DNA of 64,000 nucleotides. Origin: Arbacia lixula. Taxonomy: Eukaryota; Echinodermata; Echinoidea; Arbacioida; Arbaciidae. How positions within the stretch are numbered: the stretch's first letter is position 1; every line of letters starts with the position of its first letter. Below, piece after piece: positions 1-64,000 of the stretch. The stretch is taken from NCBI GenBank assembly GCA_963669155.1, contig OZ022577.1, positions 26,567,865 through 26,631,864 of the forward strand. The letters are read 5' to 3'. Under the pieces are notes generated by a model. It was given only the letters and a program-made list of their open reading frames with translations, was not told where the DNA came from and searched no databases. The position numbers and the translations under genes are program-made.

Positions 1-9
1 GTTTCTATA

Positions 10-290
10 GGAAATATATTTGGACTTTGTCCTTTTGATGGAGAACCGGGAAGTACCACTTTAATCAATAGTAGACTAACAAGGGTAATATCTGTGTATG
101 GGAACAGGACTACAACATGTATCTGGACTTACATCATAGGGCAATACATTAAAATGTTGACTGAACACAGGAGCTCATTTGACCAATCACTGATCAATAG
201 TAGAATAACAAGTGTAATATCCTTGTATGGAAACAGGACTACAAGACATATCTGGACTTTGTCCTTGCAATGGAGAACCGCAAAGAGCCG
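10..290 (+). repeat. Decayed tandem duplication of a PPP2R3C intron/exon border
   Basis: Three partial copies of the same intron-exon border follow one another. A copy of the exon start lies at about 10-57. A second copy at about 61-137 carries the intron tail (AATCAATAGTAGA) and the exon start (GGACTACAACATGTATCTGG). The third copy, at about 190-290, is the functional exon. The second and third are offset by about 130 bases. Only the third keeps the conserved protein reading, so the first two are read as pseudo-exon relics. What lies before position 1 cannot be seen. Confidence 0.7.
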
Positions 291-1471
291 CAGGCCCAGC
301 AGTACTTCTTCAGACTGTTGGATGTCCAGAACAGAGGCTACCTCAATGTCTTTGCTCTCAATTTCTTCTTTAGGGTAAGTGCATGGAAGTTGTGAGCATT
401 TATTTCTTCTCTTCCATCCTTCCTAGGTATTCCTTTTTCCTGCTTGCTGTCCTTTACAGTCACAGATCAAGCAATCTTATTCATGCAACGGGTGACTGTA
501 AAAAACAACTTTTAACTATAATGCTTATTGTCTATACTACTTCTCATTAAATGAATGATTGTTGTTCAAAAATTTTGGAAGTGCTTCTTTGTCGTATGAT
601 TTCGTGTTCAATTCATTTAATCGTTGAATATGGCTAGAATGGACAGATTTGATATCCTGTTACATGAAAATTGAAATATATGTTAATTTCCAAATGGATG
701 AAAAACAATGCACTCCTTCAGTTACAGTTAAAAAGTTCATAAGGTATTGGTGATTTCTACAGTTGTACCTCAAGGTTGTTTTTCCATTCTCACAAAATAA
801 TAGATCATTATTGTATAACAAGGAATGTTTTATTTATTGTCAAATATATGCATTAAAGATCTATGCAATGCTATTTTCTTGTCTCATTGGTTTTATAATG
901 TTGAGTTAAACCTACCGGAAGTAGAAGTCCTAATCCTGTCAGTGTCTGTGTCTTCCTGGTTTTCTTTGTAATAACAGGCCATTCAGGAGCAGATGCGCTC
1001 CCATGGTCAAGAGCCGGTGTCGTTTGCTGACGTGAAGGATGAGATCTTTGACATGGTCAAGCCCGCTGACCCTCTGCACATTGCTCTGCAGGACCTCATT
1101 AATAGGTAGGTCAATTTTGAGTTTGTGATGATGATAATGAATAATTGTCCATTAGTACAACAAGAAGTGGTTGTTAAGTGTTGTATTAATGATAAAACTA
1201 CGGTAATGGAAGTCGTAATATTGTTGTAGAAACACAAGTTAAAGTAACTGTTCTCCCAAAATTTGATGTTTGGCATCCTTATTGTGACTTACATAAGAGC
1301 CTTGTATAGACTACCAGTCCTGAATTGTTTTTCCTCCTCCTTGATGTTTACAGTAACCATGGTGAGACTGTCATCAGCATCCTGATTGATCTGAATGGTT
1401 TCTGGACATATGAGAACCGGGAAGTCCTCATGGCGGAGAACAACTCCCAGGACGATGATCACGACATCTAG
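237..1471 (+). CDS. PPP2R3C: PPP2R3C, PP2A regulatory subunit B''-gamma (C-terminal 127 aa, 5' part outside window)
   Basis: The last three coding exons are 237-374, 978-1105 and 1354-1471, all with GT-AG borders; the TAG stop is 1469-1471. They encode 127 residues that I recognise as the C-terminus of the G5PR/PPP2R3C family: DYKTYLDFVLAMENRKEP, then GYLNVFALNFFFR, the near-invariant VKDEIFDMVKP, and ILIDLNGFWTYENRE near the end. The family binds the PP2A scaffold/catalytic core (and PP5) and directs phosphatase activity; these residues belong to its Ca-binding-like C-terminal half. The acidic tail (SQDDDHDI) matches the acidic end of vertebrate homologues. Exon phases are 0, 2 and end. The first two thirds of the protein (about 450 aa in vertebrates) lie upstream of the window. 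The 3' UTR is long, to about 3450, and contains a SINE and a hairpin repeat. Confidence 0.95.
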
Positions 1472-2218
1472 CGTAGAGGGCAGCATATCTGTGATGTGAC
1501 CATCTTGCCTTGAAGAAAGCTGAGATGTCTAGTCTTCAATATGCTTGTTAATTAGCATAGTTGTTTGACCTATGTGAACTGATTGCCTACTCAGAGAATG
1601 CAGTTCTTCTTTCTTGTCCATCAAGTGTCTCGTCTGTCTTGCTCTGCCACAGTGAAATGCTTTCTTGTTGGCAAAGAGAAAGTGAGATAGTTTAGATAGA
1701 TGATAATGGTGATGACAGAATGAGGGTACGATGGTGTCCAGTTTTCAGCCGTATGATGTCGACGCTTCTTCCATGTGGTGTAGATAAGTGTTTCAGGATA
1801 TCCTCTATTGATATCCTTTATACTAAAAGCTATTTTGACGTCATAAGCTTCCCACTTTAAGAGTAATGAAACCAATAGCAAAGATAAATCATGCTCGCAT
1901 AGTCCCTTGTTATGACAGTCCTTTAGAAGGACATTGTGATGTATCAAAGAGGGCAGTATTTGCATCATGTGACCATCTTATTGTGAAGGAGCCTGTGATA
2001 CTCGTGGGTTGATATGCTTATTGATCAGGTTGGTGGTATCTGTACCAATGGGTAATGATGTCCGGCATTAACCAATACCGGTAGAACAAAAGACGCTTCA
2101 AACCCGAGGTATTAGAACCTTACTACGAAGTAACAAAATAAGATATGAAGCGGGTGTAAGAGATGTTGAAGAGGTTGTACACCATCCTCTTTTCACCTCA
2201 GGCAATTCCCCAAAATTG

Positions 2219-2370
2219 TGTTGTGGTAAAGTGGTTGTGAACTGCAAATTAAGATCTTAAGGTTCGAGGTTCAAGTCCACCTATGACATTTGTGTCCTTC
2301 AGCAAGATCTTTATCGATATAAATCGGTATAAATGGGTAGCTGGTAGGAGGTGGACGTTTAGGTGAATGA
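2219..2370 (+). mobile_element. tRNA-derived SINE in the PPP2R3C 3' UTR
   Basis: A Pol III A box (TGGTAAAGTGG, 2224-2234) and a B box (GGTTCAAGTCC, 2268-2278) are 44 bases apart, as in tRNA genes. A non-tRNA body follows (CTTCAGCAAGATC, then AAATGGGTAGCTGGTAGG), typical of invertebrate SINEs. There is no intact tRNA cloverleaf, so this is a retroposed copy and not a tRNA gene. The 3' limit is uncertain and could run to about 2510. Confidence 0.65.
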
Positions 2371-2829
2371 TCTGGATCCAACACAGATATTGTGCAGCTG
2401 GTAAGGAAGGGACACTAGCCAAGGAAGTGGAGATGATGCACATATGTATGCATGATACGTTCATGTATCCAGCTACCAGGGTTATGATTGTAACATTCCC
2501 TTCAATTCTGTCTACCGAGTCCACAATAGGACAGACAGTCTACACCATTAAAACAAATATTATTACTGATACAAGTGAAGGGGATCACCTGCTTTCAGCT
2601 TGTGTCTGAGTAAATCTGCTAGCCTGTGTTGGATCACCTGTGTTCTCCATGGTGTCCAATTTTGACACATTTTCCGACCATCTTCCTTGCAGCTGAATGT
2701 GCATCTGGCTGGTAGTATCTTCGTAGGAGATTTGAGAAGTGGAATATGAATTATTCTATCGTTCCAGAATACTCATTAATCTGTCTTAGAAAGAGATCAG
2801 TAGCCAGCTTCCCATGGGTAGAATGACCT

Positions 2830-2917
2830 GGGTCCTGTCTTATAAACAATTGTGATTGATCGCAACTTGACTTGCAATTGAATCAAATCAACCGCAACTC
2901 TTTATATGACAGGACCC
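2830..2917. repeat. 88-bp hairpin repeat (MITE-like)
   Basis: GGGTCCTGTCTTATAAA at 2830-2846 is mirrored, with one mismatch, by its inverse at 2901-2917. The intervening bases continue the pairing imperfectly (ATTGTGATTGATC against GGTTGATTTGATT). It is a small non-coding palindrome inside the transcribed 3' UTR; no clear target duplication is visible. Confidence 0.6.
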
Positions 2918-3438
2918 ATGTGCTGGGCTCCCATCATAGGTAGAGCTACCTTAGGCCAATCCATGTGTACCTAAAACTTGCAGTGAACGAATGTCACATT
3001 TGGGATCCAGTTTTTTGATGGGGCTTTTCATCTTGTCTATCTTGTTATGGGGGTAAGTAATCTAGTTCTATGTATATTCCATTTGGGTCCATCCTTATTT
3101 CCGTAGTCCTAGCTGGTTTCAGTCTTTTTTGGCTGTCCTTCATCCTGTTCTAGGTTTATTTTAGTTGGGTCTAACTCTGTTCCTTTATTTCAAGAAGAGA
3201 AGACACTTGTGTATGTATCTCATATAAGTATCATAGGATTTTAGCCAGGAAGAGATGCATCAACCATTCATTCAAACTTGCCAGAATGTGAAATGCAAGT
3301 TTACCGTAAACTATTATTTGTATTTTTGTTGATTATGTATTTGTACAAATGTATGATAGTGCACATATTATTTATTTTTGCTATTACTAGTGTGTAAAAA
3401 GTCCAATGCTAGTATTGATATCTGGCTGATATTTGATT

Positions 3439-3444
3439 AATAAA
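3439..3444 (+). terminator. Poly(A) signal of PPP2R3C (likely)
   Basis: AATAAA lies at the end of an AT-rich stretch about 2 kb after the stop codon, followed by TTTAAACG. It is the first convincing canonical signal downstream and closes the long 3' UTR. Earlier cleavage cannot be excluded. Confidence 0.45.
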
Positions 3445-3489
3445 AGATTTAAACGTTAAAATGCAGTGGACTACAGTGTATATTGTTGA

Positions 3490-3805
3490 ATTTATATGAT
3501 TGATTGAATGAGTGAGTGAGTGAGTGATTTATGTATTGAATGAGTGAGTGAGCGTGTGATTGAGTGATTTATTTGTGGGGCGTGTGGGTGAGAGATGTAT
3601 TGAGTGAGTGATTGATTTATTGAGTGGGTGAGGGAGGGATTGAGTGAGGGGTTGGGTGAGTTATGTAGTGAGTGAGTGAGGGAGTTAGTGATTTAAGTAG
3701 TGAGTGAGTGAGGGAGGGAGGGATTTAGTGATTTATGTATCAAGTGAGGGAGAGAGTGAGGGAGTGATTGAGTGATGGACTGAGTGAGTGAGTGAGCGAG
3801 GGATG
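3490..3805 (+). repeat. TGAG-type minisatellite
   Basis: Over 300 bases of degenerate GAGTGAGTGATT / GAGGGAGG units, about 4-16 bases each. It lies in the intergenic space between PPP2R3C and GPX1 and has no coding potential. Confidence 0.85.
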
Positions 3806-3969
3806 GAGTACACAGCGTACATAGTGGCAAGTAGGTCCAGGGTTAATAGCTCTATGGTTAATGTCAAGGTACATTCACACTCGTGCGATGGCATGATCCC
3901 CCAAAATCAGCAATGGAGTCCTGGCTGGAGGATTCTCTGTGCAGGATATCATCAGTGCTGAAATGCATT

Positions 3970-4461
3970 GGGGGGGGGGGGGGGGGGGGGGGTGGCTCAA
4001 TTATCCCTTTCTGTGCAAAAACGAAGTATCGCTATATACAGGAATTATGTGCATTAATATATACGTAGGCCTACATGATGGCACCTAACGAGCACATGAT
4101 GGCATGTAACGGAAAAAAAAAATCAGTATTATATGTTATGTCATTGGATCTGCTGAGATTCTGACTCCTCTATACGCCCTATAACTCATGTCCAAAATCA
4201 TAATTTTGATGAAAGAATTGCCCGAACTAAAATGGTTATTCCTGTCTAATTGTATAGAGTTAGAACTCTGCACTCAGTTTCAAATTCGGGCTGATATTAA
4301 CGCGTCTAGAACCAATGCTGTGCATTTGCTCTACCGAATGCTGCACTTATGTACTAGTGTTTGTCCCATCCCGCCCCCGCCGGTGCGCACCCCACCCCTG
4401 CATTACCTGCACCTGCGTGCCACTCGCAGAGAGGTAAGTAGGGGTGGGGGGGGGGGGGGGG
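3970..4461 (+). repeat. Two long G homopolymer tracts upstream of GPX1
   Basis: A run of more than 20 G (3970-3992) and a second interrupted G run (4439-4461) flank otherwise unremarkable DNA about 0.3-0.8 kb before the GPX1 start. They could form G-quadruplexes. ORFs crossing them are poly-Gly artefacts. Confidence 0.8.
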
Positions 4462-4791
4462 TGCAGCTGCGGGCGGGCTGGCTGTTGACACACCCTCTGG
4501 TAATAAGGTGTAAGTACAATCCAGATGGAAGTGTAGATGTTTCCTGAATAAACATTTACCGGTTTGTCAACATTACGCAATGTAGAGTGGTTTTATAACC
4601 ATGACAATGCTGCATTTTTAAGGGTAACCAGCTGCATGGGCACAAAGGATGAGATGTACATGTACCACTACATTGGCTACATTGCATCAGATTCAATACC
4701 AACGCGGTTCACATTTTAGCGATCTGCAGCTCGCGTCTTCTTACGACTACGAACACTTATCTCCCGATAAACGTCAAATCCAACAATAACC

Positions 4792-6609
4792 ATGTCTAGA
4801 TCTCTTCTGATCCCCTTAATTCGTAGAATGTCTTCTACAGGAGGCAAATCACCGACAATCTACGGGTTCTCTGCGAAAAATCTTGCAGGAGAGGATGTTT
4901 CAATGTCGCAATACAGCGGGCGCGTGTGTATGATCATCAACGTAGCATCTCTCTGAGGCACAACAAGCCGGGACTACCGGCAGCTCAACGAGCTAGCGGA
5001 CCGTTACGGATCCAGCGGCTTGGAGATCATTGCGTTCCCTTGCAACCAGTTTGGACATCAGGTATGTAGCTGAAGGGGGCGAGGAACCTGAGTTGTACTA
5101 ACTGATTTCATTTCTTGCGAGTTGCCGAGCTTTACGAAGTTGAATAAATTGAATATACATGTACATGTACAAGTATATTGTTGCTTATGCCACAGGTGTT
5201 TTCTCCTTCAGGGGTAAGGGTTGTTTTGTATTATACCGGTACTATTAATTATGAATAGCCTCTTTTCACTATTTCTTTACAGGTTTCACGGTTTTTACTC
5301 TTTGTTGAAATTTAGGGCTAGGGAGAACATGCACAACATTTATTTATGGCCTGAGTTTCCTATTTTGGGCTTGTATAATTCTTATGGAAGGCCCGGATGG
5401 AAGGGTGCAATTATTGTTCAATTGTCAATCGTGTGATGGGTGTCACATATTACTCTTCTAATTGTAACAAATGCTTGAAATCACTGTGGTATTTTTGCAG
5501 GAGAACTGCAAGAACGATGAGATTCTGGCTTCCCTGAAGTATGTCAGACCAGGCAGCGGATACGAGCCAAAGTAAGTAATCCAATCAGATTGACAATGTG
5601 TTTATAATACTACTGCATTAGAGATAGATAAGGCATACTGTACATTACATCATATTAGCAGAAATGCTTTGGGTTGGCAAGTTTGTTGTAGATAGTGCCT
5701 GGTTCTATCATGTCTCTTTTCATATAATGTGGAAGTGAGAGCAGCTTTCTGCTTTCAGTGCATCCTCGCGTCATTGCTTCAATTAAGTGAAGCAATTTGA
5801 AGTGACTTTGATTCATGGTTTCACAATGGCCTGTGTATGGGCCAATGGTTGTGTGATCAGATAGTCTGTTTTGAAATAACTTGTGATTGTGAATATTTGT
5901 TATGGAATATCAATGAGATGCAACATGAGAATGTTTGGACATGATTAGAAAAGGCTCGTACACCCTGCTGAGTTTGAAATAAAGAGCTGAGAGATGAAAG
6001 TATACATGTTCTAGCAATTACATGTAACTTCCTTTGGATAAAGAGAGAGGGAGAGAGAGAGAGAGAGACATAACAAGAGTGAGGGAGAAAGAGAGAGAAT
6101 AAAGAAATGTGGACACTGGTCTCCACAATAAAAGATACATGTATTGTGTTTATGGCCCGTCTTATATTGTCTTTATTTTAGGGATGCGGAGTTCTGATTT
6201 GAAGCCCATGTGTATTGGGCACCTGCTAGTGTCCAGCCATATATACTAGTATTGCATTACGAATGTTAATCCAACAGCTTGCAGCAGTTTGATGTAATTG
6301 CTCATAATGTTCATAATTTCCCCCTGCAGGTTTCCCATCTTCTCCAAAGTCACTGTGAACGGAACGGACACGCACCCCCTCTACGCCTTCCTCAAGGAGG
6401 CGCTCCCATACCCCTCAGACCTTGAGGAGGGGGCGGGGGCAGTGCTCATGGGAGACCCAAAGGGGATCATCTGGAGCCCGGTCAGGCGCAATGACATCAG
6501 CTGGAACTTCGAGAAGTTTCTGGTGGGGAAGGATGGCGTGCCTTTCAAGAGGTTCAGCCCGAAGCTTCCCCCTGCAGAGATGGACGTTGACATAGAGACA
6601 TTGCTTTAG
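4792..6609 (+). CDS. GPX1: GPX1-type selenoprotein glutathione peroxidase (Sec encoded by TGA)
   Basis: Reduces hydrogen peroxide and organic peroxides with glutathione. Exons are 4792-5061, 5501-5571 and 6330-6609 (TAG 6607-6609), giving 206 residues. An in-frame TGA at 4954-4956 (codon 55) sits in the family motif NVASL-U-GTT, so it is read as selenocysteine; a SECIS element in the 3' UTR supports this. The rest of the catalytic tetrad is present: Gln in PCNQFGHQ, and Trp-Asn in [10 protein letters not shown]. The loop [13 protein letters not shown] and the [13 protein letters not shown] segment are kept. GPX4 lacks this loop, which points to the tetrameric GPX1/2 class. The N-terminus before the fold ([15 protein letters not shown]) is basic and hydrophobic, a possible mitochondrial presequence. 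Met13 could start a cytosolic form. GPX1 and GPX2 cannot be separated with certainty. Confidence 0.95.
6036..6100 (+). repeat. GA microsatellite in GPX1 intron 2
   Basis: Imperfect (GA)n within the 758-base second intron of the peroxidase gene; no coding role. Confidence 0.85.
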
Positions 6610-7770
6610 AATCTACTTAGAGTAAAATAAAAGGACAAAACACTGAAAATGAATTGTATTGAATCAGAACAGGCAAATCAGAAAACCTCAATGGTAAAAT
6701 ATTGAGCAAAATCAGACATAATTTTAGGAAGATGTGAATAAATTGTTGAAAATCAAATTAATCATGGATTACTGGCACTAACTCTGATTCCATCTTCCAT
6801 GGGCAACTCCATCAGTCCAAAATTACAAAGTGTATAGAATTGTCATAGTTCTTGTGTACCATGTGTAAACAAGCAACACCAAGATCATCACTCGTCTACC
6901 TCCGTTTTAGAGAGCAACCTTTCAAAGCAAACAATTATGATTTTCCTCAGACTTTTGCTAATTTGTTTCTCTTATTGATCTGCATGTATTCAAGGCAACT
7001 TATAGGGATTTTATTTCCTCATAAAACACTAGCAGCATTTGAACAGGAAACTGTATGGCCACTCGTGTCATTGTAAGCAATATTGATCAGTATTCATCCA
7101 TAACTGGTGCATGATATTTTTATTGTTAACTTATGGTCAATCATCAGCTGTTACCAAATACCTCTGCATAAATTATGGCATATACATATACTGTACCACA
7201 TTTTGATTTTATAGAATACATGTAGTATTACATAATGTGTGAGTACTGACTAAAGATGCTATACAGTACTATGTTTGTGCTAGGACAATTATTAATTATG
7301 ATTTATTTTGGAATATCGTGCAATGTGCCTCTCATTGTGACATATACCTTGTATAACTGCATGATTTGTATCTGTTCCTTATTAGCAAGTATCACACTCT
7401 TTGCAGAAAATGAGAACATGCTGAATTTGTCACTGCTCTTGCAAGTGTTAATTTCATACGGTAGGAACACCATGTGCAAACTTATGTGGCCAAAGAATAC
7501 TGATTCCAAACTGTGTTGTGGGCAAAATGCACGTTTCACACATTATAAATGTGACACAACTGACAATTTCGACATCAAAAAAAATCAGCAAGATATCAGT
7601 CCTGTGTCCGTGATATAATCATTAGTTTTCATATGATGTACTTATGGTGCCATGTTGTACTCTTTGCATTATTGTAGCTCGTATGTCATTGGTGTATTAG
7701 CCCACCTACAAAGACATAATTGTGGTGAATATGTGCACCCGTTTCTTTTCATTATGCTCCTTATCTAGTT

Positions 7771-7845
7771 TATTCTCGTCTATGAAGGCATTGTGGAAAA
7801 CTCTTTATTGGAGAAATCAGTGCCGGATGCTCCAGAGAAGAAAAC
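7771..7845 (+). promoter_or_regulatory. SECIS element (form 2) of GPX1
   Basis: The core ATGA is at 7782-7785. A 7-bp helix follows: GGCATTG (7787-7793) pairs with CAGTGCC (7818-7824, one G-U). AAAA at 7797-7800 starts 11 bases after ATGA, the usual place of the unpaired apical adenines. The partner GGA (7825-7827) closes the non-Watson-Crick quartet. CTC (7801-7803) can pair with GAG (7811-7813) to form the extra mini-stem of form-2 SECIS. Below the core, TTCTC (7773-7777) can pair with GAGAA (7835-7839). It lies about 1.17 kb after the stop and 100 bases before the poly(A) signal. In the family this element recruits SECIS-binding factors to recode the TGA. Confidence 0.85.
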
Positions 7846-7926
7846 TGCGTAACACATAGGGAGTATTTCAAAAAGAAAGAGTGCACTATTTTGTTATTAA
7901 GAACAGCGTTATTATCGGTCTCCGAC

Positions 7927-7932
7927 AATAAA
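7927..7932 (+). terminator. Poly(A) signal of GPX1
   Basis: AATAAA about 100 bases after the SECIS element, so the SECIS is retained in the mRNA, giving a 3' UTR of about 1.35 kb. Confidence 0.7.
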
Positions 7933-8528
7933 GTGAAGTTCATGAAAAAAAAGTTTTCTTGTAAATTATTGTGTGCACATATTTAGATAAGATTTGATCT
8001 ACCAAATACATGGATATTAGTTGTACATCCATGTGAAGCAGTATTTCCAGAAATATTTCCTTTTTTATGACATATCGCAGAAAGAAGGCAGGGAAATGTA
8101 TGCAGTTAAAAAATACAACTAACTGGTAAGTGGTAACATAAATGAATAAAACTGTGGCTCATGAGTTAAGATAATCAAACAGAGAGAAGGGAAAGGATAA
8201 CATGAGGTATTATCATTGGCGGGCAGCATCTGGAATAAACGAGGGAGGGGGCCGGAAGAGGAGAAAAATCGGAAGAATGAACGGACGGGAAAGAGGAAAT
8301 TATGAGAAGAGAGCGAGGCGAGGATAAGTGTAAGTTCAAGCCACATATTATCAGCCCGAAATCGTGGAACTATTTCCAATCAGTACAGATGTGTACTTTT
8401 ATTCCATTGGCACATTATCATGGATCATACAATCTCCAGTATGAGTTGGAATGCATACCATAACGAAAACAAAGTACAGTGTACAATAAAATCAATTAAG
8501 TATTGAATGAATATTGTCGTTTGCAATA

Positions 8529-8620
8529 CGCTCCTCCCCCACCCCCCCCCCCCAACTCTCCCTCATACACACACACACGCACACCCCGACACACACACAC
8601 ACACACACACACACACAACA
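8529..8620 (+). repeat. C run plus (CA)n microsatellite
   Basis: CCCC-rich stretch followed by CACACA repeats. The surrounding 8.0-9.1 kb is AT-rich DNA in which I see no gene. Confidence 0.85.
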
Positions 8621-9189
8621 CATTATGGTGCATCCACTCTTTCATTTGTCTGTCGCCGTTTAGTTTGCCGCTTATGCTATATCTGTATTGAGATAAATTA
8701 ATAAAGAAATTATAGAAAATAATGAGAATTACTACACTTTGTATTTAATGTAGTTAATCAAACAGTAGTATTGATAATGTAATCAGGACAACATTATGTA
8801 TAAAGTGTAATTTTCAGTCAGTGTAATTCGTTTCAAGATTATAATTATGTACAATGATTCATCATAAATGTCATGATTATGCTAATTGCGAATCTGAAAT
8901 TGACAACTTGTAAGATGAAACAGATACATTATCATGATACAAAATAAAACTTCAAAAGAAATAACCTATAGAATAATATCAAACATTAGCTTAGAATAAA
9001 TCATAAACACACGCTTATCATAAGCAGATAAACACTGAATAATAGATATTATCTTAGTTACATTTTCATGATAATGATGAAGTGAACGGTAGCATGGTGG
9101 TACGACAAATAATTATGATTTTAAATGCATTCATAGAAATCGGATGGAAACGGCACTTACAGACATGTTCTTGCCAAACATGACATGCG

Positions 9190-9224
<35 letters not shown>

Positions 9225-9240
9225 CCCGTCTCTCTCTCCC

Positions 9241-9281
<41 letters not shown>

Positions 9282-9462
9282 TCTCTCTCTCTGTCTCTCT
9301 CTCTCTCTCTCCCTCTCTCTCTCTTCTCTCTCTTTCTCTAATTCTCTCGCTCTCTCTCTCTCTCTTTTACTCCCCCCTCTACTCTTTTTCACGAAAATGA
9401 CTTTTTACTCCTCACATCTCTCCCCCCCCCCTCTCTCTCTCTTTTATTCCACCCCCTACTCT
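9190..9462 (+). repeat. CT-rich microsatellite tract
   Basis: About 270 bases of (CT)n with short C runs. All ORFs on either strand here (Ser/Leu or Arg/Glu repeats) are composition artefacts. Confidence 0.9.
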
Positions 9463-9946
9463 ATTTTGTTTTTCTTTCCCACCACTGTCTCCTTAGCTAT
9501 TACACCGGCCATCATTGTCCTCATCCACCCTACCCCTGCACAATCAAAGAATATTATTAATATGATTTCCAGACTGTTTTTTCTAATACATCCACCATGA
9601 CCACATGTAAAGAATTATTTCCATACGTTTGAATGGAAGGGCATTCTGAAGTAATGTTCCATCTTGTAAATGAATGAAATGCCGGCCGATATACATGAGA
9701 TTGCATTTTCAAATCAAGTTGGTTCCAAGATTTTTGTCCGACTAGTTTTTCAATCATTTACAGGATATGGATCATGCTGTTATTACTACTGCATGTTCTA
9801 GGTGTATACATGTCGTATACATGTCTATAAGATTTCTTGCCCGGTAAGCAGTAGATTTCAAGATTTTGGGCCGTCTAGTTTGTCATTCATTTGCACTACA
9901 TGATGGAACACAAAAAATAGGTCTTGCAGACTTGAAGTCCTGACAA

Positions 9947-10673
9947 CAGGGATGTGTTATGGAAGGATAGGAAGCAACTTTCTTTCTTTGAACCCATGTG
10001 CCAAGCCGCTGAAAAGTTATGGTGTTCTCAACAGGTGCTGTTCAGGTGTTTGAACAATTATGAGCATGATTGTGTGGCAACGGTTTCTCAGAGAGAACAA
10101 AAGAAATGTACAGTCTCATTTCGCTTGTCCCATTCTGTTAATGACATTAATACTTCCATGAGGACAACACGTATCAGCAAACACAAACAAACAAGTTTTT
10201 CAAGTAAAATATCTCTGCTTCACGCAAACACACACAAACGCCGTTAATGATAACACACAGCTTAATATATCATTTTGAGGGTGGTTGAATCTCCCAAATG
10301 CACAAGTTGTCGGAAAGTGGAGAAATTGGTCAATTTTGTAATTAATACAAATGGCTCATATGTCCGATTTTTAATGATTCCTCAATACTTTTCGAAACAA
10401 AAGCAGAGTATTAGGATCTGTCATTATCTGCCGTTAACTTCCTTATAGTTTGCAAACGAATTTGTCAAAAACAAAACGTCTACAGACAAATGGAAAATTA
10501 AAGAAATTTCTTTTCGAGTTGACATCAGCTAAATGTCGGCTCGGCACATAGAATATCAAAGCATTGTCATGATTATGGAATTCTTTTGACATTCATGAGC
10601 ACGCTTTAGAACCCATACAGATGTTTGAATGTATTATGCTCGAGTTTCCACTCCTTTGTATAACACTTTCCTG
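9947..10673 (+). mobile_element. hAT-like MITE, copy A (727 bp)
   Basis: Begins CAGGGATGTGTTA and ends TAACACTTTCCTG, an imperfect terminal inverted repeat. The interior matches copies B (16529), C (18645) and D (61465) along its whole length; for example ATGATTGTGTGGCAACG and GAACAAAAGAAATG are shared. Copy A resembles C most closely. The flanks CTGACAA / CTCGCAA look like a worn 7-8 bp target duplication. There is no transposase ORF, so it is non-autonomous. Confidence 0.8.
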
Positions 10674-11140
10674 CTCGCAACAAGATTTTCTGGCATGATC
10701 ATAATTAACATAAAGTACATTTGCATATTCAAATTAACTAAAAAAGAAACAATATAAATAAAAAGAATGGAGCAGGCCAAAGCAAATGTAGGAACCCTAT
10801 TTACCAAATCAACCAATAAAAGCAAGAAGGATGATGATGGGTAAATGATCTGGGTGATTATGTAATCAAGAATGTTCAACAAAAGAGCCGGATGTGAGGA
10901 TGGAATGAGTGAGCACATCTGAAGTGGAAAGGAATGATCATAGAAGTAGGATACTTACTGATTAGATGAATACGAACATAATTCCAAATAGAACTGAACT
11001 AAATATCCAACGTATTTGAAAAGAGAATTAAAAATCCTCCATACGGTAGGATTCTTGACTGACAATTTAAAAGAAAGGTGGTCAAGAAGTGCGTTGAGGT
11101 AGCGTGTTTCTTATGAATTCATTTGTATTCTGGAAGTCAC

Positions 11141-11141
<1 letters not shown>

Positions 11142-11173
<32 letters not shown>

Positions 11174-11190
11174 CACACACATACGCACAC
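11142..11190 (+). repeat. (CA)n microsatellite
   Basis: CACACA repeat with scattered substitutions, in gene-free DNA between 10.7 and 11.8 kb. Confidence 0.85.
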
Positions 11191-11842
11191 ACGTGTGTGT
11201 AAAGCACATGTTGTTAGGTTTCTGTTGTGAGAGAGTATTTTGTATATGTAAACTCTAAGCGTATTTGTGAAACGCAAATTAACATGTCTAGCCAGCCTGT
11301 AAGCCTTCTTACACCTTTTCTCTTCAATTCAAAGTAAAAGAAACAGTGAACCAATTAATACATTTTGTTTTATCTAATATATGTTCTTATGTCTTTTACA
11401 AAGTTGTTTAAACTTATTGTTTGTTCTTTAAATAGCCAGGAGAGATGCGATTTAACACCTGTCTGTTTACTCTAAACCAATGGAATGATTTTTACAGTAA
11501 TTTTTACTAGTAATCAAGCGGTGATAAACGTTGTCAGCTTGTCACAAAATTGAGATGGCATAAATTGACCAATGGGATGAACCTGTGCCTCTCTTACAAG
11601 CAATTCTAGCATTTTACTTTCCAGCATTCTTCATTTATATACAATCCCTTAGAATCCTAACAAGCATGTGCCTACCCCTGAGACTCCCGCTGTTGATTCA
11701 AGAATCCTTGACCTTAAAATAACAGGGTTGTACAATACTCTAATTATTACAATGGCCTCACGTTGCTGAAATCGATTATATCGATTACAAACAAAATTAC
11801 TAGAGCAAACCGCCTACGAATATCGAGCATAATATCTTCCTC

Positions 11843-12217
11843 TATATATAGGGTTTATTCTTTATTCTTGCCGTTATCTTCGAGTTTAATTATCATTCCT
11901 CTCTATTTCCGATAACCTCATTCAAGACCGTAAAACCATCGCATTTGAACTTCTCACACGACTTAATACTAATGAGCTCCTCCCTTATCCCGTCGTACAA
12001 ACACGACAACTTTATATCGATCGCATTTCTAATGCCATTAGCGCCGTCTGCCTGTTCAGTGCAAGGTTATCGCGCACGCTCCGTTACCTTCGCTCATGTC
12101 ACTCATCGGGTGGTCGCTCACGGAACGTCGCGCGCCGTACTCCAGTGTGCTTGCTTACGAGCCGAAAAGTGTCACTATTCTTCGCAGACACGGAGTGTAA
12201 ATCACGGCATTCAAAAG
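11843..12217 (+). promoter_or_regulatory. Possible TATA promoter and non-coding first exon
   Basis: A TATATATA box at 11843-11850 is followed by about 350 bases that become richer in GC and CpG than the neighbours. A strong donor-like AAAAG/GTACGT lies at 12217/12218. This could be the untranslated first exon of the phosphagen kinase gene 8.7 kb downstream, whose coding exon is preceded by a splice-acceptor-like TTTCATTTACAG ending at 20769. Sequence alone cannot prove the link; it could also be chance. Confidence 0.3.
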
Positions 12218-12369
12218 GTACGTTTGTTGTATTTCTTTATCATTGGGATGCTTAAGTGAATATTCCACTGAAGGGGTCGGGGTTGATATCATAATGGGTG
12301 TTCATTCATTCATCAAAGAGTGCGCGATTGAATCTTTTGGCGGGTTTCGGGGAATGAGGTGGTTGCAAG

Positions 12370-15300
12370 AGAGAGGAAGAGAGAGAGAGAGAGAGAGACC
12401 TGGTGCGAAATATGTGGACATAACACATAAACGTGCCTGATGTGGATATGAGCAGGTACCTCACTTACACTCTGATGTGATAATGTTAATTTACAGGAAC
12501 TATGAAGACCTCTAAAATATCCAGATTGTGTCATTTGTGGTGCCAGCCGACATCTTTCTTCTTGCTCGGCTCGTGTAGGCCAAGATGCCATGTATGTCAG
12601 CCCACTTCATAATTCACTCTGCGTCTTGGGTACCTCTATCGCGAACATACATTAACCCCTATTTCATCCACCTGAGATCGGGGTTCGTTAGAACTGATAT
12701 GGTCTGTGAACGTGCCTCATCTGTGTTAGTTTCTTTAAATCGCATACAATGTCATCATCATGAATTATTAATGAATGGTTCAACTTGGCAAATATGGCGT
12801 ACAACTAAATATTGTGGGAATATAGCATGTGCATGTAGGTAATTTATTGATTATGCTGAACCAAGTACATGAGGTGATATTTTCCTGTGTATATGTCTAT
12901 TTATGAGGGGCATTTCGATCGTCGCACTAGAAAGGGATGGTAACCATATAGCTAAGCATACGCATTTTTTTTTTATATGCACACGTCTTTCTTGGATCAA
13001 GTACACATAGGATTGTATGTACAAGTGCAACACATAACGTCAGAAATTCCATTATCACTCGACCATAGCTTCTCGGTCATGTGCAGTGCGTGCGTTCGAA
13101 GATTTACGACCGTTTCTGGAAAACGCTGAGGCAACCGTTGCTATGGACGCCAAGGCATACAATAGCGACATTCGTAAACAGTGCGGTTGACCCCTGATTC
13201 CCTCCCCTTTTTATCCAACAGATATTAATGTTCACATACTTGTTCCTCCCCCCTCTCCCGAGTACCACGGACCTCGAAATATTATCAGATCATGACAGTC
13301 TTCAAGCGCTCTTAAAACCTTGCATTACCGACTTCCGAATTCGTTTATTGTCAGACGACTGCAGGCTGCTCGATACACCATCATGATGCGCGCTGCATGG
13401 CCTGCGGGTTATGATTTCAACTTGACGGCTCTCGTTGCTGCATTGTATTTGTTTACCGGCGTTATTGTGCTAGTTGCCCGTGGCTTTTGTTGCCTCCTTT
13501 GACCCCGTCATTCTGCAACGCGTGCCTCTCTCCGGCCCATGCATTGGCTTGTTGCCTGGGAGCGAGATCAATATGGTTGCTATGATGGGAGTGTGTGTGG
13601 TAGGAAGTTAGTTTGTCTGTCGTACGTATCAGATGATGTGTGCCGACAGTCTTTATCGCTACACGATATTTGTTTTTTGCTTAGGTTTACTCTGCCGAGA
13701 CAGCACACAATGATGATGAGTCTCACTAAACTCATCATTATCTATGATTAATTGGTAGTATTGTATGCTAGACGTAGAATGTCTGGAATTGGTCTGGGTA
13801 TCAGGGGCAAGCCTAGTTAGCTATGCATTCAGCTATATGCATATTTAATAACTAACTAGGATAATAAGGTTTCAGGAACACAGGGCCAGGTGCATAGAGG
13901 TAGTAAGGGACTAGAGACAAATAGAACCAATTTATTCATCATGAATTTTTCAAAAGTTTCCCCCTTGTTTTCACTATAAATACCTACTCATTCTAATTCA
14001 AAGTTTTCACAGAAACAGGATTAGCTTATCGCGATTTTAATTTATGTTTATCCTCATGCGCAGCAAGATGATGGTCATGTTTTCGGATGGTGAGGAGAGG
14101 ATGGTCAAAACGCTTTTGGTGACAAATTAAATTACTAGGCCGGAGTGATTCCAAAACACCTGCCGCCACCTCATTAACATAAGAGCTTGATCATCAACGG
14201 GACTTTCATTGTGATGTATAGAAAGTGTCTATTATCAGATCGATGATGTCATTGGCCTTCGATGAGCAGCCTCCCCTACAAACATGCCAGAGCCAGTACA
14301 TGTATATTTAAATAAGCTGAGGTAGTACTGGGGTTGAAAACGTCCCTTTTTTACATCTCCAACAAGATGGTGTCTCTTTTCTCTCCATCACATTTATGTA
14401 CATGAGTTGAGAACCTTTAAAGTGTTTTCAATCCACCCCGTTCCCCGGCCGGGGAGGGGGTGCATCGTGGGATGTATTTTCAACATTGTCTCTTGTCTCT
14501 AGTAATGAAGCCTTGATGTAGAAAAAAGTTGTGTCAAATATGGCAATCGTTCGATATCTTGAAGGACATTAGAAGGATCCCATTATATTGGAGAATATAA
14601 TTGGGCTCTTGCTTGGTTGTTCCTCTCCTCTAAAAGAGAACAGTGAGTAAAATGTGATAATGCAGGCTACATTCATGAAGAGATACTAACAAATAAGTTA
14701 TAACAAGCTCTAGTTTTTAACAGCTCTTTGTTACATTTTTTAATGCATGTGTGGAATAGTTACCCCCGGTGTAGGGGAACAGCATAGTAACGAGTCAACA
14801 TTTTTTAGTCGCTATCTCGACCTTATCTTCAAGTTCAAGTATAAAGTTCACATTTGCATTTTACTGTGATTACGGTTGATGGGTAAGTGCATTAAATAAT
14901 AGTACAACACATCAACATAAAATGGTTTGCTTACCCAAAAAACTGGATATGATATAGGTAGGAGTATTTTTACAAAGATAAATAAACTCACCTCCCCCAC
15001 ACCTGTCAGTACCATACTATAAATGTACATGTACGTACAGTATTATGTTTTTCCCTTAAGCTGCATTGAAATGAATGAATGTGCACGCTCGTATTATCAT
15101 AATAGCGTGTACAATTTCCCAACGGCGAGGACACTGTTATAAAAAGGAGTTTAACAAAAGAGTGGTAATGAGACGCTGTTAACAAAGTTCACATCCACCT
15201 TATTCAGGTGCTCGATTTCACAATAAATCTGGGCACGCATAACAATAATTTGTACATGTACTCGTTGACCCCCTCAGTCCAATTTTCAATACATTGTACA

Positions 15301-16500
15301 TTGTCTGACTTGTTTTTCGTTCATTTACAGGATGGAGCACGCTTTCCTTACTACTGGGTGTATGCCTAAAATTTCTTTGTAAATTGTACATTGTGTTGTA
15401 GCTGATACGCGACTCTCGTTAATACGGCATTAAATTAGGGCATTTGGGAGTTCTATTCCCTTCTCATCAACGACGGTGTATAGCAGGACTCTCGTATTTC
15501 ACACCGACTCATGTTTAAACACGTAAACAGAAATCAGGTTCCAAAATGCTGTAAGTGTATTTCCTCATTGAGTGGGTCATACAGCTCTTTTGCGTCATAT
15601 CTGATAGTTTAACTCTGACTCGCTTGTCATTATAATTATGTAACACAAAGCCCCAAAACGAATGTGGTTGCATACAGAGTAAAAACGGTAGTTTTCAACA
15701 GGAACCCACATGATGAACTCTCAAACCGAATCCTCGTTATTTCTCTTCACTATCTTTGAAAAGAAGATGACGACACCTCGCCTCCGCCCTCGAATGCCGT
15801 CTTCTCCTTCCGCTATCTTTACAAGGAACAATCGATTCTGACATAGTTTTCCTGCTTCCGCCCCTCTCATTAATCGATAATATTTCTATGAGCCTTTCCA
15901 CCGAACACAACTTATTACCCGAACATGTATACATGATATTGGACACATTAATTGCTGCTTGGTTATCATCTTCCCCACCCCCCCCCCCCCCCTCTCTCTC
16001 TCCCGTTACCTGTCACCCCTCTCTCTAGTTCTCTTTCTCTACCTACGTCTATCCCTTCCCTACTATATTTCCCCTTGTCTCTTACTGAAATCAATCATTT
16101 CGCCCTCGGTGGACTTCTCGGCTGAGCATATAAGTATATGAACTTGCAAACAGATCGATGGTTTAATTGCTGTCTGTGAGGCACGGTTATAAGGAGCCAA
16201 CTGTTTTACAAGGGATCAGCTCAGAACTAGAAACCATGCACACCCCTTCGGATACACATCACAGTCATAATACAGTTAAACCTGTCTATATAAATACCAT
16301 CACAAGATAAATACATTTATGAACAGCGGTCTTAATGGACAGGTGCAAAACCGGTAAAAATTTACCTACAGCTCATATCAATAAGGCTCATCATTCCGAA
16401 GGCTCGTTATTCCGAAGATCCATTACTTCATTTTCGAATTATCGAACCCTTTTTCATTTTCAGATTAGCGAATCTTCGGAAAAACGAGCCGTTGGAAGGA
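12370..16500. other. Gene-free stretch
   Basis: Apart from a short GA run (12370-12400), a C/CT run at about 15973-16030 and short AT-rich segments, I find no gene or recognisable element. ORFs are short, lack family motifs and have no plausible splice partners. Confidence 0.6.
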
Positions 16501-16528
16501 CGATCTGCGGAATAGCAAACTCTCATAT

Positions 16529-17224
16529 CAGAGATGTGTTATAGAAGAATATGAATCAACGATCTTTCTTTGCTCGGTACCGCCGAAAAGTTATGTCTTT
16601 TCAACACGTACTTTTCAGGTGTCTCAACAAAAACGAACATGATTGTGTGGCAACTTCTTCTCAGATAGAACAAAAGAAATGAAGGGTCTCATTTCGCTTG
16701 TCCAGTTTTGTTGATGACATCAATACTCCCATGATCATGACAAACATCAGCAAACAAAAATTAATTAGTTTTTCAAATAAAATGCTGTATCTCAGCTGCA
16801 CGCAAACGCGCGTAAACACTGTTAAAATAATGCACGGCTTAAGTTATCAATTTGACAATGATAGAATCCCACAAAATCGCAAGATGCTGGAAAGTGAAGA
16901 AATTAGTCAATTTTGTAAGTAATGCAAATATCTTATATGTCCTGTTTTAAAACTTAATATTTTTTTTGCTTTTTGAAAAATGCGGAGTACAGGTGCCCTT
17001 AACTTCCTCAAATAATGAAAAGACAGAGCTTCTAGAGAGAAAAAAAAAATGTAAATTTAAGATATTTTTTGCAAGTGGACATTCGCTAAATATCGGTGCT
17101 GAGCATAAGGCATCAAATCATTGCCATGATTGTGGAATGTTTTGACATTTATGAGCACGCTTTAGTGTCCCTCCAGATGTTGTATTATGCTCGATTTTGT
17201 TTTCTCCTTCATGTCACCTCCCTG
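16529..17224 (+). mobile_element. hAT-like MITE, copy B (696 bp)
   Basis: Starts CAGAGATGTGTTA and ends in CACCTCCCTG. It is full length compared with copies A, C and D but more diverged, hence an older insertion. The flanks CTCATAT (before) and CTCAGAT (after) agree at 6 of 7 positions, supporting a 7-8 bp target duplication. Confidence 0.8.
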
Positions 17225-18644
17225 CTCAGATTAACGAAACCTTGGCATAATAACACCCCATGCCAGCTCTGAAGGAAATCAAGTTGTTATTTATTTTAGA
17301 CATTGGTTTTCGTATATATGTTTTACCGTATCAAGGCGATATTTCAAAACATACAGATCCCTAACCGTGTTATCCCTACGTCGGTTAATGCCAGATATTC
17401 CAATGAGTCATTTCAGGACCATGAAAGCAGGTAAACAGGAAACTGGTCAGACCTAGCAATAACTAATATATAAACGAACCAAAGCACATAATACGGAAAA
17501 AGCATAAGTCAGAGGTGAATGTACCGGTTTATAGACCGGAGGATCGTATCCTTTTATCAGACCCGTGAAGGTTACTCCTGCAGACCCAATGGGAAATACT
17601 GGGCATACTCCAAAGATAACCACATGACCAGTCACTGCGTATGATACGTAGTGGAGGCACCCACACACCCCCGTACATTAACATCAACGAGTAATTTAAC
17701 GTTGATGATAACTCAAAAAGTAGAGCTCGACTCAAGCTGAAAATAATGCATACCTTCTAAAGTTGAAGCATGTTATATTGAGGGTGTAGGTTCAGGGGAC
17801 TTTCATAAATATATGTCCTTGTAGACTAATTGGAATATATAATATTATTTGTGTGTATTAACTAACTGCACACAAGTAACAATGGAGTTCGATGTATTCA
17901 AAAGATTATTGTCAGAATATTGATCTATATATTTATATATCCGATCGTACTCAACTGTGACATGACAAACGGAAGTTCAAGAGTATGTAGGCGTAAACAC
18001 ATGTCGTGACACCATAAGTAACATCCGCGTCACAGGTCAACAACCCACACTGCACTGCACATCCCTTATCACGCGCATCACACATCACATCAACCGAACA
18101 AGCACACCCATAATTATTACAGACAGCCCACAGACAAAAAGCAAGGCAAAACACTTTAAATTACATAATCATTTGTTTCGAAGCATTTCTCGCATTTAAT
18201 TTTTGCCATTTCCATGATGCTTGCTATGATTGAATGATATTAAGTTTGAATGTCTTATATATTTGTTTATACAATGATTTGTTCATGTATGTTTATACTT
18301 CATAACATGAAGAAGGTCTAACCGCCGAAAGCTCGCATTAAACTTCTCCGTCTACGTTCCTAGACACTTTTTTTCCCTTCACGCCTATATATATTTGTCA
18401 CCTTTACCATCTCTATAGTGTTCCTTTATTCGAGTTATATTTATAAGCTGGTATCAATGTAAGTATGACACGGCTGTGTGTTAAGATTTCAGGGCGGCTA
18501 GGGTAGGGTACCCCTACCAGTAAATAATTGGCATTTTGTCCGCCTGCTTTGCACAAATTGTGTTTGTGCAAAATGTGCAGAAACATAGTCGAAAATGGTA
18601 TATTTTCTATCACTGGGGTCATATTCGACAAGAATAAGGGATGC

Positions 18645-19360
18645 AAGGGATGTGTTATGGAAGGATATGAAGCAACTTTCTTCCTTTGAGCCCATGTTCC
18701 ACGCCGCTGAAAAGTTATGTGTTCTCAACAGGTGCTGTTCAGGTGTTTGAACAATTATGAACATAATTGTGTGGCAACGGCTTCTCAGAGAGAACAAAAG
18801 AAATGTACAGTCTCATTTCGCTTGTCCCGTTCTGTTAATGGCATTAATACTTCCATGAGCATAACAGGTATCAGCAAACACAAAGTTTTTCAAGTGAAAT
18901 ATCTCTGCTGCACGCAAACACACACAAACGCCGTTAATGATAATACACAGCTTAATATATCATTTTGAGAGTGGTTGAATCCTCCAAATGCACAAGATGT
19001 CGGAAAGTGAAGAAATCGGTCAATTTTGTAAGTAATACAAATAGCTTATATGTCCGATTTTTAATGATTCCTCAATACTTTCCGAAACAAAAGCAGAGTA
19101 AAGGATCTGTCATTATCTGCCGTTAACTTCCTTATAGTTTGCAAACAAATTTGTCAAAAACAAAACGTCTACAGACAAATGGGAAATTATAGAAATTTCT
19201 TTTCAAGTTGACATCAGCTAAATGTCGGCCCGGCACATGGAACATCAAAGCATTGTTATGATTATGGAATGCTTTTGACATTCATGAGCACGCTTTAGAA
19301 CCCATACAGATGTTTGAATGTATTATGCTCGAGTTTCTACTCCTTCGTAACACCTCCCTG
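18645..19360 (+). mobile_element. hAT-like MITE, copy C (716 bp)
   Basis: Starts AAGGGATGTGTTA and ends TAACACCTCCCTG. Very similar to copy A over its whole length, with only scattered substitutions and a short deletion near 18885, so A and C are the youngest pair. The target duplication is not clear for this copy. Confidence 0.8.
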
Positions 19361-19689
19361 GCTGTACAATGTTTGAGCTGTAGCAAGCATCCCCTGTTTT
19401 TTCAAATGTCTAGTTAACCAAGTCATTCAACGTGACATGTTTTTGTACAAAAACTTCCCACGCACGACGGTCCTTTATTGACTGCCCAACGTAGCAACAA
19501 GTAATGAGTTTAACTGAATTAATGTCAGTCATTATGTCCAGCCGTACATGAAACTAATGATCAGATGTAAATTACAATGTGTATCAACACTTCCATTCGT
19601 TCAAACAAATTGCCCGCTACCCCACTTTTGTCAATATACCTTTCAATATGAATGTTTCCCCGAGTCACCCTGAGAGACGGCATTGCCGT

Positions 19690-20110
19690 ATGTTCCTTTT
19701 TCGTTTAATGGCGTAGAGGATTTGTCCATTGCTCAGTTGAGGGACGGAAAAGACCAATTTCGTTAGGTATGCACATGCTTTGCACGTCTCAATACGTTAC
19801 CAGTAATAACCCCAAAACTTGTCCGAGGTTTGTCCGAGTATAGCAACATTTTATAGAATTAAAATGAATTCCACTGATCAATAATTGACCAATAATTTCG
19901 TTTATTCCAGTTCTATTATTGGAAGGGAAGTTCTAATGCAATATCTTCTACCATTTTCCGTGTTTTTTAAAGTTTTTTTTTTCACCCAGTGTCACCTTGT
20001 CTTTAATAACTAGATACATGTACATGTGAATGTCATAACGCGTTTCGACGCAGTTCTGGAAGCAGTCCTGAATACATCACGCAATCGGCTGATGTTACAA
20101 GGATAGTCGA
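19690..20110 (+). repeat. Diverged relative of the palindromic element at 51.8-52.9 kb
   Basis: Shares CTTGTCCGAGGTTTGTC and the downstream ACGCAGTT...GAATACAT segment with the inner part of the 51822-52921 element (around 52590-52730). It is strongly worn and has no clear ends. Confidence 0.45.
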
Positions 20111-20909
20111 TCCCTGGCAAGTATTCTTTTGTCGACAAAACTCGCGTACATCTCCTGCCAGATACCTGTTAGTACTCCTGGGTGGAAATAATGTGTGCAT
20201 TTGCTGTTGCTAGGTTGGGCGAGCTATCCCAGCTGCCAACTTGGCATTGCTTGTCCGGATATACATAGTTTGATCTTTGAACACTCGAAATAATGGAACA
20301 TAAGAAAAGAACGTAAACGAAGAGAACGATAAGCCCATAAGACCAAAGGCAATCAATTATTCAGTGAAGCTTGTTTTTGAGCACGGGAAATTACAATCAA
20401 AGGGGAATTCGAAATGTTAAACACACTGCCTTCTATTCATGGTGATTTGTAGCCTATAGAAAGCTTACGCTTGTGCTTTGGTGAATTTTAAATAGATGAT
20501 CCACGATTTTCCCTTGTTAGACAAGCATCTAAACATTCTTAACATTCAGTGCGAGGTACTGCACACAAATGGAAGCTGCCCTCACAAAATTACACTGACT
20601 GCTGCATACAGCCATTGTGCCTTGGCTTTGGTCACAGCGATAGAGATCGCATGTTGTTTTTTTATGAACAACATCATATTAAATCAATTAAAGATGCAAG
20701 TTTCATATCGTTATGATAGGTTTATTATTACGTAAGAAAATATGTTTTGTTTGATGTTTTCATTTACAGTGCATGAAACGACTTTCATCGTAGTTTGTTC
20801 GGATCAACGGTGCATTCCTTTTGGGCAAGCCTTTTAGAGCTGTATTTCCTGACGTGTTCCAGTCACTCCGAAGACAGACGATCGTCTTGCATTCCAAGAC
20901 ATACCAATC

Positions 20910-23900
20910 ATGGCGAACCTGAAGCAGCTGGAGTATGATGCGAGTGAGGACTTCCCAAACTTCCATGGCCACCACAGCCTGCTGGCCAAGTACTGCACTG
21001 ACGAGGTCTACAAGAAGCTGCGAGATGTGCACACGCCGTCAGGCTACACACTCGACAGGGCAATCCAAAATGGCGTCGATAATGCAGGTAATAATTATTT
21101 GGGGTAAGGTCGACTTCTTCTATGACAGTCGCCCCAAATGGGGAAATATATGGGTTATGGATAATAGTTATACATGATATGGTTAGCGCTTAGGACTGGG
21201 GTTACTGAACCCCCATAAAAAGAATCAGTAATCATGTTTTTCGTCACAGCATTACGATACACAACAATAACAAATATGATGAATACATAATATACTGTAT
21301 TCCATGAACAAGATAGAATAGAAATCAAAAAGGAAAATAGCCGAGATTTTTTATTAGTTGGACATGTATCCCTGTATAGAGAGAGACAAACTTACCGTGC
21401 CGTACTTTAATTGTTTCTTCCATTTCATGTTTTAATTTCTTATGAAATGAAGATAAAGATCCTTCCAAACATTTAGTTGAAAATATATATCATTTAGCAT
21501 ACAAAACAACTGCAGAACAGTCCTAGCTAAGTAAGTTCGCATTCTGAATATTGACTGAAGCAAAAGCAAAAAGAAAAAAAAACTGCGCCAATAGGCCAAT
21601 CACAGTCACGAATCGTAGGGGACTTAAGTTGAGACTTCAAGTAAAAATAGTTTAGAATACCAACCAGGCCATACCCAATCTGTATGTTGGTGTAATCTGC
21701 TTATTCAAGCATTGTATTCTTGATATTTTTCTGCGGTCAGATTTCCACGTTGGCATCCTTGCGGGTGATGAGGAGTGCTACACGGTCTTCGCCGATCTCT
21801 TCGACAAGGTCATCGAGGAATACCACAACGGATTCAAAACCTCAGGTGAGTTTGGAAGAGAACTGGAGAATGGAGAGGGAAGTACACTGGAACTAATCAC
21901 AAAAAACACAGCAGAAATAATTGGCAAGAAATGGTCGCATGTGTCGCTAGATAGTGTCGCTAGATAACGGCGCTCAGTAGGAGAAGGAGAAGGAGATGGA
22001 GAAAGAGCAGGAGGAGGAGGAGGAGTAGGAGGAGAAGGAGGAGGAGGAGGAGGAGGAGGGGGAGGAGGAGGAGGGGGAGGAGGAGGAGGGGGAGGAGGAG
22101 GAGGGGGAGGAGGAGGAAAGGGAAGGGGAAGAGGGAGGGAGAGGGGGAGGGGGAGGGGGAAGTAGAAGGGGATGGAAAGGGCGAGGGGGAAGGGGAGGGG
22201 AGGGGGAGGAGAAGAAGAAGAAGAAGAAGCCTCCATTTACCATCCCATCTGAGGGACGGGGTGTTTTCCCACAAGCCGCTGCTCTCCTTATGGAAAGCTG
22301 TCATTCCATACGTCATTGCTCAGTGCCACTCTCATCTTGCAGATAACCACAAGACGGACCTCGACCATACGAAGCTGACGGGCGGGCCGTTGGATGATGC
22401 CTACGTGGTGAGTTCCCGAATCAGGACTGGGCGGAACATCCGAGGCTTCGCGCTCTCTCCGCACATTGCTCGTAGCGAACGGAGACAAGTCGAAAAGCTC
22501 GTGTCTGAAGGTATATCATTTCTGAATTCTCTATATCGCATGTAGGGGAAGGTCGTCCCGGAATGCACCGCGCATTGACATCCAGATTTTGTTTGCAGTC
22601 ATGGCCGCTTCCAGTCTCTTACACTAGACCGAAAGCAGAGACATGACTGCAAACAAAATTTGTTTATTGGCTGTCTTTTCTTTATATTGTATAATTTTAT
22701 AATTGGAAAGTGGTTATTGATTATGATATTTCATTTAATCATAAAATTGTACATCCCATAGAAAACTACTTCATACGTTATACAGAACCTACAAAGTGTG
22801 ACGTCATGAAATAATGAGGGTAGAGCAGACAGCAGTGATAATAATGGCAGGGACTCTCATTGGGAGTGCCCGAAACTCTCACTTAGGTGATGTTGCTTAG
22901 AACCCAAAACCTGCTACTTCGGTACACTATATAATCATCTATCATTATTGTTAGCTTTTAACATATTCCGCTTTCCTTTGTCCAGCTCTGTGTTCGCTGG
23001 ATGGCGAGTTTGCGGGGAAGTACTACTCCCTCCTCACCATGAGCCCCGAGGACCAGCAGCAACTCATCGATGACCACTTCCTGTTTGAGAAGCCCATCTC
23101 ACGTCACTTCCTGAGCGGCGGCATGGCCAGGGACTTCCCCGATGGGCGTGGCATCTGGTATGTGTCACCCCACCTCTTGGTTCCTATTAGGGCGGCGGTC
23201 TTCATGTTTCTAAAGGCCCCCTCAGACGACACGAACTAGTACGAACTCGTACGACACGACTCGTACGACTCAGCGACTGGCTAAATTACAGGACGCGGTC
23301 ATTAGATTTCTATAAGAAAGTGACATCACAGTTCCAGGCGGTTGCCATTTCGACTGAATGGGAAATTCGTGTCGTCTGTGTTGTCCTTAAGAAATACTAC
23401 CCAAAATTATCCGTTAAGATCTTTTCCCGCGCCCTTTGTGAATATTATCTGCTTCCTTCCCTCAAACATAATTATCGAGTGTAGGAGTAGAGTCTTGAGC
23501 AGTGTCTTCATTTCAAAGTTTCAAAGAATGACAAAAGTGAGGTCCCGCCCTTTAAGCTAGACAGAAGTGTGACTCTGCAAACTATTTTTATTTTACTTCA
23601 TTAGTAGTAGTGAAATGGGGATTAATAAATTGAATTTACGATGAACTTTACGTGTTGGGGGCTCAACAGCGATTGACATTGAAATATAGAGTTTATTTTC
23701 TTTCTTTCTTTCTTAAATTAGAACCACATATTTATCTCGAATTTGCAATATTTTTCTACCTGTTTTCATTGAATGTTTTTTTTCACACCTCCCAACATAC
23801 AGTTGCAAAAGAAAGCGTACGAAAATAAGGTTTATTAATGGAGATATCGCAGTTATGCTGCCTGCTGCCTGGCTGTTTAGGTGATTTAACCCTCTCAGTA

Positions 23901-26725
23901 CCGAGCCGGGAAAACCCATTGGCTGATTCCTCATTTCGGGCACCTATGGGACTGGGAAGGTTGAACGTTGCGTTGTACTTTTGTCATATTGTACCCACTT
24001 TGCAGGCATAATGACGACAAGACGTTTCTGGTCTGGATCAACGAGGAGGACCAGACCCGCATCATCTCAATGCAGAAGGGCGGGGACATGAGGGCAGTCT
24101 TCGAACGCTTCTGCGCCGGACTGAACCGGGTAAGTTCTGATAACGGCAACTGCCACCTTAACACCGAACATCTTTGGTTATTAACTCTTACCGCGCCATT
24201 TATATATTTTTACACAAGTGACACCCATCAACACCATGGGGTAGCCATTCATTTAACCCTATTCTGACTAGGGGGAGAGGGGGAGGGGTGTCATTTTTAC
24301 TCCCCCCCCCCCCATTCGAAATCCACGACTGACGCACAACTGCTGCCCTTCATGACAAGCTATTTAATGATTTTTTTCTTTTCAAGTTTTTTACAACTTT
24401 TGAGACCAAGTTTGAACAAATCGAACCTTCCGTTCAGAGGCTACGCAGCATTATGTAATAGCATGTCGGATGTCCAAAATCTGACCAAAAAGTGAGATTT
24501 CGCATAGATTTATGTACAACATACTGCTTTCCCTATACTGCTCAATATCACTATCAATTGTGCCTTCTAGGCTTTCTGCTACATCACATTGTCCTACACA
24601 TTTATCAAAATACATATCGGACATAAAAAAGGCATAAAATGAGAGAAAAAAATTGATTGGTAATTTAAAAAACAAATTGACACGATATTATTGATGCTAC
24701 TCGGCTTATCATACAATAGTTTGACCGTCATGTCATTTGTTTTTCAATGAAATACGTGTATTACTAAATTGGCAAGATATGCATCCTATATTTGCATAAA
24801 TTGTGATTTACACGAATGGAATACTTTTCCCGAAAAAAAAAACTTATGCAGCAGCGCTCTTTACATGATCTCCGTGTAAAAGTTTGCGTCGATACAATCT
24901 TCCGTGGCCGAGTATTTTTGCAGTAAAAACCTGCTCTCAAAAAGCCCAGTCAGAATCACGCAAAGGGTTCATGCGGCTATTATTTTTATCGATGTTCACC
25001 GACGCATTCAATTCGTTATCTTCCGCCGCTTATTGCGTGGGAAAAGATGAGCTCCCTGGATCTTATTTTTCTCACTGAAGAAAAATGATACATTTTTAAC
25101 GTCTACCCGAATTAGATAGAAAAAAAAAAATAGTATGTGTTAAATCGATCGATTTGGGAAGTAAGACCCTGCGTCCATACCGAAAACCGTCAATTATCCG
25201 CTCCTCTTCTTTCCGGAAGCGGACGTGACTGTAAACAAAAGCTGTCTGTGGTTGCGCGGTGCATCATGGGACGCCTTTTCCTTCTATGCGGTATGGAGAA
25301 GTGAAAATGTGCTATATGAAACTTCTTCTTCTTCTCGTTAGGTGGAGGAGAAGATCAAGGAGCAGGGGAAGGAGTTCATGTGGAACGAGCACCTTGGCTT
25401 CATCTTGACCTGCCCGACCAACCTGGGCACGGGCGTGCGATGCAGCGTGCACGTCCGCATCCCCAACCTGGCCAAGGACGCGCGCTGCAAGTCTATCATG
25501 GCGGCCCTTCGGCTCCAGATGCGCGGCACTAGTAAGTGATCACATTCTTCATCTCGTACGTGTTGCATGTTTACCCCCGTTAATATCTTCCTGCTTATTG
25601 ATTGGTTGAAGTGCGTCACATGACCACGACGAGTTTGCGAGAAAGACTGTGAAAGGGGGCGGGGGAGAGTCTAGGACAGTCAGAGGGTTTATGGCCTAGT
25701 CTGTGTTACCAGACATAGTTGTTTACAGACTCGGTTGCGTCCATGCAGTCCGCAGCCTAGTAAAAAGATTAAAAATAGGCTAAGGGATATTCCCTCTGAC
25801 GTCAGCGAGTATTTGACGCAGTGATTGGGGCTTATTTCACCTTCGCACCATAACAATAAAAACATTGATATGATTAATATATTAATGAAAGTTATGAAAC
25901 AAGTATTATGGTCGAATTACTTGTGGAATCCATTAGTCCTCTCGATGACCTGGAGGCATGGGCAAATTGTACATTAACACGTAAGGGGCCATGATTTTGT
26001 CACTTTCGTTAATTATTTTTTGTTTTGCTCTTAATGTTTAGGTGGCGAGTTCACGGAGGGTGTGGGAGGGGTCTATGACATCTCCAACCTCGACCGCCTG
26101 GGGAGCTCTGAGGTCCAACAGGTGCAGTGCGTCATCGATGGCGTCACCACCATTATCAACATGGAGAAGGCGCTGGAGAAGGGCGACTCCATTGATGACC
26201 TCGTTCCTGGGTAGGTGACGGTGGTCATTGAACTAGAACATAGTGGCGCCATCGGTTCCATTGCTGTGGCGGTTGAATCATTTCAGTGAGATGTTCACGA
26301 TTTCCTATGATTTCCTATGTCGGGTTGGTGTGCGAGTTTTCGGTATCAAAGCGACCCGACATTGTGTAGAAGTTGTCTTGACATTGAACACATGTGACGT
26401 CATATGACGGAAATAAAAGCTCAATCTACGGGGAAGCGTGGATCCATATGCAATATATTTAATACTTGCGCAAGGAGCACAATCTACCGTGAAATGAGTA
26501 CATTACTTTTTTATCTATTCTTGGCTCTACAGAAATGCGGCTCAGATCCAGGAGGAGCAGAAGAAGGCAGAGGAGCAAACCGCAGCAGGACAGCAGACAG
26601 CCGAGCCGAAGAGCGCCAGCTCCGCCCCCGGCGCCAGCTCCGGCACCGCCGCCCCGACCGGCTCGGAGGCCAGCGGCTCTCAAGAGAAGTCCAAGAAAAA
26701 ATCTTCGACATGCTCGGTTTTGTAG
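20910..26725 (+). CDS. Phosphagen kinase of creatine kinase lineage with a CaaX-terminated tail
   Basis: Catalyses reversible phosphoryl transfer between ATP and a guanidino compound. Eight exons: 20910-21087, 21741-21845, 22343-22510, 22986-23157, 24006-24129, 25342-25531, 26042-26210 and 26533-26725, giving 432 residues. Family motifs in order: [17 protein letters not shown]; the ATP-site [26 protein letters not shown]; the NEED box WINEEDQTR; reactive Cys273 in [30 protein letters not shown]; and [11 protein letters not shown]. The overall match is creatine kinase, but the specificity loop ([15 protein letters not shown]) is 4 residues shorter than in CK, like arginine kinase. Val320, in the second specificity loop, is CK-like. 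The substrate is therefore unsettled (creatine or arginine). CK normally ends near residue 369; here exon 8 adds 63 residues rich in Gln, Ala, Ser and Pro, ending [12 protein letters not shown]. This is a polybasic stretch plus a CaaX box (X = Leu, the geranylgeranyl type), so membrane attachment is inferred. The upstream acceptor at 20768-20769 suggests a non-coding first exon. Confidence 0.93.
21965..22232 (+). repeat. GGA/GAA polypurine tract in kinase intron 2
   Basis: About 270 bases almost purely purine on the + strand, mostly GGA triplets. The long Pro/Ser/Leu ORFs on the opposite strand are artefacts. The tract ends about 110 bases before exon 3. Confidence 0.9.
22554..22612 (-). repeat. 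Dispersed 59-bp repeat, copy 1 (kinase intron 3)
   Basis: The reverse complement (GGAAGCGGCCATGACTGCAA to GCATTCCGGGACG) matches 25215-25273 in intron 5. Copy 1 also forms a local hairpin with 22642-22663 (CATGACTGCAAACAAAATTT). Most likely a small MITE. Confidence 0.65.
23221..23275 (+). repeat. Short (ACTCGTACGA)n cluster in kinase intron 4
   Basis: Overlapping repeats of ACTCGTACGA and CGACACGACT make an imperfect palindrome about 65 bases after exon 4. The motif recalls the ACTCG-rich stretch at 41.64-41.95 kb. Confidence 0.6.
25215..25273 (+). repeat. Dispersed 59-bp repeat, copy 2 (kinase intron 5)
   Basis: Inverted relative to the copy at 22554-22612. The pair could fold in the pre-mRNA across exons 4 and 5. 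Confidence 0.65.
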
Positions 26726-27012
26726 AACACTCAGCAGGTTAGCTCATAATGAGACATCCATTAATATAACAATGAAAAGTAATGCGTGATGGCACGCACT
26801 GTACCGATTAATCATACCGAAACTATTAGAAAATATTCTTTAGACCTACTTGTTTGGGCGGCGATTTGGTTTGATTGATGATGGAAATCTGGCGTGCTAT
26901 CTTATGTACAACTACCACACACATCTAACCTATTGAGTAATTAAAGCTATACAGGTGATTAAGAACAAATTCATAGCGAAAGAGGCATCGTGTCATACTA
27001 ATTTGTCCTTTA

Positions 27013-27192
27013 AATAAATTACGAGTAATAAAGGCATGGTAAACGCATTAATCCCCAATAATGCACAAATGCTTGGAATGTATCGGTGATTATTGGATGA
27101 ATCAAAAGGCATGGTCATCCTCGGTCAGCCCGATTGCGATGTTAATCATGGTAATCCATCTAATCCACACATATACCTATTCTTGAAATAAA
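27013..27192 (+). terminator. Candidate poly(A) signals of the phosphagen kinase
   Basis: Three AATAAA hexamers follow the stop codon at 27013-27018, 27027-27032 and 27187-27192, that is 290-470 bases downstream. Any could be used. Confidence 0.5.
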
Positions 27193-27199
27193 GTGTGGG

Positions 27200-29000
27200 A
27201 TTATTTCAATATGTATATGATATGTAGTTGATCTGTAAATTCATAAACGCTGCACTATGAAAAGTTTATTTTCTTGTTATTTTGAAAGACTTGTTATCCA
27301 GGTACTCTTCATGAAACCGTTTGTTTCTCTAGGCCGATACTCAATATCAATTCGTTCTGAGAGTGGTTTTTTTTTTCTCAAAATGTGTCATTTTCAGGAC
27401 TACATATATACGGTGGAGTGGTGTACTACCGTGAAATCTTAGTACTTCCTTTCAATGGAAACAACTCTCTTCAAGATACATCTCACCAAGTTTTGTTTTG
27501 TGCAGAATTTAACTCATTAATGTCACTGATTTTCGCAAAAGCAATTCACATGGAACGCATAGAGCAGTATTCCGTCTGACCTAACAGGGGTTGATGAAGT
27601 CATTTCAGTTCTCCTACCCGATATATTGATAATACTACGAGTAAAAACCTAAACGTTTATTGTTATCCTGTAATTTCCCTCCTGTTTGAATATGTAATTC
27701 TAGCTTTGCAAGTGGTATCTATTAACTTTGCAGTATACCGTCTTTACGCCTTTGATAATGGTTGTAAATAATACCGCATGAAGAGTATAGGAATTAACTT
27801 TGTAAATGTGCAAAAAAACACATTCACGATATATTACAACTGTGCATGGTGTGTCCAGAGTGTATTGTTTTTGTAGTAATTCTAGATAAAATGATGTACA
27901 AAGAGAGTATTAAAATTCAACTCAGAGACCCGAAATAATGTACAAATGGCCAAGGCGGTCTGAAAGTGGATGTAGTTTTTCGTTTCCAAAAAGAGAGTTT
28001 GTGCGTGTATAGGCCTAGATGTGTCATTTGTAATTATTTTGAACATTTCCGTCCAACCATGTTATATTGTATATTTTCTCGTGTAAATAGAACAAGGCAT
28101 GTGTATACATATTTAGGATAGAAAATTGCTCTTCCAAATTTCAAGGCAGAATTAAAATTGGCAAATGAATCAAGGGTTATATGATTACATTGTTGATCAA
28201 CGTTGGGATGAGAATGTTTCCAATCCACTGATCAGCAAGTGTCGCGTATCATTTTATTCGTTCTAGAAGTTGGTTTATTCCATTTAGGGGAAAGGAGATG
28301 TGTTTGCAACCCCACTCTTCGATCTCAAGGAACAAAATATGGGCACTCATATAAAGAGGATTTCACTCGTCTTCATGACGCAATCCATATACCAAGTTCC
28401 AACACATTAATTTGCATCATACTTTTGTTTAAATTATGACACATCACTTTTTGCATCAATTTATTTTCATATTCGCACACAAATGTGCGTCCTTTGTTTA
28501 AATCATCACACAGAAATTTGGCATTGTTCAAGCTTTAGGTTGATTTTAGCTTGATATTTTAGTCGGATGAGTTTCGACCAATTTCAAATGTGTAACAGCT
28601 GTATCATATATCTATATATCTGCTCCCATTCCCCCGAGCGACAAGTTGATATTCTTTTACGAGTAGCGATGAATTATTAGAGAGTAATTGGGGAATGTAT
28701 AAAGAAACACAGTTAAGTATAGATTATACATTAACTAATTTTTGCGCTAGCCGTAAGTTATATGTACTAAAAGCAATGCAACAATGGATACATTCAATGT
28801 ATACCATCCTATGGTCAAAATTAATGTTTGCGAATATCATCAATTAAAATTGATTATTCTCAGTATCAGTCTGATATGTGCCAATATTTACAAATAAAAC
28901 ACCTCACTTGTCTAGTAAGCAATGTCTACTTCTTATCTTTCTTTTAATGTAGGCTACTATACATTTTAAGCCTGATAAATGAATGACGTAGTTATTTCTT
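27200..29000. other. AT-rich intergenic DNA
   Basis: No gene, RNA or transposon recognised. ORFs here are short and without family motifs. Confidence 0.6.
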
Positions 29001-29017
29001 TATTCGCGAACAATGCC

Positions 29018-29050
29018 CCAGCTCTCTCTCTCTCTCTCTCTCTCTCTCCG
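29018..29050 (+). repeat. (CT)n microsatellite
   Basis: Short CT run directly before a dispersed repeat. Confidence 0.85.
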
Positions 29051-29151
29051 TCGCTCCATCTCTCTTTATCGCCCCCCTCTCTCGTCTTTTCATCTGTTCT
29101 GTAAGGGCCTATGTTTTATGCCTTCATTTGGTGTGAAGAAATCATGTTTTC

Positions 29152-29560
29152 ATGCCTCCGCCACGAAGTGGCCGGAGGCATTATGTTTTCGGGTTGTCCG
29201 TCCGTCCGTCCCGAATCCGTTTAGGCAATATTTTGAGAACCGTGAACCAGATTTGCTTCAAACTTGGTATATGTGTGTATTGCATAAAACCAATGAAGTG
29301 TGTAAAATTGGGGTCAAATCTGACTGAGGTCAAAGGTCAAAGGTCAATGAACATTGTGAAAAATTCCCCCAAATTGACCTTTTTCACATTAAATCGGAAT
29401 CCAAGGATACAACTCTCATCAAACATGGTACAAAGATGGATCACTACTTGGAGGTAGACTGGTGACATTTTGGGTAAAATTCCTGAGAGGTCAAAGGTCA
29501 ATGAACTTTGTGAAAAATTGCAAAAATTGACCTTTTCACAATAAATCCAAGTCCAAGGAT
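29152..29560 (+). repeat. Dispersed repeat with leading hairpin
   Basis: Starts with a 30-base hairpin (29152-29181: ATGCCTCCG, then CCAC/GTGG, then CGGAGGCAT). TTTTCGGGTTGTCCGTCCGTCC and repeated AGGTCAAAGGTCAATGAAC motifs follow, with an internal direct repeat (about 29336-29400 and 29488-29560). This hairpin-plus-TCCG arrangement is, to my knowledge, common in marine invertebrate genomes. Its superfamily is not evident. Confidence 0.6.
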
Positions 29561-30245
29561 GTAGTTCTCATTAATACATGTAGTTAAACTGTTTCAGAGG
29601 CTTGATTTCATGTTGACACTGTGTATCAGGCTTTTTTTACAGATCCCATATTGTCCAGTAGGATAAAATATGCAATCAATATACCATTTGCTACAGGAAC
29701 AGAGACATTATTTTGGTGTGCAGACCTTCTTCTAGCACCTATGAGAGCAGTTTATATCCTTACAAGACAATATGATAGACATTCAATATAACCAATAAAG
29801 CAGACGCGAATAAGGGTTATAATATGAACATTGTGCATGTAGCTCTTCCAGGAATGCATTGACATTGGAGACAACTCTTCTGCTTTTCCTACAATACAGA
29901 AATGAAGTGAGAAACTTTTTTTTTCTTTAGTGCTTGATGCTTCACATCTCTCAAATATCGCCTCCCAGTTCATCATTTCAAGAGACTTGAACTGTCCACC
30001 ATAACCAACCACTTCCCGTTATTATAGGTGACACAGGTACTGCAACCACCCTAATGTCTCTACACAAATAGACATGACAAAAATAGATATTTTGTAACAT
30101 ACAGTAACAAAATTTATTCTTTTGTCAAATGTTTGAAGTGTTTTGTTAACAATTTAACTAGTCGTGTACATGCATTGCTAGAAGTAATGCAGGATTTGAT
30201 ATTGTTTACACTGCTACCTACATCTAAATAATGGACAACTCTTCT

Positions 30246-30473
30246 TCAGCCGTTGTTGATCCACTGCTGGATAAAGGCCTCAGCATGGTCTCTCCACTTC
30301 TCTCTTTCCCTCGCATATTCATACCAGTTGGCATCATGCCAGAATTGCCAGAATCTCATCTCTCCATCTCTTTCTTTGTCTGCCTCTGTTTCTTTTTCCG
30401 TCAATGGACAACATTGTATGTTAACATAGGTGAAGTCTCCGTAAACATGTATTACTTTACATACTGGAGGCAT
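30246..30473 (-). CDS. Unassigned ORF, possible terminal exon
   Basis: The open frame reads down the - strand to a TGA at its low-coordinate end. The last ~45 residues look protein-like: charged, aromatic-rich and without low complexity (RFWQFWHDANWYEYARE, then KWRDHAEAFIQQWINNG). I do not recognise the family. No convincing acceptor or upstream exon is visible, so it may be the end of a spliced gene, a retroposed fragment or chance. It lies about 2.6 kb beyond the POLR3F stop on the same strand. Confidence 0.25.
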   Translation of the reverse strand: MPPVCKVIHVYGDFTYVNIQCCPLTEKETEADKERDGEMRFWQFWHDANWYEYAREREKWRDHAEAFIQQWINNG

Positions 30474-32445
30474 GCAAAACCCATGTTCCCAAACATTGTA
30501 ACCTTATTATATCATGTGCCGTTTCACTCTCATTTGGATGGTTATGTTATCTGAGCTGAGGATCCAACAATAAATATTTATCATAACAAATTGCTGTCTT
30601 TTTAAGTTTACCGAGCCATCGAAAGTTACAGGCATTTTATACATGTATATACAATTATACTGCTGCTTGAATAAAGAGTGGGTGTACTGTGAAACACAAA
30701 TGTTTTCAAGTGAATAGTTGACATGCCATTAAAAATAATGGTAAATTTCAATGACAATGTGTGAATAATGGATTTATACAATGTTTACACTGTTAAAACC
30801 TCCGGAACACGCGATACTGTTAACTGAAGCCTCCAAGACACGCAATGAAAACACTTTCAACTTTCTCATTTGAAATGCTATTTCTTTGGAGTTCGCATAG
30901 CAATTGACCCTTACTGACAGGTATTTGTATCAACAGCAACTTAAACTGTGGATTTCTTTTTGTAAATTAAAAACAATTAAAAATAAATAGTGAAAGTTAT
31001 TTTTTTTTAAATTTTAGAAAACACATTAAAATATGTTAAAAACTAGATGATTTTGACCAAAAAATATTTTTCAGCCTTCAACTACAATACAATGACAAAT
31101 GAAAAATAGCAAGTGAAATACATTAGCCCTGCATATGTTATCAATTAGGCAGTCAAATTACAATGTTGTTTTTCCATAATTACTATTTTTTCAGATTTCA
31201 AACAGAAGAAGAGGTCAAGCACCCCATACAAAAGATAATATAGACATTGCTATCAGAGATTTTAGTAGAAATGTTAATGGAAATGTATTTTTAAATTTTG
31301 ACCCTCTGAGACAGAAGTTACACACCCTTTACCGTGAAAATGACCAAACGTATATTTGATACAGTACTGTGGTAATCTCAAGCAAATGCTGCTTTTTATG
31401 GAGTGTAATTCTGGGTGAGCATTGGGTGGGAAATTACATGTTTTTACTCGCAAGTAAATAAACACTCGTCAAATAAAAGAAAAGGGCAACTTGGCCCATC
31501 TAGTCGCTATAACCTGCGTGAATCATGCATTTCTTGCATTGTGATGGAGATGACAAAGCAATTCCATCTTTTTAACCATAGCTTGTGCTTTGGATTGAAT
31601 TGTTTTGCAACTCTATTACAAAGTGTTTTCACCCATCCCAAGGACATTGTTATAACGCAGGTCAACTGTCCATATTACCAGGAAGGAAGGAGAAAATGGA
31701 AGGGTAGAACAAAACTAGAGACATTTGACTACTCAGCCTAAATTAACAAATTGGTTATCGCCATCAACCTGAACAGATTGATTGATTAATAGAGAAATAA
31801 TACAATTTCAATGTTGACTTGTTTGATCCAACATCAAAGCATTAATCGTTTGGTCATTATTACTGTCCAATATTGATGAAGTTCTGTAGAATATATTATG
31901 ATTTCACACACATGAGAAAATAAGAAAGGACAGGAAACCTCGAACAATGATACCACTGGTCACCTCATGGCAGAAACATAAACAGGGAGAAAAGAAAAAG
32001 GCATCATAATTGTGATGAGATTCTTACTCATAGTTCTCATTGATTTAGGTAATTGATGGGCTCACTAATATCAATAAGGAGTATCTCAATCATAACAAAT
32101 GAAAAGAGAAAGGAATTTTGACACTGTCATACCTTGGAGATTGCATCATAATAAACGAACATCACCACAAATACACAACATGCCATTGAAATTAGCTGAT
32201 GTTCTTTATTCATATGTTTGTATGAAAGACTATAAAGTTTGCAATATTCTAAACACCTTTGAAAAGAAAAACAATATCTTCACCTCTATGTTTGAACAAA
32301 ACTATTCCTTCAAAATACATTTGAAAAAGGAACATCCAAGCTGTTATGGCCAGTTATCAAAATACCCCTTTCCAGGACCAGTGATCTTGGTATTTCACCT
32401 TAAATAGTAACCCAGTGCAGGCGACAGAACAAAACCACACCAGTA

Positions 32446-32663
32446 CTATATACGCCATATATTTCGCAAGTCTAATTTTTCACCAATCAGGACTTCCCGA
32501 CAATTTTGTGAGTGGTCAAATTCGCGATCGTAGAGTACTAGTACTATTAGTACATGTGCTCGTGCACGTCGTATTCATATTTTCGCGTGTCTTAAATTCG
32601 CGAATAGCACCCGCATCGAGAAATTTGCAAAAATAAAACCCCGCAAATATATGGCGTATACCG
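32446..32663. mobile_element. 218-bp MITE with TA target duplication
   Basis: The ends are inverted repeats: CTATATACGCCATATATTTCG on the left and, read inversely, CGGTATACGCCATATATTTG on the right, about 22 bp with three mismatches. TA flanks both ends (32444-32445, 32664-32665), as in Tc1/mariner-type insertions. There is no ORF of its own. Confidence 0.65.
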
Positions 32664-33070
32664 TACATCAAAATATAGTGACCTTTGACCTTCCATGACC
32701 TTCCATGACCTCGCATCCATTCCAACCAATTACCTTACCAAACTGGCTGAACCGGTGCTCAGGTATATCTCTCTCTCCCGGGTAAAGCATGGCAATGTAG
32801 ACTAACTGTCCTCCCCAAGGAGGAGCGAGAGAAAGTGGGAGGGACTTAACCTTCTCAAACCCATAGGTAATAAATATTGTTGTAATTGACATTGGACTAT
32901 GATGGCAGAACACCTTGACTCGACAGTGCATGCCTGTGTCACCCGTCAAAGATGATGCGGGTTTTTCCAGCGCTCACGTCTCACATGCTACCCACGCAAT
33001 GAGGTGTTGAAGCTAATGAGTTTACATTCCTTCCCTCTTTGCTTAGAGTCCATAGCTACTTCAGGGTGTG

Positions 33071-36000
33071 TCAGTACTCCATCCACTCCTTCATGTAGAT
33101 ACATGTTGACGGGGAGATTGCACCCCCTTCATAGCACTGGCTGAATACCTGACATGGCAAAGAGAGTAAAATAACAAACCTTGACCTTGGTAATACAAAT
33201 CCATAAAAACAGAATTGTATTACAAAATCTGGCATTCCTTAACATGCCCTTGCATGCTCAGACATGGAAATTAACAGTTTGATATTTCAATAAGATCCAG
33301 TTTCGTTTCATAATTTCCTTCGTTGATGATAAAACTGACATTAGTAAACATTGAATCCTTTGTGTGCCGTACAATGCTTTCCTATAAGATTGTGTGTATT
33401 GGTGGAAAAATAATCCACAAGTGGCACGTTAGGGGTTAAGTATGTTCCTAGTACAAGTAGTGCTCTAATAATTATCACTTCAGCTGCTATACAGCATGCA
33501 TGAAGCAATTTACTACACCCGCATCAACTCAAGAGGATAAGCAGGGACAAAACACTTTACACTTTGTCCAAGTGTGCAAGTACTCAGTTGGGAATGGAGT
33601 GAGTTTGGAAGAAGGGTGGGGCGGGGGGTCACTTACTGGACAGACCCCACATGGAGACATCATCAAACCAGTGGGTGTGGTCAGTGGTTGAATGGCTCGA
33701 TACAGTTTGACCTGCCCTGGAGTCGACGACTTCGATGATGAGGTTGAACCCGTAACACTCAGAATCATCTCAACCTTGCCATCGTAGATGAGCGTATCTA
33801 AGATGGTGGTGATGTCCTCAATGGATAACTCAACCTAGTGAGCAAAGAATAGATGAGTATACGGAATGAAGGTTACGCATCTATTCAAAGGTGGCAAAAC
33901 CTGTCTGCAGGCCTAAAATATAAGTTGTGTAAATATCACAGTATGTAGAACAGCTCCCCTCAGAGTAAAGAAACTCAAAGGTTAATTTTTAATGGGTTAT
34001 ATTCACATTTTTGTACAAATAATGACTAGACATTTCTAATGCTGCTGAAATAAGTTTTATTTTCCAATATTCTCAACAGATTGGAATGGGTACAATATAT
34101 CTCCTAATGAAAAAAAAAATCAGAAGTTATTTTAATGGGTCTGTTATGACCTTTAATTCCCTTACAAGTGTTTCATTGGGTTGCTTTTAAATACATTTGA
34201 GTAGCTGCAGACCCTGACAGTGACACAACTATTTTGAGCATCACAATAAAAGTGACTCAAAAAGATCAATGCGACATCCTCAACCGACAAGACAGCATGC
34301 TCCTCAGCTCTATTAACCACTGGCATACCTGATTGGTTAGAGAAGCAATCAATATCTACCAAACAGTACCACAAGACAGCTGCATCTACATCAACAGCAT
34401 CTGGCTACCCATCATCTCCTCGTTACTTTCGGACCAAAACCCGCCCCAAGCACCACTGCTCAAGTTCAGGACCGCCAACAAGTACAAGTAATTAAAACCA
34501 CAACTCAGCATCCCCACCTCACACTGCCTTACATCGCTTCTTGCACCGCCAACACACGACGCTAAAGCAAACTACGCCGCAATGCAATTTTCCAATCGCC
34601 CACCCCAACACATTGATGAACAGAAGCCCCCCACTCTGACCTTACAACCAACAAGGTAGCACTAACCCAGCCTACTCACGTCCCGACCCAATGTTATGCA
34701 AAAATTGGTTTTGTCTGCAAAAAAACGATAAACTGTTTAAAAGTGGGCGCTTTTGTCACATATTACTGCACACACATAGGCAGCATTCAACCAATGTAAA
34801 TATATTTCTAACCTCATTGCAAAATGTGTTTTGCGACCTGCTACAAATCTGCTACAGTAATAAATGTGAGTACAACACTATCACAGTAGTTCTCAATAGT
34901 CTTGCTACTGCTAAATACTTAAATGTGAATACTAAAGACCATTGTATTGTTGATCACCCCAAGAGAAATAAGCACAGTACCTTGCTTATTCTCAGCTCTG
35001 TGATGAACTGCAGCACTTCACTCAGCGGGGCATACGAGCGATTCATCTTCATCAGTGGATCGAGCGGCAGGCTTGCTGCTGCATCAACCTGTTCATCAGA
35101 GCAATGGTAGTGTACATGTATGTCACAAGAGGGTGCTGCCTGTGCAACATAGATGTCTGCCGATCAGCATTGTTTGCAGTAAAATTCATTCAGGACCGAG
35201 TACCATAAATATGTGGTTTGGGGTTCTAACTTTTGGTATCAATCATTAAAAATAACAATAGATGCATCACATAAATGTCTGTACAAGATGAATCCGTTTT
35301 GGGCATTTAGGGATATATATCATCTTTGTTATGATTTATCAAAGCAAAATAAGGGTCATATCATCACTAAATCTTCAAATTGGCAATGTGCCTAAAAGCT
35401 GGAAATCACACTTTTTCTATTCAAATTGGCAAAATTATTGCTCTCCATTGTTCGTTTTTATTTCATGTTAATTTATAACTTCATGTATGTTCTGTTTTAT
35501 AAAACGAAATCTTATTAAAAAATAAGAAGCACATTGGTTTACGATTAACTACATGCAGTAAGACTTTGGCATCGATTTCAGTTATAATCCTTGGGAGGCT
35601 TTGCCTACCTTCTGCTGTAGAAACTTGAAGCACTGTTGGTTAAGAACCTCCACAAACTCTGATTCAAACTCTTGGTCACTGTACCAGGTGCCTCCTGTCA
35701 CAGAGGGGTCAGGGGTCAGGTTGAACAGCATGTAGGCCTTCTTCCTGGCTGCCTGAGGGTGGGGTTTGGGGCAGGAAAACAAGGGTATTGTTATATGATA
35801 TAAAACTATTAAGCACTCCCCTGCCCCAAATTATATCCACCTTATAAACCACTTTCCGGAAGCCTTACATGGCTCCTAGCTGACCCTTAGAGCAATAGAG
35901 GAACTGTGATGAAGAAGCATCCAGTTTCTGTGGAACTAACACAAGGCTACGACTCGTCAGTCTGCTGTATCAGTCATTAATCCAAGAAACCCCTAGAACA

Positions 36001-38768
36001 AACTAATACTTTCAATGACATCCACTTATCCATTTATCTTAGCTCATATCAAAACTGAATTATAATGACTGACCTAAAAGCGAAGAGTGCCTTTGAATAT
36101 CACTGTGTATTTTTCTACTATGAAAAATTTTCCCATTCAAGATAAGCAGATGAATATCCTACCTCCCCCACCCCCCAATCAGCCCTCATGAACAGGCACA
36201 TACAGATGAGTTATATGTTGCTATTTGGGGGGGGGGGGGGGGGGGGGAGGGGGGGGGGGGTGTGATCTCTTCATCACCCCCATAAGCCAACAAGTGTTTG
36301 CTTTGTGTGTTTTTTATGCGTCCAATCATGATACAAGGATCCACCCGTTTGACCAACAAAAAAAAAAACTTACCCCGACTGATTTGACTGCCTTGATGAG
36401 TTTCTTGCTCTCCAGATTTTTCAGGATCTTGTTGAGCTGGGTGAGCTGGAGGTTGCTCTTGAGGCGGATGTCTCGGGTCCAGATCCCCTTGTTTCCAGAC
36501 TGCTCGATGATCTGATAGACTAAGCGCTCCTGGTTGTCAGACCCCTTGATTTTGCTGCAAATTGTGTGAAAGACAATGAATACCTGGATGTCACTATAAT
36601 ACTGTATAATGGTGTAGAGGATCCATCCAATTTTGCAGTCCAGAGACTGAATCACTATCACTAATGTAAAAATGTGCCATTTTCCTAATGTATTCACAAC
36701 TTTCCTCCCAAATGCATAGTAACACGTTATTACATTCATCTGTATTTCTGAATTCAGTTTCAATGGGTGGACCGCACCCTGAATTTTTTAGTTGTTGCTA
36801 CTCAGACGAACCTTGCCCGCTGCATAATATTGGCGCTGGGTCAAGATAATTTACATAATTGCCCACCTCCTACCAGGTAACCACTTATTACTTGTGGGTA
36901 GAGAGCAGCAATGTGGATACAGCATCTTGCTGGAGGACACAAGTGCCACGGATGGGCTTGAACCTGGCACCTCAAGAAACATCCAACAACGTGAAATATG
37001 ATATATTGACCCCCCCCCCCCACACACACACACGCACACACGCACACATAATAATCTTTACCTTAAAGATGATGGGTCCTTCAATCTGTAAAGGAGTTCA
37101 GTGCTCGTCTTAACCAGATCAATCTTCCCCTGTATGTAAAGAAACAAAGAAGATAAACAATCAATATGATGATGGTAACAAGTAAATGGTATCAATGAGA
37201 AAGCTCTTTATTCTTTTGTCATGCAGAGAAACATTACCTCAAATTACTTGACACATTTATTCAATGTAAGATGGGGGCCATTCTTACCACAAGTTTGTGT
37301 TTAAAAGTCTCAATAAAAAGCCCTGAAATGGTAGACTACTCATGCTCTGCTTGTTTACACATGCTACAAAACAGAAAATGACAATCTGATTAAATACGTG
37401 TACATTGTGGACTTTGCACTTAAATGGTTGGTACTGAGAGGGTTAATCCTTTCAGTCCCATAGACGATAAACTGTGTATTGCACTTAGTGGGTTAATGCA
37501 AAATGTTCTCATCTTGCAATGAGAAGAGCTCACCGATGACAGGAGCCTGTTGACTGCAGACACTCTCTGACGTGTGTCGATGTTAGGGAGACGTTGTTGG
37601 AGCGTCGAGTCCGCTACCCCCTGCGCATCTTCTCTACATAGCTCCAAGATCCTACACACATTGAAAGGGAAATGCTGAAAGAAAGGCTAACCCTTACATT
37701 CCAAGGCCTTGAAAACCATATTGGCTTACAACTTAATGCCAATGGTAACAAGAGACTTAAATTCAAGATAACATCCACAAACGGTTACACTGGAAGTTCT
37801 GAAGGTTTTCATGCAAGGTGAGAGGGGAGAGGTCTATTTACAAATTAAAGCAACAACTGTGATAAGGCACTTGTACCTGTATCTGTCTCTATAGTATAAC
37901 AGCATATTGTAAGGCAGATCATCATGAATAAAGACGTAAGGCCAGTAAGGCCATCAGTCAAAGTATAATATAGTCTTTACAGACTGTCCCTTTTCGGTCA
38001 ATTTTTTTGTAGAAACCACATAAAATAGAAGGAGTTACTTCATCAGAACTTCCCTCCCAATAATAAGAATGGAAACTGACTTTAATCTAAGTGAAATTAT
38101 AGTGATGGCTAGATATTAAAGTGTTCTTGGGCTTGTTGTCCGTAACCTAAAGCCGAGAGACCTGAGACCGCTGTGCGCTATGGTCCGTACCACTGTGCAT
38201 GCTTTCACTGGGAGCCCTGACAAGTGACATGACATGCATGACAGGGGCAATATATTACAATTGTGAATGTAGAATACGACTGCTTGGTTGCAAACATATA
38301 TATCAAGTATCAATGGTTTTTCACTTTTTCCTGAAAAGGTTCATGTGGCTATGACTGAGATTTCACACACAATATTCATGAATTCTGCAAATGGTATATC
38401 CTGTTTTTCACGTTACTTTATTGCCTTGGCTTTTGGGTTATGTTTTGCATGGCTCATTCAAAACTCTGGAGCACAAACTGTGACTTTGTCTTTGTGAGAT
38501 TTCTATGTATGTTCTCTTTAGTATAATATAGAGTCTACTGCTGATCCATACCGATTTGTATGACTTTTGTAGAACTGCATACTTCAGGACACACTATCTT
38601 CAACGTTGTTAATTGTTAGACTGTCTTAATAAGTTTAGTTATTATAGTTAAACATTACCTCTCCTCCAGATTGACTGCGTCTGAACTTGCATCGTGCGCT
38701 TGTTGTTGTGACACTTGTGTTTCAAAAGTTGCGACACCCTTGACGGCACCTATGGATACGGGCTCCAT
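33071..38768 (-). CDS. POLR3F: POLR3F, RNA polymerase III subunit RPC6 (RPC39)
   Basis: A subunit of the Pol III RPC3/6/7 heterotrimer that helps open promoter DNA and contacts TFIIIB in the nucleus. Eight exons on the - strand: 38659-38768, 37534-37651, 37062-37129, 36374-36554, 35609-35752, 34981-35088, 33637-33834 and 33071-33148. All borders are GT-AG and the protein is 334 residues (316 in human). Recognised segments are ILELCRED, KIKGSDNQERLVYQIIEQSG and GIWTRDIRLKSNLQLTQLNK (winged helix), then LESKKLIKAVKSV, YMLFNLTPDPSVTGGTWYSD, FESEFVEVLNQQCFKFLQ, ITTILDTLIYDGKVEM and VKLYRAIQP. The end is CGVCP-VFSQC-YEGGAISPSTCIYMKEWMEY. All four C-terminal cysteines that hold the iron-sulfur cluster in this family are present. 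The start was chosen as the only upstream Met in frame that reads into the acidic region before ILELC. The N-terminal ~35 residues are poorly conserved. Confidence 0.95.
34370..34690 (-). repeat. C-rich segment in POLR3F intron 6
   Basis: About 300 bases with markedly higher C content and no T runs, unlike the AT-rich intron around it (+ strand rich in CCAC/CAAC). No family motif appears in any frame. Probably a worn repeat. Confidence 0.3.
36228..36260 (+). repeat. G homopolymer tract in POLR3F intron 4
   Basis: Over 30 nearly uninterrupted G bases, about 110 bases downstream of the exon 4 donor on the transcribed strand (C run in the RNA). Confidence 0.85.
37010..37048 (+). repeat. C run plus (CA)n in POLR3F intron 3
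   Basis: Short microsatellite adjoining the donor of exon 3. Confidence 0.8.
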
Positions 38769-39535
38769 AATGAATGATGGGCTTACTTCTGCAACTTTTC
38801 TTGCAACTGTATGATTGCCGTAAATGCGAACACAACCATTCCACTGAAGCAGTATTTCGGTACAGCTCGTAGTAGCTAGCGCTAGGGCTGGGGCCCATTC
38901 TCCGTTAAAAAAACGTGCCGGGATCGCTGCGGGCGCGATCGATCAGTGCCGGTGAAACCCGCTCAGCAGATGTCGTTCATTAAGCATATGGAAGGCGGGG
39001 TGCTGTATAACTATGGAACGCCATGTTTATACACGTGCTGGTTTATTTTCGGGGAGGGGGTTACATGAACTGGAGTCGGTAGTAGGAAAAGTAACCCGAG
39101 GCCTGGCAGATCATCAGGGAAATACTCGGCATAGGTCTATAACGATACTGCAACAGTGTTTCTCTTTATTACCGTTTTGATTGAGAGTTATCTGACGTAA
39201 CACAAATCAATAACATCAAGATATTATCAAAACATATGTATTAGAAAAAAAATAGAAAAATGAAAGAGCAGTAAACATGTTTTATACTTCAATTTGAAAA
39301 TCTTTTTTTTTACATATAAATTCAACAGTTTCATTTGATTCAAGTTGCAATTCACACAACATATGGTCAAAATTACATGTCATTTTTTTTTTTTTTTTTT
39401 TTGGGGGGGGGAAGCAGGTTTCCTGAGATTTTATCAATTATTCTACCTGAAATAATCATATGATAATTATATTTTCACGTTTCAACAATTTTATACAGAA
39501 CACAACGCACAATGGCCACTGTCGATCGATCCACT

Positions 39536-40052
39536 GGGAGTTCATAGCTGATCTTATTACACACACTGGAAATTAGATTGAGGGTGAGCGAAGGGAAATT
39601 TTGATAAAATTGTAAAAAGAATTTGGTCCGTAACTTTTTCGGACATCTCCGCATATGAAATCGAGGTTGTTTCCATGGAAGGTGAAACACGCAATAAACG
39701 ATTTACAATTTGTAAGGAAATATGATTGCCCAATGTGCGATATGGAGCCATTTATCTGACATGTTTTCGACAGTATACTCGATTTATAAAACAAAAACAA
39801 AAACCGAAGCAACAATATAATCTGAAATTCAGAGAATCGTATCATTATACGATGTTCTCCCACTGCACATGTACTTCAGTGCATGAAGTGGTTCTGAAAT
39901 CTTCTAATATTCCTCTAAATGCATCCAAAATTTTTCTTGCATATTTGGCGGTGGACCTCCCTCGATCAGAAGAACCAAACGCGTCAATTGTTTTATTGTG
40001 CTATCAATGAACGCAACTGGTGTAGGAATAAATTAGTCTTCGTGCCGACTCC
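39536..40052 (-). repeat. Dispersed repeat Y, copy 1
   Basis: On the - strand it matches 52938-53391 almost end to end. Shared blocks include TTTTGGATGCATTTAGAGGA, ATCATATTTCCTTACAAAT and TAATTTCCAGTGTGTGTAAT. There is no transposase or RT motif, and I cannot assign a family. Confidence 0.75.
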
Positions 40053-40084
40053 AGTTTATAACACCTTCCTGTTTATACATTTGG

Positions 40085-40735
40085 CTCTTGAGAGACGATA
40101 TTGACTACAGCACATGTTGACGAAGTGCTGCGGGTGACATTGTAGAGTGCCGTAGTGGTGTCGTCATTATGAGCATGCATGCTGTCAAGACAATTGGCTC
40201 TATAAACAAACTCACTCCTGTGAGAAGTTTTGCGGTCCGATAGTGTCTATCGGGCTAGTGTCGGGCATTAAGTCCCCTTTGTGATCAGCGCTGCTTGCTC
40301 TACCCGCATTGTTTAAAGCTAGTTGTCTTGACAATAATGCTCATAGGCATGACGTTACACTTCGGTACTCAATTGGTATTAGTGAGAAACCTAAAAAGAA
40401 GTACCTTTCATTTTTGACAAGATAAACATGACTTATATCGATATTTTATGTTATGCCCAAAGTCAATTTTAAGTGCAAAGTCAACTTTATTTCAGCATCA
40501 ATACAGTTGTAGTTTCCTGTCATAACTCATGGTTCTGGCAAACATTTTGGATTTTTGCATAACAAATCCCAATCTTGTATTTTCGTAACCTTCGGACTTA
40601 ATTAACTCTTCGTGCGTTCCGTTTGTAAAGCTGAAACAGATTTATTGTTCACAATCTGAAAAGAGTACATCCAGTCAATACCTCACCCTGCATGTTCTGG
40701 GTAAAAGCCCTTTAGAGGCGTTCGTGCGTTCCGTT
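40085..40735 (+). repeat. Direct repeat unit 1
   Basis: Blocks GCACATGTTGACGAAGT, AAAAAGAAGTACCTTTCAT, TTTCCTGTCATAACTCATG and GTGCGTTCCGTTT recur in the same order at 41095-41515. Unit 1 contains about 240 extra bases after the first block. Confidence 0.7.
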
Positions 40736-41094
40736 CGTCGTTTGTGACATCCGGCGGCGGGTCTCCTTCGTATTTGAAGACAATGAAGAATCAATAACAT
40801 ATTCTTCATAATAGCCCATTGTGTGCAAAGCGATTGTGTACACCTTACTGTTCGTACATCATGCGCCCATGCACACGCTTAAAGGTCGGGTCTTTTAGGG
40901 TGTAAAAGACCCGCCCTTTAATATCATGGCAGTCTCGCTACCTTGTTTATGCATTTGGCTCTTGAGAGAGCTAGTTGAACTTCGCCTGCACTTTTCATGT
41001 GTTGTATAAGCCTGTACTGAATTATGCCGATGTGGGCTGATGTCCACTACCAAAATCATATTAATCAACCTTTACATGACAATGAATGTGAGAG

Positions 41095-41515
41095 CTCTGA
41101 AGACGATAGTGACTAAAGCACATGTTGACGAAGTCCTGCGGGTGACACTTTTGGTATTACTGAGAAAACAAAAAGAAGTACCTTTCATTCTGACTTGTTG
41201 AAGATAAATATGATTTATATGGATGTTTATGTTATGCCTAAAGTCAACTTTATTTAAGTATCAAATGTTCAATCTGTACATCTGTAGTTTCCTGTCATAA
41301 CTCATGATTCTGGCAAACATTTTTACGTGTGCATAAGAAATCCCAATCTTGTATTTTTAGTAACCCTCAGATTTGAATTAATTCTTTGTGCGTTCCGTTT
41401 TTAAAGCTGAAACATGTTTATTGTTCATAATCTGAACAAAGTACATCAAATCAATACCTCACCCAGCAAGTTCTGGGTAAAAGCACGGCCCACACAATGC
41501 GTTCCGTTTGCCGTT
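41095..41515 (+). repeat. Direct repeat unit 2
   Basis: Second copy of the 40085-40735 unit in the same orientation, about 1 kb downstream. The intervening part includes a short inverted repeat at about 40875-40920 (GGTCGGGTCTTTTAGGGTG / ACCCGCCCTTTA). Confidence 0.7.
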
Positions 41516-41639
41516 TTGCACATGGGGTGGCGGGTTCCCTGCCTAAAAATCGAATTAATCGCGCAGGAGATTCTTCTTCGCCAAAACATTACCGCTCAAT
41601 TTTGTCCATGCAGTCGTGCAAAATTCTAAAAAAAAAACA

Positions 41640-41955
41640 AAAAAACATCGCACAAAACTCGTGATGACTCGTAGGACGATCGAGGGAGCTCGTATAAAGG
41701 TCATCGCAACTCGATCTCAACACGCTCGGTATAACTCGTGCCGCGTTCGAATAAACTCGTACCTCGCTCGGGTAACTTGCACCGCGTTCGTAGTAACTCG
41801 TACCTCGTTTATGTTACTCGTACTCGCATCGCAGTAAAGTCGACGTTGTCTCGCAGAAAGTTCGGAGAAAACTCGTCCAACGAGCAAAATTTTCAAATTA
41901 TCAGGAGTTGCACACGAGTTCCAGCTCGCGTCAACTCGCCACAACTCGCGACTCC
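41640..41955 (+). repeat. ACTCG-rich degenerate repeat tract
   Basis: About 20 occurrences of ACTCG/AACTCGT (or CTCGT), spaced irregularly by roughly 12-25 bases, in CpG-rich DNA unlike the AT-rich surroundings. The several overlapping ORFs are frames of the repeat. It ends 330 bases before the giant element begins. Confidence 0.6.
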
Positions 41956-42261
41956 AACTCCCCTAAGTGGGAGAGTAGCTTTAACGTTTTTACAAAATGT
42001 AGCGTAATTTTCCAACATTTTTAATTCAATTTGAAAGCTGCACTAACATATCAACGTATTGTCACATTTCCATATCAATTGGCACGCCTTTAAATAAAAC
42101 ATCTGCCTATCTGGGCTTGCATGGAAAGTGGATCGAAAGTTTTTCGGCCGTCGCGCTGTATACGCGCTTCAATACGGGCGCTTACAAAGGGACATAAGAC
42201 AGTAACTGACCATTGAAGCACGATATCGTGAGGGCGCTCCACTGATCTCCCCACTTGGGCG

Positions 42262-42286
42262 CTCCAATCGACTAGTGTCCCTGTTT
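42262..42286 (+). mobile_element. Element X, left arm fragment before the giant insertion
   Basis: TCGACTAGTGTCCCTGTTT, when joined to the bases from 60277, reproduces the inverse of 61340-61378 with only two mismatches over 27 bases. Element X was therefore split at CTGTTT (42281-42286) by the giant element. Confidence 0.7.
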
Positions 42287-42296
42287 TACGGAAGCT

Positions 42297-42557
42297 TAAA
42301 CGTGCAGCGCGAAGGCGAGTTGTTCAACTCGCCAAGGCGCCTTGTTTCGGCAAAAAAGGCGAGAAGGCGACTTGTACAAACTCGCCAAGGCGCCTTGTTT
42401 AAGACGAGAAGACGAGAAGGCGACTTGTACAAACTCGCCTAAGCGCCTTGTCTAAGACGAGAAGGCGACTTGTACAAACTCGCCAAGACGCCTTGTTTAA
42501 GACGAGAAGACGAAAAGGCGACTTGTACAAACTCGCCTAGGCGCTTTGTCTGATCTC
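42297..42557 (+). repeat. R1 array (GGCGAG / GGCGCC tandem repeats)
   Basis: Begins AAACGTGCAGCGCGAAGG and holds about four units of roughly 55-60 bases containing GACTTGTACAAACTCGCC and AAGGCGCCTTG. Many units are self-complementary (e.g. GGCGAGTTGTTCAACTCGCC), so hairpins are expected. It is the direct-orientation partner of R2. Confidence 0.85.
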
Positions 42558-43879
42558 TACGGAAGCTTAGAAGTGCCCCCAGAAGACGAGATAATTTAGG
42601 ACGTGAAGACGAGAAGACGAGACGAGAAGACGAGAAAAAGAGTCAAGAAGACAAAAAGACAAGATCTTGGATCTCGTCAAGTCGACTTCTGTAGGACGAG
42701 AAGACAAAAAGACAAGAACTTGGATCTCGTCAAGTCTACTTATGTAAGACGAAGAGACAAAAAGACAAGAACTTGGATCTCGTCAAGTCTACTTATGTAG
42801 GATGAGAAGACAAGAAGACGAGATCTTGGATCTCGTCAAATCGACTTTTGTGAGACAAGAAGACAGAAAGACAAGAACCAAAGATCTCGGCAAGTCGACT
42901 TCTGTAGGGCGAGAAAACAAGATGACAAGATTCTGGATCTCGTCAAGTCGACTTGATGATTGAGCTACTTTTAGCGACCAATAAGACTTCCGGTCCGCGA
43001 CCATTAAGACTTCCGTCGTCTGCTACGAGTGAGAACAATAGAATTTGGTGCTACGGTGTCTTCAAAAAAACAAACGAGAATTTAAAGCGTTAAGTGTAAA
43101 ATAAAGAGACAAGAAGTGGAATAAAAAAATACATTACGTGGCACTTATAAGAAAAACGAAGCTGGATCATTTAAAGGATCTTTTTATGACTTTACTTGAT
43201 ATATGAAAAACGTAAAAACAATCTTTTTCTTCCGTAGAGATGATGAACAAACCCAACTTGGAAAACGATATAAGCGGCGTATCGGCCATGTCCTCAAGAA
43301 AAAGGCGTGTAATCCTTATCAAAATCCAGGGCTTTGACCACTATCATTTGACACTGAAACTAACTAATGATTTATATCGGGCAAAAGCTGAATAATTGCT
43401 CTACACTCTCATATAGGTGGCATGTCGGAACACTTTGACTGGATCTTACTGTTCCAATTTGAAATATGGACTCAAACCGGCGTTTCGGTCAATTTATGCA
43501 CAGCATTCACAGGATAAACAGAAAATAGTCGTAACTCCTTTAACAATGTTAATACCTTTTAACCCGAGAAGCCCGATTTCAATAACTGAGCGTGAACCGC
43601 GCCGTACGATTTCATTTCCAGGAAACAGAAGACCGCGGCGTTTCCATCAGTAGGCGGTGCTTAGCGCGCGTTCCGCCAATAGAAAGAAAGCGCTCTCCGG
43701 ATGAGCGATTTCCCTTCTTTCGACGTCATTATGTAATGAATATTCATGAAAAACGACTGTCATAGATGGATATTCATATATTCGTCTTGTTTGACCAATG
43801 GCGTGCACCTCACGATCTCCGCATCGAAATCCATATTCATGAAGAGCGGAGTTGTGTCATCGCAGCGGTCGTGATCACG

Positions 43880-44690
43880 GGGGGGGGGGGGGGGGGGATG
43901 AAGAAAGAGAAAAGGGCAAAAAAAATTAAAAGAAGAATGACAAAAGAAGGAGAAACTAGTAGGAGAGGGGGTGAGGGAAAAAAAAGACAAAGAAAAAATG
44001 CAGAACAACGAAGTAGAAGAGGTAGAAGAAGAAGAAGAAGAAGAAGAAGAAGAAGGAGAGAAAGGAGGAGATGAATAACGAAGGAGAGGCAAAAAAGAGA
44101 AGTAGAAGGGGGATGGGAGAAGAAGACGTGAAAGAAAAGGGAGGGGAAGAATTAGCAGAAAGAGGAGGTGAAGAGAAATATTGAAAGAAATGAAGAAGGA
44201 TAAGAGGAGAAAAAAAGGAGAAGGAGGAGAAAAAGATTTTTAAAAAATACGAAGCAGACGCAAGGGAACTAGAAGAGGGGGAGGCGGGGGGGGGGGGAGA
44301 AAAAAAGGAAAACGGAGAGAAGAGAGAAGAAGAACGAGGAGAAGAAGAAGAAAAGCAAGGTATAGAGGAAGAATAACGAAGAAGGAAAGCAGGAGATGTA
44401 GAAGGAGGGAGAGGTAGAAGGAGCAGAATAAGAAGGAGAAGGAAAAGAATGATATCAAAAGAGATGACGAAAATAAGAAGAATAAAAAAAGAATGAGAAG
44501 AAGACAATAAGGAAGGAAATAGAGATGATAAAGAAGAAGGAGTCGATAAAGAAGAAGGAAAAGCAAGATAAATAAAAGATGGGGGAGTTGATGAGAAGAA
44601 TATCAGCAAGAAAAGAAAGGGAAGGAGAAGAAGAAGAGGGGGAGGAAGGGGAAGAAGCAACAGTAAAATAAGAAGATAAATAAGTCGATT
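43880..44690 (+). repeat. ~800-base polypurine tract
   Basis: Opens with a G run (43880-43897) and is then almost purely A/G, with GAAGAA and GGAGGA words. The 246-aa Leu/Ser/Phe ORF on the opposite strand is a composition artefact. The tract could form triplex (H-DNA). A C run and CT tract follow at 44790-44825. Confidence 0.9.
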
Positions 44691-45429
44691 ATTCATCTTC
44701 CATTGGGATAAAGTTAGGGCTCATTTACGGAATAAGTATTCCTCCAAACCGTTTATGTGTCAAAAATGGAGGAGGGACATTTATCTGCGACCCCCCCCCC
44801 CCCTCTCTCTCTCTCCCTCTCTCTTTCACCCCCTGGTTTACTGAAGATCAGATCTATTATTATTAGGTGGTCTGTCGTCAACGACAGATCACCTCTTAAT
44901 TTCGTTAAACTTTTCTTTTTCTTCTTCTTCTTCTTCTTGTTCTTTATTTTTATTCCTTCACCCCCACTTTTTTGTGCCGGGCATAACTAATAATTGCCAC
45001 ATCATTTTTATTGAAACTTTTATCACTTCTTGGTATTAATGTAATCTTTTAGGAATAAGCTTTTCAAGGTCATCACATGATCATAACGTCATCAACGAGC
45101 AATTTATTGAAAAACTATTACTTCATCCTACTCCAGAATGGATAATTGGATCAAAATGAAATTTGACATGAATAAATCAAACAAGTTGACAAATAATTTC
45201 ATTACAAAAAAACGCGCGCGTACGCGTACGTTATTGCATTTACAAGCGTGCAAAATTTAAAAATGCTCTAAATCAGCTAGAATTTTTTTTGCATATGTTT
45301 TAGGCTATTTCGAGCATTTCAAAAATTTCCGCGCGTACGCGTGCGTTCGCACGTTTTTCCGTGCGTAGCGCAAACGCAGCGTCAAAATTCCGTGTTTTTA
45401 CTGGTTTCATGTTTCTGACACTCCATAAA

Positions 45430-46600
45430 TTACATTCTGCAATTTTGAGCCATTTTCATGCAATAATAAGGTCGTGCGGGTGCGTCAAAGTTCAAAGTCC
45501 GCGCGCGCGTCAATACGTTTTTGTGTGCAAATATTGCAAAATACATGACTATATTCAATCGGCTCCTCAAAATAGCTCCTCAGAATGGCTGGTAACCCCC
45601 AATTTTTTTTCTTCATATTTTGAAAGAGTGGGAACTCTAGATGCTATTTCATGTATCATTTGGTCGTTAAATACATCGTGACGTCATCATATTGCCATAT
45701 GAATCGAAAAAAAAAAATCAATTTTCATGTATGACGTCATAAACTTTTTTACCCGTTCTTGCGTATCTCAATAATCCTTTGTCAATTTTCTTCCATATTT
45801 CAGTATGTGATAGCTGAGACATTGCTCTATGAAGTATCAGCCCTAATTCTTAACAGGATTCCATCTTCATGGTATAAATTTGATTATAGACATTAATGTC
45901 AAAATCGGTCGCATGTACGTGTTATGTCAATGGAAGGGGTATTTATGAAATGACATGACGAGCTTCTAGGAGCTGTATCTCGCTTATGTTCAATTCTGTT
46001 ACTCTGAAATTTTAGTATGTTGTAGCTGAGTCTACTAGCTTTCGTGAACGTAACCTTTATTTTTTAATCAGATGTCGCGATCATGGCGAAATTTCAGCTT
46101 GAATATCAATTTCTTAATCATCCTAGCCCCTGCTGGGCATAACGTGTTAAGTGAATGGGAAGATGTGTGGCTCAACGGGCGCTGCTTAAAGATCTCGAGG
46201 CCCCCGGTTCGTTTCCTGGAGTGGGTACGGTCAATTTTTGTATTCCTTTTGCAATGTTTATTTTGCCACTTTCCTATGTTCTATCCCTCACTTTGTCATT
46301 GTCTTTGAGATTTTCTTTCCCATTCTTTTTCTCTCGCCCCTTTATTTTACATGATATTAATCAAATGTTATTAGCACAGACATGTGATCATTTTGTGAAG
46401 TCTCTGAAATGTTAGTATATTGTACGTGGCTTTATGAGTTTTCTTTAGCGTTGCCTCTGATTTCTAATAAATAGATAGTGTCACCATGGAAAGACGATGG
46501 TGTCACCGTGCATTTACCATACCATGTCTGTGCACAAATTTGTCAATGCAGATCACCTTATACTTGTCCACAAGTATGTATCGTGATAATTCATGTTTGA
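45430..46600 (+). repeat. Repeat Z, copy 1 (~1.15 kb)
   Basis: Matches 49050-50172 in the same orientation. Shared blocks include TTTTGTGTGCAAATATTGCA, GGCGAAATTTCAGCTT and ACCTTATACTTGTCCACAAG. An upstream GCGCGTACGCGTACG stretch (45215-45365) of alternating purine-pyrimidine could adopt Z-DNA. The tRNA-like module at about 46165-46230 is more worn than in copy 2. Confidence 0.8.
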
Positions 46601-46625
46601 TATCTGCAAGCAGTGCTACATGTGG

Positions 46626-46650
46626 GCGGGGGGGGGGGGGGGGGGGGGGG
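46626..46650 (+). repeat. G homopolymer tract
   Basis: About 25 G bases just after the end of repeat Z copy 1. Confidence 0.85.
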
Positions 46651-47017
46651 ACATGCTTCCGAACAACAGATATTGTGCTTATACCACCCCTGGGCTCCCT
46701 GACACACGTATTGTCTCATATCACCTCTATTTGCATATCTATTGTAGACATTCAATTGATGTGCAGCGTAGCGTGAATCTCGTGACTGAATTCTGTAACC
46801 GCAGATACATTCTTCGGGATTGAGCTAACACACATCAACCCACCAGTCCGTACAGATATCTAGTGCGATTTATTGTGTACATTGAAAAGAGGAAGTTGTG
46901 TTTCAAAAGAGACATCTTAAAGCATATTTTGTATAACTGATCTGTAATTACTCCAGCCTTCTCATATGGTGGAAATAATCAAATATTTATTAATGACAAT
47001 ATGCCGCTGTAGCAAGC

Positions 47018-47192
47018 CCCCCCCCCCCCCCTCTGTTTGTCTGTCTGTATGTCCCTCTCGTCTGTCTCTGTCTCTCCTTCAATCTCTCTCTCTTTCTCTC
47101 TCTGTCTCTCCTTCAATCTCTCTCTCTCTCTTTCTCTCTCTGTCTCTCCTTCAATCTCTCTCTCCCTCTTTCTCTCTCTGTCTCTCCTTCAA

Positions 47193-47224
<32 letters not shown>

Positions 47225-47240
47225 CTTCAATCTCTTTGAT
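47018..47240 (+). repeat. CT-rich minisatellite
   Basis: After a C run, a ~52-base unit (CTGTCTCTCCTTCAATCTCT plus CT filler) recurs about four to five times. Ser/Leu ORFs here are artefacts. Confidence 0.85.
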
Positions 47241-47284
47241 ATTCTCTTGCACTCTCCCGTTCGTTCTCTACATCGTTATTCCCA

Positions 47285-47383
47285 GAGCCAGTTTGGCCAA
47301 CTCAGTTTCAATAGGTAACAATATGGCGCATATTATTTTATTGTCTGCTTGCTTGCCAAAATCTGTGTATAGATGGCTGTAGT
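47285..47383 (+). repeat. Short inverted-repeat element related to 61380-61440
   Basis: GTTTCAATAGGTAACAA and ATGGCGC match 61418-61441. The far end, read inversely (CAGCCATCTATACACAG), matches the start of that copy (CCATCTATAAACAG at 61386-61399), so this copy has both inverted ends. A non-autonomous element of about 100 bp. Confidence 0.5.
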
Positions 47384-48794
47384 TATCCATATGTTTAGCC
47401 TATCACCATTATCAGCTCTGTATGTCTCTCCTCCTACATTTCTCTTTCCTCTGTTCTCTTTCTATGTTTCTCTGTCTATATTTCTTTCCATTTCTTTTTC
47501 TATTTCTCACATACACACACGCCTACATACAATTACGAACATACACACAAACGCATTGACCAAAGAAAGAAGCTCATTTCCCCATGTGTTCCCTCTCTAA
47601 GTTCTACTGCATTTACATAATATGAACGTATGTAATTGGTATATGTTTATCTGAAAATGGCATATCTGTTTCATGAACACTTTACAGAAGGGCCTCTGAA
47701 AATAGAGGCGGGTGAGTTTGAACCATGGTAAAATAAATACTGCAACTACACGTGGTGAAAGATTCCCGCATGTACTTACACTGAGCGTTGGGTTGGGCCC
47801 ACGCGCAGTCAGATCTTGATCTTGCAAAACAATTATTTCTATAAGATATTTGCACGGAATAATGCCGTGACCCCTGTTAGTACTTTGATGTATTCATAAA
47901 GAAATAGGGTGCAGCTTGTCACCAAATAAGGCTTGAGGAATGAGCGCAGATTTCACGTGATGAGGTGCGTTATGTATTCATTTCATTCATCATATTCAGT
48001 AGAAGTCTATAATAGCATGTGCTACGTGGCATGTATTATCGCACATTGGCCTCCAACGATGGTATACATTTTACAAAGCAGACGGACTATGCAGTCTCCA
48101 TACGCAAGTACAAGGCATGGAATGGCCGACTCTGTGTACGTTCATAATGCATGTCAAAGTACTATTCCTTTTATTACCAATTAATGTTGAATTTATGATC
48201 GAAACATCATCAATGATTATTGTGATATCTAGCTCCAAATATGGGTTTCCTTTTTGTGGGACGCACTGTATAATCAAGGATAATATATAAAGAGAAATGT
48301 TAAAAATAATATTTTGTTTTACTTTATCCAAAATAAATCAACATTATTTTCACAAAAAAATTAATGTTAGATAAGAAAATGCATGGCAAATTATTGAGAT
48401 TTTGGTCCCTCATCTAGGGGGAGGGGGAAGAGACTACCCAACCTATAGTTACTTTAGACAAAGGGAGTACATATGCCCCTGTGTGATCGCTGCCCGTGCT
48501 AAAAGAAAAAGGATACTTACGAAATGCAAACTTTACTTGCCTAGTAGCAAAGTTGTACATTGATCTTCAATGATAGGCCTGCAAATATTGTTTAATTCGG
48601 TGACAACCATGTGGAGTAAATGTCGAAAAACGTACAAATTTAGATGGTCAATGCAATCTTTTAAAATAGTGCATACTAAAATGACCTTATGTTAGAACTG
48701 ATATTCAAAATATGTCGACCGATTGCTTGTATACTGAAATGTATAGAGACCCACATGTATTTACCGTGATAAATCAGAAGTCATGTCGATGACA

Positions 48795-48905
48795 GCTTCA
48801 TGGTGTAATTTGATTATAGGTATTTATGTCAAAATCACACGCTTGTACGTGTTATGTCAATGGAAGGGGCATTTCTTTCTCATCATGAAATGACATGTCG
48901 ACCTT
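48795..48905 (+). repeat. Partial third copy of repeat Z
   Basis: TTGTACGTGTTATGTCAATGG and GAAATGACATG are shared with both full copies, but only this ~110-base piece is present. Confidence 0.6.
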
Positions 48906-49049
48906 TAATCTATAATCTATTTTTCGTGTGAATCAACAATGCCCAGTCTGATTGTGATTAATTGATACATGATTCTCATACATGTATTTCTAAAATGAGG
49001 TATTGAGGAGACTATGAAGTAAGCAGCTACAGTTTTATATTGTTGTTTA

Positions 49050-50172
49050 TGTTGTCATTTGAGCCATTTCCTTGCAATAAATAGGTCGAGTGCGTCAAAG
49101 TTGAAAGTCTGCGCGTGCGTCAATACACTTTTGTGTGCAAATATTGCAAAAAACATGACTGTCTTCAATCGGCCATAGCTCCTCAGAATGGCTTGTGACC
49201 CCCAATTTTCTTTTAGTATTCTAAAAGATGATGGAATGTAGATGTGATTTCATGTATCATTTTGTCCTCAAGTACATCGTGACATCATTAAATTGAATGA
49301 ATTAAATAAATGTTCATGTATGACGTCATGAACTTCTTTAGCCGTTTTCGTGTATCTCAGTAATCCATAAATTTTCTCTCAAATTTCAGTATGTTGTGCC
49401 TAAGACATTGTTCTATGGTAACATTGCCATTATTTTTCATTTTGATAACGCCTTCATGGTGTAAATTTTTTATGATAGGCATTAATGTAAAAATCGGATG
49501 TTTGTACGTGTAATGTCATTGGGAGGGGCATTTATTTCAAATCATGAAATGACATGACGATCTTTTAGGAGCTGTACTCACTTATGTTTAGTCTTTTACT
49601 CTGATTTTTTTTTTTGTAGCTCAGTCTATTAGCTTTCTGTAACGTGGTCTTTATTTTCTAATCAGACGTCGGGATTATGGCGAAATTTCAGCTTAAACAT
49701 TGATTTTTACATCATTATAGCCCCTTTTTCTGCTTTACGTGTTAAACGAATGGGAAGATTTGTGGCTCAATGGGAAAGGCGCTGTTTTAAGAACGCGAGG
49801 CCCCGGCTCGAATCCTGGTGTGAGTAGGGTAAATTTTTCATCCCTTTTGCAATGCGAGTTTTGCGACCTTCTTCTGTTCAATCCCTCACTTTGTCATTCT
49901 CTGAGATTTTCTTTCCCTTTTTTTTACTCTCTCCCCTTTATCATGTTGCTAACACATACATTTGATCATTTAGGAAAATCTTTGCAAATAGTATGTTGTA
50001 AGTGCGCTATGATCTTTCGTGAGCGTTGCCCTTGATTTCTTATGAATAGATGGTGTCACCACGGAAGGTCCATGGTGTCACCGTGCATTACCATCCCATG
50101 TCTGTGCACGAAGTTGACAATACAGACCACCTTATACTTGTCCACAAGTATGTCTCGTCATTAACTTGCATT
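49050..50172 (+). repeat. Repeat Z, copy 2 (~1.12 kb)
   Basis: Second full copy, in direct orientation 3.6 kb after copy 1. Both carry a tRNA-like block near their 3' third and end at the same base context (CACAAGTATGT). Confidence 0.8.
49756..49828 (+). repeat. tRNA-like Pol III module inside repeat Z
   Basis: An A box TGGCTCAATGG (49763-49773) and a B box GGCTCGAATCC (49805-49815) are 42 bases apart, as in a tRNA gene. The acceptor arm does not pair, so this is not a functional tRNA gene. It suggests that Z contains or derives from a tRNA-headed SINE. Confidence 0.55.
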
Positions 50173-51821
50173 ACGGTCTACTACTTAAGTCCTTTTGAAT
50201 TTTGTTTAGAAAAGTGTTTAAAAATTTACATCACGGAAAAGGACGACGGGAAGAACCCAACTATGATTTATCAGTTTTCTATACCCATTCTCTCTCTATT
50301 TTCCTCTCTTTTCCCTTTCGCCAACATTACCCCCTGCCCTCTTTATTACTTACCATGCTCAAACAGATGTGGTAAATTATTCCATACAAAAGTTCCTTGT
50401 ATCTCATTTCCCCTTTTCGCCAACCTTTCTCTCTGTCAATTTATTTGCCTCTACCAAATTTCCAAATTGAGGGGACGAAATTGCGAGCGAGCAAAATTTT
50501 TGATATTTTTACTAGAAGATCAAAATTTGTAATAGATTAAAACATAATATTCCGAAAAGAATATCCTTCACTCCTCTCGTGTTTGTTTTCTTTCTTGGTC
50601 GTGAATTATCTTGGGGGAAAGCGCCCCAAGCCCCTTCATCTTTACAGCACTGTCTTTACAGTGTATGATTGCGTATAACGGTGTTAGGACAAACATAAAA
50701 AGGGATGGATTAATGGTATAAAAGTTTGACAATTATTGAAAGATAAACAGGTTGCTATTTGCAATCACATACCCACAACAATACATGTGTAATGGTATTT
50801 ATTAACATTCTCGACGCCAAATTGCACATACGTTACTCTACCGACACGCACCGATTATCGACATCATTTATATTCGAAATTTCTGAGAAATTCACGATTT
50901 TGAGGGACAGCTGGTCACGAATGAGATGCCACCTCCCCAGAAGAAGCCTCGCTTCGTCTTTGTGGAATATGTACTGGAAATGGCAGATTGTGGGCTCTGA
51001 TAGTGAGATCGACTCTTCTTTTACCCAACACAAAGATACAACTTCAATATTTTTAAACACTTGTAACAACATTATCCAGTTTTATATTAACTCGGTGCAA
51101 GCTGCTCATGAGGTTCAGAGTAATGTTTATAATATATTCATCATGTGCATAAAGAATTAAAGGTGGCTTTATTAATTTTGAGAAGTTCAGAGTAATGTTT
51201 ACAACCCAACCATCATGGTGGCTTTGATCGAAACACCCAGGGATCTCTTCTATAGAAATTAATTCCTGTCCTGTTTATCGTGCTACATGCTTTGTCAAGT
51301 TTTCAAAGGACCCGCTCCGTAATTGACTATGATTTGAAAATGGTTTGGGTGCGTCTCTTCCTGTTCTTTCATAAAGAAAGTGCCCTTTCACTGGCTCCAC
51401 AATAGGTTTTTCAAATTCAACTGATAATGGATCGTAGCCCTGCAGATACCAAAGAAAGATTAGAGCCTATGGCAGGCGTATTCGTGCATATACATATGTA
51501 ACATTTCAACATTACCTGGGTAACACCCAAGGCCCACTTCTTTAGACCATGTTTAGACATTCACCCCACCCCTAAGGAGCTCATTAGGCGCGCATGACCA
51601 CACATCCTGCTCTTTTGTAAAGCAAGGAACGTACCTCTCATAAGCTATGAAATGGGCCCCTTTCAAACTGAAAATGAACTTGGTACCATAAGAAAGCGTA
51701 GATCCCCTGCTACACACGACCTTCATACCGTTATTACCAGTCTATAAACAAGAGCGTTAGATGTGCATACAAAATCATGTATACAGGAAGTGAAAGAAAC
51801 ATAGGTTGAAGGGGTTACTAA

Positions 51822-52921
51822 ATTCGAAAAATAAGTTCCCACTAATTTATGTAAAATTATCCACTAAAAACGAATTTCACATTCGTTTGCCGCACTTAAA
51901 GATCCCCTGTCATCAAAATGTATGTTGACTTATGTCGATGCAAAATAATATGTACATAACAAAATCACTAACTATTCAATGAAAATATGCGTGCTATATT
52001 TTGAAACAATTTTCTTTATTTTTTCTCAGCACTGATAAGCCCCGCCTCCAAAATATCCTCCAACACAAAATTCCCCCTGTGACAACATCAAAGGTAGAAA
52101 TTAGCAGGATGACAAGCATAATTTATGCACAAATTTAACATTGCAATGACTACCTCCACCTGCCCACAAGAGCATCACATGTCTTCACACAATTCATCTA
52201 ACAACCTTTCATGTGGGAATAATCGTTTCCTTATGTCAAAAATGTGCTAGCTATGTGAAGCTATTAGAAGCACTTGCAGGTAGACATTGCAATGTTTTGG
52301 TTGTGCATAAGTTATGTCTATTGTCCTGCTAATTTCTACCTTTGATGATGTCACAGGGGGAATCTTGAGTTGGTGATTTTGTTAAATACATATTATGTTG
52401 CATCAACAGAAGTCAACATATATTATGACGACAGGGGCCCTTTTAGTCTCATTTTGACGAAAATTTGACAAAAAAAAAACCCCGCACACCTCCAGTGACG
52501 TCAGAAAAGTCAAAATGCCATCAATGCCAACGGCGTGAATAAAATGTTTTATTCACGCCGTTCAAACAATGTGTTACCCATGGGAACCCCAAAGCTTGTC
52601 CGAGGTTTGTCGAGTAGCAACAACTAAAAGATTCAAAGTGCATCCATCCATTGAATATGAATGACAAGATACAGGGGAATGCAATAATGCGTTACTACGC
52701 AGTTAGGGGGAAAGTTGTGAATACATTACGAAAATCGTCTATTGTTGACTTCCGTACACGCCGTTGGCATTTTTACTTTTCTGACGTAACTGGAGGTGTG
52801 CGTTTCTTCAACTTTTCGTCAAAATGAGACCTTATTGCGGCGAACAAATGTAAAATTCGTTTTTAGTGGATAATTTTACATAGATTAGTGGGAACTTATT
52901 TTTCTAATTTAGTAACCCTTT
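51822..52921. mobile_element. Palindromic element W (1.1 kb)
   Basis: The left end (GGGTTACTAAATTCGAAAAA, then TAAGTTCCCACTAATTTATG) is mirrored at 52850-52921 over about 85 bases with few mismatches. The arms continue as CACACCTCCAGTGACGTCAG against CTGACGTAACTGGAGGTGTG. TTGAA-like bases flank both ends. It is non-coding and is interrupted by palindrome V. Confidence 0.75.
51893..52450. mobile_element. Palindrome V nested in W (~0.55 kb)
   Basis: CCCCTGTCATCAAAATGTAT is mirrored at about 52418-52438, and CCCCCTGTGACAACATCAAAG is mirrored at about 52340-52362, so almost the whole segment folds on itself. It interrupts the left arm of W between GCCGCA and GTCTCATTTTGACG, which are contiguous (with a short ATAAG joint) in the right arm. 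Confidence 0.7.
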
Positions 52922-52937
52922 GAATCAGAGAGATGTA

Positions 52938-53391
52938 AGGAATGGAGTCAGCATGAAGTGTAATTGATTCCTACAGCAGTCGCGTGCATTGATATCACAA
53001 TGGAATATTTTACGCGTTTGGCTTTTTGATCTAGGGAGATCCGCCGAAAAACAAGGATGACAAATTTTGGATGCATTTAGAGGAATAAATATTCTGTGAA
53101 CTTCAGATTATATTGTTGCTTCGTTTTTTGATAAATCGAGAATAATGTCGAAAACATGTCAGAGAAATGCCTCCATATCGCACATTGGGCAATCATATTT
53201 CCTTACAAATATCTTGTAAATCGTTTATTGCGTGTTTCACCTTTCATGGAAACCACCTCGATTTTATGAGCGGAGATGTCCGAAAAAGTTATGGACCAAA
53301 TCATTTCTACAATTTTATAAAAATTTCGCTCCGCTCACCCCCAATCTAATTTCCAGTGTGTGTAATAAAATCAGTTGTGAACTCCCAGCGA
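52938..53391 (+). repeat. Dispersed repeat Y, copy 2
   Basis: Inverse of 39536-40052, starting immediately after the right end of W. The ORF continuing to 53699 runs out of the repeat; its product resembles no family I know. Confidence 0.75.
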
Positions 53392-56300
53392 AGGCTGAAC
53401 GGTTGACATATTTCTCAAACCAGATTTTCTTTTGTTATTCAGAGGCATTGCCTAATGAGAAATACGACGTATTGTTTGAAACAACTGAATATCTTGAATT
53501 TTATGAGGCGGCGGTCATCATAGATCAAAGGAAGTCTTTCCGAGTGCAATCCATCCATGATAGGTCCATGATTAATAAAAACAGACACGGTGTAAGAATA
53601 AAGCCACGGGATGCAATGAACATCCCTCTAAAGAACATAAAATTCCCTGAAACTTATATAAACAATATTTCTTTGTTATACCATCATATCAAAAGTTAAA
53701 ACGATTTGAAATGTTTATATCAGCCATTGCTCAAGTACGAGTCTTGGGAAGTGCGCAAAAACCTGGCACAGAGAGCAAAGCGCGGGGGCACACAAAGAGT
53801 TAGCAAACAGAAATGCATTATCTTTTCTTCGGGAATGTTCACAACCCATGCAATACTTTTGTTCAATTAATGAATGCTTTCAAAGTTATGATATGGAATT
53901 ATGTGCCTACAAAATCATTTATATCTGCTTATCGTTGATAATGATGTTTCATGCGAGATATTTTATAGCACAAGTAGATGGTGTTGATTTCCAATAAAAA
54001 AATTATATATGAACTTCCTATTCCTATTATAACGGCATATTCAAATAGCATAAGGCGTGTTACATGCACGTTCCTAACATGCCTAAATGCAAATGAGGAC
54101 AATTCATGCCGAGGTCTAGTGCCAGCTTCGCTTTGATTGGCTGATTTTTCTTACACACAGGGCTGGTTACTATGGGCAGCTTTCGAGACGAAATTCTGGA
54201 GAAATAATATCTTTATACGAAATTTTCTGAAGGCAAATCACATCTTTTGAGACGGAAACCGCCTTGAATAATAAGAAAAAGGTTTAGACTTTTGACTGAT
54301 GGAAAAATTATGATCATTTTCAACGCAAAACTGTGTTAAATGTTGAATAGAAAATGTCCTTAGCATTACGCACCCGGTGCACGAGTTATCTCGTTCTTCG
54401 GGTGTGAGTGTGGAAAAGCTAAAACGAGTTATCTCGTTCTTCGGCTGGAACGGGTTAAACTATCGTATGACACTTAAACTAACTTATGATTTATATCACA
54501 TAAAAGCTAATTAGTTGATCTACAATCTCAAATAGATGGCATGTCAAAACTTTTTGTCTAGATCTTACTGTTTCATTTTGAAATCCGGGCTCAAACAGGC
54601 ATATCTCGCACGGTATTCCCAAGATTTACTGAAAATGGCCATAACTCTTCCAGAAATGTCGGGGCTTTTAAACCTATCGCATGACACTTTAACTAGCTCA
54701 TGATTTATATGAGGTAAAAGCTGAATGATTGTTCCTTCTCCCCATATAGGTCCCATGTCGGAACTTTTTGATTGGGTCTTACTGTTGCAATTTGAATATA
54801 GGGCTCAGACCGGCATATTACGAGCGGCATTATCAGAATTTACCTAAAATGGCCATAACTCTTTAAAAAATGTAGGGGCTTTTAAACCCATAGCATGACA
54901 CTTTAACTAACTAATAAAAAGTATGAGGTCAAAGCTGAATAGTTGCTCTTTATCTCCATATAGGTGCCATGTCGGAACTTTTTAATTCGGTCTTTTGAAA
55001 GAGGTATGGTCGTTCTCGGTAAATTCTGATAATGCCGTGCGTAAATTTTCCGAAATGCCTGTTTGAGCTCAGACTTCAAACTGCAACAGTAAGACTGAAT
55101 CAAAAAGTTCCGACATGGGACCTATATGGGGGTAAAGAACAATTATTCAGCTTTGACCTCATACTATCTATTAGTTAGTTAAAGTGTCATGCGATAGGTT
55201 TAGAAGCCCCTACATTTTTGGAAGAGTTATGGCCATCTTTTGTAAATCTGGTAAATACCGTGCGTCATATGCCGGTTTGAGCCCTATATTCAAACTGCAA
55301 CAGTAAGACCCAATCAAAAAGTTCCGACATGGGACCTATATGGGGATAAAGAACAACTAGTCAGCTTTTACCTCATATAAATCATGAGCTAGTTAAAGTG
55401 TCATGCGATAGGTTTAAAAGCCCCGACATTTCTGGAAGAGTTATGGCCATTTTCAGTAAATCTTAGGAATACCGTGCGAGATATGCCTGTTTGAGCCCGG
55501 ATTTCAAAATAAAACAGTAAAATCTAGACAAAACGTTTTGACATGCCATCTATTTGAGATTGTAGATCAACTAATTAGCATTTATGTGATATAAATAATA
55601 AGTTAGTTTAAGTGTCATACGATAGTTTAAAAGGTATTAACATTGTTAAAGGAGTTACGACTATTTTCTGTTTATCCTGTGAATGCTGTGCATAAATTGA
55701 CCGAAACGCCGGTTTGAGTCCATATTTCAAATTGGAACAGTAAGATCCAGTCAAAGTGTTCCGACATGCCACCTATATGAGAGTGTAGAGCAATTATTCA
55801 GCTTTTACCCATAGTGTCAAATGATAGTGGTCAAAGCCCTGGATTTTGATAAGGATTACACGCCTTTTTCTTGAGGACATGGCCGATACGCCGCTTATAT
55901 CGTTTTCCAAGTTGGGTTTGTTTATCATCTCTACGGAAGAAAAAGATTGTTTTTACGTTTTTTATATATCAAGTAAAGACATAAATAGATCCTTTAAATG
56001 ATCCAGCTTCGTTTTTATTATAAGTGCCACGTAATGTATTTTTTTATTCCACTTCTTGTCTCTTTATTTTACACTTAACGCTTTAAATTCTCATTTGTTT
56101 TTTTGAAGACACCGTAGCACCAAATTCTATTGTTCTCACTCGTAGCAGACGACAGAAGTCTTAATGGTCGCGGACCGGAAGTCTTATTGGTCGCCAAAAG
56201 TAGCTCAATCATCAAGTCGACTTGACGAGATCCAGGATCTTGTCATCTTGTTTTCTCGCCCTACAGAAGTCGACTTGCCGAGATCCTTGGATCTTGTCTT

Positions 56301-56609
56301 TTTGTCTTCTTGTCTTACATAAGTCGACTTGACGAGATCCAAGATCTTGTCTTCTTGTCTTCTTGTCTTACAGAAGTCGACTTGACGAGATCCAAGATCT
56401 CGTCTTCTTGTCCTCTCATCCTACAGAAGTCGACTTGACGAGATCCAGCATCTTGTCTTTCTGTCTTTTCGTCTTACAGAAGTCGACTTGACGAGATCCA
56501 AGATCTTGTTTTTTGTCTTCTTGACTCTTTTTCTCGTCTTCTCGTCTCGTCTTCTCGTCTTCACGTCCTAAATTATCTCGTCTTCTGGGGGCACTTCTAA
56601 GCTTCCGTA

Positions 56610-57045
56610 CTTAAACGTGCAGCGCGAAGGCGAGTTGTTTAACTCGCCAAGTCGCCTTGTTTCGGCAAAAAAGGCGAGAAGGCGACTTGTACAAACTCGC
56701 CAAGGCGCCCCTTTTAAGACGAGATGACGAGAAGGCGACTTGTACAAACTCGCCAAGGCGCCCTTTTTAAGACGAGATGGCGAGAAGGTGACTTATACAA
56801 ACTCGCCAAGGCGCCTTGTCTAAGACGAGAAGGCGAGATGGTGACTTGTACAAACTCGCCAAGGCGCCTTGTCTAAGACGAGAAGACAAGATGGTGACTT
56901 ATACAAACTCGCCTAGGCGCCTTGTCTAAGACGAGAAGACGAGAAGGCGACTTGTATAAACTCACCTAAGCGCCTTGTCTAAGACGAGAAGGCGAGAAGG
57001 CGACTTATAAAAACGAGCCAAGGCGCCTTGTCTGATACGTACGGA
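56610..57045 (+). repeat. R2 array (GGCGAG / GGCGCC tandem repeats)
   Basis: Same start (TTAAACGTGCAGCGCGAAGG) and same orientation as R1, but with about seven units. It joins palindromes E1 and E2. Confidence 0.85.
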
Positions 57046-57719
57046 TACGGAAGCTTAGAAGTGCCCCCAGAAGACGAGATAATTTAGGACGTGAATACGA
57101 GAAGACGAGACGAGAAGACGAGAAAAAGAGTCAAGAAGACAAAAAGACAAGACCTTGGATCTCGTCAGGTCGACTTCTGTAGGACGAGAAGACAAAAAGA
57201 CAAGATCCTGAGAAGACGAGAAGACGAGAAAAAAGAGTCAAGAAGACAAAAAGACAAGATCTTGGATCTCGTCAAGTCGACTTCTGTAAGACGAAGAGAC
57301 AAAAAGACAAGAACTTGGATATCGTCAAGTCTACTTATGTAGGATGAGAAGACAAGAAGACGAGATCTTGGATCTCGTCAAGTCGACTTCTGTAAGACAA
57401 GAAGACAAGAAGACAAGATCTTGGATCTCGTCAAGTCGACTTCTGTAAGACAAGAAGACAAAAAGACAAGATCCAAGGATCTCGGCAAGTCGACTTCTGT
57501 AGGGCGAGAAAACAAGATGACAAGATCCTGGATCTCGTCAAGTCGACTTGATGAGGATGGGAAAGCAAGAAGACGAATTCGAGATCGTCGCTCTATACGA
57601 CCGACTCTAGGCTATATATAGGCAAGGGTGTTTGTCTATTGTGATCAGGCTTGACGCAACGTTTCATATTCACACTCATAGCATCGTTAAAACTTGTATA
57701 AAATCTACCAGTTGGTGTG

Positions 57720-57830
57720 ATGGCTGAAAATGCAGTTGAGAAGGAGGGCGACTCTCCTTCGTCGACAGAGTTTAATGACGACGACAACGACAAAACTGAA
57801 CCTGAACCCATCAAGCTTCTATGTTTTTAG
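57720..57830 (+). CDS. Short acidic ORF in E2 left arm
   Basis: 36 residues starting MAENAVEKEGDSPSSTEFND and continuing very acidic. It begins 100 bases after a TATATATA box, and a mirror copy exists in the right arm (ATG at 59582, - strand). No family recognised. The box and ATG suggest it is transcribed, but nothing proves it. Confidence 0.3.
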   Translation: MAENAVEKEGDSPSSTEFNDDDNDKTEPEPIKLLCF

Positions 57831-58108
57831 TCCGGGAGCCCAGAAGAATTATTCATGTGAAAAGGGCCGGAACAACTGACCCCATAGGTAGAAAGGATAT
57901 ACCCTGGACATCACAAAAATGTTTTGCTGGCAAGGTGTACCCGATGCTTTTCCCCCCAAATCACCACAAATGTGACGTCACTACCGGAAAGCCTTTTTTT
58001 TTCAAAAATGGTCAGAATATAATACATGGTACCATCATAACAAAGGTGTTAACACACATTGTTTTATGCCCAATGATCAAACTTGATTGGTATATTTTGG
58101 TTGCCTAG
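57821..58108 (+). CDS. 95-aa ORF in E2 left arm, unknown function
   Basis: Contains KRAGTTDPIGRKDIPWTSQK and FAGKVYPMLFPPNHHK, which is not low complexity. The right-arm copy (59194-59478, - strand) keeps the same frame with few amino-acid differences. It may be a captured host fragment or an element-encoded protein; no domain is recognised. Confidence 0.35.
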   Translation: MFLVREPRRIIHVKRAGTTDPIGRKDIPWTSQKCFAGKVYPMLFPPNHHKCDVTTGKPFFFKNGQNIIHGTIITKVLTHIVLCPMIKLDWYILVA

Positions 58109-59193
58109 TAAATGTGCAACATCATCATTGACTCGTTTTGGCAATGGCAGGTCTGTGGGCGACGTCGACGACGACATGTCGCGACGACGTCAGCAAAATG
58201 CAACACTTTTGTTCGTTTTTTTTTGCTCTTTGTCGATTAAAACTTTTTCAATTCTTGTAGTTCACAAACCATTCCAAATATTTATTTAAAACTTAGTTTG
58301 CTGTGTTTGGCATCTCTCAAGCTTTTCCAAACATATCAGAATGTGACATTTGGTCACGCTAATGGCCATCTCCTGACTAATAATAAAGCGTAGTGTTTTG
58401 GAAGAATGCACGTTAAGTCGTACAAAATACTGCCTTCGTCCTGTACACGCGTATATTCTGGATATGTGCTACTGTTTGGTTGAAATATTTTAAATCCTTG
58501 TAATCCAAGAACCATACCCCATATTTCCTCTTGATTTAGCCTTATGTTTTTGGCATTTCTTCCACTTTTAAAAACATATATGGATGTTACATATTGTTAC
58601 ACCTATGGTTATCTCCTGACCAATAATGTAACGGAGCATTTTGGAACAACTGCGTGAAATTGGACAAAATGTTGCGTATTAACTGCATACGTGTATCCTC
58701 TGTATGCGTGTTACTTTTGGATTGGAACTTGTTAGATCCTTGTACTCTAAGAACCATACAACATATTACTTTCCGACATGTTCTGGTGGTTTTGGCATTT
58801 CTTCCACTTTTCAAAACATATATTAATGTTATATATTATCACGCTTATAATCATCTACTGACCAATAACATAATGTCACATTTTGGAAGAACGAGCGTAA
58901 AATCCGACAAAATACTGCATACGTTCTATAAACGCAGATATTTTGCTGCGTGTTACTCTTCGGTTGAAACTTTTTAAAATCATTGTAATCCAAACACAGC
59001 AAACTAAGTTTAAAATAAATATTTGGAATGGTTTGTGAACTACAAGAATTGAAAAAGTTTTAATCGACAAAGAGCAAAAAAAACGAACAAAAGTGTTGCA
59101 TTTTGCTGACGTCGTCGCGACATGTCGTCGTCGTCGACGTCGCCCACAGACCTGCCATTGCCAAAACAAGTCAATGATGATGTTGCACATTTA

Positions 59194-59478
59194 CTAGGCA
59201 ACCAAAATAAACCAGTCAAGTTTGATAATTGGGCATAAAAAAATGTGTGTTAACACCTTTGTTATGATGGTACCATGTGTTATATTCTGACCATTTTTGA
59301 AAAAAGGCTTTCCGGTAGTGACGTCATATTTGTGGTGATTTGGGGGGAAAAGCATCGGGTACACCTTGCCAGCAAAACATTTTTGTGATGTCCAGGGTAT
59401 ATCCTTTCTACCTATGGGGTCAGTTGTTCCGGCCCTTTTCACATGAATAAATCTTCTGGGCTCCCGGACTATAAACAT
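59194..59478 (-). CDS. 94-aa ORF in E2 right arm (mirror copy)
   Basis: Mirror of the 57821-58108 ORF, transcribed towards the core of the palindrome. The near-identity of the two is a property of the inverted arms, so conservation alone does not prove selection. Confidence 0.35.
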   Translation of the reverse strand: MFIVREPRRFIHVKRAGTTDPIGRKDIPWTSQKCFAGKVYPMLFPPNHHKYDVTTGKPFFKNGQNITHGTIITKVLTHIFLCPIIKLDWFILVA

Positions 59479-60276
59479 ATAAGAAGCTTGATGGGTTCAG
59501 GTTCAGTTTTGTCGTTGTCGTCGTCATTAAACTCTGTCGACGAAGGAGAGTCGCCCTCCTTCTCAACTGCATTTTCAGCCATCACACCAACTGGTAGATT
59601 TTATACAAGTTTTAACGATGCTATGAGTGTGAATATGAAACGTTGCGTCAAGCCTGATCACAATAGACAAACACCCTTGCCTATATACAGCCTAGAGTCG
59701 GTCGTATAGAGCGACGATCTCGAATTCGTCTTCTTGCCTTCCCATCCTCATCAAGTCGACTTGACGAGATCCAGGATCTTGTCATCTTGTTTTCTCGCCC
59801 TACAGAAGTCGACTTGCCGAGATCCTTGGATCTTGTCTTTTTGTCTTCTTGTCTTACAGAAGTCGACTTGACGAGATCCAAGATCTTGTCTTCTTGTCTT
59901 CTTGTCTTACAGAAGTCGACTTGACGAGATCCAAGATCTCGTCTTCTTGTCTTCTCATCCTACATAAGTAGACTTGACGATATCCAAGTTCTTGTCTTTT
60001 TGTCTCTTCGTCTTACAGAAGTCGACTTGACGAGATCCAAGATCTTGTCTTTTTGTCTTCTTGACTCTTTTTTCTCGTCTTCTCGTCTTCTCAGGATCTT
60101 GTCTTTTTGTCTTCTCGTCCTACAGAAGTCGACCTGACGAGATCCAAGGTCTTGTCTTTTTGTCTTCTTGACTCTTTTTCTCGTCTTCTCGTCTCGTCTT
60201 CTCGTATTCACGTCCTAAATTATCTCGTCTTCTGGGGGCACTTCTAAGCTTCCGTATTTAAGCTTCCGTACTGTTT

Positions 60277-60794
60277 AGAAGAGTTGCGACATGACAAATG
60301 GTCACGTGGTCTCTGGACGCCATGTTGTTTCCAACTTTCGAACGCAGATCCCTTGTTAGAACTTCGGTTGTGTGTTTTCTGTATTGTTTACAACGAAGAA
60401 CGCTTTTCTGCTTTTCAGAGAAGGATAGAGAAAGTGTCATTCTGAGTATTACTGAGTACCAGTCAAGAAAATGATTGATCTTTATATTTTTTTAATAAAT
60501 GAAATGAAAATAAAATTGACCATGCTCATCTAACAAATTTTATACAAGTGACTCCAATATCTATCCAACTGTGCTTAACTACAAACGGGAGTCGAGAAAA
60601 ACCATGAGAGCAAGATAGTTCCAAAATTTAGAGTGAAGGGGAGAGAGGGAGAAAGGAGGTCGGGGAGGGAGAGAGAGAGAGAGGGAGAGAGAAAAAAAGT
60701 GGAGAAGGGAGAGAAAGGGGGTTGGAAAGGGATGGATACTGAGCGAGAAAGGGGTTGGGGAAGGGAGGAGGAGAGAGAAAAAAGGGGGTGGACA

Positions 60795-60830
<36 letters not shown>

Positions 60831-61378
60831 TGGTGACTGGGTGGTGAAGGGAAAGAGAATTGAATTGGGATGTGCATTGTAGTCCAGAAAGAAAGACACG
60901 AGACTGAGAGCCCGAAAAGTTATACAGGAGAGCAAGGTTAGTTCAGAAATTGACAGAGAGAGAAAGAGAGAGAAATGGACGGAAGCAACTAAGATTGGAA
61001 TTAATTAATGAAAGATGTGGAGAAACAGAATTATATGCTAGAATCAGATCAGCATGTCATTTCCGATGGCCACAATAAACGTTGATTTAAGTGTGGTTTG
61101 CATCATTTCTCCTGTATTCCTTCTCTCCGCTCCTCTAGCTCTATGCATGACAAACATTGAGTATCGAATAATAAACAAAATCATCAGATTTTCATCTTGG
61201 ACCAAGATGAGATTGTGTCAAAAGCTTCGGAGACGGTGTTACTGTATAGCGCGCGCACAGTTTATACACACACAGCTGCACGGTGCGCTCGAGAGCGCGG
61301 CACAAACAATGGAAACAACATGGCGTCAAATTCTGAGTTGTCACAACTCTTCTATACAGGGACACTACAATCGACGAC
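60277..61378. mobile_element. Element X, remainder (inverted-repeat element split by the giant insertion)
   Basis: AGAAGAGTTGCGACATGAC and GGACGCCATGTTGTTTCCAA at 60277-60336 are mirrored at 61305-61356 (TGGAAACAACATGGCGTC, then CACAACTCTTCT). The right arm runs on to CAGGGACACTA, which matches the piece at 42262-42286. The interior is AT-rich with a GA tract and has no ORF of interest. Confidence 0.65.
60640..60835 (+). repeat. GA-rich microsatellite in element X
   Basis: Irregular (GA)n/(GGGA)n purine tract; Arg/Glu and Ser/Leu ORFs crossing it are artefacts. Confidence 0.9.
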
Positions 61379-61379
61379 G

Positions 61380-61445
61380 TTCCAGAGCCATCTATAAACA
61401 GAGTTTGGCCAAGTCGGTTTCAATAGGTAACAACATGGCGCGTGT
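61380..61445 (+). repeat. Fragment of the CCATCTATAAACAG repeat
   Basis: Same blocks as 47285-47383 (CCATCTATAAACAG, TTTCAATAGGTAACAACATGG), without the far inverted end. Confidence 0.5.
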
Positions 61446-61464
61446 TGCTATTAGTTGGCCTAGT

Positions 61465-62175
61465 CAGGGATGTGTTAATTATGGGAGGATATGAAACAAC
61501 TTTCTTTCTTTGAAGCCATGCGTGGCACCGCCGAAAGAAAAAATGTCTTCACAGGTCTTTTCAGGTCTTTTAATGATAACGAACAGGATTGCGTAGCAAT
61601 GGTTTCTCAGATAGAACAAAAGAAATGTAGAGTCTTATTTCGCTTGTCCAGTTCTGTTGGATTGCATCAATACTTTTTTGAGGAAAAGATATCAGGGAAC
61701 AAAAAAAAACCCAGTTTTTTTCTACTAAAATATCTCTGTTGCACGCAAATGCATGCAAACTATGCTAATGAAAATCAACAGCTTAAAATATAATTTTGAT
61801 AATGATTGAAACCCATATTTCTGAAAATCTGCGGTAAGTGAAGAATATTATCTTATATCTCCGTTTGTGCATCATTCAACAATTATTTAGAAGAATGCCG
61901 AGTTTAGGATCTTTATAGTGGTTTTACCCGTAACTTTCTTGAAAATTGCAAAAAATGTGATAAGAAACATAGCTTCCAGACACAGAACAGTGAATTAAAG
62001 ATATTGCTTTCAAAGTTGACAGCAGCTAAATGTCGGTGCCGCGCATGGGACATCAAAGCATTGTACTTTGTAGTGATTGTGGAATGCTTTTGACATTCAT
62101 TAGCACGCTTTAGTATCCATACAGATGTTTGAATATAGTATGCTCGAGTTGTTTCTCCTTCCTAACACATCCCTG
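61465..62175 (+). mobile_element. hAT-like MITE, copy D (711 bp)
   Basis: The best-preserved ends of the family: CAGGGATGTGTTA and exact inverse TAACACATCCCTG. The flanks GGCCTAGT / GGCCTAAT agree at 7 of 8 positions (the first G is shared with the element end), as expected for hAT-type 8-bp duplications. The interior is more diverged from A and C. Confidence 0.85.
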
Positions 62176-62179
62176 GCCT

Positions 62180-64000
62180 AATGTAGTCTTTGACACGCTA
62201 TGGTGAAACACATATCACAAGTAAAGTCACCCGTGTCACTGCAATTGCGTGCTTGTTTACCAAACGGAGATTCCCGAACGATAACCGAGCCGGGCCACAT
62301 TCAAAGGATAACAAAGTTATGAACTTTTGAAATTTCAATTTTGTGACGACTCGTGCGAGGTGCTCCCCCATTATGTTGTGTACACAATAATTCCATAAAT
62401 TGCCTTTTCTGTTTTTGACAACGGAAATGCCCTTTTTTCATACATGTACATACAGATCAATAATGTTTCTTTCATGTGCCAACAGGCGCTAGTTTTGCGC
62501 TGGATTGTTGTGAAGGAAAATGTTGTGTAACAAAGTGGTGACAAATTTAATTTGCTCCCTTGTAATATTTTTTTCGATCCACTGACTTGTAATATGTGTC
62601 TAATGCAATAAAAAAAACTTTTTATTGAATAGAATTTGAGCATCATAACTTGGCAGGATTCTTCACCTAAATATTGACTAATTAAAGGCAAAATTGTCAC
62701 TTTTCAAAAGTTTTCAAAAGGGTAATTTTTGGATTCTGTCATGAATTTTTAATAAATTTCATTTCTGGTGCATAATTTATGTCCTTTTATTGTTTATCAT
62801 CCATCTCTCGACACACTAATACCTATCCCGACACTTCACCCATTGTTCTGGTTGAGTGATCACCGTTTAAAAATTGCTCATCCCTCTTGAGTTTGAAACT
62901 TTTAAAAACCCTTTATTTTTGTGAAAAAAATAAAACTGGATATTTTGACAAAGATGTAACATGACTTCTTATATGAGCATAAGAAGTATTAATTTGGTTG
63001 AGTGATAACACTTTAAAAATCGCACAAGAAATGCCAAAACTTACTGTTAAAATAGCATAAACAACATCACCCTTGTGACATTTGAAAAGTCACATTTTTG
63101 CCTTTAGCGTTTGCTCAATCACGTATGACTGGACCGATCAATATCATTTTCAAATGAAAGTTAGCCAATGAGTGTAGCAACACCAGTGCCAAATTGTTTT
63201 GTCCATAACCTCCTTGTTAAAAAGTTATGCGGTTGAAAAAAGGGGCTTAATTTTTTATTGTTTAGTTAAAAGCAACTTAATTTCAAAATGAACTATTCCT
63301 TTAAATCCCACTCTGATGCCGTAGCTTAATTACGATTTGGTGAAACACCCTCGGACTATACGACGAGGCAGAGCATTTCCATTTATGGAAAGGTACCGTA
63401 CGCGTAGGCAAGAATCTATTCGGACACCGCTGCAAATTACGTGTGGCGACCCTTGCGGCTCGAAGTTTTGGCATGTCGGTCTCGTCCAACGTTCAACAAC
63501 AAAATCATACACTATACTCTATCAGTCACCCAACCAGCAAGGCTAATTGTATAGAGCATGAGCACACATCGAAGAAGTTGTAGAAGAACGTAGATACAGG
63601 AGAGGTGAATAAAAAAAATAAGGAGAACCACATACCATTGAATGTAGCCGAAAAATGGCGATAGACCATTTCCGTCAAATCAACGAAGCGAATATCACCA
63701 ATTAACTTTCAAGGCCATCTTAATGAGATCGTGCATGTGTACTAGGATGGCTTTAATCAGCAAGACGTAATTCCCTTGTGGTCGATGGGAAAATCATAGT
63801 TCTACGGTTTCTGCCGTGATTGCACGGTCAATAGAAGGTGCCACTGAGTGACTTAATTTGTACATATTGGTTCCTCTTACTTCCATTCATTTGTATTAAC
63901 GACTCCGTTTTTAAGGTGCGTGGAGCCATGTTAAAGGTCATCACACTGTACAAGCCATCAGGTCACTGGTGATGTTCTTGGGAATTGTTTATTTTGTTTT
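62180..64000. other. Gene-free stretch at window end
   Basis: AT-rich to 63.3 kb, then about 250 bases with higher GC (63300-63550) in which no reading frame shows a known motif. No transposon ends recognised. Confidence 0.5.

Follow-up and report, generated by a model that had tools for sequence, protein, structure and literature searches.

The window (the whole 64,000-nucleotide stretch of DNA that was analysed) carries on its + strand, at positions 20910-26725, a predicted complete gene of eight exons and seven GT-AG introns that would encode 432 residues followed by a stop codon. The features of this gene, which we assign below to the arginine kinases (AKs), are given here with the evidence used to place them.

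20910-21087, + strand: exon 1, with the start and without Gly at position 2 (in-frame join and spliced alignment)
21741-21845, + strand: exon 2; exons 1 and 2 encode a short guanidino-specificity loop of AK type (in-frame join and alignment)
22343-22510, + strand: exon 3 (in-frame join and spliced alignment)
22986-23157, + strand: exon 4 (in-frame join and spliced alignment)
24006-24129, + strand: exon 5 (in-frame join and core alignment)
25342-25531, + strand: exon 6, including the conserved Cys (in-frame join and core alignment)
26042-26210, + strand: exon 7, the final exon of the catalytic core, GEFTE...IDDLVP (join and both alignments)
26208-26216, + strand: intron-7 donor, TGG^GTAGGT, with an in-frame TAG (26212-26214) inside GTAG
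26211-26532, + strand: intron 7, 322 bases, with a single AATAAA at 26412
26533-26725, + strand: exon 8, a predicted 63-residue tail and stop (join, copy-number search, and codon and splice-site scoring)
26687-26701, + strand: polybasic run KSKKK (read from the sequence)
26711-26725, + strand: CaaX end Cys-Ser-Val-Leu and stop codon TAG (read from the sequence)

The spliced alignment recovered identical exons 1-7, with the end of the query at 26208. Because the query consisted of residues 1-368 of the predicted product itself, this agreement is a consistency check rather than independent evidence. The 63 residues contributed by exon 8 follow directly after ...IDDLVPG. The product has no N-myristoylation signal, as position 2 is not Gly.

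Two further features of the window were recorded. Intron 2 includes a long, purine-rich GGA/GAG repeat (21990-22230). On the - strand, an exon-like frame at 36326-36763 matches the RNA polymerase III subunit Rpc34 (PF05158, E = 2.6e-22), which indicates a POLR3F-type gene on the opposite strand, some 10 kb downstream of the AK gene. This frame was the sole match among the five of ten long open reading frames that were scanned.

With the N-terminal (PF02807, 100.1 bits) and C-terminal (PF00217, 251.4 bits) Pfam domains both above cut-off, the predicted product is a member of the ATP:guanido phosphotransferase (phosphagen kinase) family. The sequence-only reading had proposed this family, and to that extent it is borne out. 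However, a creatine kinase reading of the gene is ruled out by the short specificity loop, the active-site Glu, and the identities of the core, and the type is corrected here to AK. The loop is without the four-residue insertion that all five creatine kinase rows in our alignment carry and matches that of PDB 3ju5 gap for gap, while the Glu of the RGTSGE segment is present, as in the other AK rows and as is not the case in the five creatine kinase rows. Identity of the core is 73.6% to 3ju5 (over 368 residues), 68.5% to a second gene of this genome (L009), and 60.0% to the muscle-type creatine kinase CK-M (8ci4). The LTCP Cys and the NEED segment are both retained, with a single His-to-Gln change that is also found in a 4rf6 domain. 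We take 3ju5 and 3ju6 to represent a sea-cucumber enzyme (the database lists it as 'Arginine kinase'). Along with the same short loop and Glu, the 3ju5 chain has 370 residues and no tail, finishing where exon 7 of the window gene finishes.

The alignment and tree comprised ten rows; two loci without gene models (L011 and L013) were left out, and their loops are of the creatine kinase type. This tree places the window gene together with L009 and 3ju5 at a support of only 87/86, which is under the tool's star, and the order within this trio is unsettled. The five creatine kinase rows group at 99/98, and all eight rows are set apart from the 4rf6 AK domains at 100/100. The window gene is best read as an AK of the creatine-kinase-derived echinoderm type, for which the use of arginine is predicted.

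A PF00217 search, whose count of phosphagen kinase loci is a lower bound, found two AK-type loci in the genome, the window gene and L009, and only the former has a tail. L009 (C2:27.96 Mb) has six core introns at places matching those of the window gene but, unlike it, ends tail-less in ...SIDDLIPK-stop. The five loci examined besides the window gene, L009 among them, end in IPK, IPKP, MPK, LPQ, and SEATE. Four of these stop one or two residues past the conserved Pro, and the remaining one (SEATE), a three-domain creatine kinase, has a different tail. When forward frames were scanned up to a few kilobases downstream of the loci examined, the window gene was the sole match to a polybasic CaaX end (at least three K/R before the Cys).

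Other observations concern these genes and the genome as a whole. In the three-domain gene (L010, 2543-6115; C1:43.49 Mb), a single uninterrupted frame of 1190 codons encodes all three creatine kinase domains, an arrangement like that of the flagellar creatine kinase of sea urchins. A simple MG-start scan for an upstream first exon with a myristoylation start gave one open reading frame at this locus, which we judged unconvincing. L011 and L012 (C1:47.76 and 47.78 Mb), both creatine kinase genes, are neighbors separated by about 16 kb, and some of their intron places differ from those of the AK genes. The mitochondrial contig, read with the echinoderm code, carries ND1, ND2, COX1, ND4L, COX2, ATP6, COX3, ND3, ND4, ND5, and CYTB on one strand and ND6 on the other (COX1 was named by Pfam, and the rest were assigned from translations). 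With ND1 and ND2 on the same strand as COX1, this is the order of sea urchins and sea cucumbers, whereas sea stars have an inversion. The genome also contains a strong bindin match (E = 2.2e-65); bindin is characteristic of sea urchins without being confined to them. On these two grounds a sea-star origin was rejected, and the host is an echinoderm, most probably a sea urchin. Neither HCN channel exons nor a comparison of COX1 with solved structures served to tell the classes apart.

The proposal that a separate last exon, joined in frame through a GT-AG intron, adds 63 residues had already been made in the sequence-only reading, and it agrees with the eight-exon model as well as with the codon and acceptor scores. 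Using a synonymous-codon reference of 2236 codons from phosphagen kinase genes of this genome (window exons 1-7, L009, L012, and L010), exon 8 scores +8.0 bits in the claimed frame, whereas its two remaining forward frames give -13.3 and -24.6 and the best reverse frame gives +4.2. Nucleotide shuffles of the exon average -12.7 +/- 6.0, and none of 5000 reach +8.0. A cruder whole-codon score, which mixes amino-acid composition into codon choice, gives +28.1 and +25.0 for two reverse frames versus -11.9 for the claimed frame, although the latter is still the top forward frame and its score is reached by only 10 of 5000 shuffles. Because reverse frames win by this second measure, the codon evidence for exon 8 is good rather than overwhelming.

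The acceptor at 26533 scores 5.5, the highest of the 39 AGs in 26281-26726. This value is equalled or beaten by 4.7% of the 3636 AGs in the window, and 10 of 18 comparison acceptors are higher. The donor at 26211 scores poorly, at 3.5, and 17 of the 18 comparison donors (range 3.1-12.1) exceed it. Among the 36 GTs in 26042-26532 it ranks fourth; across the window, 11.5% of the 3679 GTs match or exceed it. Searches of the 607-Mb assembly for exon 8, at the DNA and the protein level, found no second copy (the DNA search skips simple repeats), and a retrocopy that might have served as proof of splicing was thus not available. A search of bacterial genome contigs for host contamination yielded 123 pattern matches, none of which are related to the exon-7 peptide. 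The result is a predicted gene structure with a coding-like exon 8 frame, from which we infer splicing in vivo.

The tail is low in complexity, with 12 Ala, 12 Ser, 7 Gln, 7 Glu, and 7 Lys among its 63 residues. Its very end is a Cys-a-a-Leu sequence (CSVL) preceded by KSKKK, both of which are present just as the initial reading had described them. Given the residue composition, a C-terminal C-x-[VILM]-[LF] has a chance of 4.6e-4, and its joint chance with at least four K/R in the preceding ten residues is about 9e-6, two figures that were computed post hoc with the motif already known. A permissive CaaX form has a chance of 3.8e-3. CSVL is given as the C20-prenylated end of RAB18 in a passage that names no enzyme, and so the use of GGTase-I is not proven by it (PMC7674641). 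Ends of the form CaaL/I/M are placed in the GGTase-I class in another paper, where CSVL itself is absent (PMC11152559). An ICMT-family gene is represented in the genome by two matches on C16. Because this family also matches 5 of 14 control genomes, it is not eukaryote-specific. The CSVL end of the predicted product fits the C-terminal feature of CaaX (GGTase-I) substrates, making this a putative prenylation site.

A precedent for such a site is announced by Chouno et al. 2015 (cited in PMC6429109), whose title speaks of a prenylation signal in AK from a feather star, Tropiometra afra macrodiscus. This title supersedes the earlier statement that no phosphagen kinase with a C-terminal prenyl tether was known. 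The prenylation reading as a whole is therefore upheld in its exon, frame, polybasic run, CaaX end, and listed C20 end, but not in its novelty, and the membrane attachment and ciliary placement that it suggested are conjectural. The phrase 'prenylation signal' occurs in no further paper among the matches listed, and neither a sea-urchin case nor a stop-overlapping donor was found among the matches listed in the literature searched, which covers few subscription journals.

A stop codon lies within the donor at the junction between exons 7 and 8. Exon 7 ends in CCT GG and the intron begins with GTAG, and consequently RNA left unspliced would read ...IDDLVPG-stop and encode 369 residues, with an end that coincides with that of the 370-residue 3ju5 chain. 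In spliced RNA, the stop is replaced by the tail. Because the donor overlaps this in-frame TAG, retention of intron 7 could yield a soluble enzyme of ordinary length. In L009, L012, and L013, the stop codon likewise overlaps a GT (AAG TAA or CAG TAA), and these genes have no known tail. The overlap alone hence proves nothing, and its presence in tail-less paralogues suggests a possible route by which such a donor might arise. An intronic poly(A) signal was also considered and dropped, since an AATAAA is also present in 568 of 5000 shuffles, which puts the one at 26412 at chance level.

There are three other ways in which these observations might be explained. Perhaps exon 8 is foreign to the gene, such that the AK stops at the TAG after exon 7 and the frame at 26533-26725 is a G+C-rich accident. 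The weak donor, the stop positioned immediately after exon 7, and the preference of the whole-codon test for reverse frames speak for such an accident. However, an accident is hard to reconcile with a frame-specific synonymous bias that no shuffle reaches, or with the best of 39 acceptors being in the right phase, and we regard it as very improbable. Alternatively, exon 8 might be coding while its CSVL end goes unprenylated, with the tail serving as a disordered linker or a binding segment. Low complexity is in keeping with this role, and CaaX motifs do arise by chance, as the figure for the permissive form illustrates. A polybasic run adjoining a canonical CaaL end is much rarer by the after-the-fact joint estimate, and the precedent announced for a crinoid AK (title cited in PMC6429109) also argues against an unprenylated tail. 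We consider this explanation improbable, though less so than an accidental frame.

The third explanation concerns how often exon 8 is used, which might be rarely, because the unspliced RNA already encodes a complete, ordinary enzyme. Most transcripts would then keep or end in intron 7 and give the 369-residue soluble enzyme, leaving the prenylated form as a minor or tissue-restricted product of a regulated switch like that of human OAS1 p42/p46. A TAG within the donor, a retained form that ends where the 3ju5 chain ends, and the weakness of the donor all point in this direction, as does the OAS1 precedent, in which the prenylated p46 is attributed to a splice-site SNP (PMC8357416). Counting against it are the chance-level AATAAA of intron 7 and the presence of stop-overlapping GTs in three paralogues that have no known tail. 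On balance, an optional exon 8 seems to us a possibility of some substance but still a doubtful one.

The explanation we favor, and consider probable, is that the window gene encodes a creatine-kinase-derived echinoderm AK to which exon 8 adds a flexible linker, a short polybasic stretch, and a CaaX end, and that the enzyme is putatively geranylgeranylated and membrane-bound. It is favored by the gene model and its frame, the synonymous codons, the acceptor, the AK-type core, the single-copy tail, and the paralogue scan. Set against it are a donor below 17 of 18 comparison donors, the lack of a tail in 3ju5, its closest relative of solved structure, and the whole-codon score. Under the proposed mechanism, GGTase-I would most likely join a C20 lipid to the Cys of the tail, after which the last three residues would be cut off and the Cys methylated. 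The prenylated AK would then bind an acidic-lipid-rich membrane on its cytosolic side, where it might regenerate ATP from phosphoarginine near local ATP consumers. The enzyme is presumably a dimer, as we take echinoderm AKs to be, and would thus present two tails. By retention of intron 7, the gene could also yield a soluble form of ordinary length, and it is reasonable to speculate that the two products constitute a soluble/membrane isoform switch.

Several known systems resemble parts of this proposal. The window gene looks like a relative of the feather-star case, to which a possible splice switch would be a new feature. Both are echinoderm AKs with a prenylation signal, announced in one case and predicted in the other, but Tropiometra belongs to the Crinoidea and the window gene to another class, and the two tails are only possibly homologous. 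What is added here is a predicted prenylation signal in a second class, its location on an exon of its own, its presence in only one of the two AK-type genes found, and a donor that overlaps an in-frame TAG. The flagellar creatine kinase of sea urchins, described in one passage as N-myristoylated (PMC13024116), is a lipid-anchored phosphagen kinase, as is proposed for the window AK, and this genome has a three-domain creatine kinase (L010). However, that enzyme has creatine-type loops and an N-terminal acyl anchor, whereas the window AK has a C-terminal prenyl signal. In Trypanosoma brucei, an N-terminal extension sends an AK to the flagellum (PMC4517888, PMC3679164). Placement by a terminal extension is shared, but there the signal is N-terminal and is once compared with acylated calflagins, with no CaaX mentioned in the passages concerned. 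Two unrelated enzymes, OAS1 p46 (made by a splice isoform; PMC8357416) and Arabidopsis PGL2 (with a CSIL end; PMC9478949), are described as soluble enzymes placed on membranes via a C-terminal CaaX, like the placement proposed here.

Together with the feather-star report, these findings permit a broader and tentative speculation, which is that one splice choice, at a donor lying over an ancestral stop, yields AK in one of two forms, soluble or geranylgeranylated and membrane-bound, and that a prenyl-anchored phosphagen kinase might have existed in the crinoid/sea-urchin ancestor beside a separate N-myristoylated flagellar creatine kinase. If the tail works, then one animal group would have two independent lipid anchors on ATP-regenerating kinases, creatine kinase being myristoylated in sperm flagella and AK prenylated elsewhere. 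Sea urchins, with their good egg, embryo, and cilia tools, would in that case be a place to test the role of a membrane-bound phosphagen kinase. Furthermore, the stop-overlapping donor suggests a way in which an anchor may be added to an enzyme while its soluble form is kept.
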